NCBI GenBank assembly: GCA_016215105.1
Contig: JACRLJ010000001.1
Location: 33,461-97,460 of the forward strand
Direction: 5' to 3'
DNA from: Candidatus Hydrogenedentota bacterium
Lineage (GTDB): Bacteria; Hydrogenedentota; Hydrogenedentia; Hydrogenedentales; SLHB01
DNA length: 64,000 nucleotides
Below, one piece after another: positions 1-64,000 of the stretch; the first letter of the stretch is position 1, and each line of letters starts with the position of its first letter. Under the pieces are notes generated by a model. It was not told where the DNA came from. It searched no databases and was given only the letters and a program-made list of their open reading frames with translations. The position numbers and the translations under genes are program-made.

Positions 1-867
1 GTTACGCAGGATCTCTTCGAGAAACTTTCCCCCGCGGTGATGGCCAGCGCGCTGGGCATGATTGCAGGGTATCTGTTGTCGCGCTACGTTATTTATGCCC
101 TCCAAATCCCCGAGGAAACAGATAGGCAGAAATATGTGGCGCTGCTGCTGATCACGTCGTTTACGTTGCTGCTCGGCTACGCGGGAATTGCCCTGGGCCT
201 GAGCCGCGCATCCAGTTGGACCTCACTCATTCAGGCGGTCCATAAGCGGCAGTCCAACGGCGCCAACCAGAAACTGGTCGACACCATCGTCATCATCGAC
301 GGACGTCTGGCGGATATCTGCAAGAGCGGTTTCATCGAAGGAACACTGCTGATCCCCCGGTTTGTCTTGAAAGAGCTTCAGAATATCGCCGATTCCTCGG
401 ACGTGCTGCGGCGGGCCCGGGGACGGCGCGGCTTGGACATTCTGAAGCTGATCCAGGAGGATACGAGCAAGGTTTCCGTCCTGGTCATCGAAGACGATCC
501 GCACGACGCCCAGGATGTAGACGGCAAACTGGTGCGTCTGGCGCGCGAATTGGGCGCGAAAATTCTCACGAACGATTTCAATCTGAACAAAGTGGCGCAG
601 ATTGAAGGGGTTCAGGTACTGAACATCAATGACTTGGCCAATGCGCTCAAGCCGGCCGTCCTGCCGGATGAGCAGATGCGCGTCAAGATCATCAAAGAAG
701 GCAAAGAGGCGTTCCAGGGCGTTGGGTACTTGGACGATGGCACCATGGTCGTGGTCGACGGTGGCAAGGAGCACGTTGGCAAAGACGTGTCGGTCTTGGT
801 CACCAGCGTACTTCAGACGACCGCGGGCCGGATGATCTTTACGAAGCTGCAAAGCGTTCATTCGTGA
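1..867 (+). CDS. PIN-TRAM domain membrane protein, YacL-like (5' end outside window)
   Basis: The frame is open to the left edge, so the beginning is missing; the first in-window start (GTG at 37) is probably internal. Two hydrophobic stretches come first. A PIN nuclease-like domain follows, with acidic residues in DTIVIIDGRLADI, VLKELQNIA, DVDGKLVRLA and LTNDFNLNKVA. A C-terminal TRAM-like segment (GKEAFQGVGYLDDGTMVVV) completes the layout of Bacillus YacL, a membrane-anchored putative RNase. The gene overlaps ispD by four bases; the order yacL-ispD-ispF is known from other bacteria. The family call is firm. RNA cleavage is inferred from the PIN fold. Confidence 0.85.
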   Translation, partial: VTQDLFEKLSPAVMASALGMIAGYLLSRYVIYALQIPEETDRQKYVALLLITSFTLLLGYAGIALGLSRASSWTSLIQAVHKRQSNGANQKLVDTIVIIDGRLADICKSGFIEGTLLIPRFVLKELQNIADSSDVLRRARGRRGLDILKLIQEDTSKVSVLVIEDDPHDAQDVDGKLVRLARELGAKILTNDFNLNKVAQIEGVQVLNINDLANALKPAVLPDEQMRVKIIKEGKEAFQGVGYLDDGTMVVVDGGKEHVGKDVSVLVTSVLQTTAGRMIFTKLQSVHS

Positions 868-1553
868 AATCGCAGTTGTTAATTCCGGCGGCGGGCATGG
901 GTGTTCGTCTCGGTCAAGACCGTCCGAAAGCGCTCCTTGATGTAGCGGGGAAACCCATGCTGATCCGGGCGCTCGAGCGATTCGTTCCGCTTGGCTTACT
1001 GGAAGGGGTATTGATAGTGATCCCTCCCAGCCACCGGCCCGATTTTGAACGTGTTCTGAAGAAAGCCTTCGCTGGCGCCGAGTTCACGCTAATTGACGGC
1101 GGCGCCGAACGTCAGGAATCGGTACACCGCGGGCTGGATCGCTTGGATCCTGGGACGGAAGTCGTTGTAATTCACGACGCGGCAAGACCGTTCGTGGCCG
1201 CGGAATCGGTGCAAATGTCGATGTCCGCGGCGGAAGAGTGCGGCGCGGCCACTGTGGCGATCCCGTGTGTCGACACAATTTTGGAGGCCGGCAAGGACCA
1301 GTACCTCGTCAACACTCCGGACCGCGCCGCCTTGTGGGCTTGTCAGACTCCACAGACGTTCCGCACGGAGGTTATTCGGGAGGCGCACGCGGCGGCGAAA
1401 CGGGATCAGGCTATCCTGACGGACGACGCTTCGCTGGTGCGCCGGGTGGGTGGAATGGTACGCTTGGTACGGGGAACGGCGCTCAATTTTAAGATAACCA
1501 CTCCCGCGGATCTGGTCTTGGCGGAGTGCGTTGTCAGGAATGCATTGGCATGA
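864..1553 (+). CDS. ispD: 2-C-methyl-D-erythritol 4-phosphate cytidylyltransferase
   Basis: This enzyme makes CDP-methylerythritol from CTP and MEP in the non-mevalonate isoprenoid pathway, in the cytoplasm. The 229-residue protein opens with the nucleotidyltransferase signature [18 protein letters not shown] and carries [10 protein letters not shown] and [10 protein letters not shown], all typical of IspD. Length is normal. The GTG start at 864 overlaps the stop of the PIN-TRAM gene (GTGA), which suggests translational coupling. ispF follows with an ATGA overlap, so two enzymes of the same pathway are encoded together. Confidence 0.95.
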
Positions 1554-2050
1554 TGCGAATCGGTCTCGGATACGACTTGCACCGGCTTGTGGAAGGGCGT
1601 CCCCTTATCCTCGGGGGGATACACGTACCGTTCGAGAAAGGTCTCGAAGGCCATTCCGACGCCGACGCGCTGGCGCACGCGATCACGGACGCGCTGCTTG
1701 GCGCCGCGGCGTTGGGAAATATCGGCCAGCATTTCCCGGATACCGACCCCGCCTACAAGAACGCGGATAGTATGCATCTTCTGGCGGAAACGGCCCGCCT
1801 GATACACGACTCCGGGTACCGAATCGTTAACATCGATTCGAATATCATCGCGCAACGCCCGAAGCTTAACCCGTACCTCGACGCAATGCGCGAAGCGTTG
1901 GCGCTGCGCCTGGGCGTCAAAGTCGAGCAAGTTTCCGTGAAGGCCAAGACCAACGAAGGGGTCGGACCCGAAGGCCGCGGCGAGGCGATTCGAACCGAGG
2001 CCATAGCGCTATTGCACGACGTCAAGGGGACCGAAGCGTTTCGCATGTAG
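1550..2050 (+). CDS. ispF: 2-C-methyl-D-erythritol 2,4-cyclodiphosphate synthase
   Basis: IspF cyclises CDP-ME 2-phosphate to MEcPP in the MEP pathway. The protein begins [20 protein letters not shown], with the metal-binding Asp and His of the DLH motif, followed by [20 protein letters not shown] and [13 protein letters not shown]. Conserved [17 protein letters not shown] lies near the end. The start is set at the first of two adjacent ATGs (1550 or 1553) because it overlaps the ispD stop; an upstream GTG at 1526 would add residues foreign to the family. Length (about 165 residues) is normal. Confidence 0.95.
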
Positions 2051-2135
2051 GCGCGGCGCGGCGACAGAAATCTGGGGAGTTCTGGGCGCTCGGACAAGTT
2101 GGACGAGGTGGACCGGGCGGACAGAATGGAAACAC

Positions 2136-2867
2136 GTGGAAAAAGTACGCCTAGACGCCATTGTACAGCGACAGACGGGGCTAAGCCCGACTCAGGCGCA
2201 AGGGCTGATCTACGCCGGACGCGTCTACAGCGTTGGCGGAGAGAAGCTGGACAAGCCAGGATCGCGGTTTCCCGTTGACACCGCCGTCGTAGTTAAGGAA
2301 GGCCCCCGCTATGTTAGCCGGGGCGGGGAAAAGCTCGAGGCGGCGCTTCGGGAATTCCAGATTGACGTGCGGGGAGTGGTCGCGATCGACGTCGGGGCTT
2401 CGACAGGGGGATTCACGGACTGCCTGCTGCAACACGGGGCGACGCGTGTATTCGCCGTCGACGTTGGCTATGGCCAATTGGCGTGGCCGTTGCGGCAGGA
2501 CCCGCGTGTGGCCGTTTTCGAGCGGACCAACATCCGCCGCCTTACTCCGGAGATGCTTCCGGAACCGCCCGCGTTCTTCACGGTGGATTGTTCGTTCATT
2601 TCTCTGCGCGCCGTGCTGCCTCCTCTACTCACGCTGCTCAAGGAGCATGCCTCGGGTGTCGCGCTGATCAAGCCGCAATTCGAAGCCGGGCGAAACGAGG
2701 TGGAGAAGGGCGGCGTGGTCCGGGACGGCGGCGTACACGAACAGGTTGTGGAAGAGATTCTGGGCGTCGCGCGCGAACTCGGATTTGCGCGGAACGATGT
2801 GATACCCTCTCCCCTGCTTGGTCCGGCTGGCAACCGGGAGTTCCTTGCGTATCTGCGGCAAGGGTAA
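2136..2867 (+). CDS. tlyA: TlyA family rRNA (cytidine-2'-O)-methyltransferase
   Basis: An N-terminal S4 RNA-binding domain (about residues 4-60) is followed by an FtsJ-like SAM-dependent methyltransferase domain with AIDVGASTGGFTDCLLQ as SAM motif I and LIKPQFEAG late in the fold. Characterised members 2'-O-methylate cytidines in 16S and 23S rRNA and were earlier called hemolysin A. The 243-residue length fits. recN begins 26 bases downstream; tlyA next to recN is seen in other bacteria. Confidence 0.92.
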   Translation: MEKVRLDAIVQRQTGLSPTQAQGLIYAGRVYSVGGEKLDKPGSRFPVDTAVVVKEGPRYVSRGGEKLEAALREFQIDVRGVVAIDVGASTGGFTDCLLQHGATRVFAVDVGYGQLAWPLRQDPRVAVFERTNIRRLTPEMLPEPPAFFTVDCSFISLRAVLPPLLTLLKEHASGVALIKPQFEAGRNEVEKGGVVRDGGVHEQVVEEILGVARELGFARNDVIPSPLLGPAGNREFLAYLRQG

Positions 2868-2893
2868 CAGACAGGGCGCCACGCGAAACGAAA

Positions 2894-4555
2894 ATGCTAG
2901 AAACGCTGAGTATAAAGAATTACGCGCTGATTGACGATGTCGAGGTCGATCTGACCGACGGCTTCAACGTCCTCACTGGAGAAACCGGCGCGGGAAAATC
3001 CATTATCGTCGGAGCGCTGAACCTCGTTCTCGGCGCCCGGGCCGCGGGCGAAGTCGTTCGTGACGGCGCCGCGAAGGCGTCCATCGACGCCGTATTCCGC
3101 ATCACGAACGTGTCCCGGCGGCTGGCGCGAATCCTGAAGAATCACGACATCGATCTGGATGGCCAAGAGCTAATCCTGTCGCGAACCATCACGCCGGACG
3201 GACGAAGCCGCGGGTATGTGTCCGGGACCTTGGCGCCGATTTCCGTTCTTGCGGAGATCGGCGACGAACTGGTGGACTTGCACGGCCAGCACGAACATCA
3301 GTCACTGCTCAAGCCGGAGCGCCAACTGGATTTGTTGGACGGATTCGCGGAGACCGAGGCGTTGGCCGGCGAGATGGGCATAGTGGTCACGCAGTTGCGG
3401 GAGATTGATCGCCGAATTGCCGACCTCGATGCGGATGATCGCGAACGGGCGCGCCGCGCGGAGTTCCTGCGATTCGAGGTGAGCGAAATCGACGCCGCTG
3501 ACCTTCAGCCGGAGGAAGAGGCGGCGCTAAAGGAACGGCGCAATCTAGTGGGAAACGCCGAACGCATTTGCGCATTGGCCGGCGAGGCGTATGCGGCGCT
3601 CTATGAGGGCGAAGAACGCCCGGCAATCGACGCGCTCGACTCCGCCATCACCCATATCGAAGAGCTTTCTCAGATTGATGCGCGGTTTCGCGCTCTGGCC
3701 GACCAGCTCACGGCGCTGCGCGCCGGGCTCGAAGCGGTGTCCGGCGAAGTCCGGAACTACACAGACCGTATCGAATTCGATCCCGAGGAACTCGACCGGG
3801 TGAATTCGCGGCTCAACGTTATCTCCGCGCTCAAACGGAAATACGGCGATTCAATCGACGCCATACTCACCTATCGCGCGAAGGCCGCGGAAGAGATCGA
3901 CCAGTTCGACCGGCGTGACACCCTTCTTGAGGAACTGCGGGCTCAACACCAGAGCCTTCTTCGCGGTGGCCGGGAGTTAGCCGGGACGCTGACCAAGAAA
4001 CGCACAGCCGCCGCGAAACGTCTCGATAAGCAGGTCACGGCGGCGCTGCAGGACTTGGGAATGAAAGGCGGCGCGTTCGAGACGCATATCGAGCCCGTCG
4101 AACTTTGCGCCACCGGCGCGGATCGCGTGGAGTTCTATCTGGCGGCGAATCCGGGCGAACGGCCCAAGCCTCTGCGCCAAGTCGCCTCAGGGGGTGAAAT
4201 CTCCCGCATCATGCTTGCCTTGAAGGCCGTCTTCGCGCAGGCAGACCAGATACCGACACTGATTTTTGATGAGATTGATTCCGGCGTGGGCGGCGCGGTG
4301 GCGGTAAAAGTCGCCGACAAGCTGCGCGGCCTCGCGGCGACGCATCAGACGATCTGCATCACGCACATACCGCAAATCGCCGCGGCGGCAAACACGCACT
4401 ACAGCGTAGCGAAACTCATCCAAAAGGGACGGACGACAACGACCGTACAGCGGATTGAGAATCGCGCGCGAGTCGAAGAAGTGGCGCGGCTGTTGGATGG
4501 TTCCGTTTCCGACGTGAGCGTGCGCCACGCTGAGGCGCTGTTACGTCCGCAGTAA
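2894..4555 (+). CDS. recN: DNA repair protein RecN
   Basis: RecN is an SMC-like ATPase acting in double-strand break repair. From the ATG at 2894 the protein has 553 residues, the usual family size. It starts MLETLSIKNYALIDDVEVDL and has the Walker A motif GETGAGKS at residues 29-36, a long charged coiled-coil middle, the ABC signature VASGGEISRIMLALK, and Walker B with LIFDEIDSGVGG. The D-loop region ends in THIPQIAAAA. The frame is open further upstream to 2483, but that part overlaps tlyA and is not homologous, so the ATG at 2894 is preferred. Confidence 0.95.
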   Translation: MLETLSIKNYALIDDVEVDLTDGFNVLTGETGAGKSIIVGALNLVLGARAAGEVVRDGAAKASIDAVFRITNVSRRLARILKNHDIDLDGQELILSRTITPDGRSRGYVSGTLAPISVLAEIGDELVDLHGQHEHQSLLKPERQLDLLDGFAETEALAGEMGIVVTQLREIDRRIADLDADDRERARRAEFLRFEVSEIDAADLQPEEEAALKERRNLVGNAERICALAGEAYAALYEGEERPAIDALDSAITHIEELSQIDARFRALADQLTALRAGLEAVSGEVRNYTDRIEFDPEELDRVNSRLNVISALKRKYGDSIDAILTYRAKAAEEIDQFDRRDTLLEELRAQHQSLLRGGRELAGTLTKKRTAAAKRLDKQVTAALQDLGMKGGAFETHIEPVELCATGADRVEFYLAANPGERPKPLRQVASGGEISRIMLALKAVFAQADQIPTLIFDEIDSGVGGAVAVKVADKLRGLAATHQTICITHIPQIAAAANTHYSVAKLIQKGRTTTTVQRIENRARVEEVARLLDGSVSDVSVRHAEALLRPQ

Positions 4556-4621
4556 AGCGGCCATCGCCGCTTCGTCTCTGGTTCGTGGACTTCACGAACG
4601 TCGGTCGTCATGGCGTACCGG

Positions 4622-4644
4622 GTCCGCGCTCATCGAGCGCGGAC
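4622..4644. repeat. Extragenic palindrome downstream of recN
   Basis: A perfect 9-bp inverted repeat (GTCCGCGCT, 5-base loop, AGCGCGGAC) lies between recN and the next gene. It has no T-run, so it is a poor intrinsic terminator. A shorter relative with the same GTCCGC/GCGGAC core occurs at 34239-34259, so it may belong to a dispersed palindrome family. Confidence 0.55.
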
Positions 4645-4673
4645 GTACTGGACTGTCTCTGTAGCGCCTGTCT

Positions 4674-4682
4674 TGGTATAAT
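4674..4682 (+). promoter_or_regulatory. Extended -10 promoter
   Basis: TGGTATAAT is a perfect -10 hexamer with the extended-10 TG one base before it, 27 bases upstream of the ATG at 4709. No good -35 hexamer is visible at the right distance, as is common for extended -10 promoters. It probably drives the LOG-like gene and the beta-CASP gene that overlaps it. Confidence 0.55.
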
Positions 4683-4708
4683 CCCGCCCGTTGTTTGGAG
4701 AGACAACT

Positions 4709-5287
4709 ATGAATGAGATGAAGATCAAAGTCGGGGTCATGGGGTCGGCGGGTGGCGCCATGGCGGCAGACACGATTGAGCGCTGCCGCGAGCTCGGCCG
4801 GGCCATTGCGGACACCGGGTGCGCGATTGTGACCGGGGGCTGCCCGGGTCTCCCCCACTACGCTCTGACCGGGTGCAAGGAGCACGGGGGACTTACCATC
4901 GGCGTCTCCCCGGCGATGAGCCTCGATGAGCACGTTAGTGTCTTTAGAAGCCCTACCGACCACATTGACGTCATGATCTACACCGGCAACGGCCTCATGG
5001 GCCGCGAGGTCATCGGCGTCCGGTCGTGCGACATCGTCATTATCGTGGGCGGACGCTCGGGCACGTTGGGCGAATTCGCGATAGCGTACGATGAAGGACG
5101 GCCTATCGGCGTACTCTTGGGCACGGGAGGGGTGGCCGATCACATCCGGGACTTCATGCATGTTATCGAAAAACCTACCGGGTCGCACGTCGAGTATGAC
5201 GACAATCCCCGGCGGCTGGTCGAGACCTGCGTAGCGCATTTCAAACAGAATCCACCGCATATCCGCAACAGAGAGGCATCAGGCTAA
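4709..5287 (+). CDS. LOG/TIGR00725-like Rossmann-fold protein
   Basis: A 192-residue SLOG-superfamily protein. The nucleotide-binding signatures TGGCPGLPHYAL and VGGRSGTLGEFAIAYDE match the GG.xG and PGGxGTxxE motifs of the lysine-decarboxylase-like/LOG group, whose studied members cleave cytokinin-like nucleotides. The substrate here is unknown. The ATG at 4709 follows a GGAG ribosome-binding site at 4697; a TTG at 4691 lies before it and is not favoured. The stop overlaps the next start (TAATG), implying coupling with the beta-CASP hydrolase. Confidence 0.8.
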   Translation: MNEMKIKVGVMGSAGGAMAADTIERCRELGRAIADTGCAIVTGGCPGLPHYALTGCKEHGGLTIGVSPAMSLDEHVSVFRSPTDHIDVMIYTGNGLMGREVIGVRSCDIVIIVGGRSGTLGEFAIAYDEGRPIGVLLGTGGVADHIRDFMHVIEKPTGSHVEYDDNPRRLVETCVAHFKQNPPHIRNREASG

Positions 5288-6666
5288 TGAAGATCACTTC
5301 GTACGGAGCCGCGCAGGAAGTTACGGGAAGCAAGCATTTGGTTGAGATAAACGGTCACCGGATACTCCTGGATTGCGGAATGTTTCAGGGAAAACGCTCG
5401 GAGTCGGACCTCAAGAACCGTTCGCTGCCGTTTGCGCCAAACAGCCTTGATGCGGTTATCGTGAGTCACTCGCATGTTGATCATATCGGAGTGCTTCCGA
5501 TGCTCAGCAAGTATGGCTACCGGAAGCGGATCTACTCGACTCCGGCGACGCGCGACTTGAGCAGCCTTATGCTGCTGGACAGCGCGCATATTCAGGCGAA
5601 AGACGCGGAATGGTTGTCAAAGAAGAACCGCGATTTTGTGGCCCCGCTCTACACTGCCGAACACGCCTCAGAAACGATGAAGTTGTTCGTGGGGATTCCA
5701 TACAAAGATCGCTTCGAAGTCGTACCTGGAGTCTACGCCACGTTTCACGATGCGGGACATATCCTGGGATCCGCAATGGTGATGCTGGAGTTTCAGGATA
5801 ATGGACGCCAAAAGCGATTCTTGTTTGGGGGAGACTTGGGCCGCAGGCACATGCCTATCCTTAATGACCCGTGGGAGCCGGGCGATGCCGATGTGGTGAT
5901 GATGGAAAGCACGTACGGCAACCGCGACCATGATCCAATCGAGACCATGGAAGACAAGTTGGCCGAAGTCATCCGGGCTACCCATGCGCGCGGCGGAAAG
6001 ATCGTGATACCGAGTTTCGCGCTTGAACGCGCGCAGGAACTGGTATATGCGCTGAAGCATCTGGAATTGCGCGGGGCCATCCCGGAAATACCCGTTTATG
6101 TCGACAGTCCGCTCACCGTAAACATCACCGACGTGTTCCGAATGCATACGGAATGCTTCGATGCGGAAATACGCGAACTCATGACCAACTCGGGAGACCC
6201 GTTCCGACTCAAACACATCGAGTACATCCGAAACGCAAACGCTTCGATACGCCTGAACAGCGTGAAGACGCCAATGATCATTATTTCGGCGTCGGGCATG
6301 TGTGAAACGGGACGAATTCTCCACCACCTGCGCAATAATTGCGAGGATGAACGCAATACGATCCTCATTGTAGGGTTTCAGGCGAAGAACACCTTGGGCC
6401 GCCGCATCGTTGAACGCGAGAAAGAGATCAAGATCTTCGGCGTGAAGCGGGCGCTCAACGCCCAAGTGAAGGTGATGAACGCATTCAGCGCGCATGCCGG
6501 CCGGTCAGAGCTCATCGCCTTCGGGAAACGGTTCAAGGATTGCGCGGAACGGCTCCTGCTGGTTCACGGCGAAGAGGAAGCCATCACCGCGCTTCAGACC
6601 AGCCTTCAGGCGGTAGGCGCCAACAACATTGTCGTGCCCGAAGAAGGTATTCCGGTAACAATCTAA
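5287..6666 (+). CDS. MBL-fold beta-CASP RNA metallo-hydrolase
   Basis: A 459-residue metallo-beta-lactamase-fold protein with the zinc motif HSHVDH at residues 61-66, FHDAGHILGSA, and FLFGGDLGRR. A beta-CASP insert (VYVDSPLTVNITDVFR, SASGMCETGRILHHL) and a C-terminal RMMBL-like part (NAFSAHAGRSEL) complete it. These are marks of the CPSF73/YSH1-like bacterial RNA nuclease group. Cytoplasmic RNA processing is inferred from the family. It is co-translated with the upstream LOG-like gene. Confidence 0.88.
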   Translation: MKITSYGAAQEVTGSKHLVEINGHRILLDCGMFQGKRSESDLKNRSLPFAPNSLDAVIVSHSHVDHIGVLPMLSKYGYRKRIYSTPATRDLSSLMLLDSAHIQAKDAEWLSKKNRDFVAPLYTAEHASETMKLFVGIPYKDRFEVVPGVYATFHDAGHILGSAMVMLEFQDNGRQKRFLFGGDLGRRHMPILNDPWEPGDADVVMMESTYGNRDHDPIETMEDKLAEVIRATHARGGKIVIPSFALERAQELVYALKHLELRGAIPEIPVYVDSPLTVNITDVFRMHTECFDAEIRELMTNSGDPFRLKHIEYIRNANASIRLNSVKTPMIIISASGMCETGRILHHLRNNCEDERNTILIVGFQAKNTLGRRIVEREKEIKIFGVKRALNAQVKVMNAFSAHAGRSELIAFGKRFKDCAERLLLVHGEEEAITALQTSLQAVGANNIVVPEEGIPVTI

Positions 6667-6694
6667 ATCGTGTTGTCGAAGACTCTCCGGTCCG

Positions 6695-7468
6695 CTATTT
6701 GGCGCCGTCTTTGAGTTCGCGAATATAGAGATTGCGAAACTGAACGAGGCTGGACGCGCTGTTCCACTCCTTCGTCTTGGGATCGAAGCCGCCGTGGCTT
6801 TGAAGCGCAATCTGGCCGGTTTCCGGCACACCGGGAAGTTTCGCGTTCTCGATGACGGTCTTGCCGTTGAGCTTCACCGTTAGCAATTCGCCCTTCATCG
6901 AGATGACGAAATTGTTCCATTCGCCGACAGGCTTATCGGCCTTGAGTTTGGGGGTAACGCCGGCCCGGACATCCGCGGGCATTTTATCGTCCATACGATA
7001 GCCATAGACCTCGCCCGAACCGATAGGCCAGCACCAGATGTTGACTTGGGCTTTGCTGGCGCCACGGAGATAGATGCCGGAATCGGCGTTCGGCATCATG
7101 GTGACTATGGGCTTTCCATCGGGACCCTTCTTGTCGGTACCGTCCGGCAATACGGTGGGCACGGGATACTCGCCGTGGGTTTCCTTAATGCGCCAATCCA
7201 GGGACAATTCGAAATCCTTGAACGACTTGTCGGACCAGAGGCTGTTGTCGCCCTTGAGGTCGGCGCGCGGGTTGCAGTCAATCGTCGCGTCCGCAACTTT
7301 CCAGATCCCCGCGTCCTTGTTCTCGGATTTCATCGCCCAGCCCGCCAGGCTCTTGCCGTCGAAAAGGGATTGCCACCCCTCGCCGGACGGCGGTTCCGCG
7401 GAGGCTAGTCCGCAAACGCAGATGCCGAGAATACCGGTGATGAGAAGTCCACGGAGTGTTCGATTCAT
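6695..7468 (-). CDS. DUF1080 (3-keto-disaccharide hydrolase-like) exported protein
   Basis: The 257-residue protein starts with a secretory leader (MNRTLRGLLITGILGICVCG, then LASA) and carries the concanavalin-like DUF1080 fold: GWQSLFDGKSLAGW near the start, DFELSLDWRI, ADSGIYLRG and EWNNFVISMKGE. Family members bind or cleave modified sugars and are abundant in polysaccharide-degrading planctomycete-like bacteria. GGGAG sits 8 bases before the ATG. It converges on the beta-CASP gene, with 28 bases between the stops. Confidence 0.85.
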   Translation of the reverse strand: MNRTLRGLLITGILGICVCGLASAEPPSGEGWQSLFDGKSLAGWAMKSENKDAGIWKVADATIDCNPRADLKGDNSLWSDKSFKDFELSLDWRIKETHGEYPVPTVLPDGTDKKGPDGKPIVTMMPNADSGIYLRGASKAQVNIWCWPIGSGEVYGYRMDDKMPADVRAGVTPKLKADKPVGEWNNFVISMKGELLTVKLNGKTVIENAKLPGVPETGQIALQSHGGFDPKTKEWNSASSLVQFRNLYIRELKDGAK

Positions 7469-7647
7469 TGGAGTAACTCCCTTTTTGGTTGCGCAATGCG
7501 CCTACGGTTGGTGTTATTGATTTGCCGTCATTGTAGGGACGTTCGCCACACGCGATCAATGCGCCAGCTCCACGTATACATCCTTCCTTTGAGCCCGCGC
7601 TCGGCGAGCGCAATGCGTACAACGCGTGACTATCACATGTTGGCAGG

Positions 7648-7675
7648 AGATTCTTCGCTACCGCTCAGAATGACA
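7648..7675 (+). repeat. Dispersed 28-bp repeat, copy 1
   Basis: This copy contains TTCTTCGCTACCGCTCAGAA and matches both arms of the inverted repeat at 20257-20368. It lies in the 281-base spacer between the DUF1080 and GT9 genes, where no gene was recognised. Confidence 0.7.
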
Positions 7676-7749
7676 CGTTGCGCAGGCGCTCGTGCAGATC
7701 GCTGGAACGGCGGAGTCGGTTCACTTCTCACCGGCAAATTCCGTTGGAC

Positions 7750-9450
7750 TCAGCGGGACTCGCTCGGTTTGGCGATCCCTTCGGCCATTGCGAAGAGCGC
7801 CGCCAGTTTCGTTGTCATGAGGCGCGCGCGGGCGTCGAGGTCACGGTAGATCTGGAGTGTCGCTTGCGCGAGTTGCACGGGGTCGCTGCCTTCGAGATTA
7901 TCGCGTTCGTAGCGGGAGATCAGCACGAGGGGCCTGCACGGTTCATGGACTTCTCCGAAGAGACGTATTTCCTCGTCGAGGCGGGTCAGCCCCCCCACCT
8001 GCTCTTTCGCCATTTGCAGGTTCTCAATCTTTTCGAGGCTCGTAAGCAGTCTTTCGGCCGCAACTATTCCGCGCTGCGCCAAATCAGCCAGGGCGGCGAA
8101 ATCGGTATCCGGCGCCCCACCGCAGGTTTTCAACGTGTCCGCCGAGACCTCGAAACTTGCGAGCATCTTCGCGACGCTCGATCGCTCCGATTCGCCGCCG
8201 CTTTTCGCGCGCAGGAACTCGAGCCACATTGCCCGATAAGCCACGCGTATCAAGTCGGTCTGCTTCAGTGGGCGGCGCAACACCGGATACCAGTCCAAGC
8301 ATCCATCCGGCGCGAATTCGCTCCGATAGAGTTCGACCTCGGCCATGTCGCCGGTATCGTTATTTCGCGTCCACTCTTCTGTCGCGCCGCCAAGAACGCA
8401 TTCGACCGCGCGGAATACCTGGGCAGGCGATAGCTGCGAGCCTTCATCCGGACCGGACGGCGTCCAATCCGCCGGCCCCAACGCATCGCGGCGGCGTTCG
8501 ATGGCGCAGTGGCCGGCGCCATAGGGACCGGTCTCGCGAAAGTGGACATGACCGACCGAGACCAGAACCATTGGGCAGCGCACCGCAGCAGCGATATGCA
8601 TAGTCCCGGTGTCGTTCGTCACGAGCAACTGCGCGCGCGACAACAGCGCGCCCACTTGGGAAATCGTGGTCTTGCCGAAGAGATGAATGGCCAGGCCAGG
8701 CGCCGCGCGCTCGAACGCCTCTCCCAAGGGCGCTTCCTCGCGCACGCCGAGTAGGATAATGCGGGCGCGCCGCTGCTCCACCAGTAGCTTCGCAAGCGCG
8801 GCAAATCTTTCCTCGGTCCAGCGCTTCTTGTTTTCACTCGCGCCCAGCTGAAAGCAGACAACAAAGTCGCCGTCGGCGACACCGTGTTCCCGCAACAACG
8901 CCAAGGCAAACGCGCGGTCGTCGTCCGACACCCCTAACACGACCTCGTGACACTCGGGGGCATTGGCGGCAAAATGACGGGTGATATCGCAGAGGTTGAG
9001 GGCATTGTATTGCCGGTAGAAGACGCTGGTAAAGAAATACGTCACCCAGCGGCCGCGAAGCACGAACTGCCAGTCGTCGCTGAGATGGGCGCCGACGACC
9101 TGGGGGATCTCGGCAAGTTTGAACAACATCGCGGAGGCAATGCTGTGGGTGCAGTTGTAACAGACATCGAACCGACGCTCACGCAGCAGGGCAACGACAG
9201 TCTCGGCCTTTTCATACGCGCTGAGGAGGCGGTCCGAGTCCTGCGCGCAAAGATTTTGATACATCTCGTCCTCTTCATAGACGAGGACCTCGTTGATGTC
9301 CGGGTTTTGCTCGCAGATTCCCTTGCTCATCTTGCGAACCAACACCGTGATGTGCGCATCCGGATGCGCGAAGCGTAGCGTGCGGATCAGCGGTGTAGTC
9401 TGTATCATGTCGCCCATGCGGGTCATTTGTGCTACGAGGATGCGCATCAT
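7750..9450 (-). CDS. Glycosyltransferase family 9 (heptosyltransferase-like) with long C-terminal extension
   Basis: The first ~345 of 566 residues resemble ADP-heptose:LPS heptosyltransferases: RILVAQMTRMGDMIQTTPLI at the start, the donor-site region FQLGASENKKRWTEERF, and VTNDTGTMHIAAAV. About 220 further residues, rich in charged helices, are not part of the usual fold and were not recognised. The start overlaps the upstream stop (ATGA), so it is coupled to the CgeB-like gene. The setting suggests transfer of sugars to a surface glycan or flagellin rather than certain LPS heptose addition. Confidence 0.82.
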   Translation of the reverse strand: MMRILVAQMTRMGDMIQTTPLIRTLRFAHPDAHITVLVRKMSKGICEQNPDINEVLVYEEDEMYQNLCAQDSDRLLSAYEKAETVVALLRERRFDVCYNCTHSIASAMLFKLAEIPQVVGAHLSDDWQFVLRGRWVTYFFTSVFYRQYNALNLCDITRHFAANAPECHEVVLGVSDDDRAFALALLREHGVADGDFVVCFQLGASENKKRWTEERFAALAKLLVEQRRARIILLGVREEAPLGEAFERAAPGLAIHLFGKTTISQVGALLSRAQLLVTNDTGTMHIAAAVRCPMVLVSVGHVHFRETGPYGAGHCAIERRRDALGPADWTPSGPDEGSQLSPAQVFRAVECVLGGATEEWTRNNDTGDMAEVELYRSEFAPDGCLDWYPVLRRPLKQTDLIRVAYRAMWLEFLRAKSGGESERSSVAKMLASFEVSADTLKTCGGAPDTDFAALADLAQRGIVAAERLLTSLEKIENLQMAKEQVGGLTRLDEEIRLFGEVHEPCRPLVLISRYERDNLEGSDPVQLAQATLQIYRDLDARARLMTTKLAALFAMAEGIAKPSESR

Positions 9451-11222
9451 TCTTTCGCCGCGAACAGCGCCTCCGCGTGGTTGCGCACTTCCCGAAGGTA
9501 AGCGAAGACTTTTTCCGGGTAGATGAGCTGGGTGCGGGCGCTGGTGAGCTGCGCGTTGATATTCTCGTGCGTAAACAACAGGTCCGCTGGTAGCGAGGAC
9601 AAATACCGGCCCAAGTCCGAATCGCGCCCCACGCGCTCCGCCACCTCGGAGACGGTCCGCTGAATCCGAATCCCCTTGCGGACAACCCGCGCGCCATGGC
9701 GCTCGAGTATCAGGTCGAGCATCCGCTGAGCGCGCGCCGTGTAGGTATGGTCCCGCAAGGCCCTTGCGCGCGCGCGGTCGGCGACGACGCGGCGTTCCTC
9801 CGGACGCGCCAGGAAGTAATCAATGCGCGCGCGAAGCTCCGTCAACGTGCGGTACGCCGGTATCTCGTTCTCCAAGTCAAAGTGGCTATCGAGACCGATA
9901 CACGGATCACAAAGTTGGAACCCGCCGCACGCGGCGATCTCAAAAACGCGCGGATTAATCGCGTCGCATTGCGGGTCTACGCCGGTGTGGGACTGGCTCG
10001 AATGCAGGTTGATATTGATCGTGGAGGCCGCGACAATTTTGGCGAAGAATTCGGGCGTGAACCGCTCTTCGGGACGGCAAACGAGAGATTTCAGTTCCTG
10101 AGCGAACCAGTCCACTCCCCATATTTTGAAGCGATAGTCGGTCAGTCCCTTGAAGAGTTGCTGGCGATTGTAATATCCGGCCCCTGCGAATGAAATGTCG
10201 CACTCGAGTTCGGCGCGCTCCGCTGCGGTGAGTTCCACGGGGCGGTGTACTTCGGGGTCGCAGGCGGTCTGCACAAAAGCGTGATTGCGGACGCCGGTTT
10301 CGTCCAGCCTCCGCTCGAATTCGCCGGGTTGAATGTGAAAGAAGAAGTCATAGTACGGCGCGATGCTGCGCCAATACGTCAGATGGCGCCAGTTCTCGAC
10401 GAACCAGAACGCCGTGACAATACCCTGCTGGGCAAGACGCGCCGGGAATTGCGGTCCGACGGGGGCTTGCGCCAGTACGATACAGATGTCGGCGGCAAAT
10501 TCCGCGACGCGGGCGTAGCACCATTCGTTGAGAAAGTTGCTGAGGATGGTCTGCAACTGGCCGGCGCTCTTCTTCGTGCGGACGGTCTTGGCGATGGCGT
10601 CGTAGGTTTCCCAGGCAAGGTCGTTGCCCACTAAGAGTGTCCGATGACCGAGCGAACGAAAGGCGCGTTCCAGGTAGCCGGCGATGGGCAGGGAGCCTCC
10701 GTACATAGGGCCAACTACCGCGATGTTCAGGCGCTGTCCGTCCAACGCCGACTTCGCCAGCCGGATCTCGATAGCCTCGGCGTACTGCGGATGAAGATGA
10801 GCGGTTGGAGGATGAACAAAGACCTGGGGAAGCCGGCCGGCGAACTCCTTGAACGCATCCGCGGCCGCGACGGAATCCGCATCACCTATCCCGAGAAGCA
10901 CGTCCGTATCGTGTAGCGGACCATCGATAGCGCACTTGGCTACAGAATGGTCCGGCTCGACCACGGCTACCTCTACGCCTCGCTTGAGTAATTCGAGGAT
11001 GTGGTATCCCAGCCCGAGCCCGACTACGAGAACGGGACGCTTCGCGTCCAGCCCCGCGGACTCGATCAGCCGCTCCGCCTCTTCGCGAGGTTTGTAACGG
11101 CTGTGGAGAAAGACCTCCCCCACTTTGAGCGTGGGATCGCCTTCGCGCCCCGGGACGCGCGTCACCTCGGCACCGGGCTGCGCGCCAGCCAAGTCCGATT
11201 CCCACTCGCGGATAGGTTTCAT
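9447..11222 (-). CDS. CgeB-like glycosyltransferase with Rossmann-like N-terminus
   Basis: A 591-residue protein. Residues ~60-100 (PVLVVGLGLGYHILELLKRG) look like the Rossmann-type start of DUF115/Maf flagellin transferases. Residues ~165-560 resemble the CgeB/DUF3880 GT-B group: GPMYGGSLPIAGYLERAF, WFVENWRHLTYWRSIAPYYD, CDISFAGAGYYNRQ and NPRVFEIAACGGFQLCD. The gene is preceded by a small membrane ORF and followed, with overlap, by the GT9 gene. With fliW and csrA upstream, glycosylation of flagellin or another surface polymer is a reasonable inference, but acceptor and donor are unknown. Confidence 0.75.
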   Translation of the reverse strand: MKPIREWESDLAGAQPGAEVTRVPGREGDPTLKVGEVFLHSRYKPREEAERLIESAGLDAKRPVLVVGLGLGYHILELLKRGVEVAVVEPDHSVAKCAIDGPLHDTDVLLGIGDADSVAAADAFKEFAGRLPQVFVHPPTAHLHPQYAEAIEIRLAKSALDGQRLNIAVVGPMYGGSLPIAGYLERAFRSLGHRTLLVGNDLAWETYDAIAKTVRTKKSAGQLQTILSNFLNEWCYARVAEFAADICIVLAQAPVGPQFPARLAQQGIVTAFWFVENWRHLTYWRSIAPYYDFFFHIQPGEFERRLDETGVRNHAFVQTACDPEVHRPVELTAAERAELECDISFAGAGYYNRQQLFKGLTDYRFKIWGVDWFAQELKSLVCRPEERFTPEFFAKIVAASTININLHSSQSHTGVDPQCDAINPRVFEIAACGGFQLCDPCIGLDSHFDLENEIPAYRTLTELRARIDYFLARPEERRVVADRARARALRDHTYTARAQRMLDLILERHGARVVRKGIRIQRTVSEVAERVGRDSDLGRYLSSLPADLLFTHENINAQLTSARTQLIYPEKVFAYLREVRNHAEALFAAKE

Positions 11223-11255
11223 GAATTCTTCGTAAAGACGTTCTCTCGTCGAGTT

Positions 11256-11399
11256 TTAGGTTTCGCCATCAGGTTTCGATGAATGTTCATCTTCTCTCAT
11301 TCCCTCAATCGCCTTGGCGATTCTCTTGGATCCTTCATCGATTGAATACGCAAGCCCGACCAATCCACAAAACACAATAAATCCTGTTGTCCAGTCCAT
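11256..11399 (-). CDS. Small single-span membrane protein (47 aa)
   Basis: A short frame in the 190-base gap between two glycosyltransferase genes. It starts ATG at 11399, 12 bases after the upstream stop, with AGGGG about nine bases before the ATG. The peptide begins MDWTTGFIVFCGLVGLAYSI, one plausible transmembrane segment, followed by a charged helix (DEGSKRIAKAIEGMRED) and a polar tail. No homolog is known to me. The ribosome-binding site, membrane segment and tight packing in the operon are the support; a chance ORF remains possible. Confidence 0.45.
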   Translation of the reverse strand: MDWTTGFIVFCGLVGLAYSIDEGSKRIAKAIEGMREDEHSSKPDGET

Positions 11400-11411
11400 T
11401 TTGCGATACCC

Positions 11412-14400
11412 CTATTCATTCGATTGCGCTGGACCGCGGCTTATTTCGGCCAGCAGTTCCTGAGCCGGTTCGTAGCCCGGCGACAACAACAACAGAGTTT
11501 CGAGACGGTCGCGGGCCTCGTCGAGCCGACCAAGCTTATACACCATCGCGGCGTAATTGTACGACATGCCGATATTACCGGGATAGAAGTCCACGAATTT
11601 CCGCACCAACGGCTCGGCTTCGTCAAGACGGCGCAAGGCATAGGCGGTTTGTATGAAATGGCATTGAACGGATTCGTTGTGAAAACTCGTGGTAAGAGCC
11701 TGCTTGAAGCGGGCGAACGCGGCGGCCTGATCGCCTTGCGCCAAGTACACAAGACCCAGCGCCGCGATCACGCGTTCGTTGTCTGAGTCATACTTTACCG
11801 ACCATTCAAGGAAAGGCTTCGCGTCGTTCGGCCGGTTCATCGCCACCAGCAGGATGCCCAGTTCACCTTGAACCCGAGCGTCTGAAGGGCGCAGCGCAAG
11901 GGCAGCGCGATAGTGCTGCTCCGCGGTATCGAGTTTACCAAGCCGCGCGACGGCGCGGCCCAATAGATTCTGCCGATTGAATTCGTCGGCGCCGGCGGCG
12001 TCTTGCGCGAGCGTATAGGCCTCCTCGTAGTTGCCCGCATCGGAGGCGCGCCTCGCCGGGGCCAACAAATCCGCCTCCGGTTTGGCCCCGACGACTAGGT
12101 ACTGGTACACGCACAAATCCAGGTGTTCAGCGTCCGATAGTCCATTCAGCGTGGCGCGGCCTATCGTTATCGAACCGTCGGGATTGCGCGGCAAGCGTTC
12201 CGGCGGCAGCATCGAGAGCGGCTGCACGCGCACAACTCTAAGGCCTGCGGCCTCCACCATCTCTTTCATATCCGGCGCCGCAAAAAAACGCAGGTGAGTG
12301 CGATCCAGGATACCGGCGTCTTCATACTTCCAACGTCCGTTGACCAACATCTCGATCGTTTGGTAGAACCGGATGTTGGGAATGCTCATCACAATGACGC
12401 CGTCCGGAGCGAGCACGCGAGATACTTTCCGCAGGGCGGCGGAAGGATCGACCAGGTGTTCGAGCACGTCGCCAAAACAGATGCAGTCGAAATAGCCGTC
12501 CGCAAACGGCAGTTCGATTTCCTCGATGCTCCCCAGAATCGCGTCGTCCAGGGTTTGCTTGGCGATCTTCCATGCGCGTTCGACGACTTCGATGCCGACG
12601 ACTTCCTTTACGCCACGCATCTTCAGGGAGCGTCCAAACTCGCCCGCGCCACAGCCGCAGTCGAGGACGCGTTGCGCCGAAGACGGGATTTGCGCGGCCA
12701 ACTCGGGCCGCGGGCACCGGTAGTATCCGCCCGCGTGGAAGCGGCCTTCGCCGGTGTACCCGGCGCCGGCCTGCTGCGTGTCGAGGATCATGCTCAGCAT
12801 ATGCTCCATGCGATGGGCATAGGTGTGCTGCGTCAGAACATGGGTTTGACCGGCCATGGCAATTCGTTGGCGCGCCTCGTCGTCGGCAAGATAGCGCGCG
12901 ATCAATTCTAGGGCCTCGTCGTGCGACCGGTAGACCACCAAGTGCTTGCCCTCTTCAAAGAGCTCGTGGAGCCCGTCCGCTTCGTCGGTTATCAACAAGG
13001 CGCCGGCGCCCATGGCTTCGAAGACACGCATGTTGAGGTCGTGATTCACGCACGCGTTAATGACGATCTTCGATTGCGCGTAGATCGTGGCCATCTCGTG
13101 CGGCCAGAACATGCCGGTGCGGCAATTCGGAAACCGGGCCGCGACATCGCGTATCAGATTTCGGCGCCGATCATCGCTGTCTTCGCTCAGGCGTCCCACA
13201 TAGGAGACGTCATAGACGCGTTCGTGCGCGCCTGCGGCGGTGTGCAGCTCCGCCGCGCAGGCCAGCGGCAGCCATGCGACGTTCGGGACGCCCGCCTGAA
13301 CGAATTGCTCGATTTGACGCTTCTGGGCGAGAAACGTGAAATTGAATTGCCGGGCGATCTCGATTCGGGGTTCAGGCGCGATGTGCGTGTCGATCATGTA
13401 GCACGCTTTGAGCGCTTCGATGCGGTTCAGATCGGCTGGTATCGTCTTGACGCCGGAATCAATCCAAAAAAACAAATCCTGTTTGAACCCCGCCGGCAAT
13501 TGGCCCAGAAGCGCTTCGTAGTTGCTTTCGAGCGGCAGATCGATGGTGTGCTGCGGATACTCGGGGGGGACGCCGGGGAACCCCCACTGCGTAAGCAGTT
13601 GTTCGGGAACCCGCAGCCCCGCGGTGACGACATCGTGATGCTGTTTCAGCGCGGCCTCGAGATACCGCGCGGTGGTAATGGGCGAGCAAACGGAATGGGT
13701 CAGGATATTGAGCTTCGGTCCGGACCGGCGAGCCAGTTGCGGACGCGCGCGCGCCTCGGCGGCACTTTCAATCGCGCCGCGCCAAGCCTGCACAAATGCG
13801 GACAGCGGAAATCTCTTGGCCACGGTTTCGCGGCCGCGCGCGCCGATCTCGCGCGCAAGATCGGAATCGGCAAGCAGCCCCTGCAAGCGCGCGCGCAGAA
13901 TACCGGCGTCGCGGGAGGTGAAGCCGTCCGTGCCGTCCGTCAGTGGCGAAGTCCGATTACCCAGCGAGACGACCGGCATGCCACAGGCCATCGCCTCGAG
14001 CATGGACAGGTTGTACCCGTCCTCCCAGTCCTCGCACGTAACGTGCAGGAGACAGCGCAATGATCGGTAGGCGCTTAACAGGTCGTAAAATGAAGTCGAG
14101 GGCGTGGCGCCGGGAATGGTTGGATCTTCGCCGACGACGCGATTCGGAAGGCCTGCGCAGACTTGGTCCTGCAGATCGACGTCGAACATCAGATTCCGGG
14201 CGCGCATCATGTTTCCCACGCGGAGGATTTGCGGCGTTTCGCCGTGATATCCCCCGTACTGCTCGACGTCGATCCCCGGCGGTATCACCGTTCCGGGAAT
14301 GTTGTAGTCCGCGCGCTTTGACTCGGAAATGAAAACGAAGTGGTAGTGTTCGCGCAACCGGAGAAGAAGCCGGTCATAGACGTCCGCGTCTTCGGGTTTC

Positions 14401-14735
14401 TGACTCTTTAGCGTCGTCTTGAGAAAGGATTTGCGATTGTGACACACCACCAGCGCCGGGGTCTGGCTGGCGGCGGTCTCTTTGAAGATATCCCAGGCGT
14501 TGGTTTCGTTCTGAGCGACGACCACGTCGAACCGGCCCGCGGCCAGGTCGGGGCGCCACACGGATTCGGGCACAATCGTTACATTGGCCGGAACAGGACG
14601 GAACTTCGTCTGCCACTGCCGGGCAAGCGCCGACCCCGCGGCGTACTGGCCAACGGTCAACGGCAGACCGGTCATGGCCATCAAGCAGAGGTAGGGTTCG
14701 TGGAAATTAAAGGTAAGAATACGGGGGGTGGCCAT
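11412..14735 (-). CDS. Giant fusion: two GT-B glycosyltransferases, SAM methyltransferase and TPR domain
   Basis: A 1107-residue protein with four parts. Residues ~1-335 form a GT4-like transferase (GTVIPPGIDVEQYGGYHG, SMLEAMACGMPVVSLGNRTS). Residues ~340-660 form a second GT-B unit (VYDVSYVGRLSEDSDD, MRVFEAMGAGALLITDEADG). Residues ~680-885 are a class I methyltransferase (RVLDCGCGAGEFGRSLKMRG, DCICFGDVLEHLVDPSAAL). Residues ~890-1100 hold several TPR units (AEQHYRAALALRPSDARVQG). Single-chain assembly points to sequential sugar addition and methyl capping of one product. The stop lies 12 bases before the small membrane ORF, and the start abuts the upstream 208-residue gene. Confidence 0.85.
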   Translation of the reverse strand: MATPRILTFNFHEPYLCLMAMTGLPLTVGQYAAGSALARQWQTKFRPVPANVTIVPESVWRPDLAAGRFDVVVAQNETNAWDIFKETAASQTPALVVCHNRKSFLKTTLKSQKPEDADVYDRLLLRLREHYHFVFISESKRADYNIPGTVIPPGIDVEQYGGYHGETPQILRVGNMMRARNLMFDVDLQDQVCAGLPNRVVGEDPTIPGATPSTSFYDLLSAYRSLRCLLHVTCEDWEDGYNLSMLEAMACGMPVVSLGNRTSPLTDGTDGFTSRDAGILRARLQGLLADSDLAREIGARGRETVAKRFPLSAFVQAWRGAIESAAEARARPQLARRSGPKLNILTHSVCSPITTARYLEAALKQHHDVVTAGLRVPEQLLTQWGFPGVPPEYPQHTIDLPLESNYEALLGQLPAGFKQDLFFWIDSGVKTIPADLNRIEALKACYMIDTHIAPEPRIEIARQFNFTFLAQKRQIEQFVQAGVPNVAWLPLACAAELHTAAGAHERVYDVSYVGRLSEDSDDRRRNLIRDVAARFPNCRTGMFWPHEMATIYAQSKIVINACVNHDLNMRVFEAMGAGALLITDEADGLHELFEEGKHLVVYRSHDEALELIARYLADDEARQRIAMAGQTHVLTQHTYAHRMEHMLSMILDTQQAGAGYTGEGRFHAGGYYRCPRPELAAQIPSSAQRVLDCGCGAGEFGRSLKMRGVKEVVGIEVVERAWKIAKQTLDDAILGSIEEIELPFADGYFDCICFGDVLEHLVDPSAALRKVSRVLAPDGVIVMSIPNIRFYQTIEMLVNGRWKYEDAGILDRTHLRFFAAPDMKEMVEAAGLRVVRVQPLSMLPPERLPRNPDGSITIGRATLNGLSDAEHLDLCVYQYLVVGAKPEADLLAPARRASDAGNYEEAYTLAQDAAGADEFNRQNLLGRAVARLGKLDTAEQHYRAALALRPSDARVQGELGILLVAMNRPNDAKPFLEWSVKYDSDNERVIAALGLVYLAQGDQAAAFARFKQALTTSFHNESVQCHFIQTAYALRRLDEAEPLVRKFVDFYPGNIGMSYNYAAMVYKLGRLDEARDRLETLLLLSPGYEPAQELLAEISRGPAQSNE

Positions 14736-14737
14736 GC

Positions 14738-15364
14738 CTAACCGGCCCGACCTCGCGCGAGCGCCTGCAGTTGGCCAACGATCTTCACTTCGAGTTCGGC
14801 GCGCGGCGCCAATTCGTATTCCAGCAGGTCGCCGAGTAGGACGCAGTCACCGGCTTTGAGCGCGGATGCGGCTTCCTCGAGATACTCGTTGAGTTCGTTG
14901 TGCATCGCGGCGATGTTTTTGCCGTCCAATTCGAGCGTGTCCAACGACACTTCGAGCGCCGACGCGATCTGCATTTCGCGTGTCTTGATATGGCTCCAGA
15001 TCTGGGCGAGTTTCTCGAAGGGGTCGTAGCCGTCCGCGGGGTTGGCGCTCTGAAACACCTGCGCCAGTGACCGGCACGCGGACGAAAGTTCCGGCAGAAC
15101 CTGATCCAACTCGCGCAGGCTCTCATCAACCATGGTCTGGACGTCGCCGGAGACCACTTCGAGTGACTGGACCTCGGCCACGGGCCTCTTTCCGATAGTG
15201 TGGACGGACTCCTGCGAGTCCATGCGCTTCCCGTCGGCGGTTACCGTAAGGATCGCCCGTCCGCGAGCGTGAAGGAAGTCGTTGATAGCGGCCACCGCCG
15301 AAAGTACGTCCGGAGGATTGCCGTCAAGTCGAAAGTTGCGGTTGCCATCTACAATCACGTCCAT
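14738..15364 (-). CDS. Uncharacterised helical protein in the fliW-csrA operon
   Basis: I do not recognise this 208-residue protein. It has no leader or membrane segment. The N-terminal ~55 residues look like a small alpha/beta unit (VIVDGNRNFRLDG, AINDFLHARGRAILTVTADG); the rest is probably helical (VQTMVDESLRELDQVLPELS, IAAMHNELNEYLEEAASALK). It sits 18 bases after csrA and 2 bases before the giant transferase gene. A flagellar regulatory or chaperone-like role is only suggested by position. Confidence 0.6.
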   Translation of the reverse strand: MDVIVDGNRNFRLDGNPPDVLSAVAAINDFLHARGRAILTVTADGKRMDSQESVHTIGKRPVAEVQSLEVVSGDVQTMVDESLRELDQVLPELSSACRSLAQVFQSANPADGYDPFEKLAQIWSHIKTREMQIASALEVSLDTLELDGKNIAAMHNELNEYLEEAASALKAGDCVLLGDLLEYELAPRAELEVKIVGQLQALARGRAG

Positions 15365-15382
15365 GTGCGATGTCTCCTACAC

Positions 15383-15604
15383 CTACCGGGGTATCAACTT
15401 TGGAATGGCGTCGGCCTGCGGAGGGGCGGCCGCGTTGGTGTTTTCCGCTTGAATGGCCAGATAGACTTCGCGGCGGTGTACCGCGACCGACCGCGGCGCC
15501 ACGATGCCGATCTTGACCTGGTTGTCCTTCAGATCGAGCACCTTGACCTCGATATCGTCGCCAATCATGATGCTCTCGTTTTCCTTACGCGTTAGCACGA
15601 GCAT
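15383..15604 (-). CDS. csrA: Carbon storage regulator, translational repressor
   Basis: CsrA is a small dimeric RNA-binding protein that blocks ribosome access at GGA-containing leaders; in many flagellated bacteria it represses flagellin translation. The protein starts [20 protein letters not shown] and continues [20 protein letters not shown], the full family core. The ~20-residue tail ([19 protein letters not shown]) is longer than usual. The start lies inside the end of fliW (20-base overlap), the classical arrangement for an antagonist pair. Confidence 0.95.
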
Positions 15605-16061
15605 CGCTCACCTCCCGATTGTCGCGCTCACCGCCCTGCGCCTGCATAAGGAAATACTGGATGGGATAGTCGCTCTTGTCCAAAATAGTCTGTTTTCCCA
15701 AGCGAAGTTTGGGGTTGATGAGGATAGGCGCCCGCAAATTCGTCCGAACTTGGGCCTGATCCCGGGGCACCACCACTAAGGTGTACACGTCCAACTCGCT
15801 CGCGGAAGTCACCGCAAGTTCGGTCAACTCGTGAGAACTGGTCTGAACGTCATAGTTGGGCATAACCAGCCGGGGATCCATGATAATGAACGCCAGTTCG
15901 CCGGAATCGGTCGATTGAAGCCACTTCACAAAGCTGTCCGCCGGACCGGGAAGTATGACAAACCTGCGGTACTCCTGAAATCCAATGATGGGCTGTGTGA
16001 ACGTGATAACCGCATTCGGGTCCACCTCGATGGTCCCAAAACGCGAAGTGTTTAGTTGCAT
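15585..16061 (-). CDS. fliW: Flagellar assembly factor FliW, CsrA antagonist
   Basis: FliW binds CsrA to relieve flagellin repression and is itself sequestered by free flagellin. The 158-residue product starts [20 protein letters not shown] and has [58 protein letters not shown] and DYPIQYFL, all family hallmarks. The ATG at 16061 is chosen because homology begins there; the frame stays open to 16133 with an unrelated segment. No flagellin or other structural flagellar gene is present in the window. Confidence 0.92.
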
Positions 16062-16297
16062 ACCTGACGTTCTCCGGCAAAGGTACAACTCATTGACTTG
16101 ACACAGTATGCACAAAATGCGCGGGATTGGCAAGTAATAATTCTTCTCGAAACCGCGCGAAACAGATAAATATGCTAAATTACATCATAAATGGCGAAAT
16201 GGAAGCGTACACACCTCGCCACGGGTCGGACCACCAGCGATCGCGGGAGTTCGGAAAGTTGCGCCCGCGCTCGGCGATAGCGGGCATGCTCAGCGCG

Positions 16298-17770
16298 CTA
16301 TGACTTAAGTGTTGTGCCGATTGGCCGTACGTTCTTGCCCGTCGTATTGGTGAGCGTATCGCCAAGGTCTTCGCGCGCTACCTGCGCGAGCTTGCGAAGG
16401 CGGTCCGCGATATCCGGATGGTCCTTGATCAGGTTCTTCTGTTCACCAGGGTCCGTGTGCAGGTTGTACAAGGCCTCGGGGACTTTGGTCTCCGGCGACT
16501 GCCAGTTTCGGTACACGTCTTCACTGCGGACGGGGGTCTCCAGTTTGAGTTTCCACGGGCCGCTTCTAACCGCGTGAAGTTGCCTGGCGGCGTAGAAGTA
16601 GAAGGCCTCGTGAGGGCTGACCGCGCCGGGCTCGGCGGACATCAGAGGGAAAATGTCCTTCCCATCGATGATTCGGTCGCTGGGAGGAGTCCCGCCGGCC
16701 AGATGCGCTACGGTCGGGAGAAGGTCAATCGTGCTGGCCACTTCCGAGCACACGCGGCCCTTGGGTATCACGCCCGGCCACCGCATGATGCAGGGCACGC
16801 GCATGCCGCCGTCGTAGGTGGTCCCTTTTCCGGCGCGCAACGGCGTCGCCAAACCGCCATCCTCGCCGCGCACCAACCACGGCCCGTTGTCCGAAGTGAA
16901 CACTACCAGCGTGTTGTGGTCGAGATGCTGCTCGGCAAGGGTATCGAGAACGCGGCCCACGCTCCAGTCCAAACACTCGATCACATCGCCGTACAGTCCT
17001 CCCGCTGACTTGCCGCGGAACCGCTCCGAAACGTGCAGAGGCACATGAGGCATGTTGTGCGCCAAGTAGAGAAAGAAGGGGCGCTCCTTGTTCTCTTTGA
17101 TGAATCGCACGGCTTCTTCGGTGTAGCGTTCCGTCAAGGTGTCTTGAACCGCGGGCTCTTCGATGGTTTCCTCGTTGCGCATCAGCGGCGACGGCTTCAT
17201 GTCGTTGCTGTAGGGAATGCCAAAGTAGGAATCGAACCCGTGCTTGGTCGGCAAGAACGGGGGCAGATGCCCCAAGTGCCATTTTCCGACACACGCCGTG
17301 GCGTAACCCAGTCCCTTCAGCAAACGCGCGATGGTAATTTCATTTGTGTTGAGACCGTAGGGAGAGGTCGGGAACAACACACTCGGCGACGCGCGCTCGA
17401 CGCCGTTCGCATCCGGAATGCCGCCGAGGCCGACGCGCGGGGGATAGCAGCCGGTCATCAGAGCCGCGCGAGACGGTGTACACACCGGAGCCGCAACGTA
17501 GAAGTCGGTAAACTTCATCCCTTCGGCAGCCATCCGGTCCAGGCGCGGTGTCTTGATCAAGGGGGATCCGAAACAGCCGACGTCATTGTAGCCCTGGTCG
17601 TCCGTGAAGATGATGATCACATTGGGTGGCCGCTTCCCCTGTCGACCGCGCACGGCGCGTCTTGGCGGCGCGGCGGGCGTGGCCGCCAACACGCCCGCGG
17701 CGGCGGACTGCGCCAGAAACTCGCGGCGCGTGGTTGCCGATTCCGGGTCGCTCGGTTTATCGCTCTTCAT
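16298..17770 (-). CDS. Sulfatase, formylglycine-dependent, twin-arginine exported
   Basis: A 490-residue type I sulfatase. The leader [20 protein letters not shown] is a twin-arginine signal. Metal-binding [14 protein letters not shown] and the CTPSR motif (Cys97, to be converted to formylglycine) follow, then [11 protein letters not shown] and FTSDNGPW. It should remove sulfate esters from a glycan or aryl compound outside the cytoplasm; the exact substrate cannot be read. It is the last gene of a GHMP kinase-EamA-sulfatase operon (24-base gap to EamA). Confidence 0.92.
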
Positions 17771-17794
17771 GTCCGGATTCTCCTTCGTATCACG

Positions 17795-18748
17795 TCACGC
17801 GCTGGGGTCGTATTTCATGATTAGTATCGTTGACACCAGGACGACGGCGGACCCCGCAATCGCATACGTATTCAGCCGTTCTCCGACCAAGACCATCGCC
17901 AGTATGACTCCAAAAACTGGCACCAGGTACAACGACGCTGAGGCGACGGTCACGGGCAGATACTGGAGCACGTAGAAGAACAGCAGCATCGAGACGCCGT
18001 ACATAAACAGGGCCAGAAACACGAATGCGATCCACGCTGGGGTATTGAGCGTGGCCAAACGAGTCAGGCAATCGGGTTCCTGCCAAAGCAGAATCGGAAG
18101 ACTCGCCAGCGACGCCGTGACATAGCTGAAGATCAGGATCTCGACCTCCTGAAACTTCTCAAGCAGCCCTTTGCAATAGACATTGTAGAACGCCGATCCG
18201 GTGCAGCCGCCGAAGATCAGGAGATTTCCCACGAGGTAGCTCTTCTCCAGAAACGAACTTTGTCGAATGTCCTGAATGGACATGATCAATACGCCGGCGA
18301 GCCCGATCACGAGACACACAATGCGCAACACGGTAACGCGTTCGCGCAGGATGAGCGACGCGAGCACGGCCGTGATCACGGGGATAAGAAGGTTCAGGAT
18401 GGCGCCGTTGGACGCAAGAGACTTGGTGATCCCCCACGTCATCCCCAACTGTGCCAGCACCTGGCCCGCGACGCCGGCGGCGGCGAACTTCTTCCAATCA
18501 GACCAGGTGGGCCGCGCCGCGAGGGGGTTGGTCCTGCGCCGCCAAACGAGCAGTGGGACAAAAAGCACGGTGGTGACGTAAAACGGAAGGAACGTAATCG
18601 CGATAGGCCCGAGAAAGGGTTCGAGATACTTGATCGCCGATCCTTGAGACGCCCAGATCAGGTTCGTAAGCGCCAGAAGAAAAAGGAACCAGAGCGCGTG
18701 TTTCTTGTAGCTGCTTTTCGGGTCAACAGCGCTTGCAGCGGGTTCCAT
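17795..18748 (-). CDS. EamA/DMT superfamily transporter
   Basis: A 317-residue protein with about ten hydrophobic helices in two homologous halves, the drug/metabolite transporter layout: FLFLLALTNLIWASQGSAIK near the start, GVAGQVLAQLGMTWGITKSL, GAILNLLIPVITAVLASLIL closing the first repeat, and SASLYLVPVFGVILAMVLVG late in the second. The direction is usually export of small metabolites. It lies 3 bases after the GHMP kinase gene and 24 before the sulfatase, so a sugar or sugar derivative is a plausible but unproved substrate. Confidence 0.88.
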   Translation of the reverse strand: MEPAASAVDPKSSYKKHALWFLFLLALTNLIWASQGSAIKYLEPFLGPIAITFLPFYVTTVLFVPLLVWRRRTNPLAARPTWSDWKKFAAAGVAGQVLAQLGMTWGITKSLASNGAILNLLIPVITAVLASLILRERVTVLRIVCLVIGLAGVLIMSIQDIRQSSFLEKSYLVGNLLIFGGCTGSAFYNVYCKGLLEKFQEVEILIFSYVTASLASLPILLWQEPDCLTRLATLNTPAWIAFVFLALFMYGVSMLLFFYVLQYLPVTVASASLYLVPVFGVILAMVLVGERLNTYAIAGSAVVLVSTILIMKYDPSA

Positions 18749-18751
18749 GAA

Positions 18752-20155
18752 TCATGCCTCCAACGTCACGACGCCGAAGCGGTCAGCGCCCATTGAACTG
18801 CCTTCGAACACATAGGGGGTAAATCCGCGCGCCTCGGCGTAGCGGTCCACGATGCGTTGAAACGCGGCGCGCGCGCCGCGTAAGCCGAGCAAGGCGACCG
18901 TCCCTCCAGCGCCGCCGCCGGTGATCTTGGCGCCGTAGATGCCGTTCTTTGCGCCTTCTTCGCGCGCGAGCGAAACCAGCAGGTCCGTCGCCTCGGCGCC
19001 GAGACCGCATTCGGAATACGCGTGATGCGATAGGTACATGAGATCGCCCATGAGTTCGAATGCGCGCGTAGACTCTTCGAGACTGGCGCCACGCGCCAAC
19101 TCGGCGAACAAGCGAACACGGGCGTTCTCCTCGACGGCGTAGCGCGTGTTGGCGCGAACGCGATAGGTGTATTCGGGCCGCATCTCGGTAAACGGGTCCA
19201 CGTGAACCTTGGCGGCCTTCAGATAGTCGGCGCCAGTCATCGCTTCCGGGAGACGATTCTCGAACTTCGCGCGAAACTCGGACACGCTCACGTTGGCCAA
19301 GTACCCGTTCCATCGGGCATCGACCCAGCGCGGGATTTCGCCCGACTCGTCGTGCGTTACCGGCAGGCCTTCCCAATCGCACATGAGCTTGTAGCCCATG
19401 AACGCCGCCGCACGGGCCGCCTCGTATTCAATCCCGCTGACGCAGTGGCTGACGCCGGAATCGATTGCCCAGCACTGGAGCGACTCGGGAAGGCGAATGA
19501 GCGGCTCGGGCATGCACGGCTGACAGACCAGCGGCAGGATGTAGCCGTCGTCGCCAAGAACGACGGTGATCTGGTCCATGATGCCGCACGCGGACCGAGC
19601 GATAACATTTTCAACCCACTGGCATGCGGTAGCGAGGTCCACCCCCGCCAGATCGACGCCGTACGCTTTCGCGGCGGGCTTCATTACGGCCACCTCGAGC
19701 GCGGCGGACGAACTGACACCTTTGTTCAGCGGCACGGTCGATTCGATGTACACATTGGCCCCTTTGGTGACGTCCAGCGGGAACCGTTCGCGCAAAAGGT
19801 AGAACGCCCCGAGAATGTACGAGGTCCATTGCGAGCCGGGATCGCGGCTCACCAGTTGACGAACCGCCTCCTCGTCCGTCAGTTCCGCAAAGTCGAACTC
19901 AACACGGTCAAGCCACCCCTTCTCGCGCATCGCGGGATTGAAGAAGACGATGCGGTCGTCGTCGCGCAATTGCACTGCGGCAAACGTGGCTTCGCGAATC
20001 GTCGCTTCAAAGACCAGACCTCCGGTGTAGTCGTCGTTCCCGCCCATGAGATCGAGACGCCCCGGAGCGCGGCCAACGAAGACGGGGCGGCCGGGAAGAA
20101 AGAAGCCACCCGGCTTGCAGAGGCCAGTCACCGTTTGGCGAAAATCAGTGAGCAA
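18752..20155 (-). CDS. GHMP kinase, galactokinase/L-arabinokinase-like
   Basis: A 467-residue GHMP-fold sugar kinase. The N-terminal motif VGRAPGRLDLMGGNDDYTGG replaces the APGRVNLIGEHTDYNGG of galactokinase and recalls the C-terminal kinase of plant L-arabinokinase. The phosphate-binding loop is LNKGVSSSAALEVAVMKPAA and the third motif KITGGGAGGTVALLGL. It probably phosphorylates a monosaccharide at C1. Clustering with a transporter and a sulfatase suggests salvage of a released sugar. The exact sugar is uncertain. Confidence 0.82.
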   Translation of the reverse strand: MLTDFRQTVTGLCKPGGFFLPGRPVFVGRAPGRLDLMGGNDDYTGGLVFEATIREATFAAVQLRDDDRIVFFNPAMREKGWLDRVEFDFAELTDEEAVRQLVSRDPGSQWTSYILGAFYLLRERFPLDVTKGANVYIESTVPLNKGVSSSAALEVAVMKPAAKAYGVDLAGVDLATACQWVENVIARSACGIMDQITVVLGDDGYILPLVCQPCMPEPLIRLPESLQCWAIDSGVSHCVSGIEYEAARAAAFMGYKLMCDWEGLPVTHDESGEIPRWVDARWNGYLANVSVSEFRAKFENRLPEAMTGADYLKAAKVHVDPFTEMRPEYTYRVRANTRYAVEENARVRLFAELARGASLEESTRAFELMGDLMYLSHHAYSECGLGAEATDLLVSLAREEGAKNGIYGAKITGGGAGGTVALLGLRGARAAFQRIVDRYAEARGFTPYVFEGSSMGADRFGVVTLEA

Positions 20156-20256
20156 CGGGGTTCTCCTTGATAATCAGCTAACACCGGCATAGCCGGTCGT
20201 ATGATAAAGCCCCAAAAGGGGCCAACGCCTACCATTTCTCCACATTACTACTAATG

Positions 20257-20368
20257 TGTCATTCTGAGCGGTAGCGAAGAATCTGTCCCGTGCATACCGG
20301 GCACTCTGCTTATCGCGTGTGGCCTTCGCACGTTGGCCTCAGATTCTTCGCTATCGCTCAGAATGACA
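20257..20368. repeat. Inverted repeat with 29-bp arms, copies 2 and 3 of the dispersed repeat
   Basis: The left arm (20257-20285) and right arm (20340-20368) are reverse complements with one mismatch, separated by 54 bases. The shared core is TTCTTCGCTAYCGCTCAGAA. The arms could form a long cruciform or RNA hairpin. The same unit occurs singly at 7648-7675. The rest of the 295-base spacer 20156-20450 has no recognised gene. Confidence 0.8.
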
Positions 20369-20450
20369 TGATGCGCAGATTATCCACCATGTTGCTGGAA
20401 CGAAGGGGCCTGCTCAATTCTTACGGCAGAGCCGGAAGACTAGCCATAAT

Positions 20451-21800
20451 TCACTTCGCCGAGCCAGCCGCGCCCTTGCGCCCCCACTCCGGCACAGCCG
20501 CGATAGCGTCCATGAAATTGTGAATCACATCGGTATGACAATCTTCCTGCCAGCCACCGCGGCGCTGCTTAGGATCGGCGGTCTGATGCGCGGGGCAACC
20601 ATCCTTATCGATGTGATAGACCATCCACGTCAGATTGCGGTACGCCATCTCTTTATACTGTTCACCGCCGCCGGCCGCATAGAACATCGCCGCCACGCCG
20701 CCGAGCTTCGAGCAGGCGCCGCCCCACGGACGCATGTCGGTGTCCTGTTCAAACACAGTAGTCACGCCGCCCGGCTGTTTACCGGAGAAATACTTCAGCG
20801 CAAACTGAATGCACTTCTCGGCGTCCGCTTTCCAATCGGGATCGAGTTTCTCCTTCCGTTCGATGAGATACCGCGCCATCTCGAGCGGGGCCCAGGAGGT
20901 TCGATTGTCCTGGACGTTCTGATCCTCGAAGAACTGTATCCACAGACTCTCCTCGCGCGATTCCGGTGCGGTGAACTGATAGGTTTTGATCCACGTCCAT
21001 AGCGCGTCACGAGCGGGCTGGTACTTGGTGTTGCCTTTGGCGATCAACTCATCGAACAGGCGCAGGATGAAGACCATATTGCCGTTACGTTCCCCTATGT
21101 ACTTGCCCGTGACGGAATCAACGCGGAACGGCCACGGCGCATGCGTAGCGTCGCCTGCCCGCAAGTTCTTCACGAGAACGTCGGCGTTCTGAACGGCCTG
21201 ATCCAAGTACCGCTTATCGCCCACCGCGTCGTACAGCTTTACCAGCGCAAACCCGGCGATCCCGCCCTTGTCCGGCTCGATGCAATTCGGTCCGCCAAAA
21301 TTCTTGTCGTCCTGCGCGCTGACCTTGATTGGAAAATCCGAATTATTGCCCGTGGATCGAGTGAATTTCGGGTACGCACCCTCATCCGCGGTCAGGGTCT
21401 CCTTGACCAGATAGTCCCCCATCTTCTTCGCCCACTCGAGCACCTTGGGATTGGACTTGTCGATGTAGTCGTAATACTTGAGGTAGGAAAGGATGCCCAT
21501 GCCGTCCAGCGTCGCGGGAATGTGGTCCGTCTTGTAGGGCGTATAGTCATCATTCATGAAGGTCGTGAACACGAAGATGGGATACCCGTGCGAATCGACG
21601 GGACACTTGAGATAGAAGTCCATCTCGCGTTGGATAGCGTCATCCCACGATGTCCACGGGACCAGCTTTCCGTCGGCATCATACACCGCTTTGTGAAAGC
21701 CGACTTTTTCCGGCAACGGCGCCGCGGCCTCCTCCGCGCAGACGGCAAATCCCCCAGTGAGCAACACAACCAGAGTCACACTGAAGCGATGCGAGAACAC
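20451..21800 (-). CDS. Exported protein, probable alpha/alpha-toroid glycan-active enzyme
   Basis: The GTG at 21800 has GGAGGG seven bases upstream and yields a clean secretory leader (FSHRFSVTLVVLLTGGFAVC, then AEEAAA); in-frame ATGs at 21815 and 21842 are alternatives. The mature protein is rich in paired helices with aromatic loops (GMGILSYLKYYDYIDKS, GIAGFALVKLYDAVGDKRY, WAPLEMARYLIERKEKLD), which resembles (alpha/alpha)6-barrel glycosidases or lyases. No family was identified with certainty and catalytic residues are unassigned. It stands alone between two spacers. Confidence 0.65.
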   Translation of the reverse strand: MFSHRFSVTLVVLLTGGFAVCAEEAAAPLPEKVGFHKAVYDADGKLVPWTSWDDAIQREMDFYLKCPVDSHGYPIFVFTTFMNDDYTPYKTDHIPATLDGMGILSYLKYYDYIDKSNPKVLEWAKKMGDYLVKETLTADEGAYPKFTRSTGNNSDFPIKVSAQDDKNFGGPNCIEPDKGGIAGFALVKLYDAVGDKRYLDQAVQNADVLVKNLRAGDATHAPWPFRVDSVTGKYIGERNGNMVFILRLFDELIAKGNTKYQPARDALWTWIKTYQFTAPESREESLWIQFFEDQNVQDNRTSWAPLEMARYLIERKEKLDPDWKADAEKCIQFALKYFSGKQPGGVTTVFEQDTDMRPWGGACSKLGGVAAMFYAAGGGEQYKEMAYRNLTWMVYHIDKDGCPAHQTADPKQRRGGWQEDCHTDVIHNFMDAIAAVPEWGRKGAAGSAK

Positions 21801-21958
21801 GGTGAGTCCCTCCATCCGATAGCGACCCCGGAACGATATCATAGACGTGGCCCGCTTCGCATCAGACGGACATAGAGCGACTACGTTCTAGCCGTGCGCG
21901 GAGTGTCCGGCCCGGGCCATTCAATGCTAGTCCTCATCTACAGGTTGATGTAAATGGA

Positions 21959-23194
21959 CTACTTGTTGAGCCGCAAGTTGACGTAGTCGGTAGCTGACAA
22001 GGAGTTCGCCGCCTTGCAGTTCTGGTTGATTGCGCTCGGCGGTACGTTGCTGAACATGATAGGCAAGCCGTTCGCTTTCAGGAAATCCTTCGAATCCATA
22101 AGTTGGAAGTGCAGGTGCGGTTCCGTTGAGTGTCCCGTATTCCCTACAGCGCCAATCACGTCACCCTTGCCCACTCGATCACCCAGCTTCACTCGGATCG
22201 AGCCTTCGCTAAGGTGGGCATAACAACTAAACTCGCCATTTTCATGATCGATGACGACGTAATTGCCCACGACGCAACTGAGGAACCCAATTTTGGGCGC
22301 GAGCTCCGCAGTCAGTTCCTCGAATCGCTCGCGGGAGTAGGCGGACGGATCGCCCATAAGGGATTCGGGAAACCGATCTCCGGTCTCGACGACTACACCG
22401 CTGCCAACAGCCATTACCTCGCGATGGAAGATCGGATAGTCGGAGAGTCTTGCAAGAGACGGCCTGCCAATTCCAGGTGGCTTGCCATCCTCGATCGGGC
22501 CGGCTGCTATGACGTCAATGGCGAATTCTTGAGACAAGGCTGCTCGATGCTGCGCAATGTTCATGGGAAGATTTACGGCGCAAAGGTCACCCTTCAAAGG
22601 GAAGACATAGTCCCCTTTCGATTGGTACGGGGTAAATACGATGGGGCACTGGATGCTCCTCGTCTCAGCTCCCTGCGCAACAACAACCTTCACTCGGATA
22701 TCATCTACTTTGGCCAGGCCCGTAAAGGAGAAATAGACGCCGTTCGAGAGCACTATCACCGCGCTCTCGCCACAGCCTACCGCCTCACTTTCACTGAGCG
22801 TGGTGTTCGCGAACACCATGGAGCCAAACTGCGTCGCCATTCGAGGTTCGTAGACCTCATTGAGAACCCCCTTTCCAAGCTTCTTCTTAAACTGTTCATT
22901 GACTTGCCTGATAAACGCTGGAAGATCGGCGGCGATTCGGTTCATGGCCACCTCCCGGCCTTCCGCCAAGCCGGTAATCTCTACCTCGTTGACCGTAACC
23001 ACATCGGAGTTGCGGTTAATCACAAGTACGTCTGGTAATTTGACGTTGGTCGTCCAGAACTGACCGCATTGCGAGTACAGCGGAATGACCTTCTTGTCTT
23101 TGGTGAGACATTGAACGGAGACCCCATCCAATTGCGCGGACATCGCGGATACGGTAAGGACTGAGTACGCGATAGACAACAGACTCATATCCAA
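21959..23194 (-). CDS. M23-like (LytM) metallopeptidase domain protein, exported
   Basis: A 411-residue protein with a hydrophobic leader (SLLSIAYSVLTVSAMSAQLD). The C-terminal ~150 residues contain LytM-type elements: VGSGVVVETGDR, YAHLSEGSIRVKLGDRVGKG, VIGAVGNTGHSTEPHLHFQL. The last supplies the HxH zinc ligands. The usual first HxxxD ligand pair is not in the standard place; AQHRAALSQEFAIDVIAAG may supply it, as in divergent members. The ~240-residue N-terminal part is unrecognised. Cell-wall or peptide hydrolysis is inferred, activity uncertain. Confidence 0.75.
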   Translation of the reverse strand: MDMSLLSIAYSVLTVSAMSAQLDGVSVQCLTKDKKVIPLYSQCGQFWTTNVKLPDVLVINRNSDVVTVNEVEITGLAEGREVAMNRIAADLPAFIRQVNEQFKKKLGKGVLNEVYEPRMATQFGSMVFANTTLSESEAVGCGESAVIVLSNGVYFSFTGLAKVDDIRVKVVVAQGAETRSIQCPIVFTPYQSKGDYVFPLKGDLCAVNLPMNIAQHRAALSQEFAIDVIAAGPIEDGKPPGIGRPSLARLSDYPIFHREVMAVGSGVVVETGDRFPESLMGDPSAYSRERFEELTAELAPKIGFLSCVVGNYVVIDHENGEFSCYAHLSEGSIRVKLGDRVGKGDVIGAVGNTGHSTEPHLHFQLMDSKDFLKANGLPIMFSNVPPSAINQNCKAANSLSATDYVNLRLNK

Positions 23195-23399
23195 ACGTCC
23201 AAGACTAACCGTGTGTCGCTACTCGGACAATCCATGATGTCTTACCTCCCCTGAATGACTTTGAGGTTAGGCAGTCGCGCGATCAGAAGTCAAGTGCGCG
23301 AATGGCGCCGGGCTCCTCGTTGACAGGACTCAGCATTCGCTGCACAATACGACGCGAACGCTTACCCAAAACAGACACGCTTGGAGAAGGGTATCTGCT

Positions 23400-25682
23400 A
23401 TGGTCACTCTTGCGGCGATTAACACGTTATTCATGTTCGGCGCTTCTGCGGCCGAGACTTCCTCGACGCTGAGAGACAAGACACTCGTCGTGTGGGCGTC
23501 TCTCGCGACGCTGGACCAAAAAGGCGGTACCGCCTTAACCATCGACAATGGCGACTCTACGTTCGACGGTATTGTCTTCGGCGAAATTGCGCCGCGGCGG
23601 TGGATGGCCGGCAGCGACGCGTTCAAGCGGACCAACCGGGAGCAGGACGCGTGGCCCCAGGAGACCGCCGGGCCGGACGTGTTTGTCCAGATGGCTATTG
23701 TCTATCGCGGGATTGAAATTGAACTGTATCGCGACGGCCAGCTCTACGCGAAGTACACGATGCCCAACCTGCCCCAGGCATTCGGTCCCCAGCCCATCGT
23801 CATGTTTGGGCGGCGCCATCTCGACGCAATAGACAAAACCAACTCCTTCAACGGACGCATCAAGGACGCGCGCATTTATGCCAAGGCGCTAGACCCGCCC
23901 ACCATCGCCGCGATGACGCCCGGTCACGTTTCCGCAGACGACTCGCCGTGGGCGTGGTGGTCGTTCGGAGACGAAGGCCTTCGCGAGAAGACAGGCCGCT
24001 TCAATGAGATCAAATTGCTCGGCGACGTTTCAATCAAGGACGGCTGCCTCGTCCTGGCGGGAAACGGAGCGACGCTGATCACTTCCTTCTCCGCAGGGGA
24101 AATCAAGGAAGATATCATCCTCTCGGCGGTGCCACGCGCGTGGTCCAAGGACGGCCCCGTTCCTGACGCCGTCGTGCGCTCGACGCGTCTCCTGCGCGAA
24201 AAACTCCTCGCGGACCCCTACCGTCCGGGGTATCACTTCTGCGTGCAGGAAGATCAGGGCATGCCCGGCGACCCGAACGGAGCGTTCTATCACGACGGGC
24301 GCTATCACCTCATGTACCTCTACAATCGAAGCGGCAAAGGCTTCTCCTGGGGACACATTTCGAGCAAGGACCTCGTCCACTGGCGGAATCATCCCGACGC
24401 CATCGGACCCGGCGCCGGCGACGAGGGGTGTTTCAGCGGCGGCGCGTTCGTGGACGACGACGGCGCGGCCTATTTGTCCTACTGGATGCTGTGGGGCGCG
24501 AAAGGTATCGGCATCGCCAAGAGCGGCGACGCGGACTACAACACCTGGACCAAGTCCGGCGCCAATCCGGTCATCGCGTCAACTGAGATGGGCGTCACCG
24601 AGACCAAGGACGCCAACGGAAAGCCCATCCACTACGGCTCGGCCGACCCGTCGAATATCTGGAAGAAGGACGGCCACTACTACATGCTGACCGGAAGTCT
24701 CCCAACGCTGGACAAGTTCGGGCGCAAGCCCGATTCCCCTCTGGAAGAGCAGGGCGACCGGCTCTACCTCTTCGTGTCGGACGATCTGAAATCGTGGCGC
24801 TACCTCCACGTCTTCTACGATCGCAATCCGGACTGGACCGACCGCAGCGAAGACAACATGTGCCCCAGTTTTCTGCCCCTGCCATCCAGCGCCGAGGGCG
24901 GACCACCCAGCCGCAAACATCTCCTGCTATTCATCAGTCACAACAAGGGCTGCCAGTACTACATCGGCGATTACCGCGACGACCATTTCTTCCCCAACAA
25001 TGACGGCCGCATGTCCTGGATTGACAACGCCTATTTCGCCCCCGAAGCGCTCGTTGACGGCGCGGGCCGCCAAATCATGTGGGCGTGGCTGCTCGACAAT
25101 CCGCCCGGCGAGAAACAAGCGGGCTGGTCGGGCGTCTACGGACTTCCTCGGTCGTTGTGGCTGGGCGACGATGAAACGCTGCGCATGGCCCCCGTTAAAG
25201 AACTGGAAATGCTTCGCGACCACGAGCAGTCGTGGACCGATCTCGCGGTAGCCGCTGGCGCCACGCGCAAACTCGAAGGCGTCACGGGCGACTCCTGCGA
25301 GCTCCGGCTTGAAGTTGCGCTCGGCAGCGCGGCTCGCTGCGGCCTTACAGTCCGCGCCTCGGACAACGCGGAAGAAGTAACGCTCGTGTACTACGACGCA
25401 CAGAAGAAGGAACTCGTCTTGGATTCAACCAAGAGCGGCATACCCGGCCGTCTCACGGTCGAACGCGCGCCCTTTGCCCTGAAAGTCGGCGAGCCCCTCA
25501 CCCTTCGCGTGTTTGTGGACAAATCGATCGTCGAGGTGTTCGCCAACGACCGTCAGGCCATCGGACGCCGCGTCTACCCAACCCGCGCCGACAGCCTCGG
25601 CGTATACCTCTTCTCCGAAGGCGGCGACGCAACATTCAAGTCCGTCAAAGCCTGGCGAATGATGCCGTCTCAGCCGTATTAA
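23400..25682 (+). CDS. GH32-family glycosidase with N-terminal LamG-like domain, exported
   Basis: A 760-residue protein. A short leader (MVTLAAINTLFMFGASAAET) is followed by a concanavalin/LamG-like domain (to ~residue 180, with VYRGIEIELYRDGQLYAKY and GRIKDARIYAKALDP), then the GH32 propeller: QGMPGDPNGAFYHDGRYHLM (Asp291 as the nucleophile), WGHISSKDLVHWRNHP, SADPSNIWKKDGHYYM, and DNMCPSFLPL where ECP is expected. The C-terminal sandwich has LRVFVDKSIVEVFANDRQAI. It probably cleaves a fructan or related beta-fructoside. GAAGGG precedes the start. Confidence 0.88.
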   Translation: MVTLAAINTLFMFGASAAETSSTLRDKTLVVWASLATLDQKGGTALTIDNGDSTFDGIVFGEIAPRRWMAGSDAFKRTNREQDAWPQETAGPDVFVQMAIVYRGIEIELYRDGQLYAKYTMPNLPQAFGPQPIVMFGRRHLDAIDKTNSFNGRIKDARIYAKALDPPTIAAMTPGHVSADDSPWAWWSFGDEGLREKTGRFNEIKLLGDVSIKDGCLVLAGNGATLITSFSAGEIKEDIILSAVPRAWSKDGPVPDAVVRSTRLLREKLLADPYRPGYHFCVQEDQGMPGDPNGAFYHDGRYHLMYLYNRSGKGFSWGHISSKDLVHWRNHPDAIGPGAGDEGCFSGGAFVDDDGAAYLSYWMLWGAKGIGIAKSGDADYNTWTKSGANPVIASTEMGVTETKDANGKPIHYGSADPSNIWKKDGHYYMLTGSLPTLDKFGRKPDSPLEEQGDRLYLFVSDDLKSWRYLHVFYDRNPDWTDRSEDNMCPSFLPLPSSAEGGPPSRKHLLLFISHNKGCQYYIGDYRDDHFFPNNDGRMSWIDNAYFAPEALVDGAGRQIMWAWLLDNPPGEKQAGWSGVYGLPRSLWLGDDETLRMAPVKELEMLRDHEQSWTDLAVAAGATRKLEGVTGDSCELRLEVALGSAARCGLTVRASDNAEEVTLVYYDAQKKELVLDSTKSGIPGRLTVERAPFALKVGEPLTLRVFVDKSIVEVFANDRQAIGRRVYPTRADSLGVYLFSEGGDATFKSVKAWRMMPSQPY

Positions 25683-26306
25683 TCGGCAAACCGTGAATAC
25701 GCAAGAACTTTGACCGAAATTACTTCGCCAAGCTCGTTTGCGAATGTAGCGTGCAATTGTGGCCGCCAATTTCATCTTGATACGTTTATTTCGGATCCAA
25801 GTCTTCGGGGCTGGTATGGCTAACGGATAGTCCGGCTTTTCCAAAGCCGGATGGGACGCGCATAGGAACTTTTCGGAGCATAAAGACTGAAGGGAGGCTG
25901 TTGTTCGGGACGTTCCGGTTTTGGAAAAACCGGACTACTTGGAGCGCAAGCCGGTCCATCCGCCGATTTCGACTTGACACGTTTATTTCGGCGCCAAGTC
26001 TACGTGAACTTCAGCAATCTCGAATTTCTTTCTGCCCCACCTCTCTTCGTATCAGTCCCGCATCTTGTCATTCAAGAGACCCTTTGCGAATTCCGGCGAA
26101 TCTAAACGCAAGCGCCCAAACAAAACAGGCGCCGCCGGCAACGCCTTGACAGCCTACATCAATAGTACGATAATTGGATCGGTGGATATTGCGCCTCAGG
26201 AGGGCCACTAGGGTTGCCCCACGGCCGGCGATCATTGCGGTATCGCGGGTCCGAGGGAGTCGGAACAATATTGAAGGTGTGGGCAGAAAAAGCGGGGAAT
26301 ACCAGC
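25683..26306. other. 624-base spacer before the repeat-protein pair
   Basis: No gene was recognised here. It holds the repeat/hairpin element at 25763-26001 and the leader of the first repeat-protein gene. A frame in phase with that gene opens at a TTG (26214), but the conserved start is the ATG at 26307. Confidence 0.6.
25763..26001. repeat. Direct-repeat pair flanking two opposed hairpins
   Basis: A 42-nt unit at 25763-25804 recurs at 25960-26001 with six mismatches; both contain CGTTTATTTCGG and CCAAGTCT. Between them lie two perfect 9-bp hairpins with 3-base loops, 25831-25851 (TCCGGCTTT stem) and 25914-25934 (TCCGGTTTT stem), each joined to TAGTCCGG or its complement so that they face each other. 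The whole looks like a short non-coding repeat element. Confidence 0.65.
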
Positions 26307-28970
26307 ATGAGAAGCTTCGATGAGCACAAGGATCCTGTTCGTGACTGTATCGACAAGGCGCGTCAAGCCGCAAAGGAATCACCCGATACCGCGCGCGCGC
26401 TGATGGTCGATGCCGAAGCCACGGCTACGGCGAAGGGCATTGCTACAGATTTGGTGTCCTGCGCGGAAGGCTGGAAGGAAGCGCTGGGCGACAACGAGAG
26501 AGCGTGCGCCTGTCTTGAAAAGGCCGAGGCCTCGGCTGACGAGTACGCGCCTGTCATGGTACTCTGCGCCGAAGGCTGGAGAAACGTCGTAGATGATCGA
26601 GGCAGGTCTCGGGCCTGCCTGGAGAGGGCCGAAACGGTGGCAAGGAGGGACGCACGGGGGCTGATAGCCTGCGCGGACGCCTGGAAAAACATCTTCGCTG
26701 ACACTGAGAAGTCGCGCGCTTGTCTCGACAAGGCCGATTCACTCGCGAGGAAGAGCAGCATCGTACTCGAGCTCACGATCTGTTCCAAAGACTTGATCAT
26801 TCGATTGGGCGACCGCGAGCGATCCCGAGACTATCTCGCCAGGGCTACGGCGTTGTCGGTGGCCAAGAATAGCGCAATGGAATTGGCGTGGTGCGCGAAA
26901 GACTGGAGCGAGTCGCTCAATGACGGTGAACAAGCTCGCGAGTGCATGGACAAAGCCTTGGCCCTGGCCAAAGACGATGCAGAGAACCTTGCGTGGTGCG
27001 CTGCTTCGGTCCGGAGCGCACTCGGTGACGCTGACCGCGCCCGCGCCTGCCTAATTGAAGCCGAATCCCTGGCAAAGAACGATGCACAGCCTCTAGCGGC
27101 TTGCGCTACTCAATGGATGGACGTGTTCGATGAACCGGAGCGGGCCCGTGCGTGCCTTGAGAAGGCCGAGGCCAACGCCGGGAGTAGCGTGACGGATCTA
27201 CTGCGCTGCGCAGAAGGCTGGATGAATCCATTCGACGAAAGTGAAAAAGCCCGCGCTTGCCTGGAAACGGCGGAGGCGCTGCCTACGAATTCTACATCGG
27301 ACCTCGTGCAATGCGCGGACGATTGGATGGAATTGTTTGACGAACGCGAGAAGGCTCGTAAGTGTCTGGAAAAAGCTGAGGCGTTGGCCGTGGCAGCGAG
27401 CGATGTGTGGGGTTTTGACTGGTGTGCGACAAGCTGGAAGCGTCAGCTCCACGACGATAATAAAGCGCGTGCTTGCTTAGACAAAGCCGTGTCGGTTTCG
27501 TTGGCCAAGAACTGTCCGTCGGATCTTGTAACCTGCGCCAGGAACTTCGCTTTACTGTTCAAAGATATGAGAAGAGCCCGCGAATTGTTGGAGAATGCCG
27601 AGACCGTCGCAGGGTCCGACGCCAACGGTTTGGCGCGGTGCGCCGAGGGTTGGGAAAACGTGTTGGAAGAGAGTGAAAGAGCGCGCGCCTGTCTGGGTAA
27701 GGCCCGAGTGGTGGCCGCAACAGGAGACAATGGTCTGACGCGGTGTGCCGACCTCTGGGTGGAATTATTCGGAGACCGTGATGAAGCCCGTGCCTGCCTG
27801 AAGAAGGCTGGGGCGGGTACCAGGCAAGACGTATGGAGTCTCGTCGATTGTGGCTATCACTGGCAGAAATCCCTCGAAGACGCAGACGGCGCCCGAGCCT
27901 GCCTGAAGAAGGCCCAGGCCAAAGCAAAAGCCGCATGGGAGCTGACCTTGTGCGCCGAGGAATGGAAGATTGGGTTCGGTGACCTTGACAGCGCCCGTGT
28001 GTGTTTGGAGAAGGGCGAGGCCGCGGCGAAGAACGACGCCTCTTCTCTTCTGGATTGCGCTGAACATTGGAATAGGTTGCTCGGCAACCGTGAGAGAGCC
28101 CGTACCTGTCTAGGCAAAGCCGAGGAAGTGGCCAAAAACGACGCGTCGCGGCTGGCGGCCTGCGCCCGAGGATGGAAGAACCTTTTCGACGACCGCGAGA
28201 GGGCGCGTGCTTGCCTAAGCAAGGCTGAGTTGGCGGCAAAGGATGACGCATCGCAGTTGGTTGCTTGCGCTAGAGGATGGAAAGAATTGTTCGACGATGA
28301 TGAAAGGGCCCGCACCCTTTTGTCCGGCGCCGAAGCGGCAACTAAAGTCGGCGCCCGAGCGCTGGTGGCATGTGCGTCGGCTTGGGAGATGCTATTCCAC
28401 GACGATGAAAGAGCGAGTGCATGCCTGGACAGAGCCGAAGTGGTTACGGACGATGCGGGGCAGTTTCTGTGGTGCGCCAGCATCATGATATCCAGTCGCG
28501 ACAACTATGAGCGCGCACGCGTCTTTCTAATCAAAGCGGAGGCAGTAGCCAAGGAGGCGCCTGACCTGATTCGGTGCGCCGATCGGTGGATGGGGCCACC
28601 GCTCAATGACAATGACGCCGCCCGGGCCTGCTTACGCAAGGCCGAAACCATGGCCTGCGAAACGGCGGAGTTGGATGAATGCGCCAGCCTTTGGAAGAAA
28701 CTCGGAGACAATGCCAAGGCTCGCACGTGCCGGTGGCGAGCGCGAAAAGGCGACGTAGCGTTCATCGCCATCTGGATCGGATTCTTTCTCCTCTTTGCGT
28801 GGGGGGCTCAGCACGTGGCCGGACTTATCACGCACGCATTGGGGCGTCCGTGGGTCTACTGGGTTTGTACGGTCGTCGCAATACCGGTCTCGCTGGTACT
28901 GGGCCGCCTCTGCACGCGATGGGTGATAACGCGGATTCCAAAGAGCATCAAAACGCGGTACATGAAGTGA
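26307..28970 (+). CDS. Cys/Trp-rich TPR-like solenoid protein with C-terminal membrane anchor (paralog A)
   Basis: The 887-residue protein is built, after a ~58-residue cap (MRSFDEHKDPVRDCIDKARQ start), from about 21 tandem units, mostly 35 residues (34-37). A typical unit reads DASQLVACARGWKELFDDRE then RARACLSKAELAAKD. It resembles a TPR helix pair but has Cys-Ala at positions 7-8, Trp at 11, Asp-Asp near 16-17 and a second Cys near 24. The last ~75 residues hold two hydrophobic stretches (FIAIWIGFFLLFAWGAQHVA, WVYWVCTVVAIPVSLVLGRL) and a basic tail, so it is probably tail-anchored with the solenoid in the cytoplasm. Function is unknown. The start matches paralog B, including AAGCGGGGAAT upstream. 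Confidence 0.8.
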   Translation: MRSFDEHKDPVRDCIDKARQAAKESPDTARALMVDAEATATAKGIATDLVSCAEGWKEALGDNERACACLEKAEASADEYAPVMVLCAEGWRNVVDDRGRSRACLERAETVARRDARGLIACADAWKNIFADTEKSRACLDKADSLARKSSIVLELTICSKDLIIRLGDRERSRDYLARATALSVAKNSAMELAWCAKDWSESLNDGEQARECMDKALALAKDDAENLAWCAASVRSALGDADRARACLIEAESLAKNDAQPLAACATQWMDVFDEPERARACLEKAEANAGSSVTDLLRCAEGWMNPFDESEKARACLETAEALPTNSTSDLVQCADDWMELFDEREKARKCLEKAEALAVAASDVWGFDWCATSWKRQLHDDNKARACLDKAVSVSLAKNCPSDLVTCARNFALLFKDMRRARELLENAETVAGSDANGLARCAEGWENVLEESERARACLGKARVVAATGDNGLTRCADLWVELFGDRDEARACLKKAGAGTRQDVWSLVDCGYHWQKSLEDADGARACLKKAQAKAKAAWELTLCAEEWKIGFGDLDSARVCLEKGEAAAKNDASSLLDCAEHWNRLLGNRERARTCLGKAEEVAKNDASRLAACARGWKNLFDDRERARACLSKAELAAKDDASQLVACARGWKELFDDDERARTLLSGAEAATKVGARALVACASAWEMLFHDDERASACLDRAEVVTDDAGQFLWCASIMISSRDNYERARVFLIKAEAVAKEAPDLIRCADRWMGPPLNDNDAARACLRKAETMACETAELDECASLWKKLGDNAKARTCRWRARKGDVAFIAIWIGFFLLFAWGAQHVAGLITHALGRPWVYWVCTVVAIPVSLVLGRLCTRWVITRIPKSIKTRYMK

Positions 28971-29049
28971 TAAGGAATCACGAACGGCGTGATACGGGCG
29001 CAGTCGGCCAGGGCTTCTGGTGTAGGCAGATGAAGCGGGGAATTCGGAA

Positions 29050-31374
29050 ATGAGAAACTTCCGTGAGCGCAAGAATCCTGTACACGACTGCATCGAGAAG
29101 GCGCGGCAAGCCGCAAAGGAATCGCCAGAAACGGCGCGCGCGCTCTTGGGTAAAGCCGAGATCAAGGCTTGGGCGAGGGGTTCCGCTGCCGATCTGGTGG
29201 CCTGCGCAGACGCCTGGAACGAAGCCCTGGACGACCTAAAGAACGCGCGCGACTGTCTGGACGGAGCCGAGCTAGCGGCTAAGGCGAGTCCTCTTGGTCT
29301 GGTGTGCTGCGCGGACGCTTGGAAGCGCCTGTTCGACGACGTTGGAGGAATTTGGACGTGCCTGGACAAGGCTGAGGCCAGCGCCAAGGCCACGAATCGC
29401 GCGTACGATCTGGCGTGTGTCGCCGAGCGTTTAGAGCGCCTCGTCGCCAGCCGCGAAAGATCTCTCGCCTGCCTGAACGACGCTACTGCGCTGGCGACGG
29501 CTACGAGCGACATGATGGGCCTGGGGAAGTGCGCGCGAGTTTGGAAGGACTTGTTCGACGATATTGAGCTAGGGCGGGTTTGCCTGGAAAAGGCCGTGAC
29601 GGCGGCCAAGAGTGACGCAAGGATGCTGACATATTGCGCGTTCGACCTAAAGGAAGCGCTTGGCGACGCCGAGCGCGCCCGCGCCTGCCTGAACGAAGCG
29701 GAATCACTGGCGAAAGGGGACGCGCTGCTGCTTACGATGTGCGCCGAAGGTTGGGTGTATCTGTTGGGTGACGTTCCAAGAGCCCGAGCGTGCCTGGAAA
29801 AGGCCGAGGCCAGCGCCAAGGACCAGATCGGCCATGTGCAATTTGTGTGGCGCACTGAAGGCCGGACGTATCTACTGAATGACCGCGATGGCTCCAGCGC
29901 CTACTGGGACAGGGCCGAGATCGTAATCAGGAATGAGTCGGTGGACCTCGCGCAGTGCGCGGACGCTTGGGTAAACCTGCTCGATGACCGCGAGAAAGCC
30001 CGCATATGCTTGGACAAAGCTGAGACGGCGGCGGTGGCCGGCGATGATACTGAAGGCTTGGTGAGTTGCGCCGAGGTCTGGAAGAGTCAGCTTGGTGACA
30101 CGGCGAAAGCCCGCGCCTGCCTCGACAAAACCATGGCAATGTCTGTGGCCGGGGGCCATGCGGCGGATGTTGTGATCTGCGCCGAAAACTGGGACCGGTT
30201 GTTTGGTGATATTGAGAAGGCGCGCGAATGCTTAGTCACGGCGGAAACCCTCGGTGAGTCTGAGGCATTCGGTCTAGTGCGATGCGCCGACGCTTGGGCG
30301 GAAGTCATGGAAGACGGTGGAAGAGCGCGTGCGTGTTTGGAAAGGGCCGAAGTCGCGGCACATACCGCCGACGCTCTTGTGCGGTGTCTTGACCGCTGGG
30401 TGAGACTGTTTAACGACGTCGACAAGGCTCGTGCCTGCCTGGAGAAAGCGGAGGCCATGGCCGAGCACGATGCGAGCCACTTAATGGCGTGCGCCGAACG
30501 CTGGAAGGTTACGCTCCGTGACGAGATTAGGGCCCGCGCCTGCCTGGCGAAGGCGGAGACGGCGGCCAAGGATAACGCCTCGCAATTGGTTGAATGCGCC
30601 GGACACCGGCTGGACATGTTCGGCGACAGCGACGAAGCTCGCGCCCGCCTGGTCGAAGCCGAAGCGGCGGCAAAGGATGACGCGCGAGGCCTCGTGGAGT
30701 GCGCCAGCGGCTGGAAGAGGCAATTCGGAGACGATGAGAGAGCCCGCGCGTGCCTAACCAATGCCGAGGCGCTGGCCAAGGACCACGCGCTGCGATTAGC
30801 GGCCTGCGCCCAAGGTTGGATCGAAACCTTCAACGACGCCGAACGGGCCAGTGCGATTCTGACCAAGGCCGAGATAGCGGCAAAGGATGACGCGTCGCAG
30901 CTAGTGGCCTGCGCCACAGAGTGGAAGGAAATGTTCAACGATGTTGAGCGAGCCAATGCGATTCTGAGCAAGGCTGAGTCTGTGGCGAAGGATGACGCGT
31001 CCCAGCTTGTGGCCTGCGCCCATGGTTGGAAGGAGTTGTTCAATGAAGGAGATCGAGCCCGCGCGCTCTTGATAAGGGCTGAGGCCGTAGCGACGGTTGG
31101 CGCTATGCCACTGGTGAAATGCGCATACGCCTGGAAGTCTCTGTTCGACGACCGTGAACGGGTCCGTGTCTGCCAGGACCGGGCTGACGCGGCGGTCTCG
31201 GATAGCGCGAACGACCTTTTGTGGGCCGCCAACTACATGAGGCTGTTTTTCCATGACCGCGAGAGGGCGCGCGCTTTTCTACGCAAGGCCGAAGCAATTG
31301 CCCACGAGACGGAGGATCTGGATGAGTGCGCCCGCCAACGGGACATACTCGGAGACGATGGTAAGACCTGCTAG
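29050..31374 (+). CDS. Cys/Trp-rich TPR-like solenoid protein (paralog B), anchor lost
   Basis: The 774-residue tandem paralog of the preceding gene begins MRNFRERKNPVHDCIEKARQ and has about 20 of the same 35-residue units, such as DASQLVACATEWKEMFNDVE then RANAILSKAE. The leader repeats AAGCGGGGAAT found before paralog A. Translation stops at a TAG just where paralog A enters its anchor; beyond the stop the same frame still reads RQWRERKGG, matching RWRARKGD of A. It therefore looks like a soluble, nonsense-truncated copy. Partner or ligand is unknown. The 79-base gap suggests co-transcription with paralog A. Confidence 0.8.
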   Translation: MRNFRERKNPVHDCIEKARQAAKESPETARALLGKAEIKAWARGSAADLVACADAWNEALDDLKNARDCLDGAELAAKASPLGLVCCADAWKRLFDDVGGIWTCLDKAEASAKATNRAYDLACVAERLERLVASRERSLACLNDATALATATSDMMGLGKCARVWKDLFDDIELGRVCLEKAVTAAKSDARMLTYCAFDLKEALGDAERARACLNEAESLAKGDALLLTMCAEGWVYLLGDVPRARACLEKAEASAKDQIGHVQFVWRTEGRTYLLNDRDGSSAYWDRAEIVIRNESVDLAQCADAWVNLLDDREKARICLDKAETAAVAGDDTEGLVSCAEVWKSQLGDTAKARACLDKTMAMSVAGGHAADVVICAENWDRLFGDIEKARECLVTAETLGESEAFGLVRCADAWAEVMEDGGRARACLERAEVAAHTADALVRCLDRWVRLFNDVDKARACLEKAEAMAEHDASHLMACAERWKVTLRDEIRARACLAKAETAAKDNASQLVECAGHRLDMFGDSDEARARLVEAEAAAKDDARGLVECASGWKRQFGDDERARACLTNAEALAKDHALRLAACAQGWIETFNDAERASAILTKAEIAAKDDASQLVACATEWKEMFNDVERANAILSKAESVAKDDASQLVACAHGWKELFNEGDRARALLIRAEAVATVGAMPLVKCAYAWKSLFDDRERVRVCQDRADAAVSDSANDLLWAANYMRLFFHDRERARAFLRKAEAIAHETEDLDECARQRDILGDDGKTC

Positions 31375-32257
31375 CGCCAGTGGCGGGAGCGAAAGGGCGG
31401 ACGCGGCGTTTCCTTCGAATTTGGACCGATAGCTGGCAGCCATGAGCCCCGTTTTGTGTCTTGTTCAACCATGCAAAGAATTATTATTGATAGCGTGTTT
31501 TGTCAACCAAAAGGACCCTCGTTTCGCCAGGTCACCCTTCTCAGTCCCGGCCGACCTTGAACCCAGCCGCCTCCCACCCTCGTCTCGTAAGTCCATTACC
31601 CAGCAATTACTTATCCCATGAATGCCCTTGTTTCGAAAAGCCGCCCAATCCCGCGGTGAGCCGGGGGCCTCTCCCCATCCCCCGCTCGTCTCACCTATGG
31701 CGCCAACTCCGGAGTCCGAATACGCTCAGCCTGCTTTTTCGCGGGGCGCTTTTCCGTGCTCCTGACCGTCACCTTCTTGTTCTTTCTCGCAGAAGTTCGC
31801 ACCGCGGAATCTGAAAGTCGTCTTGCCGCGATCTCTTTTCAGCCGGTCGCCTGTCTTCGTAATTCCTAGATTTCAGATCTGAGATCTGAGATCTGAGATT
31901 TCAAATCTCAAATCCCTTTGGGTTGCGGCCACACCGGGCTATGCAATCTGGGGTTTCCAGACCAAAAACCACCTCGCAAGCCGAAACAACTGCCCATCAT
32001 ATATAGGAGTAGATCGCGAGGTGATCGAGCCAAGGTTTGACCTCCACCGTCATGGGTAGGTCGTGGCGCGCCGGGCAGGCTATCGAATGCGGCGAGGAGG
32101 CCGCATCTACTATAGCGATCCACCGACCGGTTCATTCGCAAGTTGCAGCGGGAGCGAGGGACGGGCCACACCCATGAGTTCTGTCCTAGACGCCCCGACC
32201 GGCGGCTGAGGACAGCCGCCCTCCCGGCCTCACCGCTTACGGAGTTCGCCGGTTTGA
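31375..32257. other. Repeat-rich spacer before the riboflavin operon
   Basis: No gene is supported in this ~880-base stretch. It contains decayed anchor sequence of paralog B just after 31374, a tandem GATCTGA array (31870-31899) joined to a 7-bp palindrome, and a perfect 7-bp hairpin GGCGGCT/AGCCGCC (32201-32220). Codon-like structure is absent from the open frames here. Confidence 0.55.
31870..31915. repeat. Short tandem repeat and palindrome
   Basis: GATCTGA is repeated three times in tandem, then GAGATTT-C-AAATCTC forms a 7-bp inverted repeat. Three to four short units with no unique spacers exclude a CRISPR array. Confidence 0.7.
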
Positions 32258-32287
32258 TTGACACCCCGTGCAAATCATTGGTACACT
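32258..32287 (+). promoter_or_regulatory. Sigma-70-type promoter of the riboflavin operon
   Basis: TTGACA (32258-32263) and TACACT (32282-32287) are separated by 18 bases. Transcription would start near 32294, about 57 bases before the FMN riboswitch. The match and position make this the likely operon promoter. Confidence 0.65.
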
Positions 32288-32350
32288 ACCGTTTGAGCGT
32301 CACGGGAGTGGCCGTGGCGGTCAAAATAGTTTTTATCACAAGCGAAGTAA

Positions 32351-32462
32351 GCCTTCGGGGCAGGGTGCGATTCCCGACCGGCGGTAATAGCCCGCGAGCG
32401 CATTTGCGCAGGATCTGGTGAAATTCCAGGGCCGACGGTACAGTCCGGATGAAAGAAGGCGG
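32351..32462 (+). promoter_or_regulatory. FMN riboswitch (RFN element)
   Basis: The aptamer's conserved blocks appear in order: CTTCGGGGCAGGGTGCGATT, CCCGACCGGCGGTAATAGCC, CGCGAGCG, GGATCTGGTGAAATTCCAG, GGCCGACGGTACAGTCCGG and ATGAAAGAAGG. It binds flavin mononucleotide and switches expression of riboflavin genes off. It is followed directly by an intrinsic terminator and ribD. Confidence 0.96.
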
Positions 32463-32473
32463 TGGAGCAGTGT

Positions 32474-32510
32474 GTCCCGAAGGTTTCCCGCCGTCGGGAC
32501 GTTTTTATTT
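32474..32510 (+). terminator. Intrinsic terminator of the FMN riboswitch
   Basis: A 7-bp stem (GTCCCGA/TCGGGAC) with a 13-base loop is followed by GTTTTTATTT. With FMN bound, this hairpin should end transcription. Its U-run abuts the ribD ATG at 32511, so the terminator stem also covers the place where a ribosome-binding site would be. Confidence 0.88.
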
Positions 32511-33590
32511 ATGGCCAACGATCACGAGCACATGGAACGCGCGCTGGCCCTGGCCGCGCAGGGCCGGGGACGTACCAGTCCCAACCCTATGGTGGGCTGC
32601 GTCATTGTGTGCCATGGAAAGGTCATTGGCGAAGGCTTTCACGAGAAAGCCGGTGAGCCGCACGCGGAAATCAATGCCGCGCGCGCCGCGGGCGACATTT
32701 CCGGCGCCACCGTGTACGTCACCTTGGAGCCTTGTGCGCACTACGGGCGCACGCCTCCCTGCGCGGACTTCTTGATCGAACGGAAACCGGCCCGCGTGGT
32801 TATCGCGATGGTCGATCCCGATCCGCGCGTTTCCGGCGAAGGCGTCACCCGGCTTCGCGGCGCCGGAATCGCGGTGGAAGTGGGCGTTCTGGAAGACCGG
32901 GCGCGCCGCCTCAACGAAGTGTTCATCAAATACACGACCACAAAGACGCCTTTCGTGATCGCAAAATGTGGCATGACCCTGGACGGGAAAATTGCCACAC
33001 GGACCGGCGATTCCCGCTGGGTCACGTGCGAGGAATCCCGCCGCATGGTCCACGAACTGCGCAACGAAGTGGACGCCATCATGGTGGGAAGCCGCACGGT
33101 CATGCTCGATGATCCGAGCCTTACCACGCGCCTCGATCACGGCAAAGTGAAGGACCCGATCCGAATTATTCTCGATGCCGGCGACTACCTCGATAGCGGC
33201 CGCCGCGTGTTTCACAGCGAGAGCGGTTCGCCGACGTGGGTTGCGGTTCCGGATGACCGGCATTTCGACGGCGCCGATGAGGTTATTCGCGTTCCGGGTG
33301 GCAACGGCGGCCTCGACATCCGGCTGCTGATGCGCGAACTCGCGAAGCGCGAAGTGACGTCTGTCCTGATCGAGGGCGGCGGCACAACCCACGCTTCGGC
33401 GTTTGAAGCCGGCATCGTTGACAAGGTCATGTTCTTTGTAGCGCCGAAGATAGTCGGTGGCCGTGACGCCGTTACGGCCGTCGAGGGCGAAGGTATCGCC
33501 CGGATGAATGACGCCGTGGTGTTGGAGAATATGACCGTGCGCCCGGTAGGAATAGACCTGTTGATTGAAGCGTACGTTTGCAAAGGGTAA
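32511..33590 (+). CDS. ribD: Bifunctional riboflavin deaminase/reductase RibD
   Basis: RibD deaminates then reduces the pyrimidine intermediate in riboflavin synthesis. The deaminase half has SPNPMVGCVIV, GEPHAEINAA and LEPCAHYGRTPPCADFLI (zinc ligands). The reductase half has AKCGMTLDGKIATRTGDSRW and VGSRTVMLDDPSLTTR, with GGGTTHASAFEAGIVD near the end. From ATG 32511 the length is 359 residues, normal. The frame is open upstream to 32418 but that part is riboswitch. No clear ribosome-binding site lies between the terminator and the ATG; GGTGGAG at 32460 is too far unless the RNA refolds. Confidence 0.95.
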   Translation: MANDHEHMERALALAAQGRGRTSPNPMVGCVIVCHGKVIGEGFHEKAGEPHAEINAARAAGDISGATVYVTLEPCAHYGRTPPCADFLIERKPARVVIAMVDPDPRVSGEGVTRLRGAGIAVEVGVLEDRARRLNEVFIKYTTTKTPFVIAKCGMTLDGKIATRTGDSRWVTCEESRRMVHELRNEVDAIMVGSRTVMLDDPSLTTRLDHGKVKDPIRIILDAGDYLDSGRRVFHSESGSPTWVAVPDDRHFDGADEVIRVPGGNGGLDIRLLMRELAKREVTSVLIEGGGTTHASAFEAGIVDKVMFFVAPKIVGGRDAVTAVEGEGIARMNDAVVLENMTVRPVGIDLLIEAYVCKG

Positions 33591-33599
33591 TGGCGGCTG

Positions 33600-34229
33600 A
33601 TGTTCACCGGGATTATCGAAGAAGTTGGCGCGGTGTCGCGCCGTTCCGGGGCCGATTTGGCGGTCCTGGCCAAGGTCGTGCTCGAGGACCTTCACCTGGG
33701 CGACAGTATCGCGGTGAATGGCGTCTGCCTCACGGTGGCCGCGATCAATGAGCACGATTTCGTGGTACAGATATCGCCGGAAACGTACGCGCGATCTACC
33801 TTGTCCACGGTGCGTCCGGGTGACGCGGTTAACCTGGAACGCGCCATGCTCGCGGGCGGACGATTCGGCGGTCATATGGTGCAGGGACACGTGGATGGCG
33901 TCGGCCACGTGGCCAGCATACAACCGCAAGGCGAGTTCTCGCTGTGGCGGTTCCGTGCGCCGGCGGACGTAGCCCGCTATCTGGTGCCCAAAGGCTCGGT
34001 CGCGGTGGACGGAATCAGTCTCACTGTGGTGGAACCTGCCGGAGACACCTTTGGCGTGGCGGTAATTCCGGCGACTATCGCCAAGACAACACTGGGAAGC
34101 AAGCGTCCCGGCGCAGCGGTGAATCTCGAAGCCGACGTGATCGGTAAGCATATCTATCACTATTTGAAGAACGCATCCAACGGCGCGGGCGTGACAATGG
34201 ACCTGCTCACGCGGCAAGGATTTGTGTGA
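33600..34229 (+). CDS. ribE: Riboflavin synthase alpha chain
   Basis: This enzyme dismutates two 6,7-dimethyl-8-ribityllumazine molecules into riboflavin. The 209-residue protein starts MFTGIIEEVGAV and has two lumazine-binding repeats with SIAVNGVCLTVAAI, GGRFGGHMVQGHVDGVG and SVAVDGISLTVVEPAGD. It begins 9 bases after ribD and is part of the FMN-controlled operon. Confidence 0.95.
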   Translation: MFTGIIEEVGAVSRRSGADLAVLAKVVLEDLHLGDSIAVNGVCLTVAAINEHDFVVQISPETYARSTLSTVRPGDAVNLERAMLAGGRFGGHMVQGHVDGVGHVASIQPQGEFSLWRFRAPADVARYLVPKGSVAVDGISLTVVEPAGDTFGVAVIPATIAKTTLGSKRPGAAVNLEADVIGKHIYHYLKNASNGAGVTMDLLTRQGFV

Positions 34230-34238
34230 TTGCGCCGA

Positions 34239-34259
34239 GTCCGCCATTTGAGCGCGGAC
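34239..34259. repeat. Short palindrome related to the one at 4622
   Basis: GTCCGC and GCGGAC pair across a 9-base loop in the ribE-ribB gap, sharing AGCGCGGAC with the palindrome after recN. Confidence 0.4.
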
Positions 34260-34295
34260 ACGCGATGAAGTAACCGTAGTAGAGAGGTGAAGTCC

Positions 34296-35126
34296 ATGTT
34301 TGCATCCATACCGGACATCCTGGAAGACGTCAGGGCGGGCCGGATGATCATTCTCGTCGATGACGAGGACCGTGAGAACGAAGGCGATCTCATGATCGCC
34401 GCGGAAAAAGTGACTCCCGAGGCGATCAATTTCATGGTGACCCACGGGCGGGGATTGGTGTGCCTGGCTCTGACGCCGCAACGCATCCGCGAATTGGGAC
34501 TTCCTCCCATGACGGCGTCGAACACGTCGCGCTTTCAAACGGCGTTTCACGTGGCCATCGAGGCCGCGCACGGCGTGACCACGGGCGTAAGCGCAGCCGA
34601 TCGGTCGCACACCATCCGTGTGGCCATCGACCCGGTCACGTCACCGCGCGACATCTCGATGCCGGGACATGTCCACACCCTTCGCGCGCGTGATGGCGGC
34701 GTGCTCGTGCGCGCGGGTCAAACGGAGGGCTCGGTGGATTTGGCGCGCCTCGCCGGATTGACCCCGGCAGGGGTCATTTGCGAGGTCATGAATCCGGATG
34801 GGACAATGGCGCGCGTGCCGCAGTTGAAGGAATTCGCCAAGAAACACGGGATTAAGCTGTGCTCGATCGCACCGGCGGCGCCACGAAAAGATCGTTCGGC
34901 GCTCGGCCGAAACGAAACTGCCTACCCCGTGGGGCGAGTTTCATCTGGTGGTTTACGAAACCGAGATAGACGAGTTCCAGCACTTGGCCTTGGTCAAGGG
35001 CGATGTGAACGGAAAAGAGAATGTTCTGGTCCGGGTCCACTCGGAATGTCTGACGGGCGATGTCTTCGGGTCGCTGCGCTGCGATTGCGGCGGGCAGTTG
35101 CAGAAGGCCATGAAACTTATTGGTGA
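34296..35126 (+). CDS. ribB: 3,4-dihydroxy-2-butanone 4-phosphate synthase (RibB part of a frameshifted RibBA)
   Basis: RibB makes the four-carbon unit of riboflavin from ribulose 5-phosphate. The domain is complete from [20 protein letters not shown] through [42 protein letters not shown] and [18 protein letters not shown] to [11 protein letters not shown] near 34870. After this the frame reads about 85 unrelated residues to 35126, while the expected RibBA linker and GTP cyclohydrolase II lie in the +1 frame. The ATG at 34296 follows GAGAGG; a GTG at 34287 falls inside that site. Confidence 0.85.
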
Positions 35127-35475
35127 AGAAGGCGCCGGGGTGCTGGTGTACATGCGGCAAGAAGGGCGCGGCATCGGGTTGGTAAATAAGATCAAGGCCT
35201 ACGAGCTTCAGGACAAGGGAATGGACACGGTCGAGGCGAACATTCATTTGGGGTTCGATCCCGATCCTCGCGAGTACGGAATTGGCGCGCAGATTCTTTC
35301 GGATCTCGGGGTGCAGACCATGCGGCTCATCACCAACAATCCGTCGAAACGGAGTTGCCTGGAAGGCTACGGTTTGCGCATTACGGGCCGAGTCGCGATA
35401 GAGGTCCCCACCAACAAGAACAACGAAAAATACATGAAGACGAAAAAGGAAAAGATGGGACACTTGCTGTCCTGA
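34948..35475 (+). CDS. ribA: GTP cyclohydrolase II (RibA part of a frameshifted RibBA)
   Basis: The enzyme opens GTP as the first riboflavin step. Zinc-binding [36 protein letters not shown] and [17 protein letters not shown] mark the family. The first usable start in this frame is GTG 34948, yet homology begins earlier in the same frame ([19 protein letters not shown] then PWGEFHL from ~34870) with no ATG, GTG or TTG back to the stop at 34825. The frame was therefore formerly joined to ribB. As read, RibA would lack its first beta strand. Confidence 0.85.
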
Positions 35476-35526
35476 GTAGAACATTACGCCCTGCTGAGAA
35501 AATTGTGATAGGAAGGGAGAACATAG

Positions 35527-35991
35527 ATGCCACGAGTGATTGAAGGCACGCTGGTGGGTTCCGGCAAGAAGTTCGGAATTATCGCGGCGCGGTTTAATGA
35601 TTTTATCTCGTCGAAATTGCTCGACGGAGCGCTGGACGCGTTGAAGCGCCACGGGGTCGCCGACGACGCAATCACCATCGTTCGGACACCGGGCGCCTTC
35701 GAGATTCCGGTGATCGCCAAGAAGATGGCTGAATCCAAGAAGTACGACGTGATCATCGCGGTGGGCGCGGTTATCCGCGGAGGAACGCCTCACTTCGAGT
35801 ATGTCGCGTCCGAGGCGGCAAAAGGCGTCGGACAAGTCTCGCTGCAAACCGGCGTGCCCGTGATTTTCGGCATCCTCACCACGGACACCATCGAGCAAGC
35901 AATCGAACGCGCGGGAACCAAAGCGGGTAACAAAGGGTTTGAAGCGGCGACCGCGGCGATCGAGATGGCCAACCTCATGGGGCAGGTGTAA
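35527..35991 (+). CDS. ribH: 6,7-dimethyl-8-ribityllumazine synthase
   Basis: RibH condenses the RibB and RibD products into lumazine and usually forms icosahedral shells. The 154-residue protein has [57 protein letters not shown] (with the catalytic His) and [17 protein letters not shown]. Length is normal. GGAAGGGAGAA lies upstream of ATG 35527. nusB follows after two bases. Confidence 0.95.
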
Positions 35992-35993
35992 GC

Positions 35994-36422
35994 GTGCTCA
36001 GTCCGCAAGTTCGCAGGAACGCCCGCGAAAGGGCGATCCAGTTCCTATTTGGATTGGAATTCACCCGCTACGAGTGGGATTCGGTCGTCGACGCGTTTTG
36101 GGAAGAGAGTCCCTCCCGGCCCGGAGTCAGGCAATACGCAATGACGCTCATCCGTGGCGTAGTCCATAATCTAGCCGGCCTCGATGCGGATATCGAAGCG
36201 ACGGTCAAAAACTGGACTCCTACCCGTGTAGGACAACTCGAACGCAACATTCTTCGCGTTGCAATCTTCGAGATGCGGCACGGCGCCGATGTGCCTGCCA
36301 AAGTGGCCATCAATGAGGCCATCGAGATCGCCAAACGCTACGGCAGCGACGACGCGCCGCGGTTCATCAACGGAGTTCTGGATCGTGTCCGGGAGGAAAT
36401 GTCTCGCCAAACCGTTACGTAG
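35994..36422 (+). CDS. nusB: Transcription antitermination factor NusB
   Basis: NusB joins NusE/S10 on boxA RNA for antitermination in rRNA operons. The 142-residue helical protein has RRNARERAIQFLFGLEFTRY, RVGQLERNILRVAIFEMRHG, VAINEAIEIAKRYGSDDA and FINGVLDRVREEM, the family core. The GTG start at 35994 directly follows ribH, a common ribH-nusB pairing. The stop at 36420-36422 overlaps the in-frame sequence of the following PHP gene. Confidence 0.94.
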   Translation: MLSPQVRRNARERAIQFLFGLEFTRYEWDSVVDAFWEESPSRPGVRQYAMTLIRGVVHNLAGLDADIEATVKNWTPTRVGQLERNILRVAIFEMRHGADVPAKVAINEAIEIAKRYGSDDAPRFINGVLDRVREEMSRQTVT

Positions 36423-37240
36423 ATCTGCACCTGCACACCAACCACTCCGACGGATCGGATGCCCCCGCGCGCGTTGTCGAGCGGGCCGCTGAACTGGGCC
36501 TGGCTGCTGTCGCCATCACCGACCATGACACCACTTCAGGCGTCGCCGAGGCCGAGGAAGCGGCCAAACACCATGGATTGGGATTCCTTCGCGCGGTCGA
36601 GATTAGCGCGGGCTGCGGCGGGGCCGAGGTCCACATCGTCGGGATGGGAATCAATCCGGACAACCCGGAGTTGCAGGCCGTCCTCGAAAGTCTTCGGACG
36701 AGTCGAAATGCCCGGGCGGATCGCATCATCGAGCGTCTGGATGGACTGGGGATCCACGTTGACCGGACTCGAATCGAGGCGGAGGCTTGCGGAGCCGTGG
36801 GACGCATGCACATCGCGCGCGAACTCCTGCGCCTTGAAAAGAGCAAGACCGTGCAGGGCGCGTTTGACAAGTACATTGGGCGTGGCCAACCTGCCTATGT
36901 TCCAAAATGGACTGTCTCGTGTGAGCAGGCGATCGATTGCATCCACCAGGCCTCCGGCCTGGCCATCCTGGCCCACCCCGGGCTCCGCTCCGTTAAGCAG
37001 TTACTTGCCAAGCTCTTATGCTTCCCGTTTGATGGAATTGAGGCTTATCATGTGCAACACAGCCCGGGTCAAGTGACGCAATTCCTCGACTTGGCGAAAG
37101 AACGAGATTTTATTGTTTCTGGGGGATCAGATTGCCACGGAAGGGCCAAGGGGATGAAACCGGAAATGGGCAAAGTGCGTCTACCATTTGAGCACTTTGA
37201 GCACATTGAAAGGGAGCTCGCCGACCGCCTGGCGCATTAG
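36401..37240 (+). CDS. PHP-domain phosphoesterase, start codon not identifiable
   Basis: From 36422 the frame reads DLHLHTNHSDGSDAPARVVE, then ITDHDTTSGVAEAEEA, EISAGCGGAEVHIVGMGI, LAILAHPGL and GGSDCHG, the metal-binding motifs of the PHP family (3',5'-nucleoside bisphosphate phosphatase-like, about 273 residues). The frame is open from 36317 but has no ATG, GTG or TTG until a TTG at 36578, which would remove the first metal motifs. A strong GGGAGGA precedes ATG 36399, but that ATG is in the nusB frame. The start given is approximate. Either a base is missing near 36408-36412 or initiation is unusual. Confidence 0.75.
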   Translation, partial: VSPNRYVDLHLHTNHSDGSDAPARVVERAAELGLAAVAITDHDTTSGVAEAEEAAKHHGLGFLRAVEISAGCGGAEVHIVGMGINPDNPELQAVLESLRTSRNARADRIIERLDGLGIHVDRTRIEAEACGAVGRMHIARELLRLEKSKTVQGAFDKYIGRGQPAYVPKWTVSCEQAIDCIHQASGLAILAHPGLRSVKQLLAKLLCFPFDGIEAYHVQHSPGQVTQFLDLAKERDFIVSGGSDCHGRAKGMKPEMGKVRLPFEHFEHIERELADRLAH

Positions 37241-37285
37241 CAGTCTCCTAACCCCAATTTGAGACTTCCATTGAGGAACGCCAGG

Positions 37286-37294
37286 TGCTATAAT
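37286..37294 (+). promoter_or_regulatory. Extended -10 promoter
   Basis: TGCTATAAT is a perfect extended -10, 31 bases upstream of the ATG at 37325. No clear -35 is seen. Confidence 0.55.
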
Positions 37295-37324
37295 GGCACG
37301 CCTGTATGTCTTTAAGGAGGAGCT

Positions 37325-37894
37325 ATGGCGAAGCGTTCAACAAGTACTACGGAATCGGTTTACCAGATCAAGATTACCCTGCTCCAATGCGATCCGCCCA
37401 TCTGGCGGCGCATCTTGGTGCCGGGCAACACCACTCTCGCACGGTTGCATTCCATACTGCAAGCGGCGATGGGCTGGGGCAACATGCATCTCCACGAGTT
37501 CCTGGTAGATGGCAAGTTGTATGGTGGACCGCATTCGCATCACGGAGCAGATGTCAAGAACGAGAAGACAGTCACGCTCACGCGTGTGGCGCCGAAGGTA
37601 AAGTCTAAGATTCTTTACACGTACAACTTCAGCGAAGGTTGGCAACACGAGATCATCGTGGAGAAAATCTCCGCGCTTGAGGAAGGCGTGCGCTATCCGA
37701 AATGTATCGACGGCGACCGCTCGTGTCCCCCGGAAGACTGTGGCGGCATTCGTGGTTACGCCGAATTGATCGACGTGATCAATGATCCGGAGCATCCGGA
37801 TCGCAATGAGATGCTGGAATGGGTCGGCGACGATTTTGATCCCGACGACTTCAGCCCGAACGCGGTCAACATTGTTCTGAAGCGGGTCAAGTAG
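37325..37894 (+). CDS. pRiA4b ORF-3-like protein
   Basis: A 189-residue protein of the plasmid pRiA4b ORF-3 family, found on chromosomes and plasmids and of unknown role. Seen are YQIKITLLQCDPPIWRRILV, LHSILQAAMGWGNMHLHEF, YNFSEGWQHEIIVEKI and CPPEDCGGIRGYAELIDVI, all typical. AAGGAGG lies seven bases before the ATG. It stands alone with its own promoter and a strong hairpin after it. Confidence 0.85.
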   Translation: MAKRSTSTTESVYQIKITLLQCDPPIWRRILVPGNTTLARLHSILQAAMGWGNMHLHEFLVDGKLYGGPHSHHGADVKNEKTVTLTRVAPKVKSKILYTYNFSEGWQHEIIVEKISALEEGVRYPKCIDGDRSCPPEDCGGIRGYAELIDVINDPEHPDRNEMLEWVGDDFDPDDFSPNAVNIVLKRVK

Positions 37895-37921
37895 ATCAAG
37901 ACACATCTGCGCAAGTCTGCT

Positions 37922-37954
37922 CAGGCAGGAACGGAAGTGAAACGTTCCTGCCTG
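37922..37954. terminator. Strong hairpin between convergent genes
   Basis: A perfect 12-bp stem (CAGGCAGGAACG and its complement) with a 9-base loop is followed by TTCTGCTTCTC. It lies between the pRiA4b-like gene and the convergent GNAT gene and may stop transcription from both sides. The T-tract is imperfect. Confidence 0.65.
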
Positions 37955-37983
37955 TTCTGCTTCTCACAGAACATGGCCGTGAC

Positions 37984-38586
37984 TTAGAATCGGATTTCGT
38001 ACCCGATGCACAAGTGCGGTTCCAGTGGCGCGCGCTGAATTACTTCGTACTTTTCCTTTATCAGGGGCCATTCATCCGGAAGGCAGGCGCAATAGATATA
38101 CTCAATACCGATGTAATCTTTGTTGAGCAATTCCGATACTTCGTTGGGTGATTTCATCCGGAATCGGTAGTGCCGCCCGATTTCCTTCATGCCAAGGCGG
38201 GCATAGAATCGCTGTGCGCGCCGGTCCTGACTCCAGTACTCGAGCCGCCGAATTCCTTTCTTCTTGGCGTCTTCGACGGTAGCGTCAATGAGCAGCTTTC
38301 CGATTCCGAGCCCTTTGTATTCGGGAAGACGGCCAAATTCCAGCACGTATCCCCCGCGGCTGTCCTTGAGGAAACATATGTCTCCACATTGGCGGTCGTA
38401 CTCGGTGTCGGTCAGACCAATGATCTTTCCATCACCAACTGCGACGAGTTGAGTGGACTCGCGCTCGTATACAGGGCGTTCCTGAATGGAGTAATTCCAA
38501 GCGTGCGAGATGCTCAAGATGATAGCATGCACACGCATCCATTCGTCCGCGTCTTCCGGCCGGTACTCGCGTACAGTAATCTCCAT
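37984..38586 (-). CDS. GNAT family N-acetyltransferase
   Basis: The 200-residue protein begins MEITVREYRPEDADEWMRVH and has the acetyl-CoA binding motif GRLPEYKGLGIGKLLIDATV, followed by AQRFYARLGMKEIGRHYRFR. The fold is clear; the substrate is not. A C-terminal ~50-residue extension (EWPLIKEKYEVIQRA) is beyond the usual domain. AAGGAA lies about 11 bases before the ATG. Confidence 0.82.
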   Translation of the reverse strand: MEITVREYRPEDADEWMRVHAIILSISHAWNYSIQERPVYERESTQLVAVGDGKIIGLTDTEYDRQCGDICFLKDSRGGYVLEFGRLPEYKGLGIGKLLIDATVEDAKKKGIRRLEYWSQDRRAQRFYARLGMKEIGRHYRFRMKSPNEVSELLNKDYIGIEYIYCACLPDEWPLIKEKYEVIQRAPLEPHLCIGYEIRF

Positions 38587-38764
38587 TGATTAGGCATTCC
38601 TTTCTTGCGACACAGTATCACCAACGTGCGCAACGCTCAAGAAGCGCATCGCTCCGGCGCGTCGAAATGGCTTGGAATGTGCGATTGCAGGTATTATTGG
38701 ACCGCAGAGGATTTCACGAACGATTGGATTTATGCATGGATAGATGCGGCATGAGAGGTAAACG

Positions 38765-40963
38765 ATGAGGCGCAGAGCGGCCGCAGCGCTACTCGCGGTG
38801 GTCCTGTCCGGATCAGCCCTGGCGGCAACAATACCGGTTTGCGACATACGGACGGCGGAGCAGCGCGGACCGGCGATTCTGATCAACGGAAAGCCGATAG
38901 CGCCGCTGATGTTTGCGGCGAACAATCAGTTCGGACACGACGACGTACTCGTCCGCGAGATTGCCCAGGCCGGGACTGCGGACGTCAATCTGATCAGCTT
39001 CAACCTGAATCTGGACTTCCTGCAATCCGAGTCCGAGGCGGCCGGCGTTATCGCGCGGTTCTGCGAGGCGAACCCCAAGGCATACTTCTACCCAAGAATC
39101 TGGTTGGGCGCCGACGGGGATTGGATGACGAGCCATCCTGACGACTGCATTGCAAAGGCGGACGGTACGCGCCTGAGCATGGTCTCCCCGTCGAGTGAGT
39201 CCTGGCGCACGGCCGCGGCGGAGGCGCTAAGGAGACGCATTCGGGAAATTGCCGCAGGTCCATACGGAGACCATTTTATCGGCATGCACCTTAGCTACTT
39301 GCAAACCGGTGAGTGGTTTTACCCCGAGACCAATGAATTCATGGATTACTCTCCGGCAAACCTGCGCGCATTTCGCGCATGGCTGAAGAAGAAATACAAG
39401 AAAGACACGGCGCTTCAGTCGGCGTGGAACGACGATTCGGCACGCATCGAGACGGCAGTCTTTGCCACGCCGGAGGAACGAGACCGGGAAGATTGGGGAG
39501 TGTTCCGCAATCCCAATCGCAGCCGGCGTTCGATGGATATGCAGGAATTCCAGGCGGAACTGATTCCGGACACTATCTCGCATTTCGCCGCGGTTGTGAA
39601 AGCGGCCACGCAACGGCGGTCGCTGGTGGGGGTGTTCTACGGATACACGATGGAACTTCATGAGAATGGCCCGCGCGCGTTAGCGGGATCGGGACACCTC
39701 GGCCTGGGAAGGCTCCTGGCCTCCAAGGACATCGATCTTATCCACGCGCCCAATTCCTACTTCGAGCGCAAACTCGGCGCCCCTGGCCATTTCCACCTTG
39801 CCGTTGATTCCGCGCCGCTGCACGGTAAGCTGGTCGTCATCGAAGATGACACTTACACCCACACAACGCCGGAGCCGGACGCCAAACTTAAGCCGATCGC
39901 CCCCGGCTGGGCGGAACGGACGAACTCCATCGAGGAAACGCTTGCCGTAACACGCCGGAATTACGCCAGTATACTGACCCATCGCGCGGGCCTCTGGTAC
40001 TTTGACCTGCTATCGGATGGCCGGTGGAGCGATCCCAAGTTCTGGGAATCCACCTCGTTATTGCGGCGGATGGCGGCCGAAATACGAAACGCGGGGCCGT
40101 TTCGTCCGGAAGTCGCGTTCGCGATCAGTGAAGAATCCGTTCATGTGCTAAAGGCGACGACTTCTCCTCTGCTTATGGAATCGCTATGCCTGTGGAGGGC
40201 GGAGCTGGACCGTATCGGAACACCAGTCGGTTACTACTTACAGAGCGATCTGCCCGGCTTGCCCGATTCGATCAGAGTGCTCATCCTCCCGAATGCATTT
40301 GTGGTGCGGGATGCTGAACGGGAAGCTGTACGGAAGTTTCTCAAGAAAGGAGGAACGGTTGTGTGGAATTACGCGCCCGATGTCGCGGGTCCAGAAGGAC
40401 TGGACACGGCGCGAATTGCCGCGATCACAGGAATTCAAGTCGAGGCCACACTTGACGACGTATCTTCAACCTTCATGAGTGAAGTTTCGGACGAAACATG
40501 GTCTTTCGAGAAGAAATCCTGGAATCCCCGGTTCCATATCACCTCGACGGATGTCCATGTGCTTGCCAGGTTCCAGCAGAATCACGAGGTATGCGCCGCC
40601 GCGCGCCCCCTCGGTGGAGGTGTCAGCGTATACACAGCCGTCCCGAGGCTGCCCGTCGGTATGCTACGCTGGATATGCCAGCAGTCGGGGGTCCAATTGT
40701 ACCGGAACACCCCGGGGATGACGGGAGTCGTTGGAGACTATCTCGTCGTCCATACCGATGGAAGCGGACCACACGAATTGCGCTGGCCTCGCGAATGTGA
40801 CACCATCGAGCGCTTGGTCCCCTTTACATCGTATCCTGTGGCGCGTTCGACTGACATCTGGGCCGACGTACTTCCAGGAAACACAACGGCGCTCTATCTA
40901 TGCACGCCGAAGCCAAAGACCACTAAGCCATTACGCAAGAATACGTTAACCCTGAAGGAGTAA
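38765..40963 (+). CDS. Exported GH42-like beta-galactosidase-type protein
   Basis: The 732-residue protein has a leader MRRRAAAALLAVVLSGSALA. The TIM-barrel part shows GMHLSYLQTGEWFYPETNEF and FRAWLKKKYKKDTALQSAWN, as in GH42-like enzymes. The middle (FRPEVAFAISEESVHVLKAT and RVLILPNAFVVRDAEREAVR) resembles the GATase-like trimerisation domain of beta-galactosidases. It probably acts on a glycan outside the cytoplasm; catalytic acids were not assigned with confidence. It is monocistronic as far as can be seen. Confidence 0.75.
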   Translation: MRRRAAAALLAVVLSGSALAATIPVCDIRTAEQRGPAILINGKPIAPLMFAANNQFGHDDVLVREIAQAGTADVNLISFNLNLDFLQSESEAAGVIARFCEANPKAYFYPRIWLGADGDWMTSHPDDCIAKADGTRLSMVSPSSESWRTAAAEALRRRIREIAAGPYGDHFIGMHLSYLQTGEWFYPETNEFMDYSPANLRAFRAWLKKKYKKDTALQSAWNDDSARIETAVFATPEERDREDWGVFRNPNRSRRSMDMQEFQAELIPDTISHFAAVVKAATQRRSLVGVFYGYTMELHENGPRALAGSGHLGLGRLLASKDIDLIHAPNSYFERKLGAPGHFHLAVDSAPLHGKLVVIEDDTYTHTTPEPDAKLKPIAPGWAERTNSIEETLAVTRRNYASILTHRAGLWYFDLLSDGRWSDPKFWESTSLLRRMAAEIRNAGPFRPEVAFAISEESVHVLKATTSPLLMESLCLWRAELDRIGTPVGYYLQSDLPGLPDSIRVLILPNAFVVRDAEREAVRKFLKKGGTVVWNYAPDVAGPEGLDTARIAAITGIQVEATLDDVSSTFMSEVSDETWSFEKKSWNPRFHITSTDVHVLARFQQNHEVCAAARPLGGGVSVYTAVPRLPVGMLRWICQQSGVQLYRNTPGMTGVVGDYLVVHTDGSGPHELRWPRECDTIERLVPFTSYPVARSTDIWADVLPGNTTALYLCTPKPKTTKPLRKNTLTLKE

Positions 40964-41015
40964 GATTGTTCAACGGAATGCTACAAGCGTTCGCGCGTAA
41001 AGTAAATATTCCCGG

Positions 41016-41053
41016 CGGCTTTTCGTCTGGTTTAATGAAAGACACAAAAGCCG
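41016..41053 (+). promoter_or_regulatory. Hairpin immediately upstream of the ECF sigma start codon
   Basis: CGGCTTTT and AAAAGCCG pair over an 8-bp stem with a 22-base loop that holds a further GTCT/AGAC pair. The stem ends three bases before ATG 41057 and no Shine-Dalgarno sequence is evident, so it may affect translation. Confidence 0.4.
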
Positions 41054-41056
41054 GTA

Positions 41057-41710
41057 ATGATGGACGCTGCACTGGATCTAGCGCCGTGGCACGAGATTAC
41101 CTCTGTGGACGCCCGTGAAGCCGAGCGGCTGCCGCCGCCTGGAACGGCCGATGCGTTATTGGTCGAGCGCGCTCAGTCGGGAGACCTGACGGCGTTCGAG
41201 GAACTCGTACGGCGTTACCGGAACGATGTTTTCTCCCTTTCGTATCATTACGTACGGAGCCGTGAAGAGGCATGGGACATTTCCCAGGAGGTGTTTTTCA
41301 AGGCCTATCGGGCTTTGGGTCAATTTCGGGGAGATTCGGGATTCAAGACGTGGTTGTTGCGTATAACCGCGAACCATTGCAAAGACCAGTTTAAGAAGAG
41401 ACGGCTGGACACCATACGCTTCGATGAGACGCTGCATGAGGATGATATGCCTGCGGCTTCTTCCGGACCGGACGAATCCGCAGAAGCCAAGGAACTCGGC
41501 GCCGCTATTTCAACCGCGTTGGAGTCGTTATCGGCTAAACACCGCACGGCGTTCATTTTGCGCGAATTCGAAGGGATGTCGTATGAGGAAATGGCGCAGG
41601 TCATGGGATGCAGTTTGGGTACGGTGATGAGCCGGTTGCACCATGCGCGCAGAAAGCTCCAACAGAGCCTGGTGCGGATGGGAGTTGTGGAGGATATGAA
41701 GAATGGGTAA
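41057..41710 (+). CDS. ECF-type RNA polymerase sigma factor
   Basis: A 217-residue group IV sigma factor. Region 2 reads DLTAFEELVRRYRNDVFSLS and ISQEVFFKAYRALGQFRGDS then FKTWLLRITANHCKD; region 4 reads LSAKHRTAFILREFEGMSYE and MGCSLGTVMSRLHHARRKL. The two are linked by an acidic stretch. It is followed with an 8-base overlap by a zinc-finger anti-sigma factor, so activity is probably held at the membrane until a signal arrives. Confidence 0.93.
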   Translation: MMDAALDLAPWHEITSVDAREAERLPPPGTADALLVERAQSGDLTAFEELVRRYRNDVFSLSYHYVRSREEAWDISQEVFFKAYRALGQFRGDSGFKTWLLRITANHCKDQFKKRRLDTIRFDETLHEDDMPAASSGPDESAEAKELGAAISTALESLSAKHRTAFILREFEGMSYEEMAQVMGCSLGTVMSRLHHARRKLQQSLVRMGVVEDMKNG

Positions 41711-42161
41711 GTGCGAATGGAATTCGCGGGTCGAGCGTTGGTTTGACGGCGCCGAGACCGCTGACACTGAGATCAGCACGCATTTGGAAACGTGCGGCGT
41801 TTGTACGGCGTATCTGAGCATGCTGAAACGGCTGCGCGGGGGCGCCGCGGCAGTCGCGAAACGTGAGGAAATTCGGGACCCGCAGTTCCACGCCTTCATG
41901 GAGGGGATTCGCAATCGGGTAGAAGGCGCGCCCGCCGGACGGCGTTTGGGGTGGTGGACCCTATCGTCGGTTGCCGCGGCAGCGCTCATTGTGGCAATCT
42001 TTACATTCATGGTAGTTACTGGCGGCCCGGCCGCCGTGCGCGCACAGACCACGGTGGAATCGGCGTCGACGGATTTGGATGGCGCTACAGCGGAAGTATA
42101 TTCGTCGGAGAACGGCACAGCCACCGTATGGGTCAATATACCTCGAGGAGATGTGTGGTGA
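41703..42161 (+). CDS. Membrane anti-sigma factor with zinc-finger motif
   Basis: A 152-residue protein. HLETCGVC (HxxxCxxC) near residue 32 is the zinc-binding anti-sigma signature, and LSSVAAAALIVAIFTFMVVT forms one membrane span near residue 90. The periplasmic tail is short. Overlap with the sigma gene and with the next exported protein (GTGA) marks a three-gene signalling unit. Confidence 0.85.
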   Translation: MGKCEWNSRVERWFDGAETADTEISTHLETCGVCTAYLSMLKRLRGGAAAVAKREEIRDPQFHAFMEGIRNRVEGAPAGRRLGWWTLSSVAAAALIVAIFTFMVVTGGPAAVRAQTTVESASTDLDGATAEVYSSENGTATVWVNIPRGDVW

Positions 42162-42625
42162 ATTTACTTACCTGGGCGGTCTGCCTGACCATGACCGCCT
42201 GGGGCGCGGTGCCAGCCTCTCCACAACCCAAACCCGTATCCGTCCACATGGTGGCGTTGAAGGCGACCACCGAGGGGCGTCCGCAAAAGCATTTTGAGGC
42301 CGGACTTGAGAGCATTCAAAAAGAGGTCGCGGAACTAAAATGCGACACGTTCACGCGGGTAGCATCCGAGACTCGCAGTGCGCCATACAAGCAGGAAGCC
42401 AAACTCAGCATCACGCCGAAGTGTTCTCTGTATGTAACGCCTCTGGCCAAGCAAACGGATGGGCGGATCAAGCTCGATATCCGTATTGAAGCGGTCGACG
42501 AGAAATCGGGGAAGTCGAAGAACGCGTTGCGCTCGACCAATGTGGTGGTACCCGGCGAGAAGTTTAAATACCGCATGAAAATGGACCAAGCCGAGTTGGT
42601 GGTTATTGTAGACGTCTCGGATTAG
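42158..42625 (+). CDS. Small exported protein of the sigma/anti-sigma operon
   Basis: A 155-residue protein starting at GTG 42158, with GAGGAG seven bases upstream (GTG 42155 is an alternative). The leader LLTWAVCLTMTAWGAVPASP directs it to the periplasm or outside. The mature part is Lys/Glu-rich, probably one beta domain (SLYVTPLAKQTDGRIKLDIR, VVVPGEKFKYRMKMDQAELV). No family was recognised. Its overlap with the anti-sigma gene suggests a link to envelope sensing. Confidence 0.65.
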   Translation: MNLLTWAVCLTMTAWGAVPASPQPKPVSVHMVALKATTEGRPQKHFEAGLESIQKEVAELKCDTFTRVASETRSAPYKQEAKLSITPKCSLYVTPLAKQTDGRIKLDIRIEAVDEKSGKSKNALRSTNVVVPGEKFKYRMKMDQAELVVIVDVSD

Positions 42626-42661
42626 CCTTCCCGCCCGCCTCAAGAAGCGTCTGCGGGCCCC

Positions 42662-43456
42662 CTACTTGCCGGGCCCGCCAAAGCGGTATTCGATACCGGT
42701 CCGGATACGAAAGTCAGGAGCGTCCGCGCCGAGCCCGACTCCGGCGCCGAGCATGACCGAAGTGGACGCTCCAAGATCGTGGGTGAAACCGGCTTGGATG
42801 ACGTTCGCGGTCCGCCCTTTTTCGTCCAGTTGTTCGCGGTCGAAATCAGCCCGGAACTCCGTGGCAGGCCCGAACAGGCGGCTATAGCCCAACACGACCT
42901 GATACGCGAACTCACGGTCTCCCGGAGACGAGCGGAATCTCCCCTCTTCAAAGCTCCACCGGCGCCAGGAATTGGTGTCGGCGCCACTGAAGTAGGTCTC
43001 TTTGAGGGTGAGATGCAGCTTGTGGTGCGCGTCCCCTTCTCCCAAGGGCATGGTTATTCGCAAATCCACATCCCCGCCCACGCCGGCGGAGTCTTTCGCG
43101 GTCGGCAGCGCCACTTCACCGCTGAGCGCCACCATGGGATCGGTCTCCGCATCCGGATTGAACACATACTTCAGGCGCAGGCGCACATCCCCCACCCCTT
43201 TCGTATCCGACTCACCAAGTTCGGCCGGAACGGTCAATTCGCCCCCGAGATTCTTCGTAAAGTCATAGAGCAGGTTCGTCTCCGAAACCAGGTCATAGTG
43301 GTGGAAGTGATCGTACTGAGTCTCTTCTTGGAGCGTGAGCAAGTGCGGCTGACCGGGCTCGACCGGCTCTAGAGTCGTCGGATCCAGGGCCCAGGATGAA
43401 CCGGCCAGACACACTACGCCCACCAAGAGAAAAGCGATGCTCCAAACCGAAAACAC
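42662..43456 (-). CDS. Outer-membrane beta-barrel candidate, MetA/phenol-degradation transporter-like
   Basis: The GTG at 43456 has GGAGAG six bases upstream and gives a leader (VFSVWSIAFLLVGVVCLAGS, then SWALD); the frame stays open to 43612 with an unlikely N-terminus. The mature ~240 residues alternate polar and apolar (GDVRLRLKYVFNPDAETDPM, VALSGEVALPTAKDSAGVGG, ASTSVMLGAGVGLGADAPDF) and end in RIRTGIEYRFGGPGK, like the MetA-type barrel family. A porin or transport role is inferred. It converges on the sigma operon. Confidence 0.72.
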   Translation of the reverse strand: MFSVWSIAFLLVGVVCLAGSSWALDPTTLEPVEPGQPHLLTLQEETQYDHFHHYDLVSETNLLYDFTKNLGGELTVPAELGESDTKGVGDVRLRLKYVFNPDAETDPMVALSGEVALPTAKDSAGVGGDVDLRITMPLGEGDAHHKLHLTLKETYFSGADTNSWRRWSFEEGRFRSSPGDREFAYQVVLGYSRLFGPATEFRADFDREQLDEKGRTANVIQAGFTHDLGASTSVMLGAGVGLGADAPDFRIRTGIEYRFGGPGK

Positions 43457-43896
43457 ATTTCTCTCCGACGTATCTTTCTGTAGCGCACCGCGATGCTGCT
43501 TCACGCTGAAGTCTCCTGTTCGGCAGGCATGGCGCACAGCCTGCGCCTGTCCCTGCCATTGTTTCCCTGGTTTCATCCGCTCTTCTTGCTTCTGACTGAT
43601 GCCGCACTTCACCGGCGCGCTCGCCCGTCATTGACGATGTGCCCGCCAACTGCGGCTTGGCAGTCGTCCGGTTTACATCCGCCGGATATCATCTCGTGGC
43701 CCGGCCATCGTGCGCGTAGACAGGGCGCTATCTTACGGGGCGCGGTTTACGCGAGAGTTACCGGAACATTACGATTCGGTGAGGTAATTCGGTGGGCAAA
43801 CGCGACACGCCCCGGCGTCTCCGGAGCATTTCTCCGCTTCATCAGCGGTTCTAGCATGGTTCGCAGCGCGGTTGCTGGCCGCAAAGGCAAGCGAGG
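43457..43896. other. 440-base spacer
   Basis: This lies between the barrel-protein start and the histidine-kinase stop, both on the minus strand. I see no gene, strong promoter or terminator in it. Confidence 0.5.
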
Positions 43897-45306
43897 CTAC
43901 GACTGAGCCGCCTTCGGCAGGGAAATGGTAAAGGTGGAACCTTGTCCAAGCACACTCTGGACGCCGATGGCGCCGCCGTGGGCCTTGATGATGGCGTTGG
44001 AAAGGCTCAGTCCGAGGCCGTTGCCCGGCTCGGACCTACTTCGGTCCGCGCGGTAGAAACGGGAGAAGATTGCGCTGTGGTCGGACTCGGCGATGCCGAT
44101 TCCGGTGTCTTTGATTGAGACCTTGGCGGTATCGCTATCGGTTGAACACGCGACCGTAATGGATCCCCCGGCAGCGGTGTATTTCACGGCGTTGTCGACA
44201 ATGTGGCCGATGGCGCGGCGGATCTTGGACTGGTCTCCGCGAACAATTGCCGATCCCGCGGACTGGTAGTTCAGCGACACTCCTTTATCCTCAGACGCGG
44301 GAGTGAACAGTTCGACAATGTCTCGAACGCCCCCCGCGAGATCGAAATTCTCTCGGGTGAGTTGTGCGACGCCGGCCTCGGTTTCGCTGATTTCCAGCAT
44401 CGTATTGATCAGACTGAGCAGGTTGTCGCATTCCTCGACGATACCGCCAACCACGGATTCCTGCTGATCCAGCGGCGCCGCGTGGGTCAACGCCATTTCG
44501 GCGGCGCCGCGCATACGCATGATGGGGCTGCGCAAGTCATGGGCAATATCATCCGTGATGTCTTTCATGCCGGTAATCAGGGTCTGGATGCGTTCGATCA
44601 TTTGGTTGAACGTCTTGGCCAACTCGTCAATCTCATCCCCCTTCCCCATGATGGTAGCGCGGCTGTTCAAGTCGCCGTGTGTGATTCGCGCGGCAGTCTG
44701 GGTCACGTTTTCCACGCCCGCCAACAGACGTTTCGCCATCAACCAGCCGACCGCGACGGAACACAGCAGAATTGCCACGACCGCAATACCGTAGGTTTCG
44801 CGGTAGTTTTCCAGAAGCCGCTCGTCGCTGGCGCGGGAATACCCGATCTGGATGATCAGACCTGGCGCCAACAGGGCGTAGATGACCCGCGCATTGGGAT
44901 GGTCCGTGGTGGCTTTGAGGGTATGCAGCTCCGCTTTCCCCGTAAGGGCGCGCTGCACCGCGTCTTGCCTGACCGCAAGATTGGGCCACTTCGACAAGTC
45001 TGACGCCCCCAGCACCTGTCCCTGGGCGTCAAGCACCCGGAAGAACTCCTTTTCTTCGCCAACTGACGCGACCTCCTCCCGGAAGTCCTCCATCAGCGTG
45101 GCCAGTCCTTTGGCTTGAAACAAGCCGATGTCTTCGGCCACCTCGTCGTACAGCATCTGATCCACCCGGCTCGCGAGATTTGACTGGATCACAAAGTAGG
45201 AAACCATTTGCATGACCAGGAACGAGAACGTGATGATGCCGGCGTACCAGGACGTTAACCGGATGGCCAGGCTCTTAACCGGCCTAGTCCTGGTTTCGGA
45301 TGACAT
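43897..45306 (-). CDS. Two-component sensor histidine kinase
   Basis: A 469-residue kinase. Two membrane spans (residues ~21-42 and ~172-190) flank a periplasmic sensor of ~130 residues. HAMP follows (ITHGDLNSRATIMGKGDEID), then HisKA with His256 in DDIAHDLRSPIMRMRG, and HATPase motifs HIVDNAVKYTAAGGSI, KDTGIGIAESDHSAIFSRFY and GNGLGLSLSNAIIKAHGG. It is encoded directly after, and overlapping, the OmpR-type regulator, so they form a pair. The signal is unknown. Confidence 0.93.
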   Translation of the reverse strand: MSSETRTRPVKSLAIRLTSWYAGIITFSFLVMQMVSYFVIQSNLASRVDQMLYDEVAEDIGLFQAKGLATLMEDFREEVASVGEEKEFFRVLDAQGQVLGASDLSKWPNLAVRQDAVQRALTGKAELHTLKATTDHPNARVIYALLAPGLIIQIGYSRASDERLLENYRETYGIAVVAILLCSVAVGWLMAKRLLAGVENVTQTAARITHGDLNSRATIMGKGDEIDELAKTFNQMIERIQTLITGMKDITDDIAHDLRSPIMRMRGAAEMALTHAAPLDQQESVVGGIVEECDNLLSLINTMLEISETEAGVAQLTRENFDLAGGVRDIVELFTPASEDKGVSLNYQSAGSAIVRGDQSKIRRAIGHIVDNAVKYTAAGGSITVACSTDSDTAKVSIKDTGIGIAESDHSAIFSRFYRADRSRSEPGNGLGLSLSNAIIKAHGGAIGVQSVLGQGSTFTISLPKAAQS

Positions 45307-45961
45307 ACCCCACCCCGCGAATAGTATGAATCAAAGGCCGGTCAAATCCCTCGTCAACTTTATCGCGCAGGCGGCTCATGCGCGCCTCGACGACGTTGGT
45401 TTCAGGATCGAAGTCGTACCCCCACACGTGATTCATGATCATGGTCTTGGAGACCACACGATCCGCGTTGCGCATTAGAAATTCGAGCAAGGAAAACTCG
45501 CGGGGCTGCAATTCGATTCGCCTAGAGCCGCGGACTACTTCGCGCCGGATGAGGTCAACCGACAGATCGGCGACCGCAAGCACGGTGGGCTCCGCGACGG
45601 ATGTGGCGCGCCGGATCAGCGCCTGGAGCCGCGCGAGAAGTTCGCTGAACGCAAACGGTTTGGTGAGGTAGTCATCGCCGCCGGTCTGCAATCCCTTGAC
45701 ACGATCACTGACGGACTGCCGGGCGCTCAGAATAAGTACGGGCGTTGTGATGCGCTGCCGGCGCACGTCTTCAATGAGTGTCAGGCCATCCAGCTTGGGC
45801 AGCATCAAGTCCACAATGGCGGCGTCATATTGTTCTGAGGTCGCCAGGTGCAGACCATCCAGTCCGTCCTTGGCGTGATCAACGGCGTACCCGGCCTGTT
45901 TGAGACCCTTGACGACAAATCCCGCGATCTTCAGATCGTCTTCGACTAACAGCACGCGCAT
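45284..45961 (-). CDS. OmpR/PhoB-type response regulator
   Basis: From ATG 45961 the protein has 225 residues: a receiver domain (MRVLLVEDDLKIAGFVVKGL, phospho-acceptor Asp51 in AAIVDLMLPKLDGL, and YLTKPFAFSELLARL) and a winged-helix DNA-binding domain (LQPREFSLLEFLMRNADRVV, HVWGYDFDPETNVVEARMSR). An upstream in-frame start at 46063 would add 34 unrelated residues. The stop overlaps the kinase start. Confidence 0.94.
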   Translation of the reverse strand: MRVLLVEDDLKIAGFVVKGLKQAGYAVDHAKDGLDGLHLATSEQYDAAIVDLMLPKLDGLTLIEDVRRQRITTPVLILSARQSVSDRVKGLQTGGDDYLTKPFAFSELLARLQALIRRATSVAEPTVLAVADLSVDLIRREVVRGSRRIELQPREFSLLEFLMRNADRVVSKTMIMNHVWGYDFDPETNVVEARMSRLRDKVDEGFDRPLIHTIRGVGYVIRNQD

Positions 45962-46154
45962 GTTTGTCCCTATGTGCGGAGCTTGGCGCCCAATTGCGCC
46001 AAGCCGGTGTAATTCCCACGTGACTTCTTCCGTGATTATTGTGGACTTGCGCACAAGGGTCAAGCGTGGCTGCCTGCCACGCGTGGAAGTTGGAGCGATA
46101 CGAGCTTTGAGCGCAGTACAGGCGCGATAACGCCCGTTGCGGCGGGTAGAGCGT

Positions 46155-48485
46155 CTACACGGCAGCCGCTGCCGAGGCTTTGGCGGTCAGATACTCGTCG
46201 ATTGCCCGGGCAGAGCGCTTTCCCGCGCCCATGGCTTCGATCACGGTCGCGGCCCCCGTGACGATGTCCCCGCCCGCATACACACCGGGAAGGTTCGTAA
46301 CACCCGTTTCGGGATCCGCCACGATGTTGCCCCACTTGTTCAACTGAATGCCCTTCGTATTTCCGGTAAGCAGCGGATTGGCCCGTGTGCCCAGCGCAGG
46401 GATTACCATGTCGCAATCGAAGGTGAATTCGCTTCCCGGAACGGGTATGGGACGCCTGCGTCCGGATGCGTCCGGCTCGCCCAGTTGCATGCGTATGCAT
46501 TCCATGGCCGTGACCTTGTTCTGGTCGTCACCGATGATGCGCACTGGCGCGGTTAGGAGGTGAAAGATGATCCCCTCTTCCCGGGCGTGTTCGACTTCCT
46601 CGGCGCGCGCCGGTATCTCGGCGTCCGACCGGCGGTAGACAATGACGACTTTCTTCGCGCCCAATCGGGCGGCCACCCGGGCGGCGTCCATGGCGACGTT
46701 GCCGGCGCCGATCACCGCGACGCGGTTGCCGATGAGTACTGGCGTTTCGTATTCGCCAAACTTATAGGCTTTCATCAAATTCACGCGCGTGAGAAACTCG
46801 TTGGCGCTGTAGACTCCGATGAAGTTCTCACCCGGAATGTCCATAAACATGGGCGCCCCGGCGCCGACTCCGATGAATACCGCCTCGAAGCCGTTCGCGA
46901 ACAAGTTCTCGACGGTGAAGACTTTCCCGATGACCATGTTGAGCTCGATCTTGACCCCGAGACTCTTGACGTAGTCGACTTCGCGGTCCACGATGGCCTT
47001 GGGAAGGCGGAACTCCGGAATTCCGTAGCGCAGAACGCCGCCGGTATCGTGGAACGCCTCGAAGATGGTGACGTCATACCCCATGCGCGCCAAGTCACCC
47101 GCGCACGTGAGTCCTCCCGGACCGCAACCTATGACGGCTACGGACCTGCCCTTCTGAGGCGCGCGAACCGCTGTCGATACCAGATGGGAGGCCTCCCAAT
47201 CCGCTACAAATCGTTCGAGCACGCCAATCGAAACCGGACGTCCGGTGTGGCGCACCACACAGCGCGCCTCACATTGAGTTTCTTGCGGGCACACGCGGCC
47301 ACAGATAGCGGGCAGATTGTTCTTCTCTTTGAGAATTCGCGCCGCCTCGGGAAGGTCTCCTTGCTGAATGGCGCGGATGAAGCCCCGAATATCCACTTCG
47401 ACAGGACATCCCTCGGTGCAGGTTGGACGCTCGCAGCCGGTGCATCGCAGGGCTTCGGCGTACGCTTCTTCGGGCGTCGCGGTCGGTTTCACCTCCTCAA
47501 AGGTAGTCCGGTGCTTCATGAGTTGAGCGACGGAGTGAAGTACATAGGCCACCGAGTCCTGCTCGAAAAACGACCCTAGGTAACGCTCGCTCACGGAGGT
47601 CAAGGCCGCCTCCTGCTTCTTGGCGTACTCTTCAAATCGGCAGACGTGGCCGTTTTCGTGGTGAGACCCGACACCTTCGATGGCTTGCTTTTCCATGGCC
47701 TTGTACGCCCGCTGGCGCGCCATCAACTCGTCGAAATCTACCGTGGCGCCATCAAACTCGGGCCCGTCCACGCACGCGTACCGCACCTTGCCGCCCACGG
47801 AGACACGGCACCCGCCACACATTCCCGTTCCGTCTACCATAATGGGATTCAGACTCACTACGACCGGAACGTTGTGCTTCATGCACACCGTGGCTACCGC
47901 CCGCATATGCGGCACGGGGCCAATGGCGATGACTTCGTCGATCTTCTCGCCTTTCGTGATCAACTCGTCAAGGACCGCCGCGGCAAATGCCTTGACGCCA
48001 AATGATCCGTCGTCAGTGGCATAGAGAACCTGATCGCTCACCGCCTCGACCTTCTCCTTCCAAAGGAGCAGGGTCTTGTCGCGCGCGCCCATAATCGAGA
48101 TAACCCGGTTCCCGGCGCGATGGTAGGCTTTCATTTGAGGATACATGGGCGCTACGCCCACGCCGCCGGAGACACAGCAGATTGTTTTTCCGGTCTCATG
48201 CACGATCCGGTCTTTTCCCAATGGTCCGACCACATCGGTGTAGCATTGGCCCACATCAAAGGCGCCCAATAATCGCGTGCCTTTTCCAATTTCCTGCATG
48301 ACCAGAGTGACCGTGCCCGCCTCGGCGTCGGAATCGCCGATGGTGAGCGGGATGCGTTCGCTGCGTTCGTCACCTCGCACGAGCACAAAGTTTCCGGGCT
48401 GAGCCGCCTGAGCAATGCTCGGCGCAGTGATGACGATTTCTTTGATGTCTTTGGCCAGCTCGCGTTTGGCTACGATTGGAAACAT
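46155..48485 (-). CDS. Fused NfnAB-like flavoprotein: ferredoxin-NADP reductase-like plus glutamate synthase beta-like
   Basis: A 776-residue single chain. The first ~280 residues match the FNR-like small subunit (PGNFVLVRGDERSERIPLTI, VSGGVGVAPMYPQMKAYHRA and a 2Fe-2S set in GTGMCGGCRVSVGGKVRYAC). The rest matches the GltD/NfnB large subunit, with two 4Fe-4S clusters in CTGCERPTCTEGCPVEVDI and CGRVCPQETQCEARCVV, then two dinucleotide folds (VAVIGCGPGGLTCAGDLARM, VAVIGAGNVAMDAARVAARL). Such pairs catalyse bifurcating NADH/ferredoxin:NADP transhydrogenation or sulfide/glutamate-synthase-type redox. The fused state is unusual but plausible. Confidence 0.85.
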   Translation of the reverse strand: MFPIVAKRELAKDIKEIVITAPSIAQAAQPGNFVLVRGDERSERIPLTIGDSDAEAGTVTLVMQEIGKGTRLLGAFDVGQCYTDVVGPLGKDRIVHETGKTICCVSGGVGVAPMYPQMKAYHRAGNRVISIMGARDKTLLLWKEKVEAVSDQVLYATDDGSFGVKAFAAAVLDELITKGEKIDEVIAIGPVPHMRAVATVCMKHNVPVVVSLNPIMVDGTGMCGGCRVSVGGKVRYACVDGPEFDGATVDFDELMARQRAYKAMEKQAIEGVGSHHENGHVCRFEEYAKKQEAALTSVSERYLGSFFEQDSVAYVLHSVAQLMKHRTTFEEVKPTATPEEAYAEALRCTGCERPTCTEGCPVEVDIRGFIRAIQQGDLPEAARILKEKNNLPAICGRVCPQETQCEARCVVRHTGRPVSIGVLERFVADWEASHLVSTAVRAPQKGRSVAVIGCGPGGLTCAGDLARMGYDVTIFEAFHDTGGVLRYGIPEFRLPKAIVDREVDYVKSLGVKIELNMVIGKVFTVENLFANGFEAVFIGVGAGAPMFMDIPGENFIGVYSANEFLTRVNLMKAYKFGEYETPVLIGNRVAVIGAGNVAMDAARVAARLGAKKVVIVYRRSDAEIPARAEEVEHAREEGIIFHLLTAPVRIIGDDQNKVTAMECIRMQLGEPDASGRRRPIPVPGSEFTFDCDMVIPALGTRANPLLTGNTKGIQLNKWGNIVADPETGVTNLPGVYAGGDIVTGAATVIEAMGAGKRSARAIDEYLTAKASAAAAV

Positions 48486-49012
48486 GGTAGTTCGATGCCC
48501 TCAAAAGATGCAGTTAGTTCTCGCTGAGAATCAGGGTTGTGAGCACGACATGGTACTTCACCGAAGAAGAAAGAGCAACTCCGGCGCCAGTGGATTCGCG
48601 TCACGGATACCGGTATAACCCAATTGAAATAATGCTGTTATGAGACAGCCGCAAACATGTAATCCGGCACCGAAAGGACACCTGTGAAGGGTGCTTGAGA
48701 CACATGTGTCCCGAGCGTCTTGTTACAGTCGCGCAAATCCAGTGGACTGCCCTCTGCATACTGAACGACGAGAAACGCTTATCAAGGCGCCCCGACCTCG
48801 AAGATCGCGGACGCCTGCTCAGCGCTGTGTCCGGCATACTTTGAACGTGTTCAGAGGTGCGACTATAATCCAAGCGCGCAACCAGGTTTCGACCCGACGG
48901 CCGTGTACCTAAGGCGGCTTAGCCGCGACTCCGAATTCAATGGTGTGACCGTCGCCGCGCCCAGAGCCGGGCCCGGGAGTTGACGACAGATTAATGAGGA
49001 GATCGTTTCCGC
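48486..49012. other. 527-base divergent spacer
   Basis: It separates the minus-strand Nfn-like gene from the plus-strand GH4 gene. Only the promoter at 48841-48869 was recognised; no coding frame is convincing. Confidence 0.5.
48841..48869 (+). promoter_or_regulatory. Sigma-70-type promoter of the GH4 gene
   Basis: TTGAAC and a perfect TATAAT are separated by 17 bases. The implied transcript starts near 48876, giving a leader of about 137 bases before 49013. Confidence 0.75.
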
Positions 49013-50260
49013 GTGATTGATCGTATCACTATATTGGGGGGGAGCAGCGTTTACACTCCCGAGTTCATATCTTCGATGATTTCCAGCAACCTCAGTGTGA
49101 AGGAAATCGTCTTGGTTGGAAGGCCCGGCCCAAAGCTTCCGTTGGTAGCCCAATTCTGCCAGCGCATGCTCGACCGAAGCGGATTCCCGGCGACCGTCAT
49201 CGCGTCTACGGACACCTCAAGCGCCGTCGCGGGGGCCAAGTACGTTCTGAATCATGTGCGCGTGGGCGGCATGCCCGCACGTATCCGGGATGAGAAAACG
49301 CCTCCGAAATTCGGCATGGTCGGCGATGAGACCCTTGGCGCCGGGGGATTCGCTAATGCCATGCGGACCCTCCCAGTCACTCTGGAGCACGCCCGAATCA
49401 TCGAGGAGGTGAACCCGTCAGCGACGTTCATCAATCTCACCAATCCGATGGGGATAGTGGTCGAAGCATTGATCCACTACTCCAAATTGAACGTGATTGG
49501 GGTGTGCGACTTGCCGGGCAGTATCATAAAGAAGATTGCCGAAGTATTGCGGCATGCGCCAGGCGATCTATCGTTTTTCTACCTGGGATTGAATCATATT
49601 GGATGGATACAGGACATCAAACTCGAGGGCCGAAGCTGCATGGCGCGAGCTCTCGAGCGTATTGAACAGTGCCACGACGATGGGTTTGACCTGGAGTTGC
49701 TCTCTCTCTTTCGAATGATTCCGACTTCGCCGGTTGGTCTTTTCTTCCATCAGGACGCGATCTTGAAGAAACAACTCGCGTGCGGCCGGTTCCGAGCGGA
49801 AGTCCTTCACGAAGCAGAACAGCAGATTCTGAAACTCTATGAAGACGAATCGCTTGCGGAGGTGCCTGATCTCACGAGGCAACGCAACGCGGTTTGGTAC
49901 GGCGAAACCATCGTCCCGCTCATTGTAGCGCTCGAAAGCAAGACCGATCACGAATTCGTGCTCTGCGTCCGAAATGAAGGGTCGATCCGGGATCTCCCGG
50001 ACGACTGCAGCGTGGAAATACCGGTCACTGTTAGCCGGCGGGGTCTGAAACCACACAAGGTGGGCAGTTGTCCACGCTTCTTGCGGGGTCTCTACCAAGC
50101 CGTGAAGGAAAGCGATAGACTGGCGGTAGAGGCAGTGCGGCACAAATCGTATGACTACGCGCTGCAGTCGCTCACGATCCACCCGTTAGTGCCGTCCTTG
50201 GATGCGGCTAGGCGCTTTCTCGACCGGATCATCAAGGACGAAAGCCTGGCATTGCATTAG
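49013..50260 (+). CDS. GH4-family 6-phospho-glycosidase-like enzyme
   Basis: The 415-residue protein has the NAD-binding start MIDRITILGGSSVYTPEF, VRVGGMPARIRDEKTPPKFG, ETLGAGGFANAMRTLP, FINLTNPMGIVVEAL, Cys165 in VIGVCDLPGSIIKK and His195 in YLGLNHIGW. Cys and His bind the Mn2+ of GH4 enzymes, which hydrolyse phosphorylated or plain glycosides by a redox elimination. The exact substrate and anomer are not determined; no PTS genes are nearby. It starts with GTG. Confidence 0.88.
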   Translation: MIDRITILGGSSVYTPEFISSMISSNLSVKEIVLVGRPGPKLPLVAQFCQRMLDRSGFPATVIASTDTSSAVAGAKYVLNHVRVGGMPARIRDEKTPPKFGMVGDETLGAGGFANAMRTLPVTLEHARIIEEVNPSATFINLTNPMGIVVEALIHYSKLNVIGVCDLPGSIIKKIAEVLRHAPGDLSFFYLGLNHIGWIQDIKLEGRSCMARALERIEQCHDDGFDLELLSLFRMIPTSPVGLFFHQDAILKKQLACGRFRAEVLHEAEQQILKLYEDESLAEVPDLTRQRNAVWYGETIVPLIVALESKTDHEFVLCVRNEGSIRDLPDDCSVEIPVTVSRRGLKPHKVGSCPRFLRGLYQAVKESDRLAVEAVRHKSYDYALQSLTIHPLVPSLDAARRFLDRIIKDESLALH

Positions 50261-50448
50261 CGGCCCCTTGAGCCGCCGGATTGGGCGGCATGGCCACTGC
50301 CACGGCAACGCGGGCATTGACCGGAAGGTTACGAGGGCCGCGAGGGTTTCGGCCTTGGAGGAGTTGTGTTCCACCGGAGCAGGTAGTATATTTCTGTCTG
50401 GGAATTCTGAAGTGATGCAAGAACAGGGACTACGGGAGTGATCTCACA

Positions 50449-51789
50449 ATGCGAATGAACGCCACCCTTGTGCTGTGTGTGTCGGTAGTATTTGCGAGCG
50501 GGGCCTTTGCGCAAGTCGCGGTCACGGGCGCCCCCGGCGCTAAATTGTCCGATCTGGCGGGATCACCGACGCTTGTCACCGTAATCCTGAAAGCCACCGG
50601 CGCACAAGATAAGAATCTCAAAATCGTCGAGATAGGTGACAAGTACTTCACGGTGGAGTCCAGTTCCGGTGAACATAACGCCTACCCCTTTGCCGCAGTT
50701 CGCGAAATTAAGGTGCAGGACGGCAAGGTCGCCGCGAAGGAATTCCGCCTGGAGGCGTCCAAGACCTTGACCGAAGACGAGCAGAAGGTTGTTACGCGGG
50801 CCAAGCAACGCGCCGAAGAACTGTTCAATGAGGCAAACAACGATCAAGACATCAAGATGCAGGCGGCCTTATTGATGACAATTAGCGGTAACGAGGCCGG
50901 CAGGGATTACTTGAACACTCTGGCGGGCACGAACGACCTCAAGACCCGTTTGGCGGCGGTGGAACAGCTTTACCTGGCAGACGACACCGCGAACGCCAAG
51001 GCGGTTCTTGATGCCGCGCTGGCCAGCGGAGATCGCAAGATCAAATCCGCCGCCGCGAAATTGGCCGGCGTAATCCATTACGAGGCCGCCACCCAAACCC
51101 TGATGGGCATGGTTCAAGACCGTTCTCCAGACTTTATGTCTTCAGCAGGACTCGCGCTAGCGCGCTTGGGAAACCGCGATATCATACCTGTATTGCTGGG
51201 CGCGCTGACGGGACTTGACGAGACCAAGGGCACTGCCGCCTCCCACGCGTTGGCGGTCCTTGGGGGGCCGGACCTGATTGAGCAGATGAAGCTGAAATTG
51301 AAAAGCGCAGATGGCGCCGCGCGGTTTCGCATCATCTACGTTCTGTTCAAGCTGTCCGATCCACTGGGTAGACAACTGCTTATTGAGGACGCTTTGAAGA
51401 ACCCGCTTCAGGACACAGACGCCGCCGTATTGCTCGCTCAGGCAGGCGATAACACCGGCCAGCGATGGCTGCGCGAGAAGTATTTCACGCGGCGCGCGGG
51501 AACTTCGGCCGATGAACTTGAGAAACGCGCCGTGGCCGCTGCGGCGTTGATTGCCTCGGGCGACGCGTCCGCAGTCACCCAGTTTCAAGAACTGCTCCGC
51601 TCGGAGGATCCCCGTGTGCAGGCAAAGGCTTGTACCGAAATCGGGCTGCTTGGTAAACGCAACCTGGTGGTGATTACTCAAGCGACCATCGAAAGCCCAA
51701 ATCTTACCGTCGCTTTGGCGGGAACGCGCGCCGCTATCGCGATTGCCAACACCGAGTATCGAAACCGGCTGCTGGAGTGGTCGTACTAA
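50449..51789 (+). CDS. Exported HEAT-like repeat protein
   Basis: A 446-residue protein with a secretory leader (MRMNATLVLCVSVVFASGAF, then AQ). Residues ~25-110 form a beta-rich domain (LVTVILKATGAQDKNLKIVE, YPFAAVREIKVQDGKVAAKE). After it come several ~30-residue helix pairs such as AALLMTISGNEAGRDYLNTL, FMSSAGLALARLGNRDIIPV and THISALAVLGG-like SHALAVLGGPDLIEQMKL, which look like HEAT units. No enzymatic motif is seen; binding in the periplasm is a guess. GGGAG precedes the ATG by nine bases. Confidence 0.7.
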   Translation: MRMNATLVLCVSVVFASGAFAQVAVTGAPGAKLSDLAGSPTLVTVILKATGAQDKNLKIVEIGDKYFTVESSSGEHNAYPFAAVREIKVQDGKVAAKEFRLEASKTLTEDEQKVVTRAKQRAEELFNEANNDQDIKMQAALLMTISGNEAGRDYLNTLAGTNDLKTRLAAVEQLYLADDTANAKAVLDAALASGDRKIKSAAAKLAGVIHYEAATQTLMGMVQDRSPDFMSSAGLALARLGNRDIIPVLLGALTGLDETKGTAASHALAVLGGPDLIEQMKLKLKSADGAARFRIIYVLFKLSDPLGRQLLIEDALKNPLQDTDAAVLLAQAGDNTGQRWLREKYFTRRAGTSADELEKRAVAAAALIASGDASAVTQFQELLRSEDPRVQAKACTEIGLLGKRNLVVITQATIESPNLTVALAGTRAAIAIANTEYRNRLLEWSY

Positions 51790-51972
51790 GCTCTGGTATG
51801 CCCAGACTGTAGGTATCGCAAGGGTGACTTCGATGTCTGCGGGATTCTGGCGTTCCAAGCAAGTGCCGCAGACCAAAAGCCAGGGGGCGTGTGTATGTCG
51901 GTAGAGTTCCATTCTCTGGGTCGCAACTTCAATGCGGAACTAATCGCACACCGCGCCTTCGAGAGTTAAGCC

Positions 51973-52353
51973 GTGAAGCGCCAAGATGAGGTCACCAGTT
52001 CGGTCAGCGTACACGTGCTAATTGACGGCCGTGTGCAGGGGGTGGGGTTTCGCTATGCCACACAGCGGGAAGCGCAATCTCTTGGCCTGAATGGATGGGT
52101 GCGGAATTTGCCCGATGGCCAGGTGGAAGCAGTATTCGAGGGACCTCGAGAGGACCTCGATGCTATGCTAGAGTGGTGTGAACAGGGGCCATCCTTCGCT
52201 CGAGTAACCAGCGTGAAAGTGACCTGGAAACACGATGCGCCGGCACGATGCGCCGGCGCATGCAGGTTTTCATATTCGCGGCTGAATCCTTACTTCCCCG
52301 AACTACGGCCAAGAAGCGCCGAGAATGACTGCCGGGCCGGAATTTCCCCGTGA
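51973..52353 (+). CDS. acyP: Acylphosphatase with frame-shifted C-terminus
   Basis: Acylphosphatase hydrolyses carboxyl phosphates. The catalytic Arg27 ([11 protein letters not shown]) and Asn45 ([20 protein letters not shown]) are present. A 13-bp tandem duplication (52232-52244 and 52245-52257, ACGATGCGCCGGC) changes the frame at residue ~91. Removing one copy restores HAGFHIRG then a stop at 52285, giving a normal 99-residue enzyme with the final beta strand. As read, the protein has 126 residues with an unrelated tail. It is probably inactive or unstable. GTG start. Confidence 0.88.
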
Positions 52354-52487
52354 CTGCTCGATCTCGAGCGAGCGCGTCCACACCGGGTCTTGGTGAATTT
52401 CAGTGAACTAATGCATAGTATACGGATGAAACGCACTTTCGTAGCGTACGCTGTTCGCGGGAGAGACCCAGGCAAGACTGCCGAACG

Positions 52488-53312
52488 ATGAACCTACTCG
52501 CTGTTGTCATGAGCCTGCTCGCTGTGGAGCCCGTCGTGTTGGACAACGGGTCTATTCGCGTCGAATTCGATCCGCAGGTGTTCTCCGTCCGTTTCGTGGG
52601 GTTGCCCGGCGGAAGCAACTACCTGGAGCCTCTGTTCGTATCTCACGAGGACAAGAAGGGACCGGGCTGGGTTGATCCCGGCGGCCTCGTAACCGACTTG
52701 ATTCCACTGCAAGGCCATGACGCTTCATTGCGTCGCGGCCCCGGAGAGATCGTTGAACAACGGAAGGATTACGTGGCGGCGCTCGGACCACTCTCCGGTG
52801 AAACTGGCTTGCGCGTGAAAAAGGAGATTGCATTAGACCCAATTGAAGCGAAGGCGCGTTTCACCGTGACCGTAACCGTCGCGGGCCCGAAACCCGCCGC
52901 ATTCAGTATTCGCAATACGGCCCGCGTAGCCAGGGGTTCGACGTTGCGTGTGGAGAAAGCCGATGGTACGATACGCGCCTTGGCTGGAACAACAAACATT
53001 TTTCCCGCAGTCGTTAACTCGAATTTGTTCTGGCTCGTACCGGTTCCGCCAACGGCCCCAATGAAGAATGTTGTGTTGGGCGCGTTTGTCCCGCGTATCG
53101 TTCACGTTGGCAATCAGGGCATATGGAGACGACGGATTGTCAGCGCGCCGGAACAGGCGAAACTGGCGCCCAACGAGTCCACATTTCTGTGCCTGCTCGA
53201 CGACACGACTCGAAGCTACGGCGCCGCGCTACAAGGGGCGGTTGCGCCTATCGAGCCTTGTTGTCCGCTCGTATTCGAAGAGGAGTGGACAATCTCGAAG
53301 CGAGGGAAATAG
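52488..53312 (+). CDS. Uncharacterised beta-rich protein, DUF4380/epimerase-like
   Basis: A 274-residue protein with a short hydrophobic start (MNLLAVVMSLLAVEPVVLDN) that may be a weak leader. It has many beta strands: GSIRVEFDPQVFSVRFVGLP, LRVKKEIALDPIEAKARFTV, AAFSIRNTARVARGS. The layout resembles galactose-mutarotase-like sandwiches, but no catalytic His/Glu set is obvious. Family assignment is tentative. No clear ribosome-binding site is seen at the ATG. Confidence 0.5.
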   Translation: MNLLAVVMSLLAVEPVVLDNGSIRVEFDPQVFSVRFVGLPGGSNYLEPLFVSHEDKKGPGWVDPGGLVTDLIPLQGHDASLRRGPGEIVEQRKDYVAALGPLSGETGLRVKKEIALDPIEAKARFTVTVTVAGPKPAAFSIRNTARVARGSTLRVEKADGTIRALAGTTNIFPAVVNSNLFWLVPVPPTAPMKNVVLGAFVPRIVHVGNQGIWRRRIVSAPEQAKLAPNESTFLCLLDDTTRSYGAALQGAVAPIEPCCPLVFEEEWTISKRGK

Positions 53313-53408
53313 AGGAACGGCGGGAATGGGCGGTCCTGTCATGATGGGAATGGTTCGTGAAAGCGCCTGGCGCGAAAGCTGACGAAGTCAGGATAAGGTA
53401 ACCCCATA

Positions 53409-53963
53409 GTGAATATTGGAAGATTCTCCCTCCGTTCGGCGGCAATTGTCGTACTGGCTGGCGCCTTGTCCGCGTGCCAGGACAGCATCCATGACCTCGC
53501 CCGCTTCGGCCGCGAAGTTGACGTAAGAACACAGTTAGACTCGAACCCGGACCTAATTCGCGCCAAGGGCAACCTCGACAAGACCCCATTACACGAAGCG
53601 GCGGCAGGTCCCTCGGATGAAGTGGTGAAGCTGCTCCTGGATCGCGGCGCGGATATCCAGGCCAAGGACGTAACCGGCCTCAGCCCGCTGCACGTCGCGG
53701 CCATCTTGGAAAACAAGCCTGCCGCATTGGAACTGCTGCGCCGCGGCGCGGATATCGAAGCAAAGGACGATTTTGGCGATACACCACTTCATCTGGCGGC
53801 TATTTTTGACAAACGCGACATGATCAAATTGCTTGTCGAGCACGGCGCGAAGATTGAGGCAGCGAACAACAAGGGGCAAAGCCCGCTTCAGGTTGCACGG
53901 TCCGGCCGCAAGGACGAAGCAGTCAAGACCCTTAGAGCATTGGGGGCAGCCGATTCCCAGTAG
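53409..53963 (+). CDS. Ankyrin-repeat lipoprotein
   Basis: The 184-residue protein has a lipoprotein leader with lipobox LSAC near residue 22, then four to five ankyrin repeats: KTPLHEAAAGPSDEVVKLLL, LSPLHVAAILENKPAALELL, DTPLHLAAIFDKRDMIKLLV and QSPLQVARSGRKDEAVKTLR. It is probably a membrane-attached binding protein with unknown partner. The start is GTG at 53409 with only a weak AAGG upstream. Confidence 0.83.
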   Translation: MNIGRFSLRSAAIVVLAGALSACQDSIHDLARFGREVDVRTQLDSNPDLIRAKGNLDKTPLHEAAAGPSDEVVKLLLDRGADIQAKDVTGLSPLHVAAILENKPAALELLRRGADIEAKDDFGDTPLHLAAIFDKRDMIKLLVEHGAKIEAANNKGQSPLQVARSGRKDEAVKTLRALGAADSQ

Positions 53964-54184
53964 GGCTGCGCGCGGTCCGATATGCCCCATTCTCACGGTG
54001 ATATTGTAGAGCGCGGCGCACGTTGTCGTCCGCGCCATCATCGAGAAGATCGCGCCGCTGAGCCATTCGAGCCGGGCATGGTGTTCCTCAGACCTCCACG
54101 CGCCGCAATGCTCGCGGAGGTGTGATGGGAACCCGGCCAGAAAGCCGGCCTTTTGACGCGGCGCGAAACGCGAAGGAGACTTAG

Positions 54185-54643
54185 TTGAAGGGTACATCCG
54201 ATGACGATGTCGTCATCATCTATACCGACGGTGGCTGTGTGCCTAATCCCGGCGTTGGCGGATGGGCGGCGGTCCTGCTGTACAAGGGACGCCGCAAAGA
54301 GTTGTCCGGCGGTGACATCGAAAGTACGAATAACCGCATGGAGCTGACAGCGGCCATCACTGCGCTCGAATCGCTCAAACGCCCTTGTGGCGTGGTGTTA
54401 TATACCGATTCTCAATACGTGCGCAAAGGTATTACTGAATGGCTTCCTGGTTGGCGCAAGCGAAACTGGCGGCGCAAGGGTGGCGCGGTCATCAACGTGG
54501 ACCTTTGGCGGCGCCTGGACGCCGCGGCCGCTCCCCATACCATTGACTGGCGGTGGGTGCGCGGCCATACCGGAAATCCTGAAAACGAGCGCTGTGACGA
54601 ACTAGCCGAATCTGAAATCGACAAACTTCGGCGCCGTTCCTGA
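54185..54643 (+). CDS. rnhA: Ribonuclease HI
   Basis: RNase HI cuts the RNA strand of RNA-DNA hybrids. The 152-residue protein has Asp15 ([20 protein letters not shown]), Glu53 ([16 protein letters not shown]), Asp75 (VLYTDSQYV), His127 (VRGHTGN) and Asp137 (NERCDELAE), the full catalytic set. The start is TTG at 54185, with GAAGGAG five to ten bases upstream. Size is normal. Confidence 0.95.
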
Positions 54644-54699
54644 CCGGCGGGCAGCCTTGGAAAACGGCTGATCTTCCCGCGATGACATGCTTCCTGCGA

Positions 54700-54729
54700 T
54701 TGACGACGCCACGGCTGAAATGCGATACT
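54700..54729 (+). promoter_or_regulatory. Sigma-70-type promoter of the hybrid kinase gene
   Basis: TTGACG and GATACT are 18 bases apart. The implied transcript would start near 54735, downstream of the first in-frame ATG (54687), which supports translation from ATG 54774. Confidence 0.5.
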
Positions 54730-54773
54730 CTCGGCGTGGCGAAGACTACTCCAAAACCGATTCAGACACGACT

Positions 54774-57545
54774 ATGAGCCGTCCGTCAAGAAGTATCTCC
54801 TTTTATCTAATCCCGTTCTTGGTCGGGATGTGCGGGGTGATTTTTGCCCGCCAGCTTCCGAGTCCGGTGCGGCTTCCCGTGGTGCTGGTGTCGGTGGCAG
54901 GGCCGCTGTTCGTCGGGGGCTACATCTTGGCGCGCGTTTACGCCGCCGGTATCCAACGTTTCCTGCTCGTGTCGGCCACGGTCCTTCTTATGCTGGGCGC
55001 GATGGTCATGGTCTCGGATGTTTCTGGGAGCTTGGCCGCGATCGAAGAGGCGCCATCGCGGGCGCTCGAGATCTCCCGCTGGATTGGAACGCTTAGTCTG
55101 CTGCTCGGGCTGGTCACCATTTGGTTCTTTGCCACCCGGACAGGAGAAGCAATCGACGAAATTGGTGACCGTTTCCGGCACTTGGCCCAGCATATGAGCG
55201 AGGGTTTTGTCCTCTCCGCGGCCGACGGCGCCATCGTCTTGGTCAATTCGCGATTCACGGAGATGACAGGTTTTTCCGAAGAGCAACTGGTCGGTCACGT
55301 CACGCGCGACCTTCCCATCAACGCCGAACTGGACAATCTTCTTCGTCACCGCGACACACACGATCGATTATCCACTTTGGAATACCAGGTCACCTGGCGC
55401 TTGGGAAGCGAAGACCGCGAGTATTGGGTGAGCAGAATACCGGTATTTGATCGGCGAGGAGTCTACGCGGGCGCCTTGGCCACGATACGCGACATCACCG
55501 AAGAGCGCCGTTTGTCGCAGAGTCTGGAGCGGTATGCCCAAGGGCTGGCGCGGCTGGTCGAGGAACAGACGCAGAAACTTCACCAGTCGGAAGTTCGCTT
55601 GCGCGATTTGCTCGTCCACATGAACGAAGGCTTTCTCGCAGTCGATTCGTCATTCAGAATTCGCTTCGCAAATGAGCGCATCTGTGAATTGCTTCGCATT
55701 TCTCACGAGGAGATCGCGGGTCGCGACCTGTTCCAGTTTGTTGAACCTACCGGACGTGGACGGCTTCTCGACCTGCTCGAAACGGTCGAAACGCACCACA
55801 ACGCGCACGCCCAACAGGAATTCACGCTGATCGCCGCAAACAATGACATAATTCCGGCGGTCATTGCTCTTGCGCCGGTGCCAGTTGCGGAAGGGGAGGC
55901 ATTGCGTTACTCGGTCGTAATTACCGATGTGGGCAAACTCAAAGGGATGCAACGCCAATTGGAGATCCGCGCCGCGGAACTCGAGGCGGCGAACGAAGAA
56001 TTGCGGCTGATTGATCGCGCCAAAGATGGATTCCTTTCCAACGTAAGTCACGAATTGCGCACGCCCATGAGCACGATCCGCGGCTACGTGGAAATGTTCG
56101 AATCGCAGAGCCTGGGACCGCTTCAGGAACACCAGCGCAATGCGCTTGCGGTGATCTCACGCAATATGCAACGGTTGACGTTTCTTATCGATGAAATGAT
56201 CGAATTCAGCCGCATGGAAATCAAGGGGGTGCAGCTCTCTCTCACGCTTTTCTCGGTGGAAGGCCTGCTCCAAGAGTGTCTCGGGTCCGCGCAGCCCCAT
56301 CTGTTGGCCAAGAATATCCGGGTCGAGGTGAATACGCGTGAAGGACTTCCATTGGTGTGGGCCGATCGGAAGAAGCTCGTGCAGGTGGTGGCTATCCTTC
56401 TGTCAAACGCGATCAAGTTTAGTCCGTCTGGGGGCCTCGTCACGTTGACTGCGGGCATTCGCGGCGAACACGAACTTATCGTGTCCGTTCAAGACCACGG
56501 CATTGGCATTGATCCCGCGTTTCACCGCCGAGTATTCGCCAAGTTCTTCCAAGTCGACAGTTCGCTGACGCGGCGTTACGAGGGCGCGGGGATTGGCCTT
56601 TCGATCGCGAAGAGTATCGTAGACGCCCACGCGGGAACAATCGAATTGAAAAGCGAACTAAACGAGGGCTGCAACTTCACTGTTGCGTTGCCTCATAGTG
56701 TGTTCTCCAGCGAACTGCCTTCCGAATATCGCGGTTGCATGGCAGGCTTCCGGGCATTGGTCGCGGCGGACGAACGGGACTTCAGAGAAGCCGTATCGAC
56801 TGCGCTCGAGGAGAGCGGCTGTCAGGTAACCGCCGTCAGCAAAGGCTATGAATGCGTCCGCGCCGCCCGTGAGATCGAACCCCATGTGGTCGTGCTGGAC
56901 GAGGTCTTACCGGACATTAGCGGCGCTGCGACCGCGCATAAGCTCGAGGAGGACCCGCACACCGGCGCAATACACCTATTTGTTTTGGCCGGTGACGCAT
57001 CGGCGTCCCTATCGCCGGCTCCCGGCTCCGAGAATGCGGCGCGCTACGTCGCGAAGCCGTTTAGCGCGGCAGACCTTGTCACGGAAATTCGACGAGTCGT
57101 GTTGCATGAAGTTTCGCAGGACGCCACGCGCCCATCGGACACGCGAACTTCTCCGCGCCCCATTCCGCACGTCTTGTTCATTGACAAGGACACGGATGTC
57201 CTCGAATGGGTCGAGGCGGCCCTGCGACATCGCCAGATTCCGTGTATGTGCGCCTCGGACCCGGAGTCCGGACTCCAACTTGCCCAACATTCGCCGCCCG
57301 ACGTGGTGTTCCTGGATGTGGACCTATTGGGAGACAACGGTCCCGCGATGATACGGGCGATTTGCGATACGGCGCAGGCGCGCGCGATATCAATTTACGG
57401 CACGACAGCGCTCCCGCCAGGCGGCCACGAGTCGAATGGAACCCACGGAATGCTGCGAAAGCCATTTTCGGTTGAAGAGTTGGAGGCCGCGATTTGGAGC
57501 GCCGCGCCGCAGCCGGAAGAAAGCGCGGTATCCACCGTTACCTGA
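54774..57545 (+). CDS. Hybrid sensor histidine kinase with two PAS and two receiver domains
   Basis: From ATG 54774 the protein has 923 residues: three to four membrane spans (~8-115), PAS 1 (HMSEGFVLSAADGAIVLVNS), PAS 2 (MNEGFLAVDSSFRIRFANER), HisKA with His426 in SNVSHELRTPMSTIRGY, and HATPase (LLSNAIKFSPSGGLVTL, DHGIGIDPAFHRRVFAKFFQ, GAGIGLSIAKSIVDAHAG). Two receivers follow (VVVLDEVLPDISGAA, DVVFLDVDLLGDNGP). There is no DNA-binding output, so it probably feeds a phosphorelay. A separate regulator was not found next to it. Confidence 0.92.
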   Translation: MSRPSRSISFYLIPFLVGMCGVIFARQLPSPVRLPVVLVSVAGPLFVGGYILARVYAAGIQRFLLVSATVLLMLGAMVMVSDVSGSLAAIEEAPSRALEISRWIGTLSLLLGLVTIWFFATRTGEAIDEIGDRFRHLAQHMSEGFVLSAADGAIVLVNSRFTEMTGFSEEQLVGHVTRDLPINAELDNLLRHRDTHDRLSTLEYQVTWRLGSEDREYWVSRIPVFDRRGVYAGALATIRDITEERRLSQSLERYAQGLARLVEEQTQKLHQSEVRLRDLLVHMNEGFLAVDSSFRIRFANERICELLRISHEEIAGRDLFQFVEPTGRGRLLDLLETVETHHNAHAQQEFTLIAANNDIIPAVIALAPVPVAEGEALRYSVVITDVGKLKGMQRQLEIRAAELEAANEELRLIDRAKDGFLSNVSHELRTPMSTIRGYVEMFESQSLGPLQEHQRNALAVISRNMQRLTFLIDEMIEFSRMEIKGVQLSLTLFSVEGLLQECLGSAQPHLLAKNIRVEVNTREGLPLVWADRKKLVQVVAILLSNAIKFSPSGGLVTLTAGIRGEHELIVSVQDHGIGIDPAFHRRVFAKFFQVDSSLTRRYEGAGIGLSIAKSIVDAHAGTIELKSELNEGCNFTVALPHSVFSSELPSEYRGCMAGFRALVAADERDFREAVSTALEESGCQVTAVSKGYECVRAAREIEPHVVVLDEVLPDISGAATAHKLEEDPHTGAIHLFVLAGDASASLSPAPGSENAARYVAKPFSAADLVTEIRRVVLHEVSQDATRPSDTRTSPRPIPHVLFIDKDTDVLEWVEAALRHRQIPCMCASDPESGLQLAQHSPPDVVFLDVDLLGDNGPAMIRAICDTAQARAISIYGTTALPPGGHESNGTHGMLRKPFSVEELEAAIWSAAPQPEESAVSTVT

Positions 57546-57737
57546 GACGCCGATGAATAGCTGAACCATTGACACGGAGCGTCCGTGTCCGCCTGATAGA
57601 GAATTCATCATTCGACACTTTGTCCGTAACGTCCATTTCATTTTCGCGAGTGTTACCGATACTGAAGTCACACCGTAGACAATGTCGTGGCGGCTCGGCC
57701 GCCTTGGGCACAACCACGAAGGAGCGGGAACTTAACC

Positions 57738-58973
57738 ATGTTGAGAGTCGCAGCCTGTCTTGCGCTCGTGCTGGCGCTGATGGCGCCACCGGCCCACGCC
57801 GCCCATACCAAGTCCGCCAAGCCTGCCGCGAAGCCCACGGCGAAAAGCGCCGCGCCCGCGAAGGCAAATTGGAAATCCGCCCCAGCGAAGAAGAAGACCG
57901 CGCCGGACACCCCGCCTCTCGAGATCAGTTGGATATGTGTCGAGGCAAGTACGGGGATGGTTTTGGGCGAGCGTGACGCCGACGCGCCACGCCCACCCGC
58001 GAGCATGATTAAGATGATGCAGTTCCTCATGGTGACCGACGGGCTAAAGAAGGGTCTGTGGACGTTGGACACGCCTATCACGGTCACGGCGCACTCGGAG
58101 AATATGGGTGGCACTCAGGTGTACTTGAAGGCAGGCGAGACGTTCAAACTGGGCCACCTAATGGAGGCCGAAGCGGTGGCCTCGGCCAATGACGCCGCCA
58201 TGGCGGTGGCGGAAGGACTCTGGGGAAGCGAGGAAAAATTTAAGGTGGCTCGCGCCGAGTTCGCCAAGCAGCTCGGGCTGACTCATTCCGATTTTCAGAG
58301 CGTCCATGGCTTGCCACCCGGCCCCGGCCAGAAGCCCGACGCCACGACAGCGCGCGATCTCTCTATCGTGGCACGGCATTGCGCCGCGGATCCTCAGATC
58401 ATGAAATGGGTGGGGACGAAGGAGGTGCGATTCCGGCCTGACCAGGCCCCCAAGCCAAACACGAACAAACTGCTGTGGCGCATGGAAGGTTGTGATGGTC
58501 TGAAGACTGGATTCACCAACGCCGCGGGGTTCTGCATCACCGCGACCGCACAACGCAATGGTATTCGCTTGATTACGGTACTCATGGGCTGCGAGGGCAA
58601 GTACGATCGGTTTAACGAGGCCCAGAAGATTCTGGAGGACTCGTTCCCTCAGGTACAGCGGGTTCGTGTGATTGCGCGGGGTGAGGCGCTCAAGACGTCG
58701 ACGCCCGTACTGAACTGCGTGACTCAGGAAACGCTGCTGACCGCTTCGGAAGACCTTTGGGTTGTCGTGAAGGCAAAGGACAGGTCAAGCCTGCATGTAG
58801 CGCCGGAATTCCCGGCGCCGTTGCGCGCGCCCTTGACATCGGGTACCGTCGTTGGCGAGATCACCGCGGAATTGGGCGGAAAGAAGATCGGAAGCACTCC
58901 GCTTGCCATAAATCAAGACCTGCCCGCAGCAGGTTGGCGCTGGAAACTAGTGAACGCCGTAACCGCTCACTAG
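57738..58973 (+). CDS. D-alanyl-D-alanine carboxypeptidase, DacA-like
   Basis: A low-molecular-weight penicillin-binding protein of 411 residues that trims peptidoglycan pentapeptides in the periplasm. A leader (MLRVAACLALVLALMAPPAH) precedes a Lys/Ala/Pro-rich linker (~residues 22-55). Active-site motifs are SxxK in PPASMIKMMQFLM, SAN in VASANDAAMAVAEG and KTG in CDGLKTGFTNAAG. The C-terminal ~90 residues form the PBP5-type beta domain. AAGGAG lies upstream of ATG 57738; the frame is open to 57687 but lacks a leader there. Confidence 0.93.
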   Translation: MLRVAACLALVLALMAPPAHAAHTKSAKPAAKPTAKSAAPAKANWKSAPAKKKTAPDTPPLEISWICVEASTGMVLGERDADAPRPPASMIKMMQFLMVTDGLKKGLWTLDTPITVTAHSENMGGTQVYLKAGETFKLGHLMEAEAVASANDAAMAVAEGLWGSEEKFKVARAEFAKQLGLTHSDFQSVHGLPPGPGQKPDATTARDLSIVARHCAADPQIMKWVGTKEVRFRPDQAPKPNTNKLLWRMEGCDGLKTGFTNAAGFCITATAQRNGIRLITVLMGCEGKYDRFNEAQKILEDSFPQVQRVRVIARGEALKTSTPVLNCVTQETLLTASEDLWVVVKAKDRSSLHVAPEFPAPLRAPLTSGTVVGEITAELGGKKIGSTPLAINQDLPAAGWRWKLVNAVTAH

Positions 58974-59234
58974 CTGCTCGCGCGTAGGCGGACGCCGGAG
59001 GCGCTGGCAACCGTGCGTTCCTTCGAGCGGCCGAGACGGAGCGCCGGCGCACCTTAGAATGCTTTTTCGTACAGTCGGGCCGCTCTATGTTACGAGGGAT
59101 TCCTGAAACGAGGTCCTATCTCGTGAACCTTTCGCTTCGCCAGCCCGCGTGTTGCGTTAGGCCATATTCTCATCTATATTCAATTCCTCGCGTACGTAAC
59201 CGTCAAGCCCCCCCTGTATGAGGAGACGCTATCA

Positions 59235-60173
59235 ATGCGGAAGCCGTTCCGATGTTACTTGGCCGTAATTTGGGTAATCGCTCTGACACTCGTAGCCGCT
59301 GTCCCCTATGCGGAAGACGCCACGCCGTATCCGCGGATAACTGAAGAGGCGTTCAAGGCTCGTCTGCCGTTTTTTGACTACGATACCAAGCTTTCCCTGG
59401 ACGGACGGGTGGTACAGCAGTGGAAAGAAGGCGACACGGTTCGTGACAAGATCGTATTTCGCGGCGCCCAGGGCTTTCTGGTCCCCGGATATTTCGAGGT
59501 CCCGAACAAGGCGCAGAAACCCTATCCCTTGGTGCTCCTGCTGCACGGCTGGTCGGGCTCGAAGGAGGTCTGGTATAAGGACGGCGGAATACACAGTGGC
59601 GGGGAAATGCGGAAGGCGTTGTTGGGCGAGGGATATGCGGTTCTGGCCCTGGACGCCGCGACGCACGGAGAACGCAGCAACGAGATTGGTTACCAGCACG
59701 TGAACGCGTTCGACGACCCGAAGGCGCCGCCTAGCCATAACTATTTCACGTACGCCGAAATATCCGTGCAGACCGTGAAGGACTACCGGCGGGCGCTGGA
59801 TTTCATGGCTGAACGCGGCGACGTGGACATGAACCGCATTGGTTTGGTCGGCTACAGCATGGGCGGAATGGATTCATTCTACCTGCTATCGGTGGAGCCG
59901 CGTATCAAGATGGCTGTGGCCTGCGTTCCACCGCTCACGAGCCCGGGGTACGGCGCAGCAAACCCGATCGACTATAGTTGGGGCATCGGATCGAAACCGT
60001 TCTGCATGCTGATGGGACGCAAGGACGAAATGGGCGACCCGGTTAAAGTCGAGGCCTCGTATCATCAGTATATCGAGACGCCGAACACCAAGCTGATCTG
60101 GTACGACAAGGGACATGGGCTAACGGAAATCTATGTGCCGGATGCGTTGGCGTGGGTCAAGACTCATCTGTAG
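59235..60173 (+). CDS. Exported alpha/beta hydrolase, dienelactone/peptidase-like
   Basis: The 312-residue protein has a leader (FRCYLAVIWVIALTLVAAVP, then YAEDA) and an alpha/beta-hydrolase core: LVLLLHGWSGSKEVWYKDGG (oxyanion HG), nucleophile Ser in GLVGYSMGGMDSFYLL, Asp in MGRKDEMGDPVKV and His in WYDKGHGLTEIYVP. It likely acts on an ester, perhaps of a plant or algal glycan. It is followed by a DUF4091 gene 34 bases on, so both may be co-expressed. Confidence 0.85.
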   Translation: MRKPFRCYLAVIWVIALTLVAAVPYAEDATPYPRITEEAFKARLPFFDYDTKLSLDGRVVQQWKEGDTVRDKIVFRGAQGFLVPGYFEVPNKAQKPYPLVLLLHGWSGSKEVWYKDGGIHSGGEMRKALLGEGYAVLALDAATHGERSNEIGYQHVNAFDDPKAPPSHNYFTYAEISVQTVKDYRRALDFMAERGDVDMNRIGLVGYSMGGMDSFYLLSVEPRIKMAVACVPPLTSPGYGAANPIDYSWGIGSKPFCMLMGRKDEMGDPVKVEASYHQYIETPNTKLIWYDKGHGLTEIYVPDALAWVKTHL

Positions 60174-60207
60174 AACGAACGCACAAACAACGGTAAGGAG
60201 GTTCAGG

Positions 60208-62487
60208 ATGTCCACCTTCGTGATCGCAACCCTTGTCATCTTGACCGGGCAATTCGGCGCTGCTGCGCCTTCCGAGCCGGCCGCGGTCCAAGCCATCGCG
60301 AGCGCAACCCTCGATCGCCCTTCCGCAAATCTCGCTCAGGGTAAACCCTACACGCTCAACCCCGCGCCAAACTACGGCCTCTGCACCGACCCGGGCGACG
60401 CCACGCAATTGACCGATGGCGTGTATACAAAGGGGCACTTTTGGACACAGTTGTCCACCGTCGGATGGCAAGGCGTCGGAGCGGCTATCAGCGAGTATGC
60501 TATTCACCGCTACTGGACCGACTCGCTGCGCACCCACGGGCGGTATGTCGCCTTCGTCGTTACTGACAATCCTTTTCTCTTTGCCGATGAAGTCGAGGTG
60601 TATGAGGGGGCGCCGGAATTCCGGCAAGTGGCCTTGGCGGGAAAGCCGATTCCCGATATCAAAGCCCATTTCGTAGCGACACAGGTGAAGTCCGCCATAC
60701 TGCGCCGCTTCCGCGACGACGCGCTGGCGCTGCGCGGTAAAATCGGCTCATCCACTATTCCCGACGCCCAGAAACAGGAACAACTGAAACAACTGGACTC
60801 CATACAGTCCGAGGCCGCCACGGCGGCATTCGACATTCCATCGGGCTTTCGCGCGGTACTTCCGTTGAACCCCCTGCACCAGCGGATCTTCGACGTTCAA
60901 GCTGATTGGTGGAAGGCGCGCGGGCTTCGTTCGCTCACGGCCTGGCGGGCCGGGCTGTGGGACATGCTTCCGGTCATGGCGGACCCGGACGTTTCCGCGC
61001 CTGCCGCTGTCGAGGCCGTGATGATGCAAAACGAATACCGCGCGGGCGCCATCAATCTAAGCAACGCGACGCGTAACGCGATGACACTCACACTGCGGTT
61101 TGATGGTCTTCCCGGCGCGCCTATGCCGGACTACATCCGCGTACACGAAGTCTCCTGGACGGATACGCACGAGAGCGTACCCGTGGCCGCCGCGCTCCCT
61201 GATGCGGCGCGAATGGCTGACGGCTGGCAGATACAGATACCCGCGGGAATGACGCGTCAGGTATGGTTCACGTTTCATCCCACATCGGTGACGCCTGGAA
61301 CGTACCAGGGACAAATCGTCATTGACGGCGCCGGTACCACGGAGAAAGCGCCGGTATCGCTTCGCATCTATCCGTTACGCTTCCCCGATCAGCCAACGCT
61401 GCATTTTGGAGGATGGGACTACACGAATGCTGAGAAGCAGTATGAAGTGACTCCGCAGAATCGCACGGCGCTGATCGCGATGCTGCGCGAGCACTTTGTC
61501 GACTCGCCGTGGGGAACAGCCGAGGCGCTGCCGTACGGGGTCTATGACGCGGCTGGCGCGTTAACCACCCCGCCCGATACGAAGAATTTCGACACGTGGC
61601 TCGAGCGATGGCCCAATGCGCGCCAGTACCTTGTGTTTGCCGCGGTGAAAGACGTAATCGGCGGTCTCACGGCCGGTACGGAGCCGTTCAACAAGGCCGT
61701 TGGCGCGTGGGTCTCGTTCTGGGCGCGCCACGCCCAAGAGAAGTCGGTCAAACCGGAACAGCTCTCGATGCTGATTGTGGACGAACCGTATAACGCGGAG
61801 CAACAGAAATTGATTACCCAGTGGATCAAGGCGATTCGCGCCGCCAACACCGGAATACGGATCTGGGAAGACCCGACGTTCGATAAAGCCGGTCTCGCCG
61901 ATACGGAGATGCTCGGTTTGTGCGATACGCTGTGTCCCAACCGTCAGCGGTTTCTCAGCGCGGCCGACGATTACCGGCAGGTGTTCGTAACCCAACGTGA
62001 CCGAGGCGCGCAACTCGAGTTCTACTCGTGCGAAGGTCCCGCCCGGCTGCTTGATCCGTACCGCTACTACCGCCTACAAGCCTGGACCTGCCGCGAATAT
62101 GGGGCTAAGGCGACCTATTTTTGGGCATTTGGCGATGGCGGCGGGGCCTCGTCGTGGAACGAATACACCGTTCCCAACAGCGCGTTCACCCCGCTCTTTC
62201 TGGACCCCACGTCGTGCGTGACCGCGAAGGAACTGGAAGCCTGCCGGGAAGGCGTCGAAGACTACGAGTACTTCGTGATGCTCGAAAAGGCCATCGCCAA
62301 AGCGCGTGAGTCGCACAAGGACGCGAAACTCATCGAGAACGCTGAAACGCTGCTGCGAACCGCGCCGAAGACAGTCTGCGACGCTGGGCGCTTGACGTCA
62401 TTTCAATGGCAAGAATCGCTAGATCGGACCGTAGCGGACCGCACGCGAACAGAGATGCTCGATGCGCTTTCAGCGTTGGCTCGTTAG
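60208..62487 (+). CDS. DUF4091 exported glycoside-hydrolase-like protein
   Basis: The 759-residue protein starts at ATG 60208 (GGAGG upstream), with a leader MSTFVIATLVILTGQFGAAA. Residues ~30-150 resemble a discoidin-like binding part (YTKGHFWTQLSTVGWQGVGA). A beta-sandwich (GAINLSNATRNAMTLTLRFD, TRQVWFTFHPTSVTPGTYQG) and a TIM-barrel-like part (LSMLIVDEPYNAEQQKLITQ) follow, ending with the DUF4091 signature LEACREGVEDYEYFVMLEKA. It is probably glycan-active, though no member's reaction is assumed here. The start is not the earlier in-frame one at 60133. Confidence 0.82.
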   Translation: MSTFVIATLVILTGQFGAAAPSEPAAVQAIASATLDRPSANLAQGKPYTLNPAPNYGLCTDPGDATQLTDGVYTKGHFWTQLSTVGWQGVGAAISEYAIHRYWTDSLRTHGRYVAFVVTDNPFLFADEVEVYEGAPEFRQVALAGKPIPDIKAHFVATQVKSAILRRFRDDALALRGKIGSSTIPDAQKQEQLKQLDSIQSEAATAAFDIPSGFRAVLPLNPLHQRIFDVQADWWKARGLRSLTAWRAGLWDMLPVMADPDVSAPAAVEAVMMQNEYRAGAINLSNATRNAMTLTLRFDGLPGAPMPDYIRVHEVSWTDTHESVPVAAALPDAARMADGWQIQIPAGMTRQVWFTFHPTSVTPGTYQGQIVIDGAGTTEKAPVSLRIYPLRFPDQPTLHFGGWDYTNAEKQYEVTPQNRTALIAMLREHFVDSPWGTAEALPYGVYDAAGALTTPPDTKNFDTWLERWPNARQYLVFAAVKDVIGGLTAGTEPFNKAVGAWVSFWARHAQEKSVKPEQLSMLIVDEPYNAEQQKLITQWIKAIRAANTGIRIWEDPTFDKAGLADTEMLGLCDTLCPNRQRFLSAADDYRQVFVTQRDRGAQLEFYSCEGPARLLDPYRYYRLQAWTCREYGAKATYFWAFGDGGGASSWNEYTVPNSAFTPLFLDPTSCVTAKELEACREGVEDYEYFVMLEKAIAKARESHKDAKLIENAETLLRTAPKTVCDAGRLTSFQWQESLDRTVADRTRTEMLDALSALAR

Positions 62488-64000
62488 GCGCGTGCGGGTA
62501 GATGAAGCGGGTCTTTCACCCGCTTCTGCCACTTGCGGATCTGCGCGTCGAGATGCCTTATGATCGGCTGGTTCTCGGGACGGTCATAGACATTGGTAGT
62601 TTCGCCGGGGTCCTTGGACAGATTGAAGAGCTGGTTGAGATCGTTGTCGTAGAGACACAGCTTCCAGCCGTCGGGTGCGATGATGGCCCGGCTCGATGGT
62701 CCCAACTTGGCGCTTGGGTTGCGCTTTGCCCCACTAGCATTGCTATCCAGGTCCGCGATTCCCGGCGCATTCCATTGAATGAAAACCGGTTCAGACGCAG
62801 GCTTGCCTCTCGTAAGCGCTGGAGCCAGACTTCTTCCCGGAAGTCCGACTTCGGAATTGACCTGCATCAGATCCAGCAGAGTCGGAACCAGATCGATATG
62901 GCTCACATGGCCGTCGATTATGTGTTGTTTTCGTCCCAACTGCGGCGCACGAATCATCCACGGCACGCGCATGGCCTCCTGGTACATATACCCCTTTTCG
63001 ACGAGGTGATGGGCCCCCATCATATCGCCGTGGTCGGACGTGTACACGACAATGGTGTCGTCGGCAAGTCCCAGTTCTTCGAGCGTGTTCAGGATCCCGC
63101 CGACGCTGCGATCCACTTGCGTCACTGCGCCCCAGTAATACGCGATCAGCTTGCGCCAGCCTGACTCCTTGGTGAGGTCGAATTCCTTTTGATACAGCCC
63201 ATCCGTGAACTTCTTCTGACGAATCCGATAGGAGAGCGGCTCATTGTCTTCAAGCGGATCGTTGAAATTCGTCGGCAGGTCTACATCTTCTGGTCTATAG
63301 AGGCCATTCAACGGACCATAGAAGGGCATGTGGGGCTGCAGGAAATTGACGTAGAGCATGAAAGGTTCGTCGTGATGGCGTCGCAGGAAGTCACAGGCCT
63401 CCTGTTCGAGGTACTTGGGTTTGCCTTGTTCGATTGGCAGGCGCACGGATAATCCGCGGCTAATCTCGCCCCGAGAGGTGTCCGGCTTAACTCCGAGTCC
63501 TTTGAGCCACTCGGTATATGAACTCATTTGCTCGGCATTGCGGCCGCTGCGGTAGTACTTCCAGTAGCCGTCTTCGGTGCTGCGCCATTCCTGGAAGCCG
63601 TGCTGCGGGAAGATCTCGTCCCCCAGATGCCACTTGCCGAAATAGCCCGTACGGTAATCCGGGTCGCCGACGATCTCGGGCAAGACGGGGACCTTTTCAG
63701 AGAGCGCGACGTTGTTTTCCATACAGCCGCTCTGGTGGGGCCAGAGTCCGGTCATGACCGTGGCGCGTGACGGCGTACAGACGGGCTGGCTAACGTAGGC
63801 GTTGCGGAACACGGCGCTTTCGGACGCGAGCTTGGCAAGATTCGGGGTCTGGATCTTGCGATTGCCGTAAACATCGATCGTATCAGGCCGTTGCTCATCG
63901 GTCCAGAGGAAGAGCAAGTTCGGTTTGCGGCGCGCTGACTTGGCTTGGGACGAAAACGAGGTCATCGATGCCGTAACCGCGGCGGCCGTCTTGAGAAAGG
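62484..64000 (-). CDS. Sulfatase, formylglycine-dependent (5' end outside window)
   Basis: A type I sulfatase with PNLLFLWTDEQRPDTIDVYG, CTPSRATVMTGLWPHQSG (Cys to formylglycine), GKWHLGDEIFPQHG and VYTSDHGDMMGAHHLVEKGY. An ATG at 63965 exists, but the frame continues to the window edge and reads FLKTAAAVTASMTSFSSQA, the hydrophobic part of a twin-arginine leader. The true start is therefore beyond 64000. It acts outside the cytoplasm on an unknown sulfated substrate. It converges on the DUF4091 gene with a 4-base overlap. Confidence 0.9.
   Translation of the reverse strand, partial: FLKTAAAVTASMTSFSSQAKSARRKPNLLFLWTDEQRPDTIDVYGNRKIQTPNLAKLASESAVFRNAYVSQPVCTPSRATVMTGLWPHQSGCMENNVALSEKVPVLPEIVGDPDYRTGYFGKWHLGDEIFPQHGFQEWRSTEDGYWKYYRSGRNAEQMSSYTEWLKGLGVKPDTSRGEISRGLSVRLPIEQGKPKYLEQEACDFLRRHHDEPFMLYVNFLQPHMPFYGPLNGLYRPEDVDLPTNFNDPLEDNEPLSYRIRQKKFTDGLYQKEFDLTKESGWRKLIAYYWGAVTQVDRSVGGILNTLEELGLADDTIVVYTSDHGDMMGAHHLVEKGYMYQEAMRVPWMIRAPQLGRKQHIIDGHVSHIDLVPTLLDLMQVNSEVGLPGRSLAPALTRGKPASEPVFIQWNAPGIADLDSNASGAKRNPSAKLGPSSRAIIAPDGWKLCLYDNDLNQLFNLSKDPGETTNVYDRPENQPIIRHLDAQIRKWQKRVKDPLHLPARA

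What the first reader, a model, noticed from the sequence alone, without database searches (positions are those of the whole stretch)
26307..31374. Tandem pair of giant Cys/Trp solenoid proteins built from a 35-residue TPR-like unit
Two adjacent genes encode 887 and 774 residues, nearly all of it about 21 and 20 copies of one unit, by hand alignment. Each unit keeps Cys-Ala, Trp, Asp-Asp and a second Cys, so each protein carries dozens of cytoplasmic Cys. TPR does not normally conserve Cys. The genes share cap, leader and end, so they arose by duplication. Function is unknown; the repeat may be a scaffold, a redox-sensitive or metal-binding solenoid, or a repeat family with few described members.
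Basis: partly seen in the sequence, partly recalled or inferred. Interest (0 to 1): 0.72.

Follow-up and report, generated by a model that had tools for sequence, protein, structure and literature searches.

The report
Paired Cys/Trp TPR-like scaffold proteins
Two neighbouring, duplicated genes encode long coiled scaffold proteins made almost wholly of a rare variant of the common TPR repeat in which two core positions have become cysteines; it is a real and scarcely catalogued variant, but most likely an ordinary protein-binding scaffold.

Summary
Two adjacent genes (window 26307-28970 and 29050-31374) encode 887 and 774 residues: 21 and 20 units of one 34-37-residue repeat with Cys-Ala-x-x-Trp in the first helix and a second Cys in the second. 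AlphaFold gives a confident helix-pair solenoid (pLDDT 93.5 for six units). In TPR numbering (my mapping) the cysteines sit at positions 7 and 23, published as the most strongly coevolving TPR pair (usually L7-Y23 or R7-D23). The full proteins reach no Pfam or NCBIfam cut-off; 1 of 7 array segments just reaches Pfam TPR_8. No relative was found in 67 other genomes of the phylum, but the Cys/Trp unit occurs in five other genomes: on a Ser/Thr kinase with a response regulator, on a caspase-like protein, behind a membrane anchor, and alone. A relative keeps the Trp with mostly Leu at position 23, and single-Cys units occur. So the Cys look like core-packing residues; a redox or metal role has no direct support. 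Best reading: a divergent-TPR, protein-binding scaffold pair, copy 1 membrane-tethered by a C-terminal hairpin, copy 2 soluble. New variant of a known kind; moderate interest.

The parts
26290..26300 (+). leader AAGCGGGGAAT (possible ribosome-binding region) shared with copy 2
   Evidence: identical 11-mer upstream of both ATGs
26307..28970 (+). copy 1: 887-aa Cys/Trp TPR-like repeat protein
   Evidence: AlphaFold mean pLDDT 84.0, helix pairs along the array
26307..26441 (+). N-terminal cap of copy 1 (residues 1-45), about a half unit
   Evidence: partial HMM hits at residues 12-41; similar to copy 2
26442..28655 (+). 21-unit array of copy 1 (residues 46-783)
28740..28931 (+). C-terminal hydrophobic hairpin of copy 1 (residues about 812-875), two presumed membrane helices with basic flanks on both sides
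   Evidence: hydropathy maxima of 19-residue windows starting at residues 815-817 and 850-852; two long helices, pLDDT about 60; membrane nature and topology are inference (positive-inside rule)
29033..29043 (+). leader AAGCGGGGAAT of copy 2
29050..31374 (+). copy 2: 774-aa Cys/Trp TPR-like repeat protein without the hydrophobic tail
29185..31305 (+). 20-unit array of copy 2 (residues 46-752)
   Evidence: recent unit duplication seen as a 105-bp tandem repeat at 30797-31083

Best explanation
The two genes encode a pair of divergent TPR-like solenoid scaffolds. Each unit is a helix-turn-helix that stacks on the next to give a long curved rod with a groove that would bind partner proteins. The fixed residues (Leu/Trp4, Cys7, Ala8, Trp11, Ala20, Cys23, Leu24, Ala27) build the core; the others vary from unit to unit and are the likely partner contacts. 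Cys7 and Cys23 are an alternative filling of the TPR position pair 7/23 and act mainly as packing residues, not as a catalytic, metal or disulfide site. Copy 1 is tethered to the inner face of a membrane by its C-terminal hairpin and copy 2 is soluble, so together they could hold a partner at the membrane or in the cytoplasm; because related arrays hang on a protein kinase with a response regulator and on a caspase-like domain, the partner is probably part of a signalling or stress/defence pathway. Shown: array, duplication, sequence marks, predicted fold, relatives. Inferred: TPR register, partner binding, membrane topology, signalling role, packing role of the Cys.
For: Six-unit model: 12 regular helices, mean pLDDT 93.5, pTM 0.84. 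Foldseek's best-ranked PDB hits are consensus TPR superhelices, APC/C TPR subunits, MamA and OGT; VIA-align puts designed TPR M4N at Z 11.0, 106 residues aligned, rmsd 3.0. Segment 26442-27077 reaches Pfam TPR_8 (27.0 bits, cut-off 25.7) and segment 29605-30249 comes near TPR_2 and TPR_12 (25.6 of 27; 25.7 of 30.1). Register: Cys-Ala-x-x-Trp falls on L7-G8-x-x-Y11 and the second Cys on 23 if helix B's Ala is A20; the shorter units of L058 and G293 need no insertion. Zhu et al. 2016 (PMC5074805; passages, section 17) give W4 L7 G8 Y11 A20 Y24 A27 P32 as TPR signature and 7-23 as the strongest coevolving pair, commonly R7-D23 or L7-Y23, with 7 facing the neighbouring repeat. Mixed units: of 41 window units 29 have both Cys, 9 Cys7 only (one of these only because its second Cys is shifted by one residue), 1 Cys23 only, 2 neither. 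L089 keeps Trp11 with Leu at 23 in 6 of 9 readable repeats and, read by eye, Leu/Ile at 7. Relatives: L059 kinase + 4 units + biotinyl-like + response regulator, L050 caspase-like + units, L058 9 units alone, L052 3 units, G293 zinc-ribbon-like + hydrophobic segment + units. dN/dS about 0.29.
Against: No partner or conserved neighbourhood is known: 0 of 67 other genomes of the phylum have the array at E 0.001. TM-scores to canonical TPR proteins over the whole segment are 0.3-0.5 with rmsd 5-13, only 3 matches have E 0.001 or better, and VIA ranks designed toroids and VPS35 above TPR proteins with Z in the range (under about 13) that the tool calls unspecific for repeats, so the superhelix may not be a standard TPR groove. 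Conservation of Cys7 in 38 of 41 window units is more than plain packing obviously needs. dS is near saturation, so dN/dS is rough. The signalling context is by analogy with two relatives only.
Confidence: 0.6

Rival explanations
1. Redox-sensitive solenoid: Cys7 and Cys23 of each unit can form a disulfide or persulfide and change the curvature of the rod, releasing or binding a partner.
For: The two Cys occupy the strongest coevolving (hence probably touching) TPR pair (PMC5074805); both are present in 29 of 41 window units in fixed register and, in the HMM alignment where both columns read, in 31 of 37 window and 22 of 25 relatives' units. Helical repeats with inter-repeat disulfides exist (HcpB/HcpC; PMC3851747 and PMC2581425, passages).
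Against: The partners do not stand or fall together (9 window units with only Cys7, 1 with only Cys23; no association shown). A relative has mostly Leu at position 23. The proteins have no strongly hydrophobic N-terminus, and the L059 kinase fusion is presumably cytoplasmic, where disulfides are rare; the known disulfides of Hcp tie the end of one repeat to the start of the next in a protein with a signal peptide.
Confidence: 0.13
2. Metal-binding solenoid: the Cys of neighbouring units coordinate zinc or another soft metal, for stability or storage.
For: 82 Cys in the two proteins; one L059 unit has His at 23.
Against: Two Cys per unit without conserved His/Asp partners do not by themselves make a usual site; single-Cys units occur; no metal-handling gene among the 7 of 9 nearby proteins that have a Pfam match (GHMP kinase, M23 peptidase, GH32, three riboflavin genes, PRiA4_ORF3).
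Confidence: 0.05
3. Part of a biological-conflict (defence or programmed-death) sensor system, the arrays being the ligand sensor.
For: Related arrays sit behind a kinase whose best PADLOC match is MAD6 (2.7e-51, kinase part), on a contig with a fragment matching mad8 (4.3e-8) and HerA (2.2e-5), and behind a domain matching NCBIfam caspase_w_EACC1 at 2.5e-9; Pfam TPR-S, weak, 18.5 bits. TPR sensors in such systems are described in PMC7159879, PMC8195603 and PMC10907252 (passages).
Against: The caspase, MAD6 (NCBIfam) and TPR-S matches lie below curated cut-offs or rest on the common kinase fold. The window pair has no recognised effector, NTPase or protease domain, PADLOC gives at best E 0.023 for it, and none of the 7 nearby proteins with a Pfam match is a defence gene.
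Confidence: 0.18
4. Neutral expansion: a lineage-specific repeat protein kept by unit duplication with little specific function.
For: Found in 1 of 68 genomes of the phylum, the own one; recent unit duplication; copy 2 has three units without Cys7, two of them (residues 262 and 720) with none of Cys7, Trp11 and Cys23.
Against: Both frames are open over 20 units and dN/dS is about 0.29.
Confidence: 0.08

Closest known systems
Tetratricopeptide repeat (TPR), consensus TPR (CTPR)
   Same: Tandem 34-37-residue helix-turn-helix units; Ala at 8, 20 and 27; aromatic at 11; predicted helix-pair solenoid; best-ranked Foldseek matches are TPR proteins; 1 of 7 window segments reaches Pfam TPR_8.
   Different: Cys at 7 and 23, Trp at 11, no Pro at 32, one extra residue in most window units; no Pfam TPR family at E 1 or better for the full proteins; overall superhelix fits canonical TPR poorly (TM 0.3-0.5).
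Sel1-like repeats / Helicobacter cysteine-rich proteins HcpB, HcpC
   Same: TPR-like solenoid with regularly placed Cys.
   Different: [quoted passage not shown] units are usually 36-38 residues; HcpC has a signal peptide (PMC3851747 passages). Here both Cys are within helices A and B, there is no strongly hydrophobic N-terminus, and Sel1 matches only 1 of 10 array segments at E 0.09.
CagY repeat region (Helicobacter pylori)
   Same: Long helical repeat array with conserved Cys and flanking membrane segments (PMC2581425 passages).
   Different: 38-39-residue A motif, part of a secretion system; Cys needed for multimerisation of isolated motifs in most mutants. No sequence comparison was made here.
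Array-bearing proteins L059 (kinase) and L050 (caspase-like)
   Same: The same Cys7-Trp11-Cys23 unit; profile A4, built without them, gives E 1.8e-42 and 6e-65.
   Different: They carry other domains and about 4-7 units; the window proteins are nearly all array.

Membership tests
TPR | tandem helix-turn-helix units of 34 residues | tested here: met
   units of 34-37 residues, mostly 35; helices H3-17/H20-34 and so on in the model; units of L058 and G293 have a turn shorter by one residue
TPR | signature residues W4 L7 G8 Y11 A20 Y24 A27 P32 | tested here: inconclusive
   Ala8 35, Ala20 30, Leu24 35 and Ala27 36 of the 38 units scored (printed before that script stopped with an error); but L7 is Cys, Y11 is Trp, and P32 is absent
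TPR | match to a Pfam TPR model at its gathering score | tested here: inconclusive
   full proteins: no TPR_n family at E 1 or better. Seven window segments: TPR_8 reached by 26442-27077 (27.0 bits, cut-off 25.7, no single stretch passing); TPR_2 25.6 of 27 and TPR_12 25.7 of 30.1 in 29605-30249; the rest lower or none. The same scan gave SET_assoc above its cut-off on an L059 segment, so a lone segment match is weak evidence
TPR | right-handed TPR superhelix | tested here: inconclusive
   Foldseek top hits are TPR but TM 0.3-0.5; VIA Z 11.0 to designed TPR M4N, rmsd 3.0
TPR-S (PF20308) | match at gathering score | tested here: not met
   15.3 bits for copy 1 and 18.5 bits for a segment, against 27.6
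Sel1-like / Hcp | match to the Sel1 model | tested here: not met
   absent for full proteins at E 1; E 0.092 in 1 of 10 segments
Sel1-like / Hcp | inter-repeat disulfides in an exported protein | not testable with these tools
   no strongly hydrophobic N-terminus; disulfides cannot be tested
Redox or metal protein | Cys pair in bonding geometry | not testable with these tools
   model coordinates are not returned

The most novel reading that the evidence does not exclude
The 7/23 Cys pairs, one per repeat along the interior of a 20-unit rod and each near a Trp, form a ladder of thiols that is oxidised, persulfidated or metallated step by step and so changes the shape of the scaffold: a redox-tuned spring that links the state of the cell to a membrane-bound and a soluble scaffold.
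Probability: 0.06. Interest if true: 0.75.

Novelty: new variant of a known kind. Interest (0 to 1): 0.38.

Why it matters
It shows that the most strongly coupled pair of positions in the TPR fold can be held by Cys-Cys across a 20-unit natural array and in distant bacteria. That gives a natural test of TPR packing rules, a repeat that current family models largely miss, and a marker for finding more kinase- and caspase-linked repeat proteins.

Tried and rejected
Annotated family: for the full proteins Pfam, NCBIfam, PHROGs and PADLOC give nothing above curated cut-offs or, where none exist, nothing better than E 0.023. ARM_TT21_N at 28.1 bits (E 2.1e-6, cut-off 40) and alpha-SNAP at E 0.068 were taken as generic helical-repeat resemblance. 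The profile search of PDB sequences hits designed helical proteins (7upp, E 2.7e-7), again taken as generic.

Mobile or viral origin: tblastn of P0001 against 72,556 plasmid and 50,697 phage records, no match at E 0.01. Viral contigs: a peptide-pattern scan gave 46 stretches and no relative; the DNA pattern gave 2 and 5 contigs, none of the 7 with a match to profile A8.

Of 12 genome contigs with the DNA pattern, 4 are real by profile (L050, L052, L058, L059); 8 were dropped as chance matches, with no A8 match. An earlier P0001 peptide scan of the same collection found 6 stretches and no relative.

G042 (L005, E 8.7e-5 with P0001) is another repeat without the Cys/Trp marks and was dropped. 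G627 (L088, 38.7 bits) lacks the helix-A Cys on reading and was dropped. G072 and its phylum (24 of 77 genomes) have a TPR-like array with Val/Leu/Ile at position 23 in the three proteins read (L022, L028, L030), on a TrmB-type methyltransferase in the one checked by Pfam (L022); a relative of the fold, not of the Cys type.

Absence counts have limits: only part of the first-look candidates was scored in many genomes, and the lone genome-contig pattern scan needed TGC as its first Cys codon, so AT-rich members are under-sampled (the G293 copies, with TGT, would be missed).

Hydrophobic tail of copy 1: no confident relative in 99 other genomes; three weak hits at E 0.002-0.007, two of them with a stop inside.

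Literature: searches for TPR with conserved, buried or rich Cys or Trp listed no paper on it; one search listed 3, one used for TPR numbering; one search listed Sel1/Hcp/CagY papers; one search listed two papers that I did not open. Nothing outside that library was searched.

Structure library: a family that does not appear in the VIA list is not excluded.

On rechecking I ran and found that one segment reaches Pfam TPR_8; an earlier statement of mine that no TPR model reaches its cut-off was withdrawn.
Full report
What is there. Two co-oriented ORFs separated by 79 bases (window 26307-28970 and 29050-31374) encode 887 and 774 residues. An iterated HMM finds 21 and 20 full repeat units; each protein starts with a half-unit cap of about 45 residues and ends in a partial unit. 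The consensus is roughly A-x-x-L-V-x-C-A-x-x-W-K-x-L-F-D-D-x-E-R-A-R-A-C-L-x-K-A-E-x-x-A. Over all 41 units in a fixed register Cys7 is kept in 38, Ala8 in 37, Trp11 in 32, Cys23 in 30 (one more has it one residue later) and both Cys in 29 (numbering as below). Unit spacing is mostly 35 with some 34 and 37. The DNA pattern for the marks occurs 12 times in the window and on average 0.00 times in 100 shuffles.

How the pair arose. The caps are alike, an 11-base leader is identical, and unit k+1 of copy 1 corresponds to unit k of copy 2: mean 15.4 identities of 32 against 12.85 (sd 0.40) for random pairings, 0 of 20,000 permutations as high. So a whole array was duplicated and one unit was gained or lost. 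Protein identity is 49% over 770 aligned codons and dN/dS about 0.29, with dS 1.4 near saturation. A 105-bp tandem repeat at 30797-31083 shows later unit duplication in copy 2. Copy 1 continues into two hydrophobic segments (19-residue Kyte-Doolittle maxima starting near residues 816 and 850) with Arg/Lys-rich flanks on both sides; by the positive-inside rule (inference) the array is cytoplasmic. Copy 2 stops where that tail would begin.

Fold. A six-unit piece with a ten-row alignment folds at mean pLDDT 93.5 into 12 regular helices. The full 887 residues, with a two-row alignment, give helix pairs along the array at mean pLDDT 84.0, with the tail near 60. Foldseek's best-ranked PDB chains are consensus TPRs and TPR proteins, but TM-scores are 0.3-0.5 and rmsd 5-13 over the full segment. 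VIA-align gives designed TPR M4N Z 11.0 over 106 residues at 3.0 A, below designed toroids and VPS35; the tool warns that such Z values are unspecific for repeats. By sequence, the full proteins match no Pfam TPR family at E 1; of seven segments of the arrays, one reaches TPR_8 (27.0 bits, cut-off 25.7) and another comes near TPR_2 and TPR_12. So the unit is a divergent TPR while the overall twist is uncertain.

Register. With the helix-B Ala set as TPR A20, the first Cys falls on position 7 (usually Leu), the next Ala on 8 (usually Gly/Ala), Trp on 11 (usually Tyr), the second Cys on 23 and Leu/Met on 24; the shorter units of L058 and G293 need no gap. Zhu et al. 2016 (PMC5074805; passages, section 17) report that positions 7 and 23 are the strongest coevolving pair in TPRs, most often R7-D23 or L7-Y23, and that 7 faces the neighbouring repeat. 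The Cys pair is thus a further solution for a known structural pair. This mapping is mine and was not checked on coordinates.

Relatives. In the own genome only this pair is found. Profile A2 finds nothing at E 0.001 in the other 67 genomes of the phylum. Among 386 genomes (the phylum's own and others across the domain), 3 match at E 1e-4: the own one, G293 and G072. G293 carries the same unit (SSDWISCAKEWKKLNDDKKAKECMLKAE) behind a weakly matched zinc ribbon (19 bits, below cut-off) and a hydrophobic segment; 1 of 4 genomes of its phylum has it. A DNA pattern in the genome collection gave 12 contigs, 4 true by profile: L058 (Nitrospiraceae MAG, 9 units, 362 aa), L052 (Planctomycetota MAG, 3 units), L050 (uncultured bacterium) and L059 (MAG labelled Mollicutes; a misbinned contig is possible). 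Profile A8 at E 1e-8 then found 2 of 343, 1 of 245, 1 of 345 and 2 of 288 genomes in the phyla of L052, L059, L058 and L050; each count includes the starting genome, and the two extra genomes (G627, G1410) lack the helix-A Cys. So beyond the starting genomes no further Cys-type member was found.

Architectures. L059 joins zinc ribbons, a protein kinase domain (Pfam 1.6e-42), 4 units, a biotinyl-like domain and a response regulator; the kinase part's best PADLOC match is MAD6, and a fragment on the same contig matches mad8/HerA ATPases. L050 has an N-terminal domain that matches NCBIfam 'caspase, EACC1-associated type' at 2.5e-9, below its cut-off, and no Pfam family, then about 7 units. This is the only evidence for a signalling or conflict context, and it is by analogy, as the window pair has no such domain. 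TPR sensors in such systems are described in PMC7159879, PMC8195603 and PMC10907252 (passages only).

What the Cys do. If the two Cys were an obligate disulfide or metal site they should be lost together. They are not: 9 of 41 window units have Cys7 only (8 if the shifted unit is counted as having both) and 1 Cys23 only. In the HMM alignment both columns could be read in 37 of the 41 window units, with both Cys in 31, and in 25 relatives' units, with both in 22; no association can be shown. These counts lean towards Cys: the HMM leaves out window units without Cys7, and four of the five relatives' loci were fetched by a pattern that asks for the Cys in at least one unit. L089 (G1410), found by profile, keeps Trp11 with Leu at 23 in 6 of the 9 repeats readable there, and one Cys; by eye its position 7 is Leu or Ile. 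The unit also seems to occur on both sides of the membrane (G293 after its hydrophobic segment, L059 in a kinase; inference). Packing is the simplest reading. Against it stands the near-invariance of Cys7 in the window, which packing alone does not explain.

Known or new. No curated cut-off is reached by the full proteins, PHROGs and PADLOC give nothing better than E 0.023, and the literature searches named under Tried and rejected found no description. The closest known solenoids with regular Cys, Hcp and CagY, differ in Cys placement and in being exported or secretion-linked. I rate it a new variant of the TPR kind: real, tidy and testable, but with an ordinary most-likely function.

Noticed in passing
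window 32347-32464: FMN riboswitch (Rfam RF00050, 112.1 bits) ahead of a riboflavin cluster: RibD, lumazine-binding riboflavin synthase and DHBP synthase.
   Followed up: partly
L022, L028-L046 (G072 phylum): A TPR-like array with a helix of the kind WA[KR]xLYxKAE; 24 of 77 genomes of that phylum match profile A4. In the one protein checked with Pfam the array is fused to a TrmB-type methyltransferase domain.
   Followed up: partly
L005 (G042): Array of near-identical units of about 33 residues (VAANQVNEDIIGIATEWLQNFPDHPQAY...) after a region that, by eye, could be part of an NTPase; a candidate sensor array in the same order.
   Followed up: no
L025 8739-9203 (G293): A small protein with a weak RadC-like JAB match (17.3 bits, below cut-off) lies directly downstream of the Cys/Trp array gene; a Cas9-like ORF is on the same contig (97-1680, by eye).
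   Followed up: no
window 31868-31908: Short tandem AGATCTG/AGATTTC repeat between copy 2 and the riboflavin cluster.
   Followed up: no
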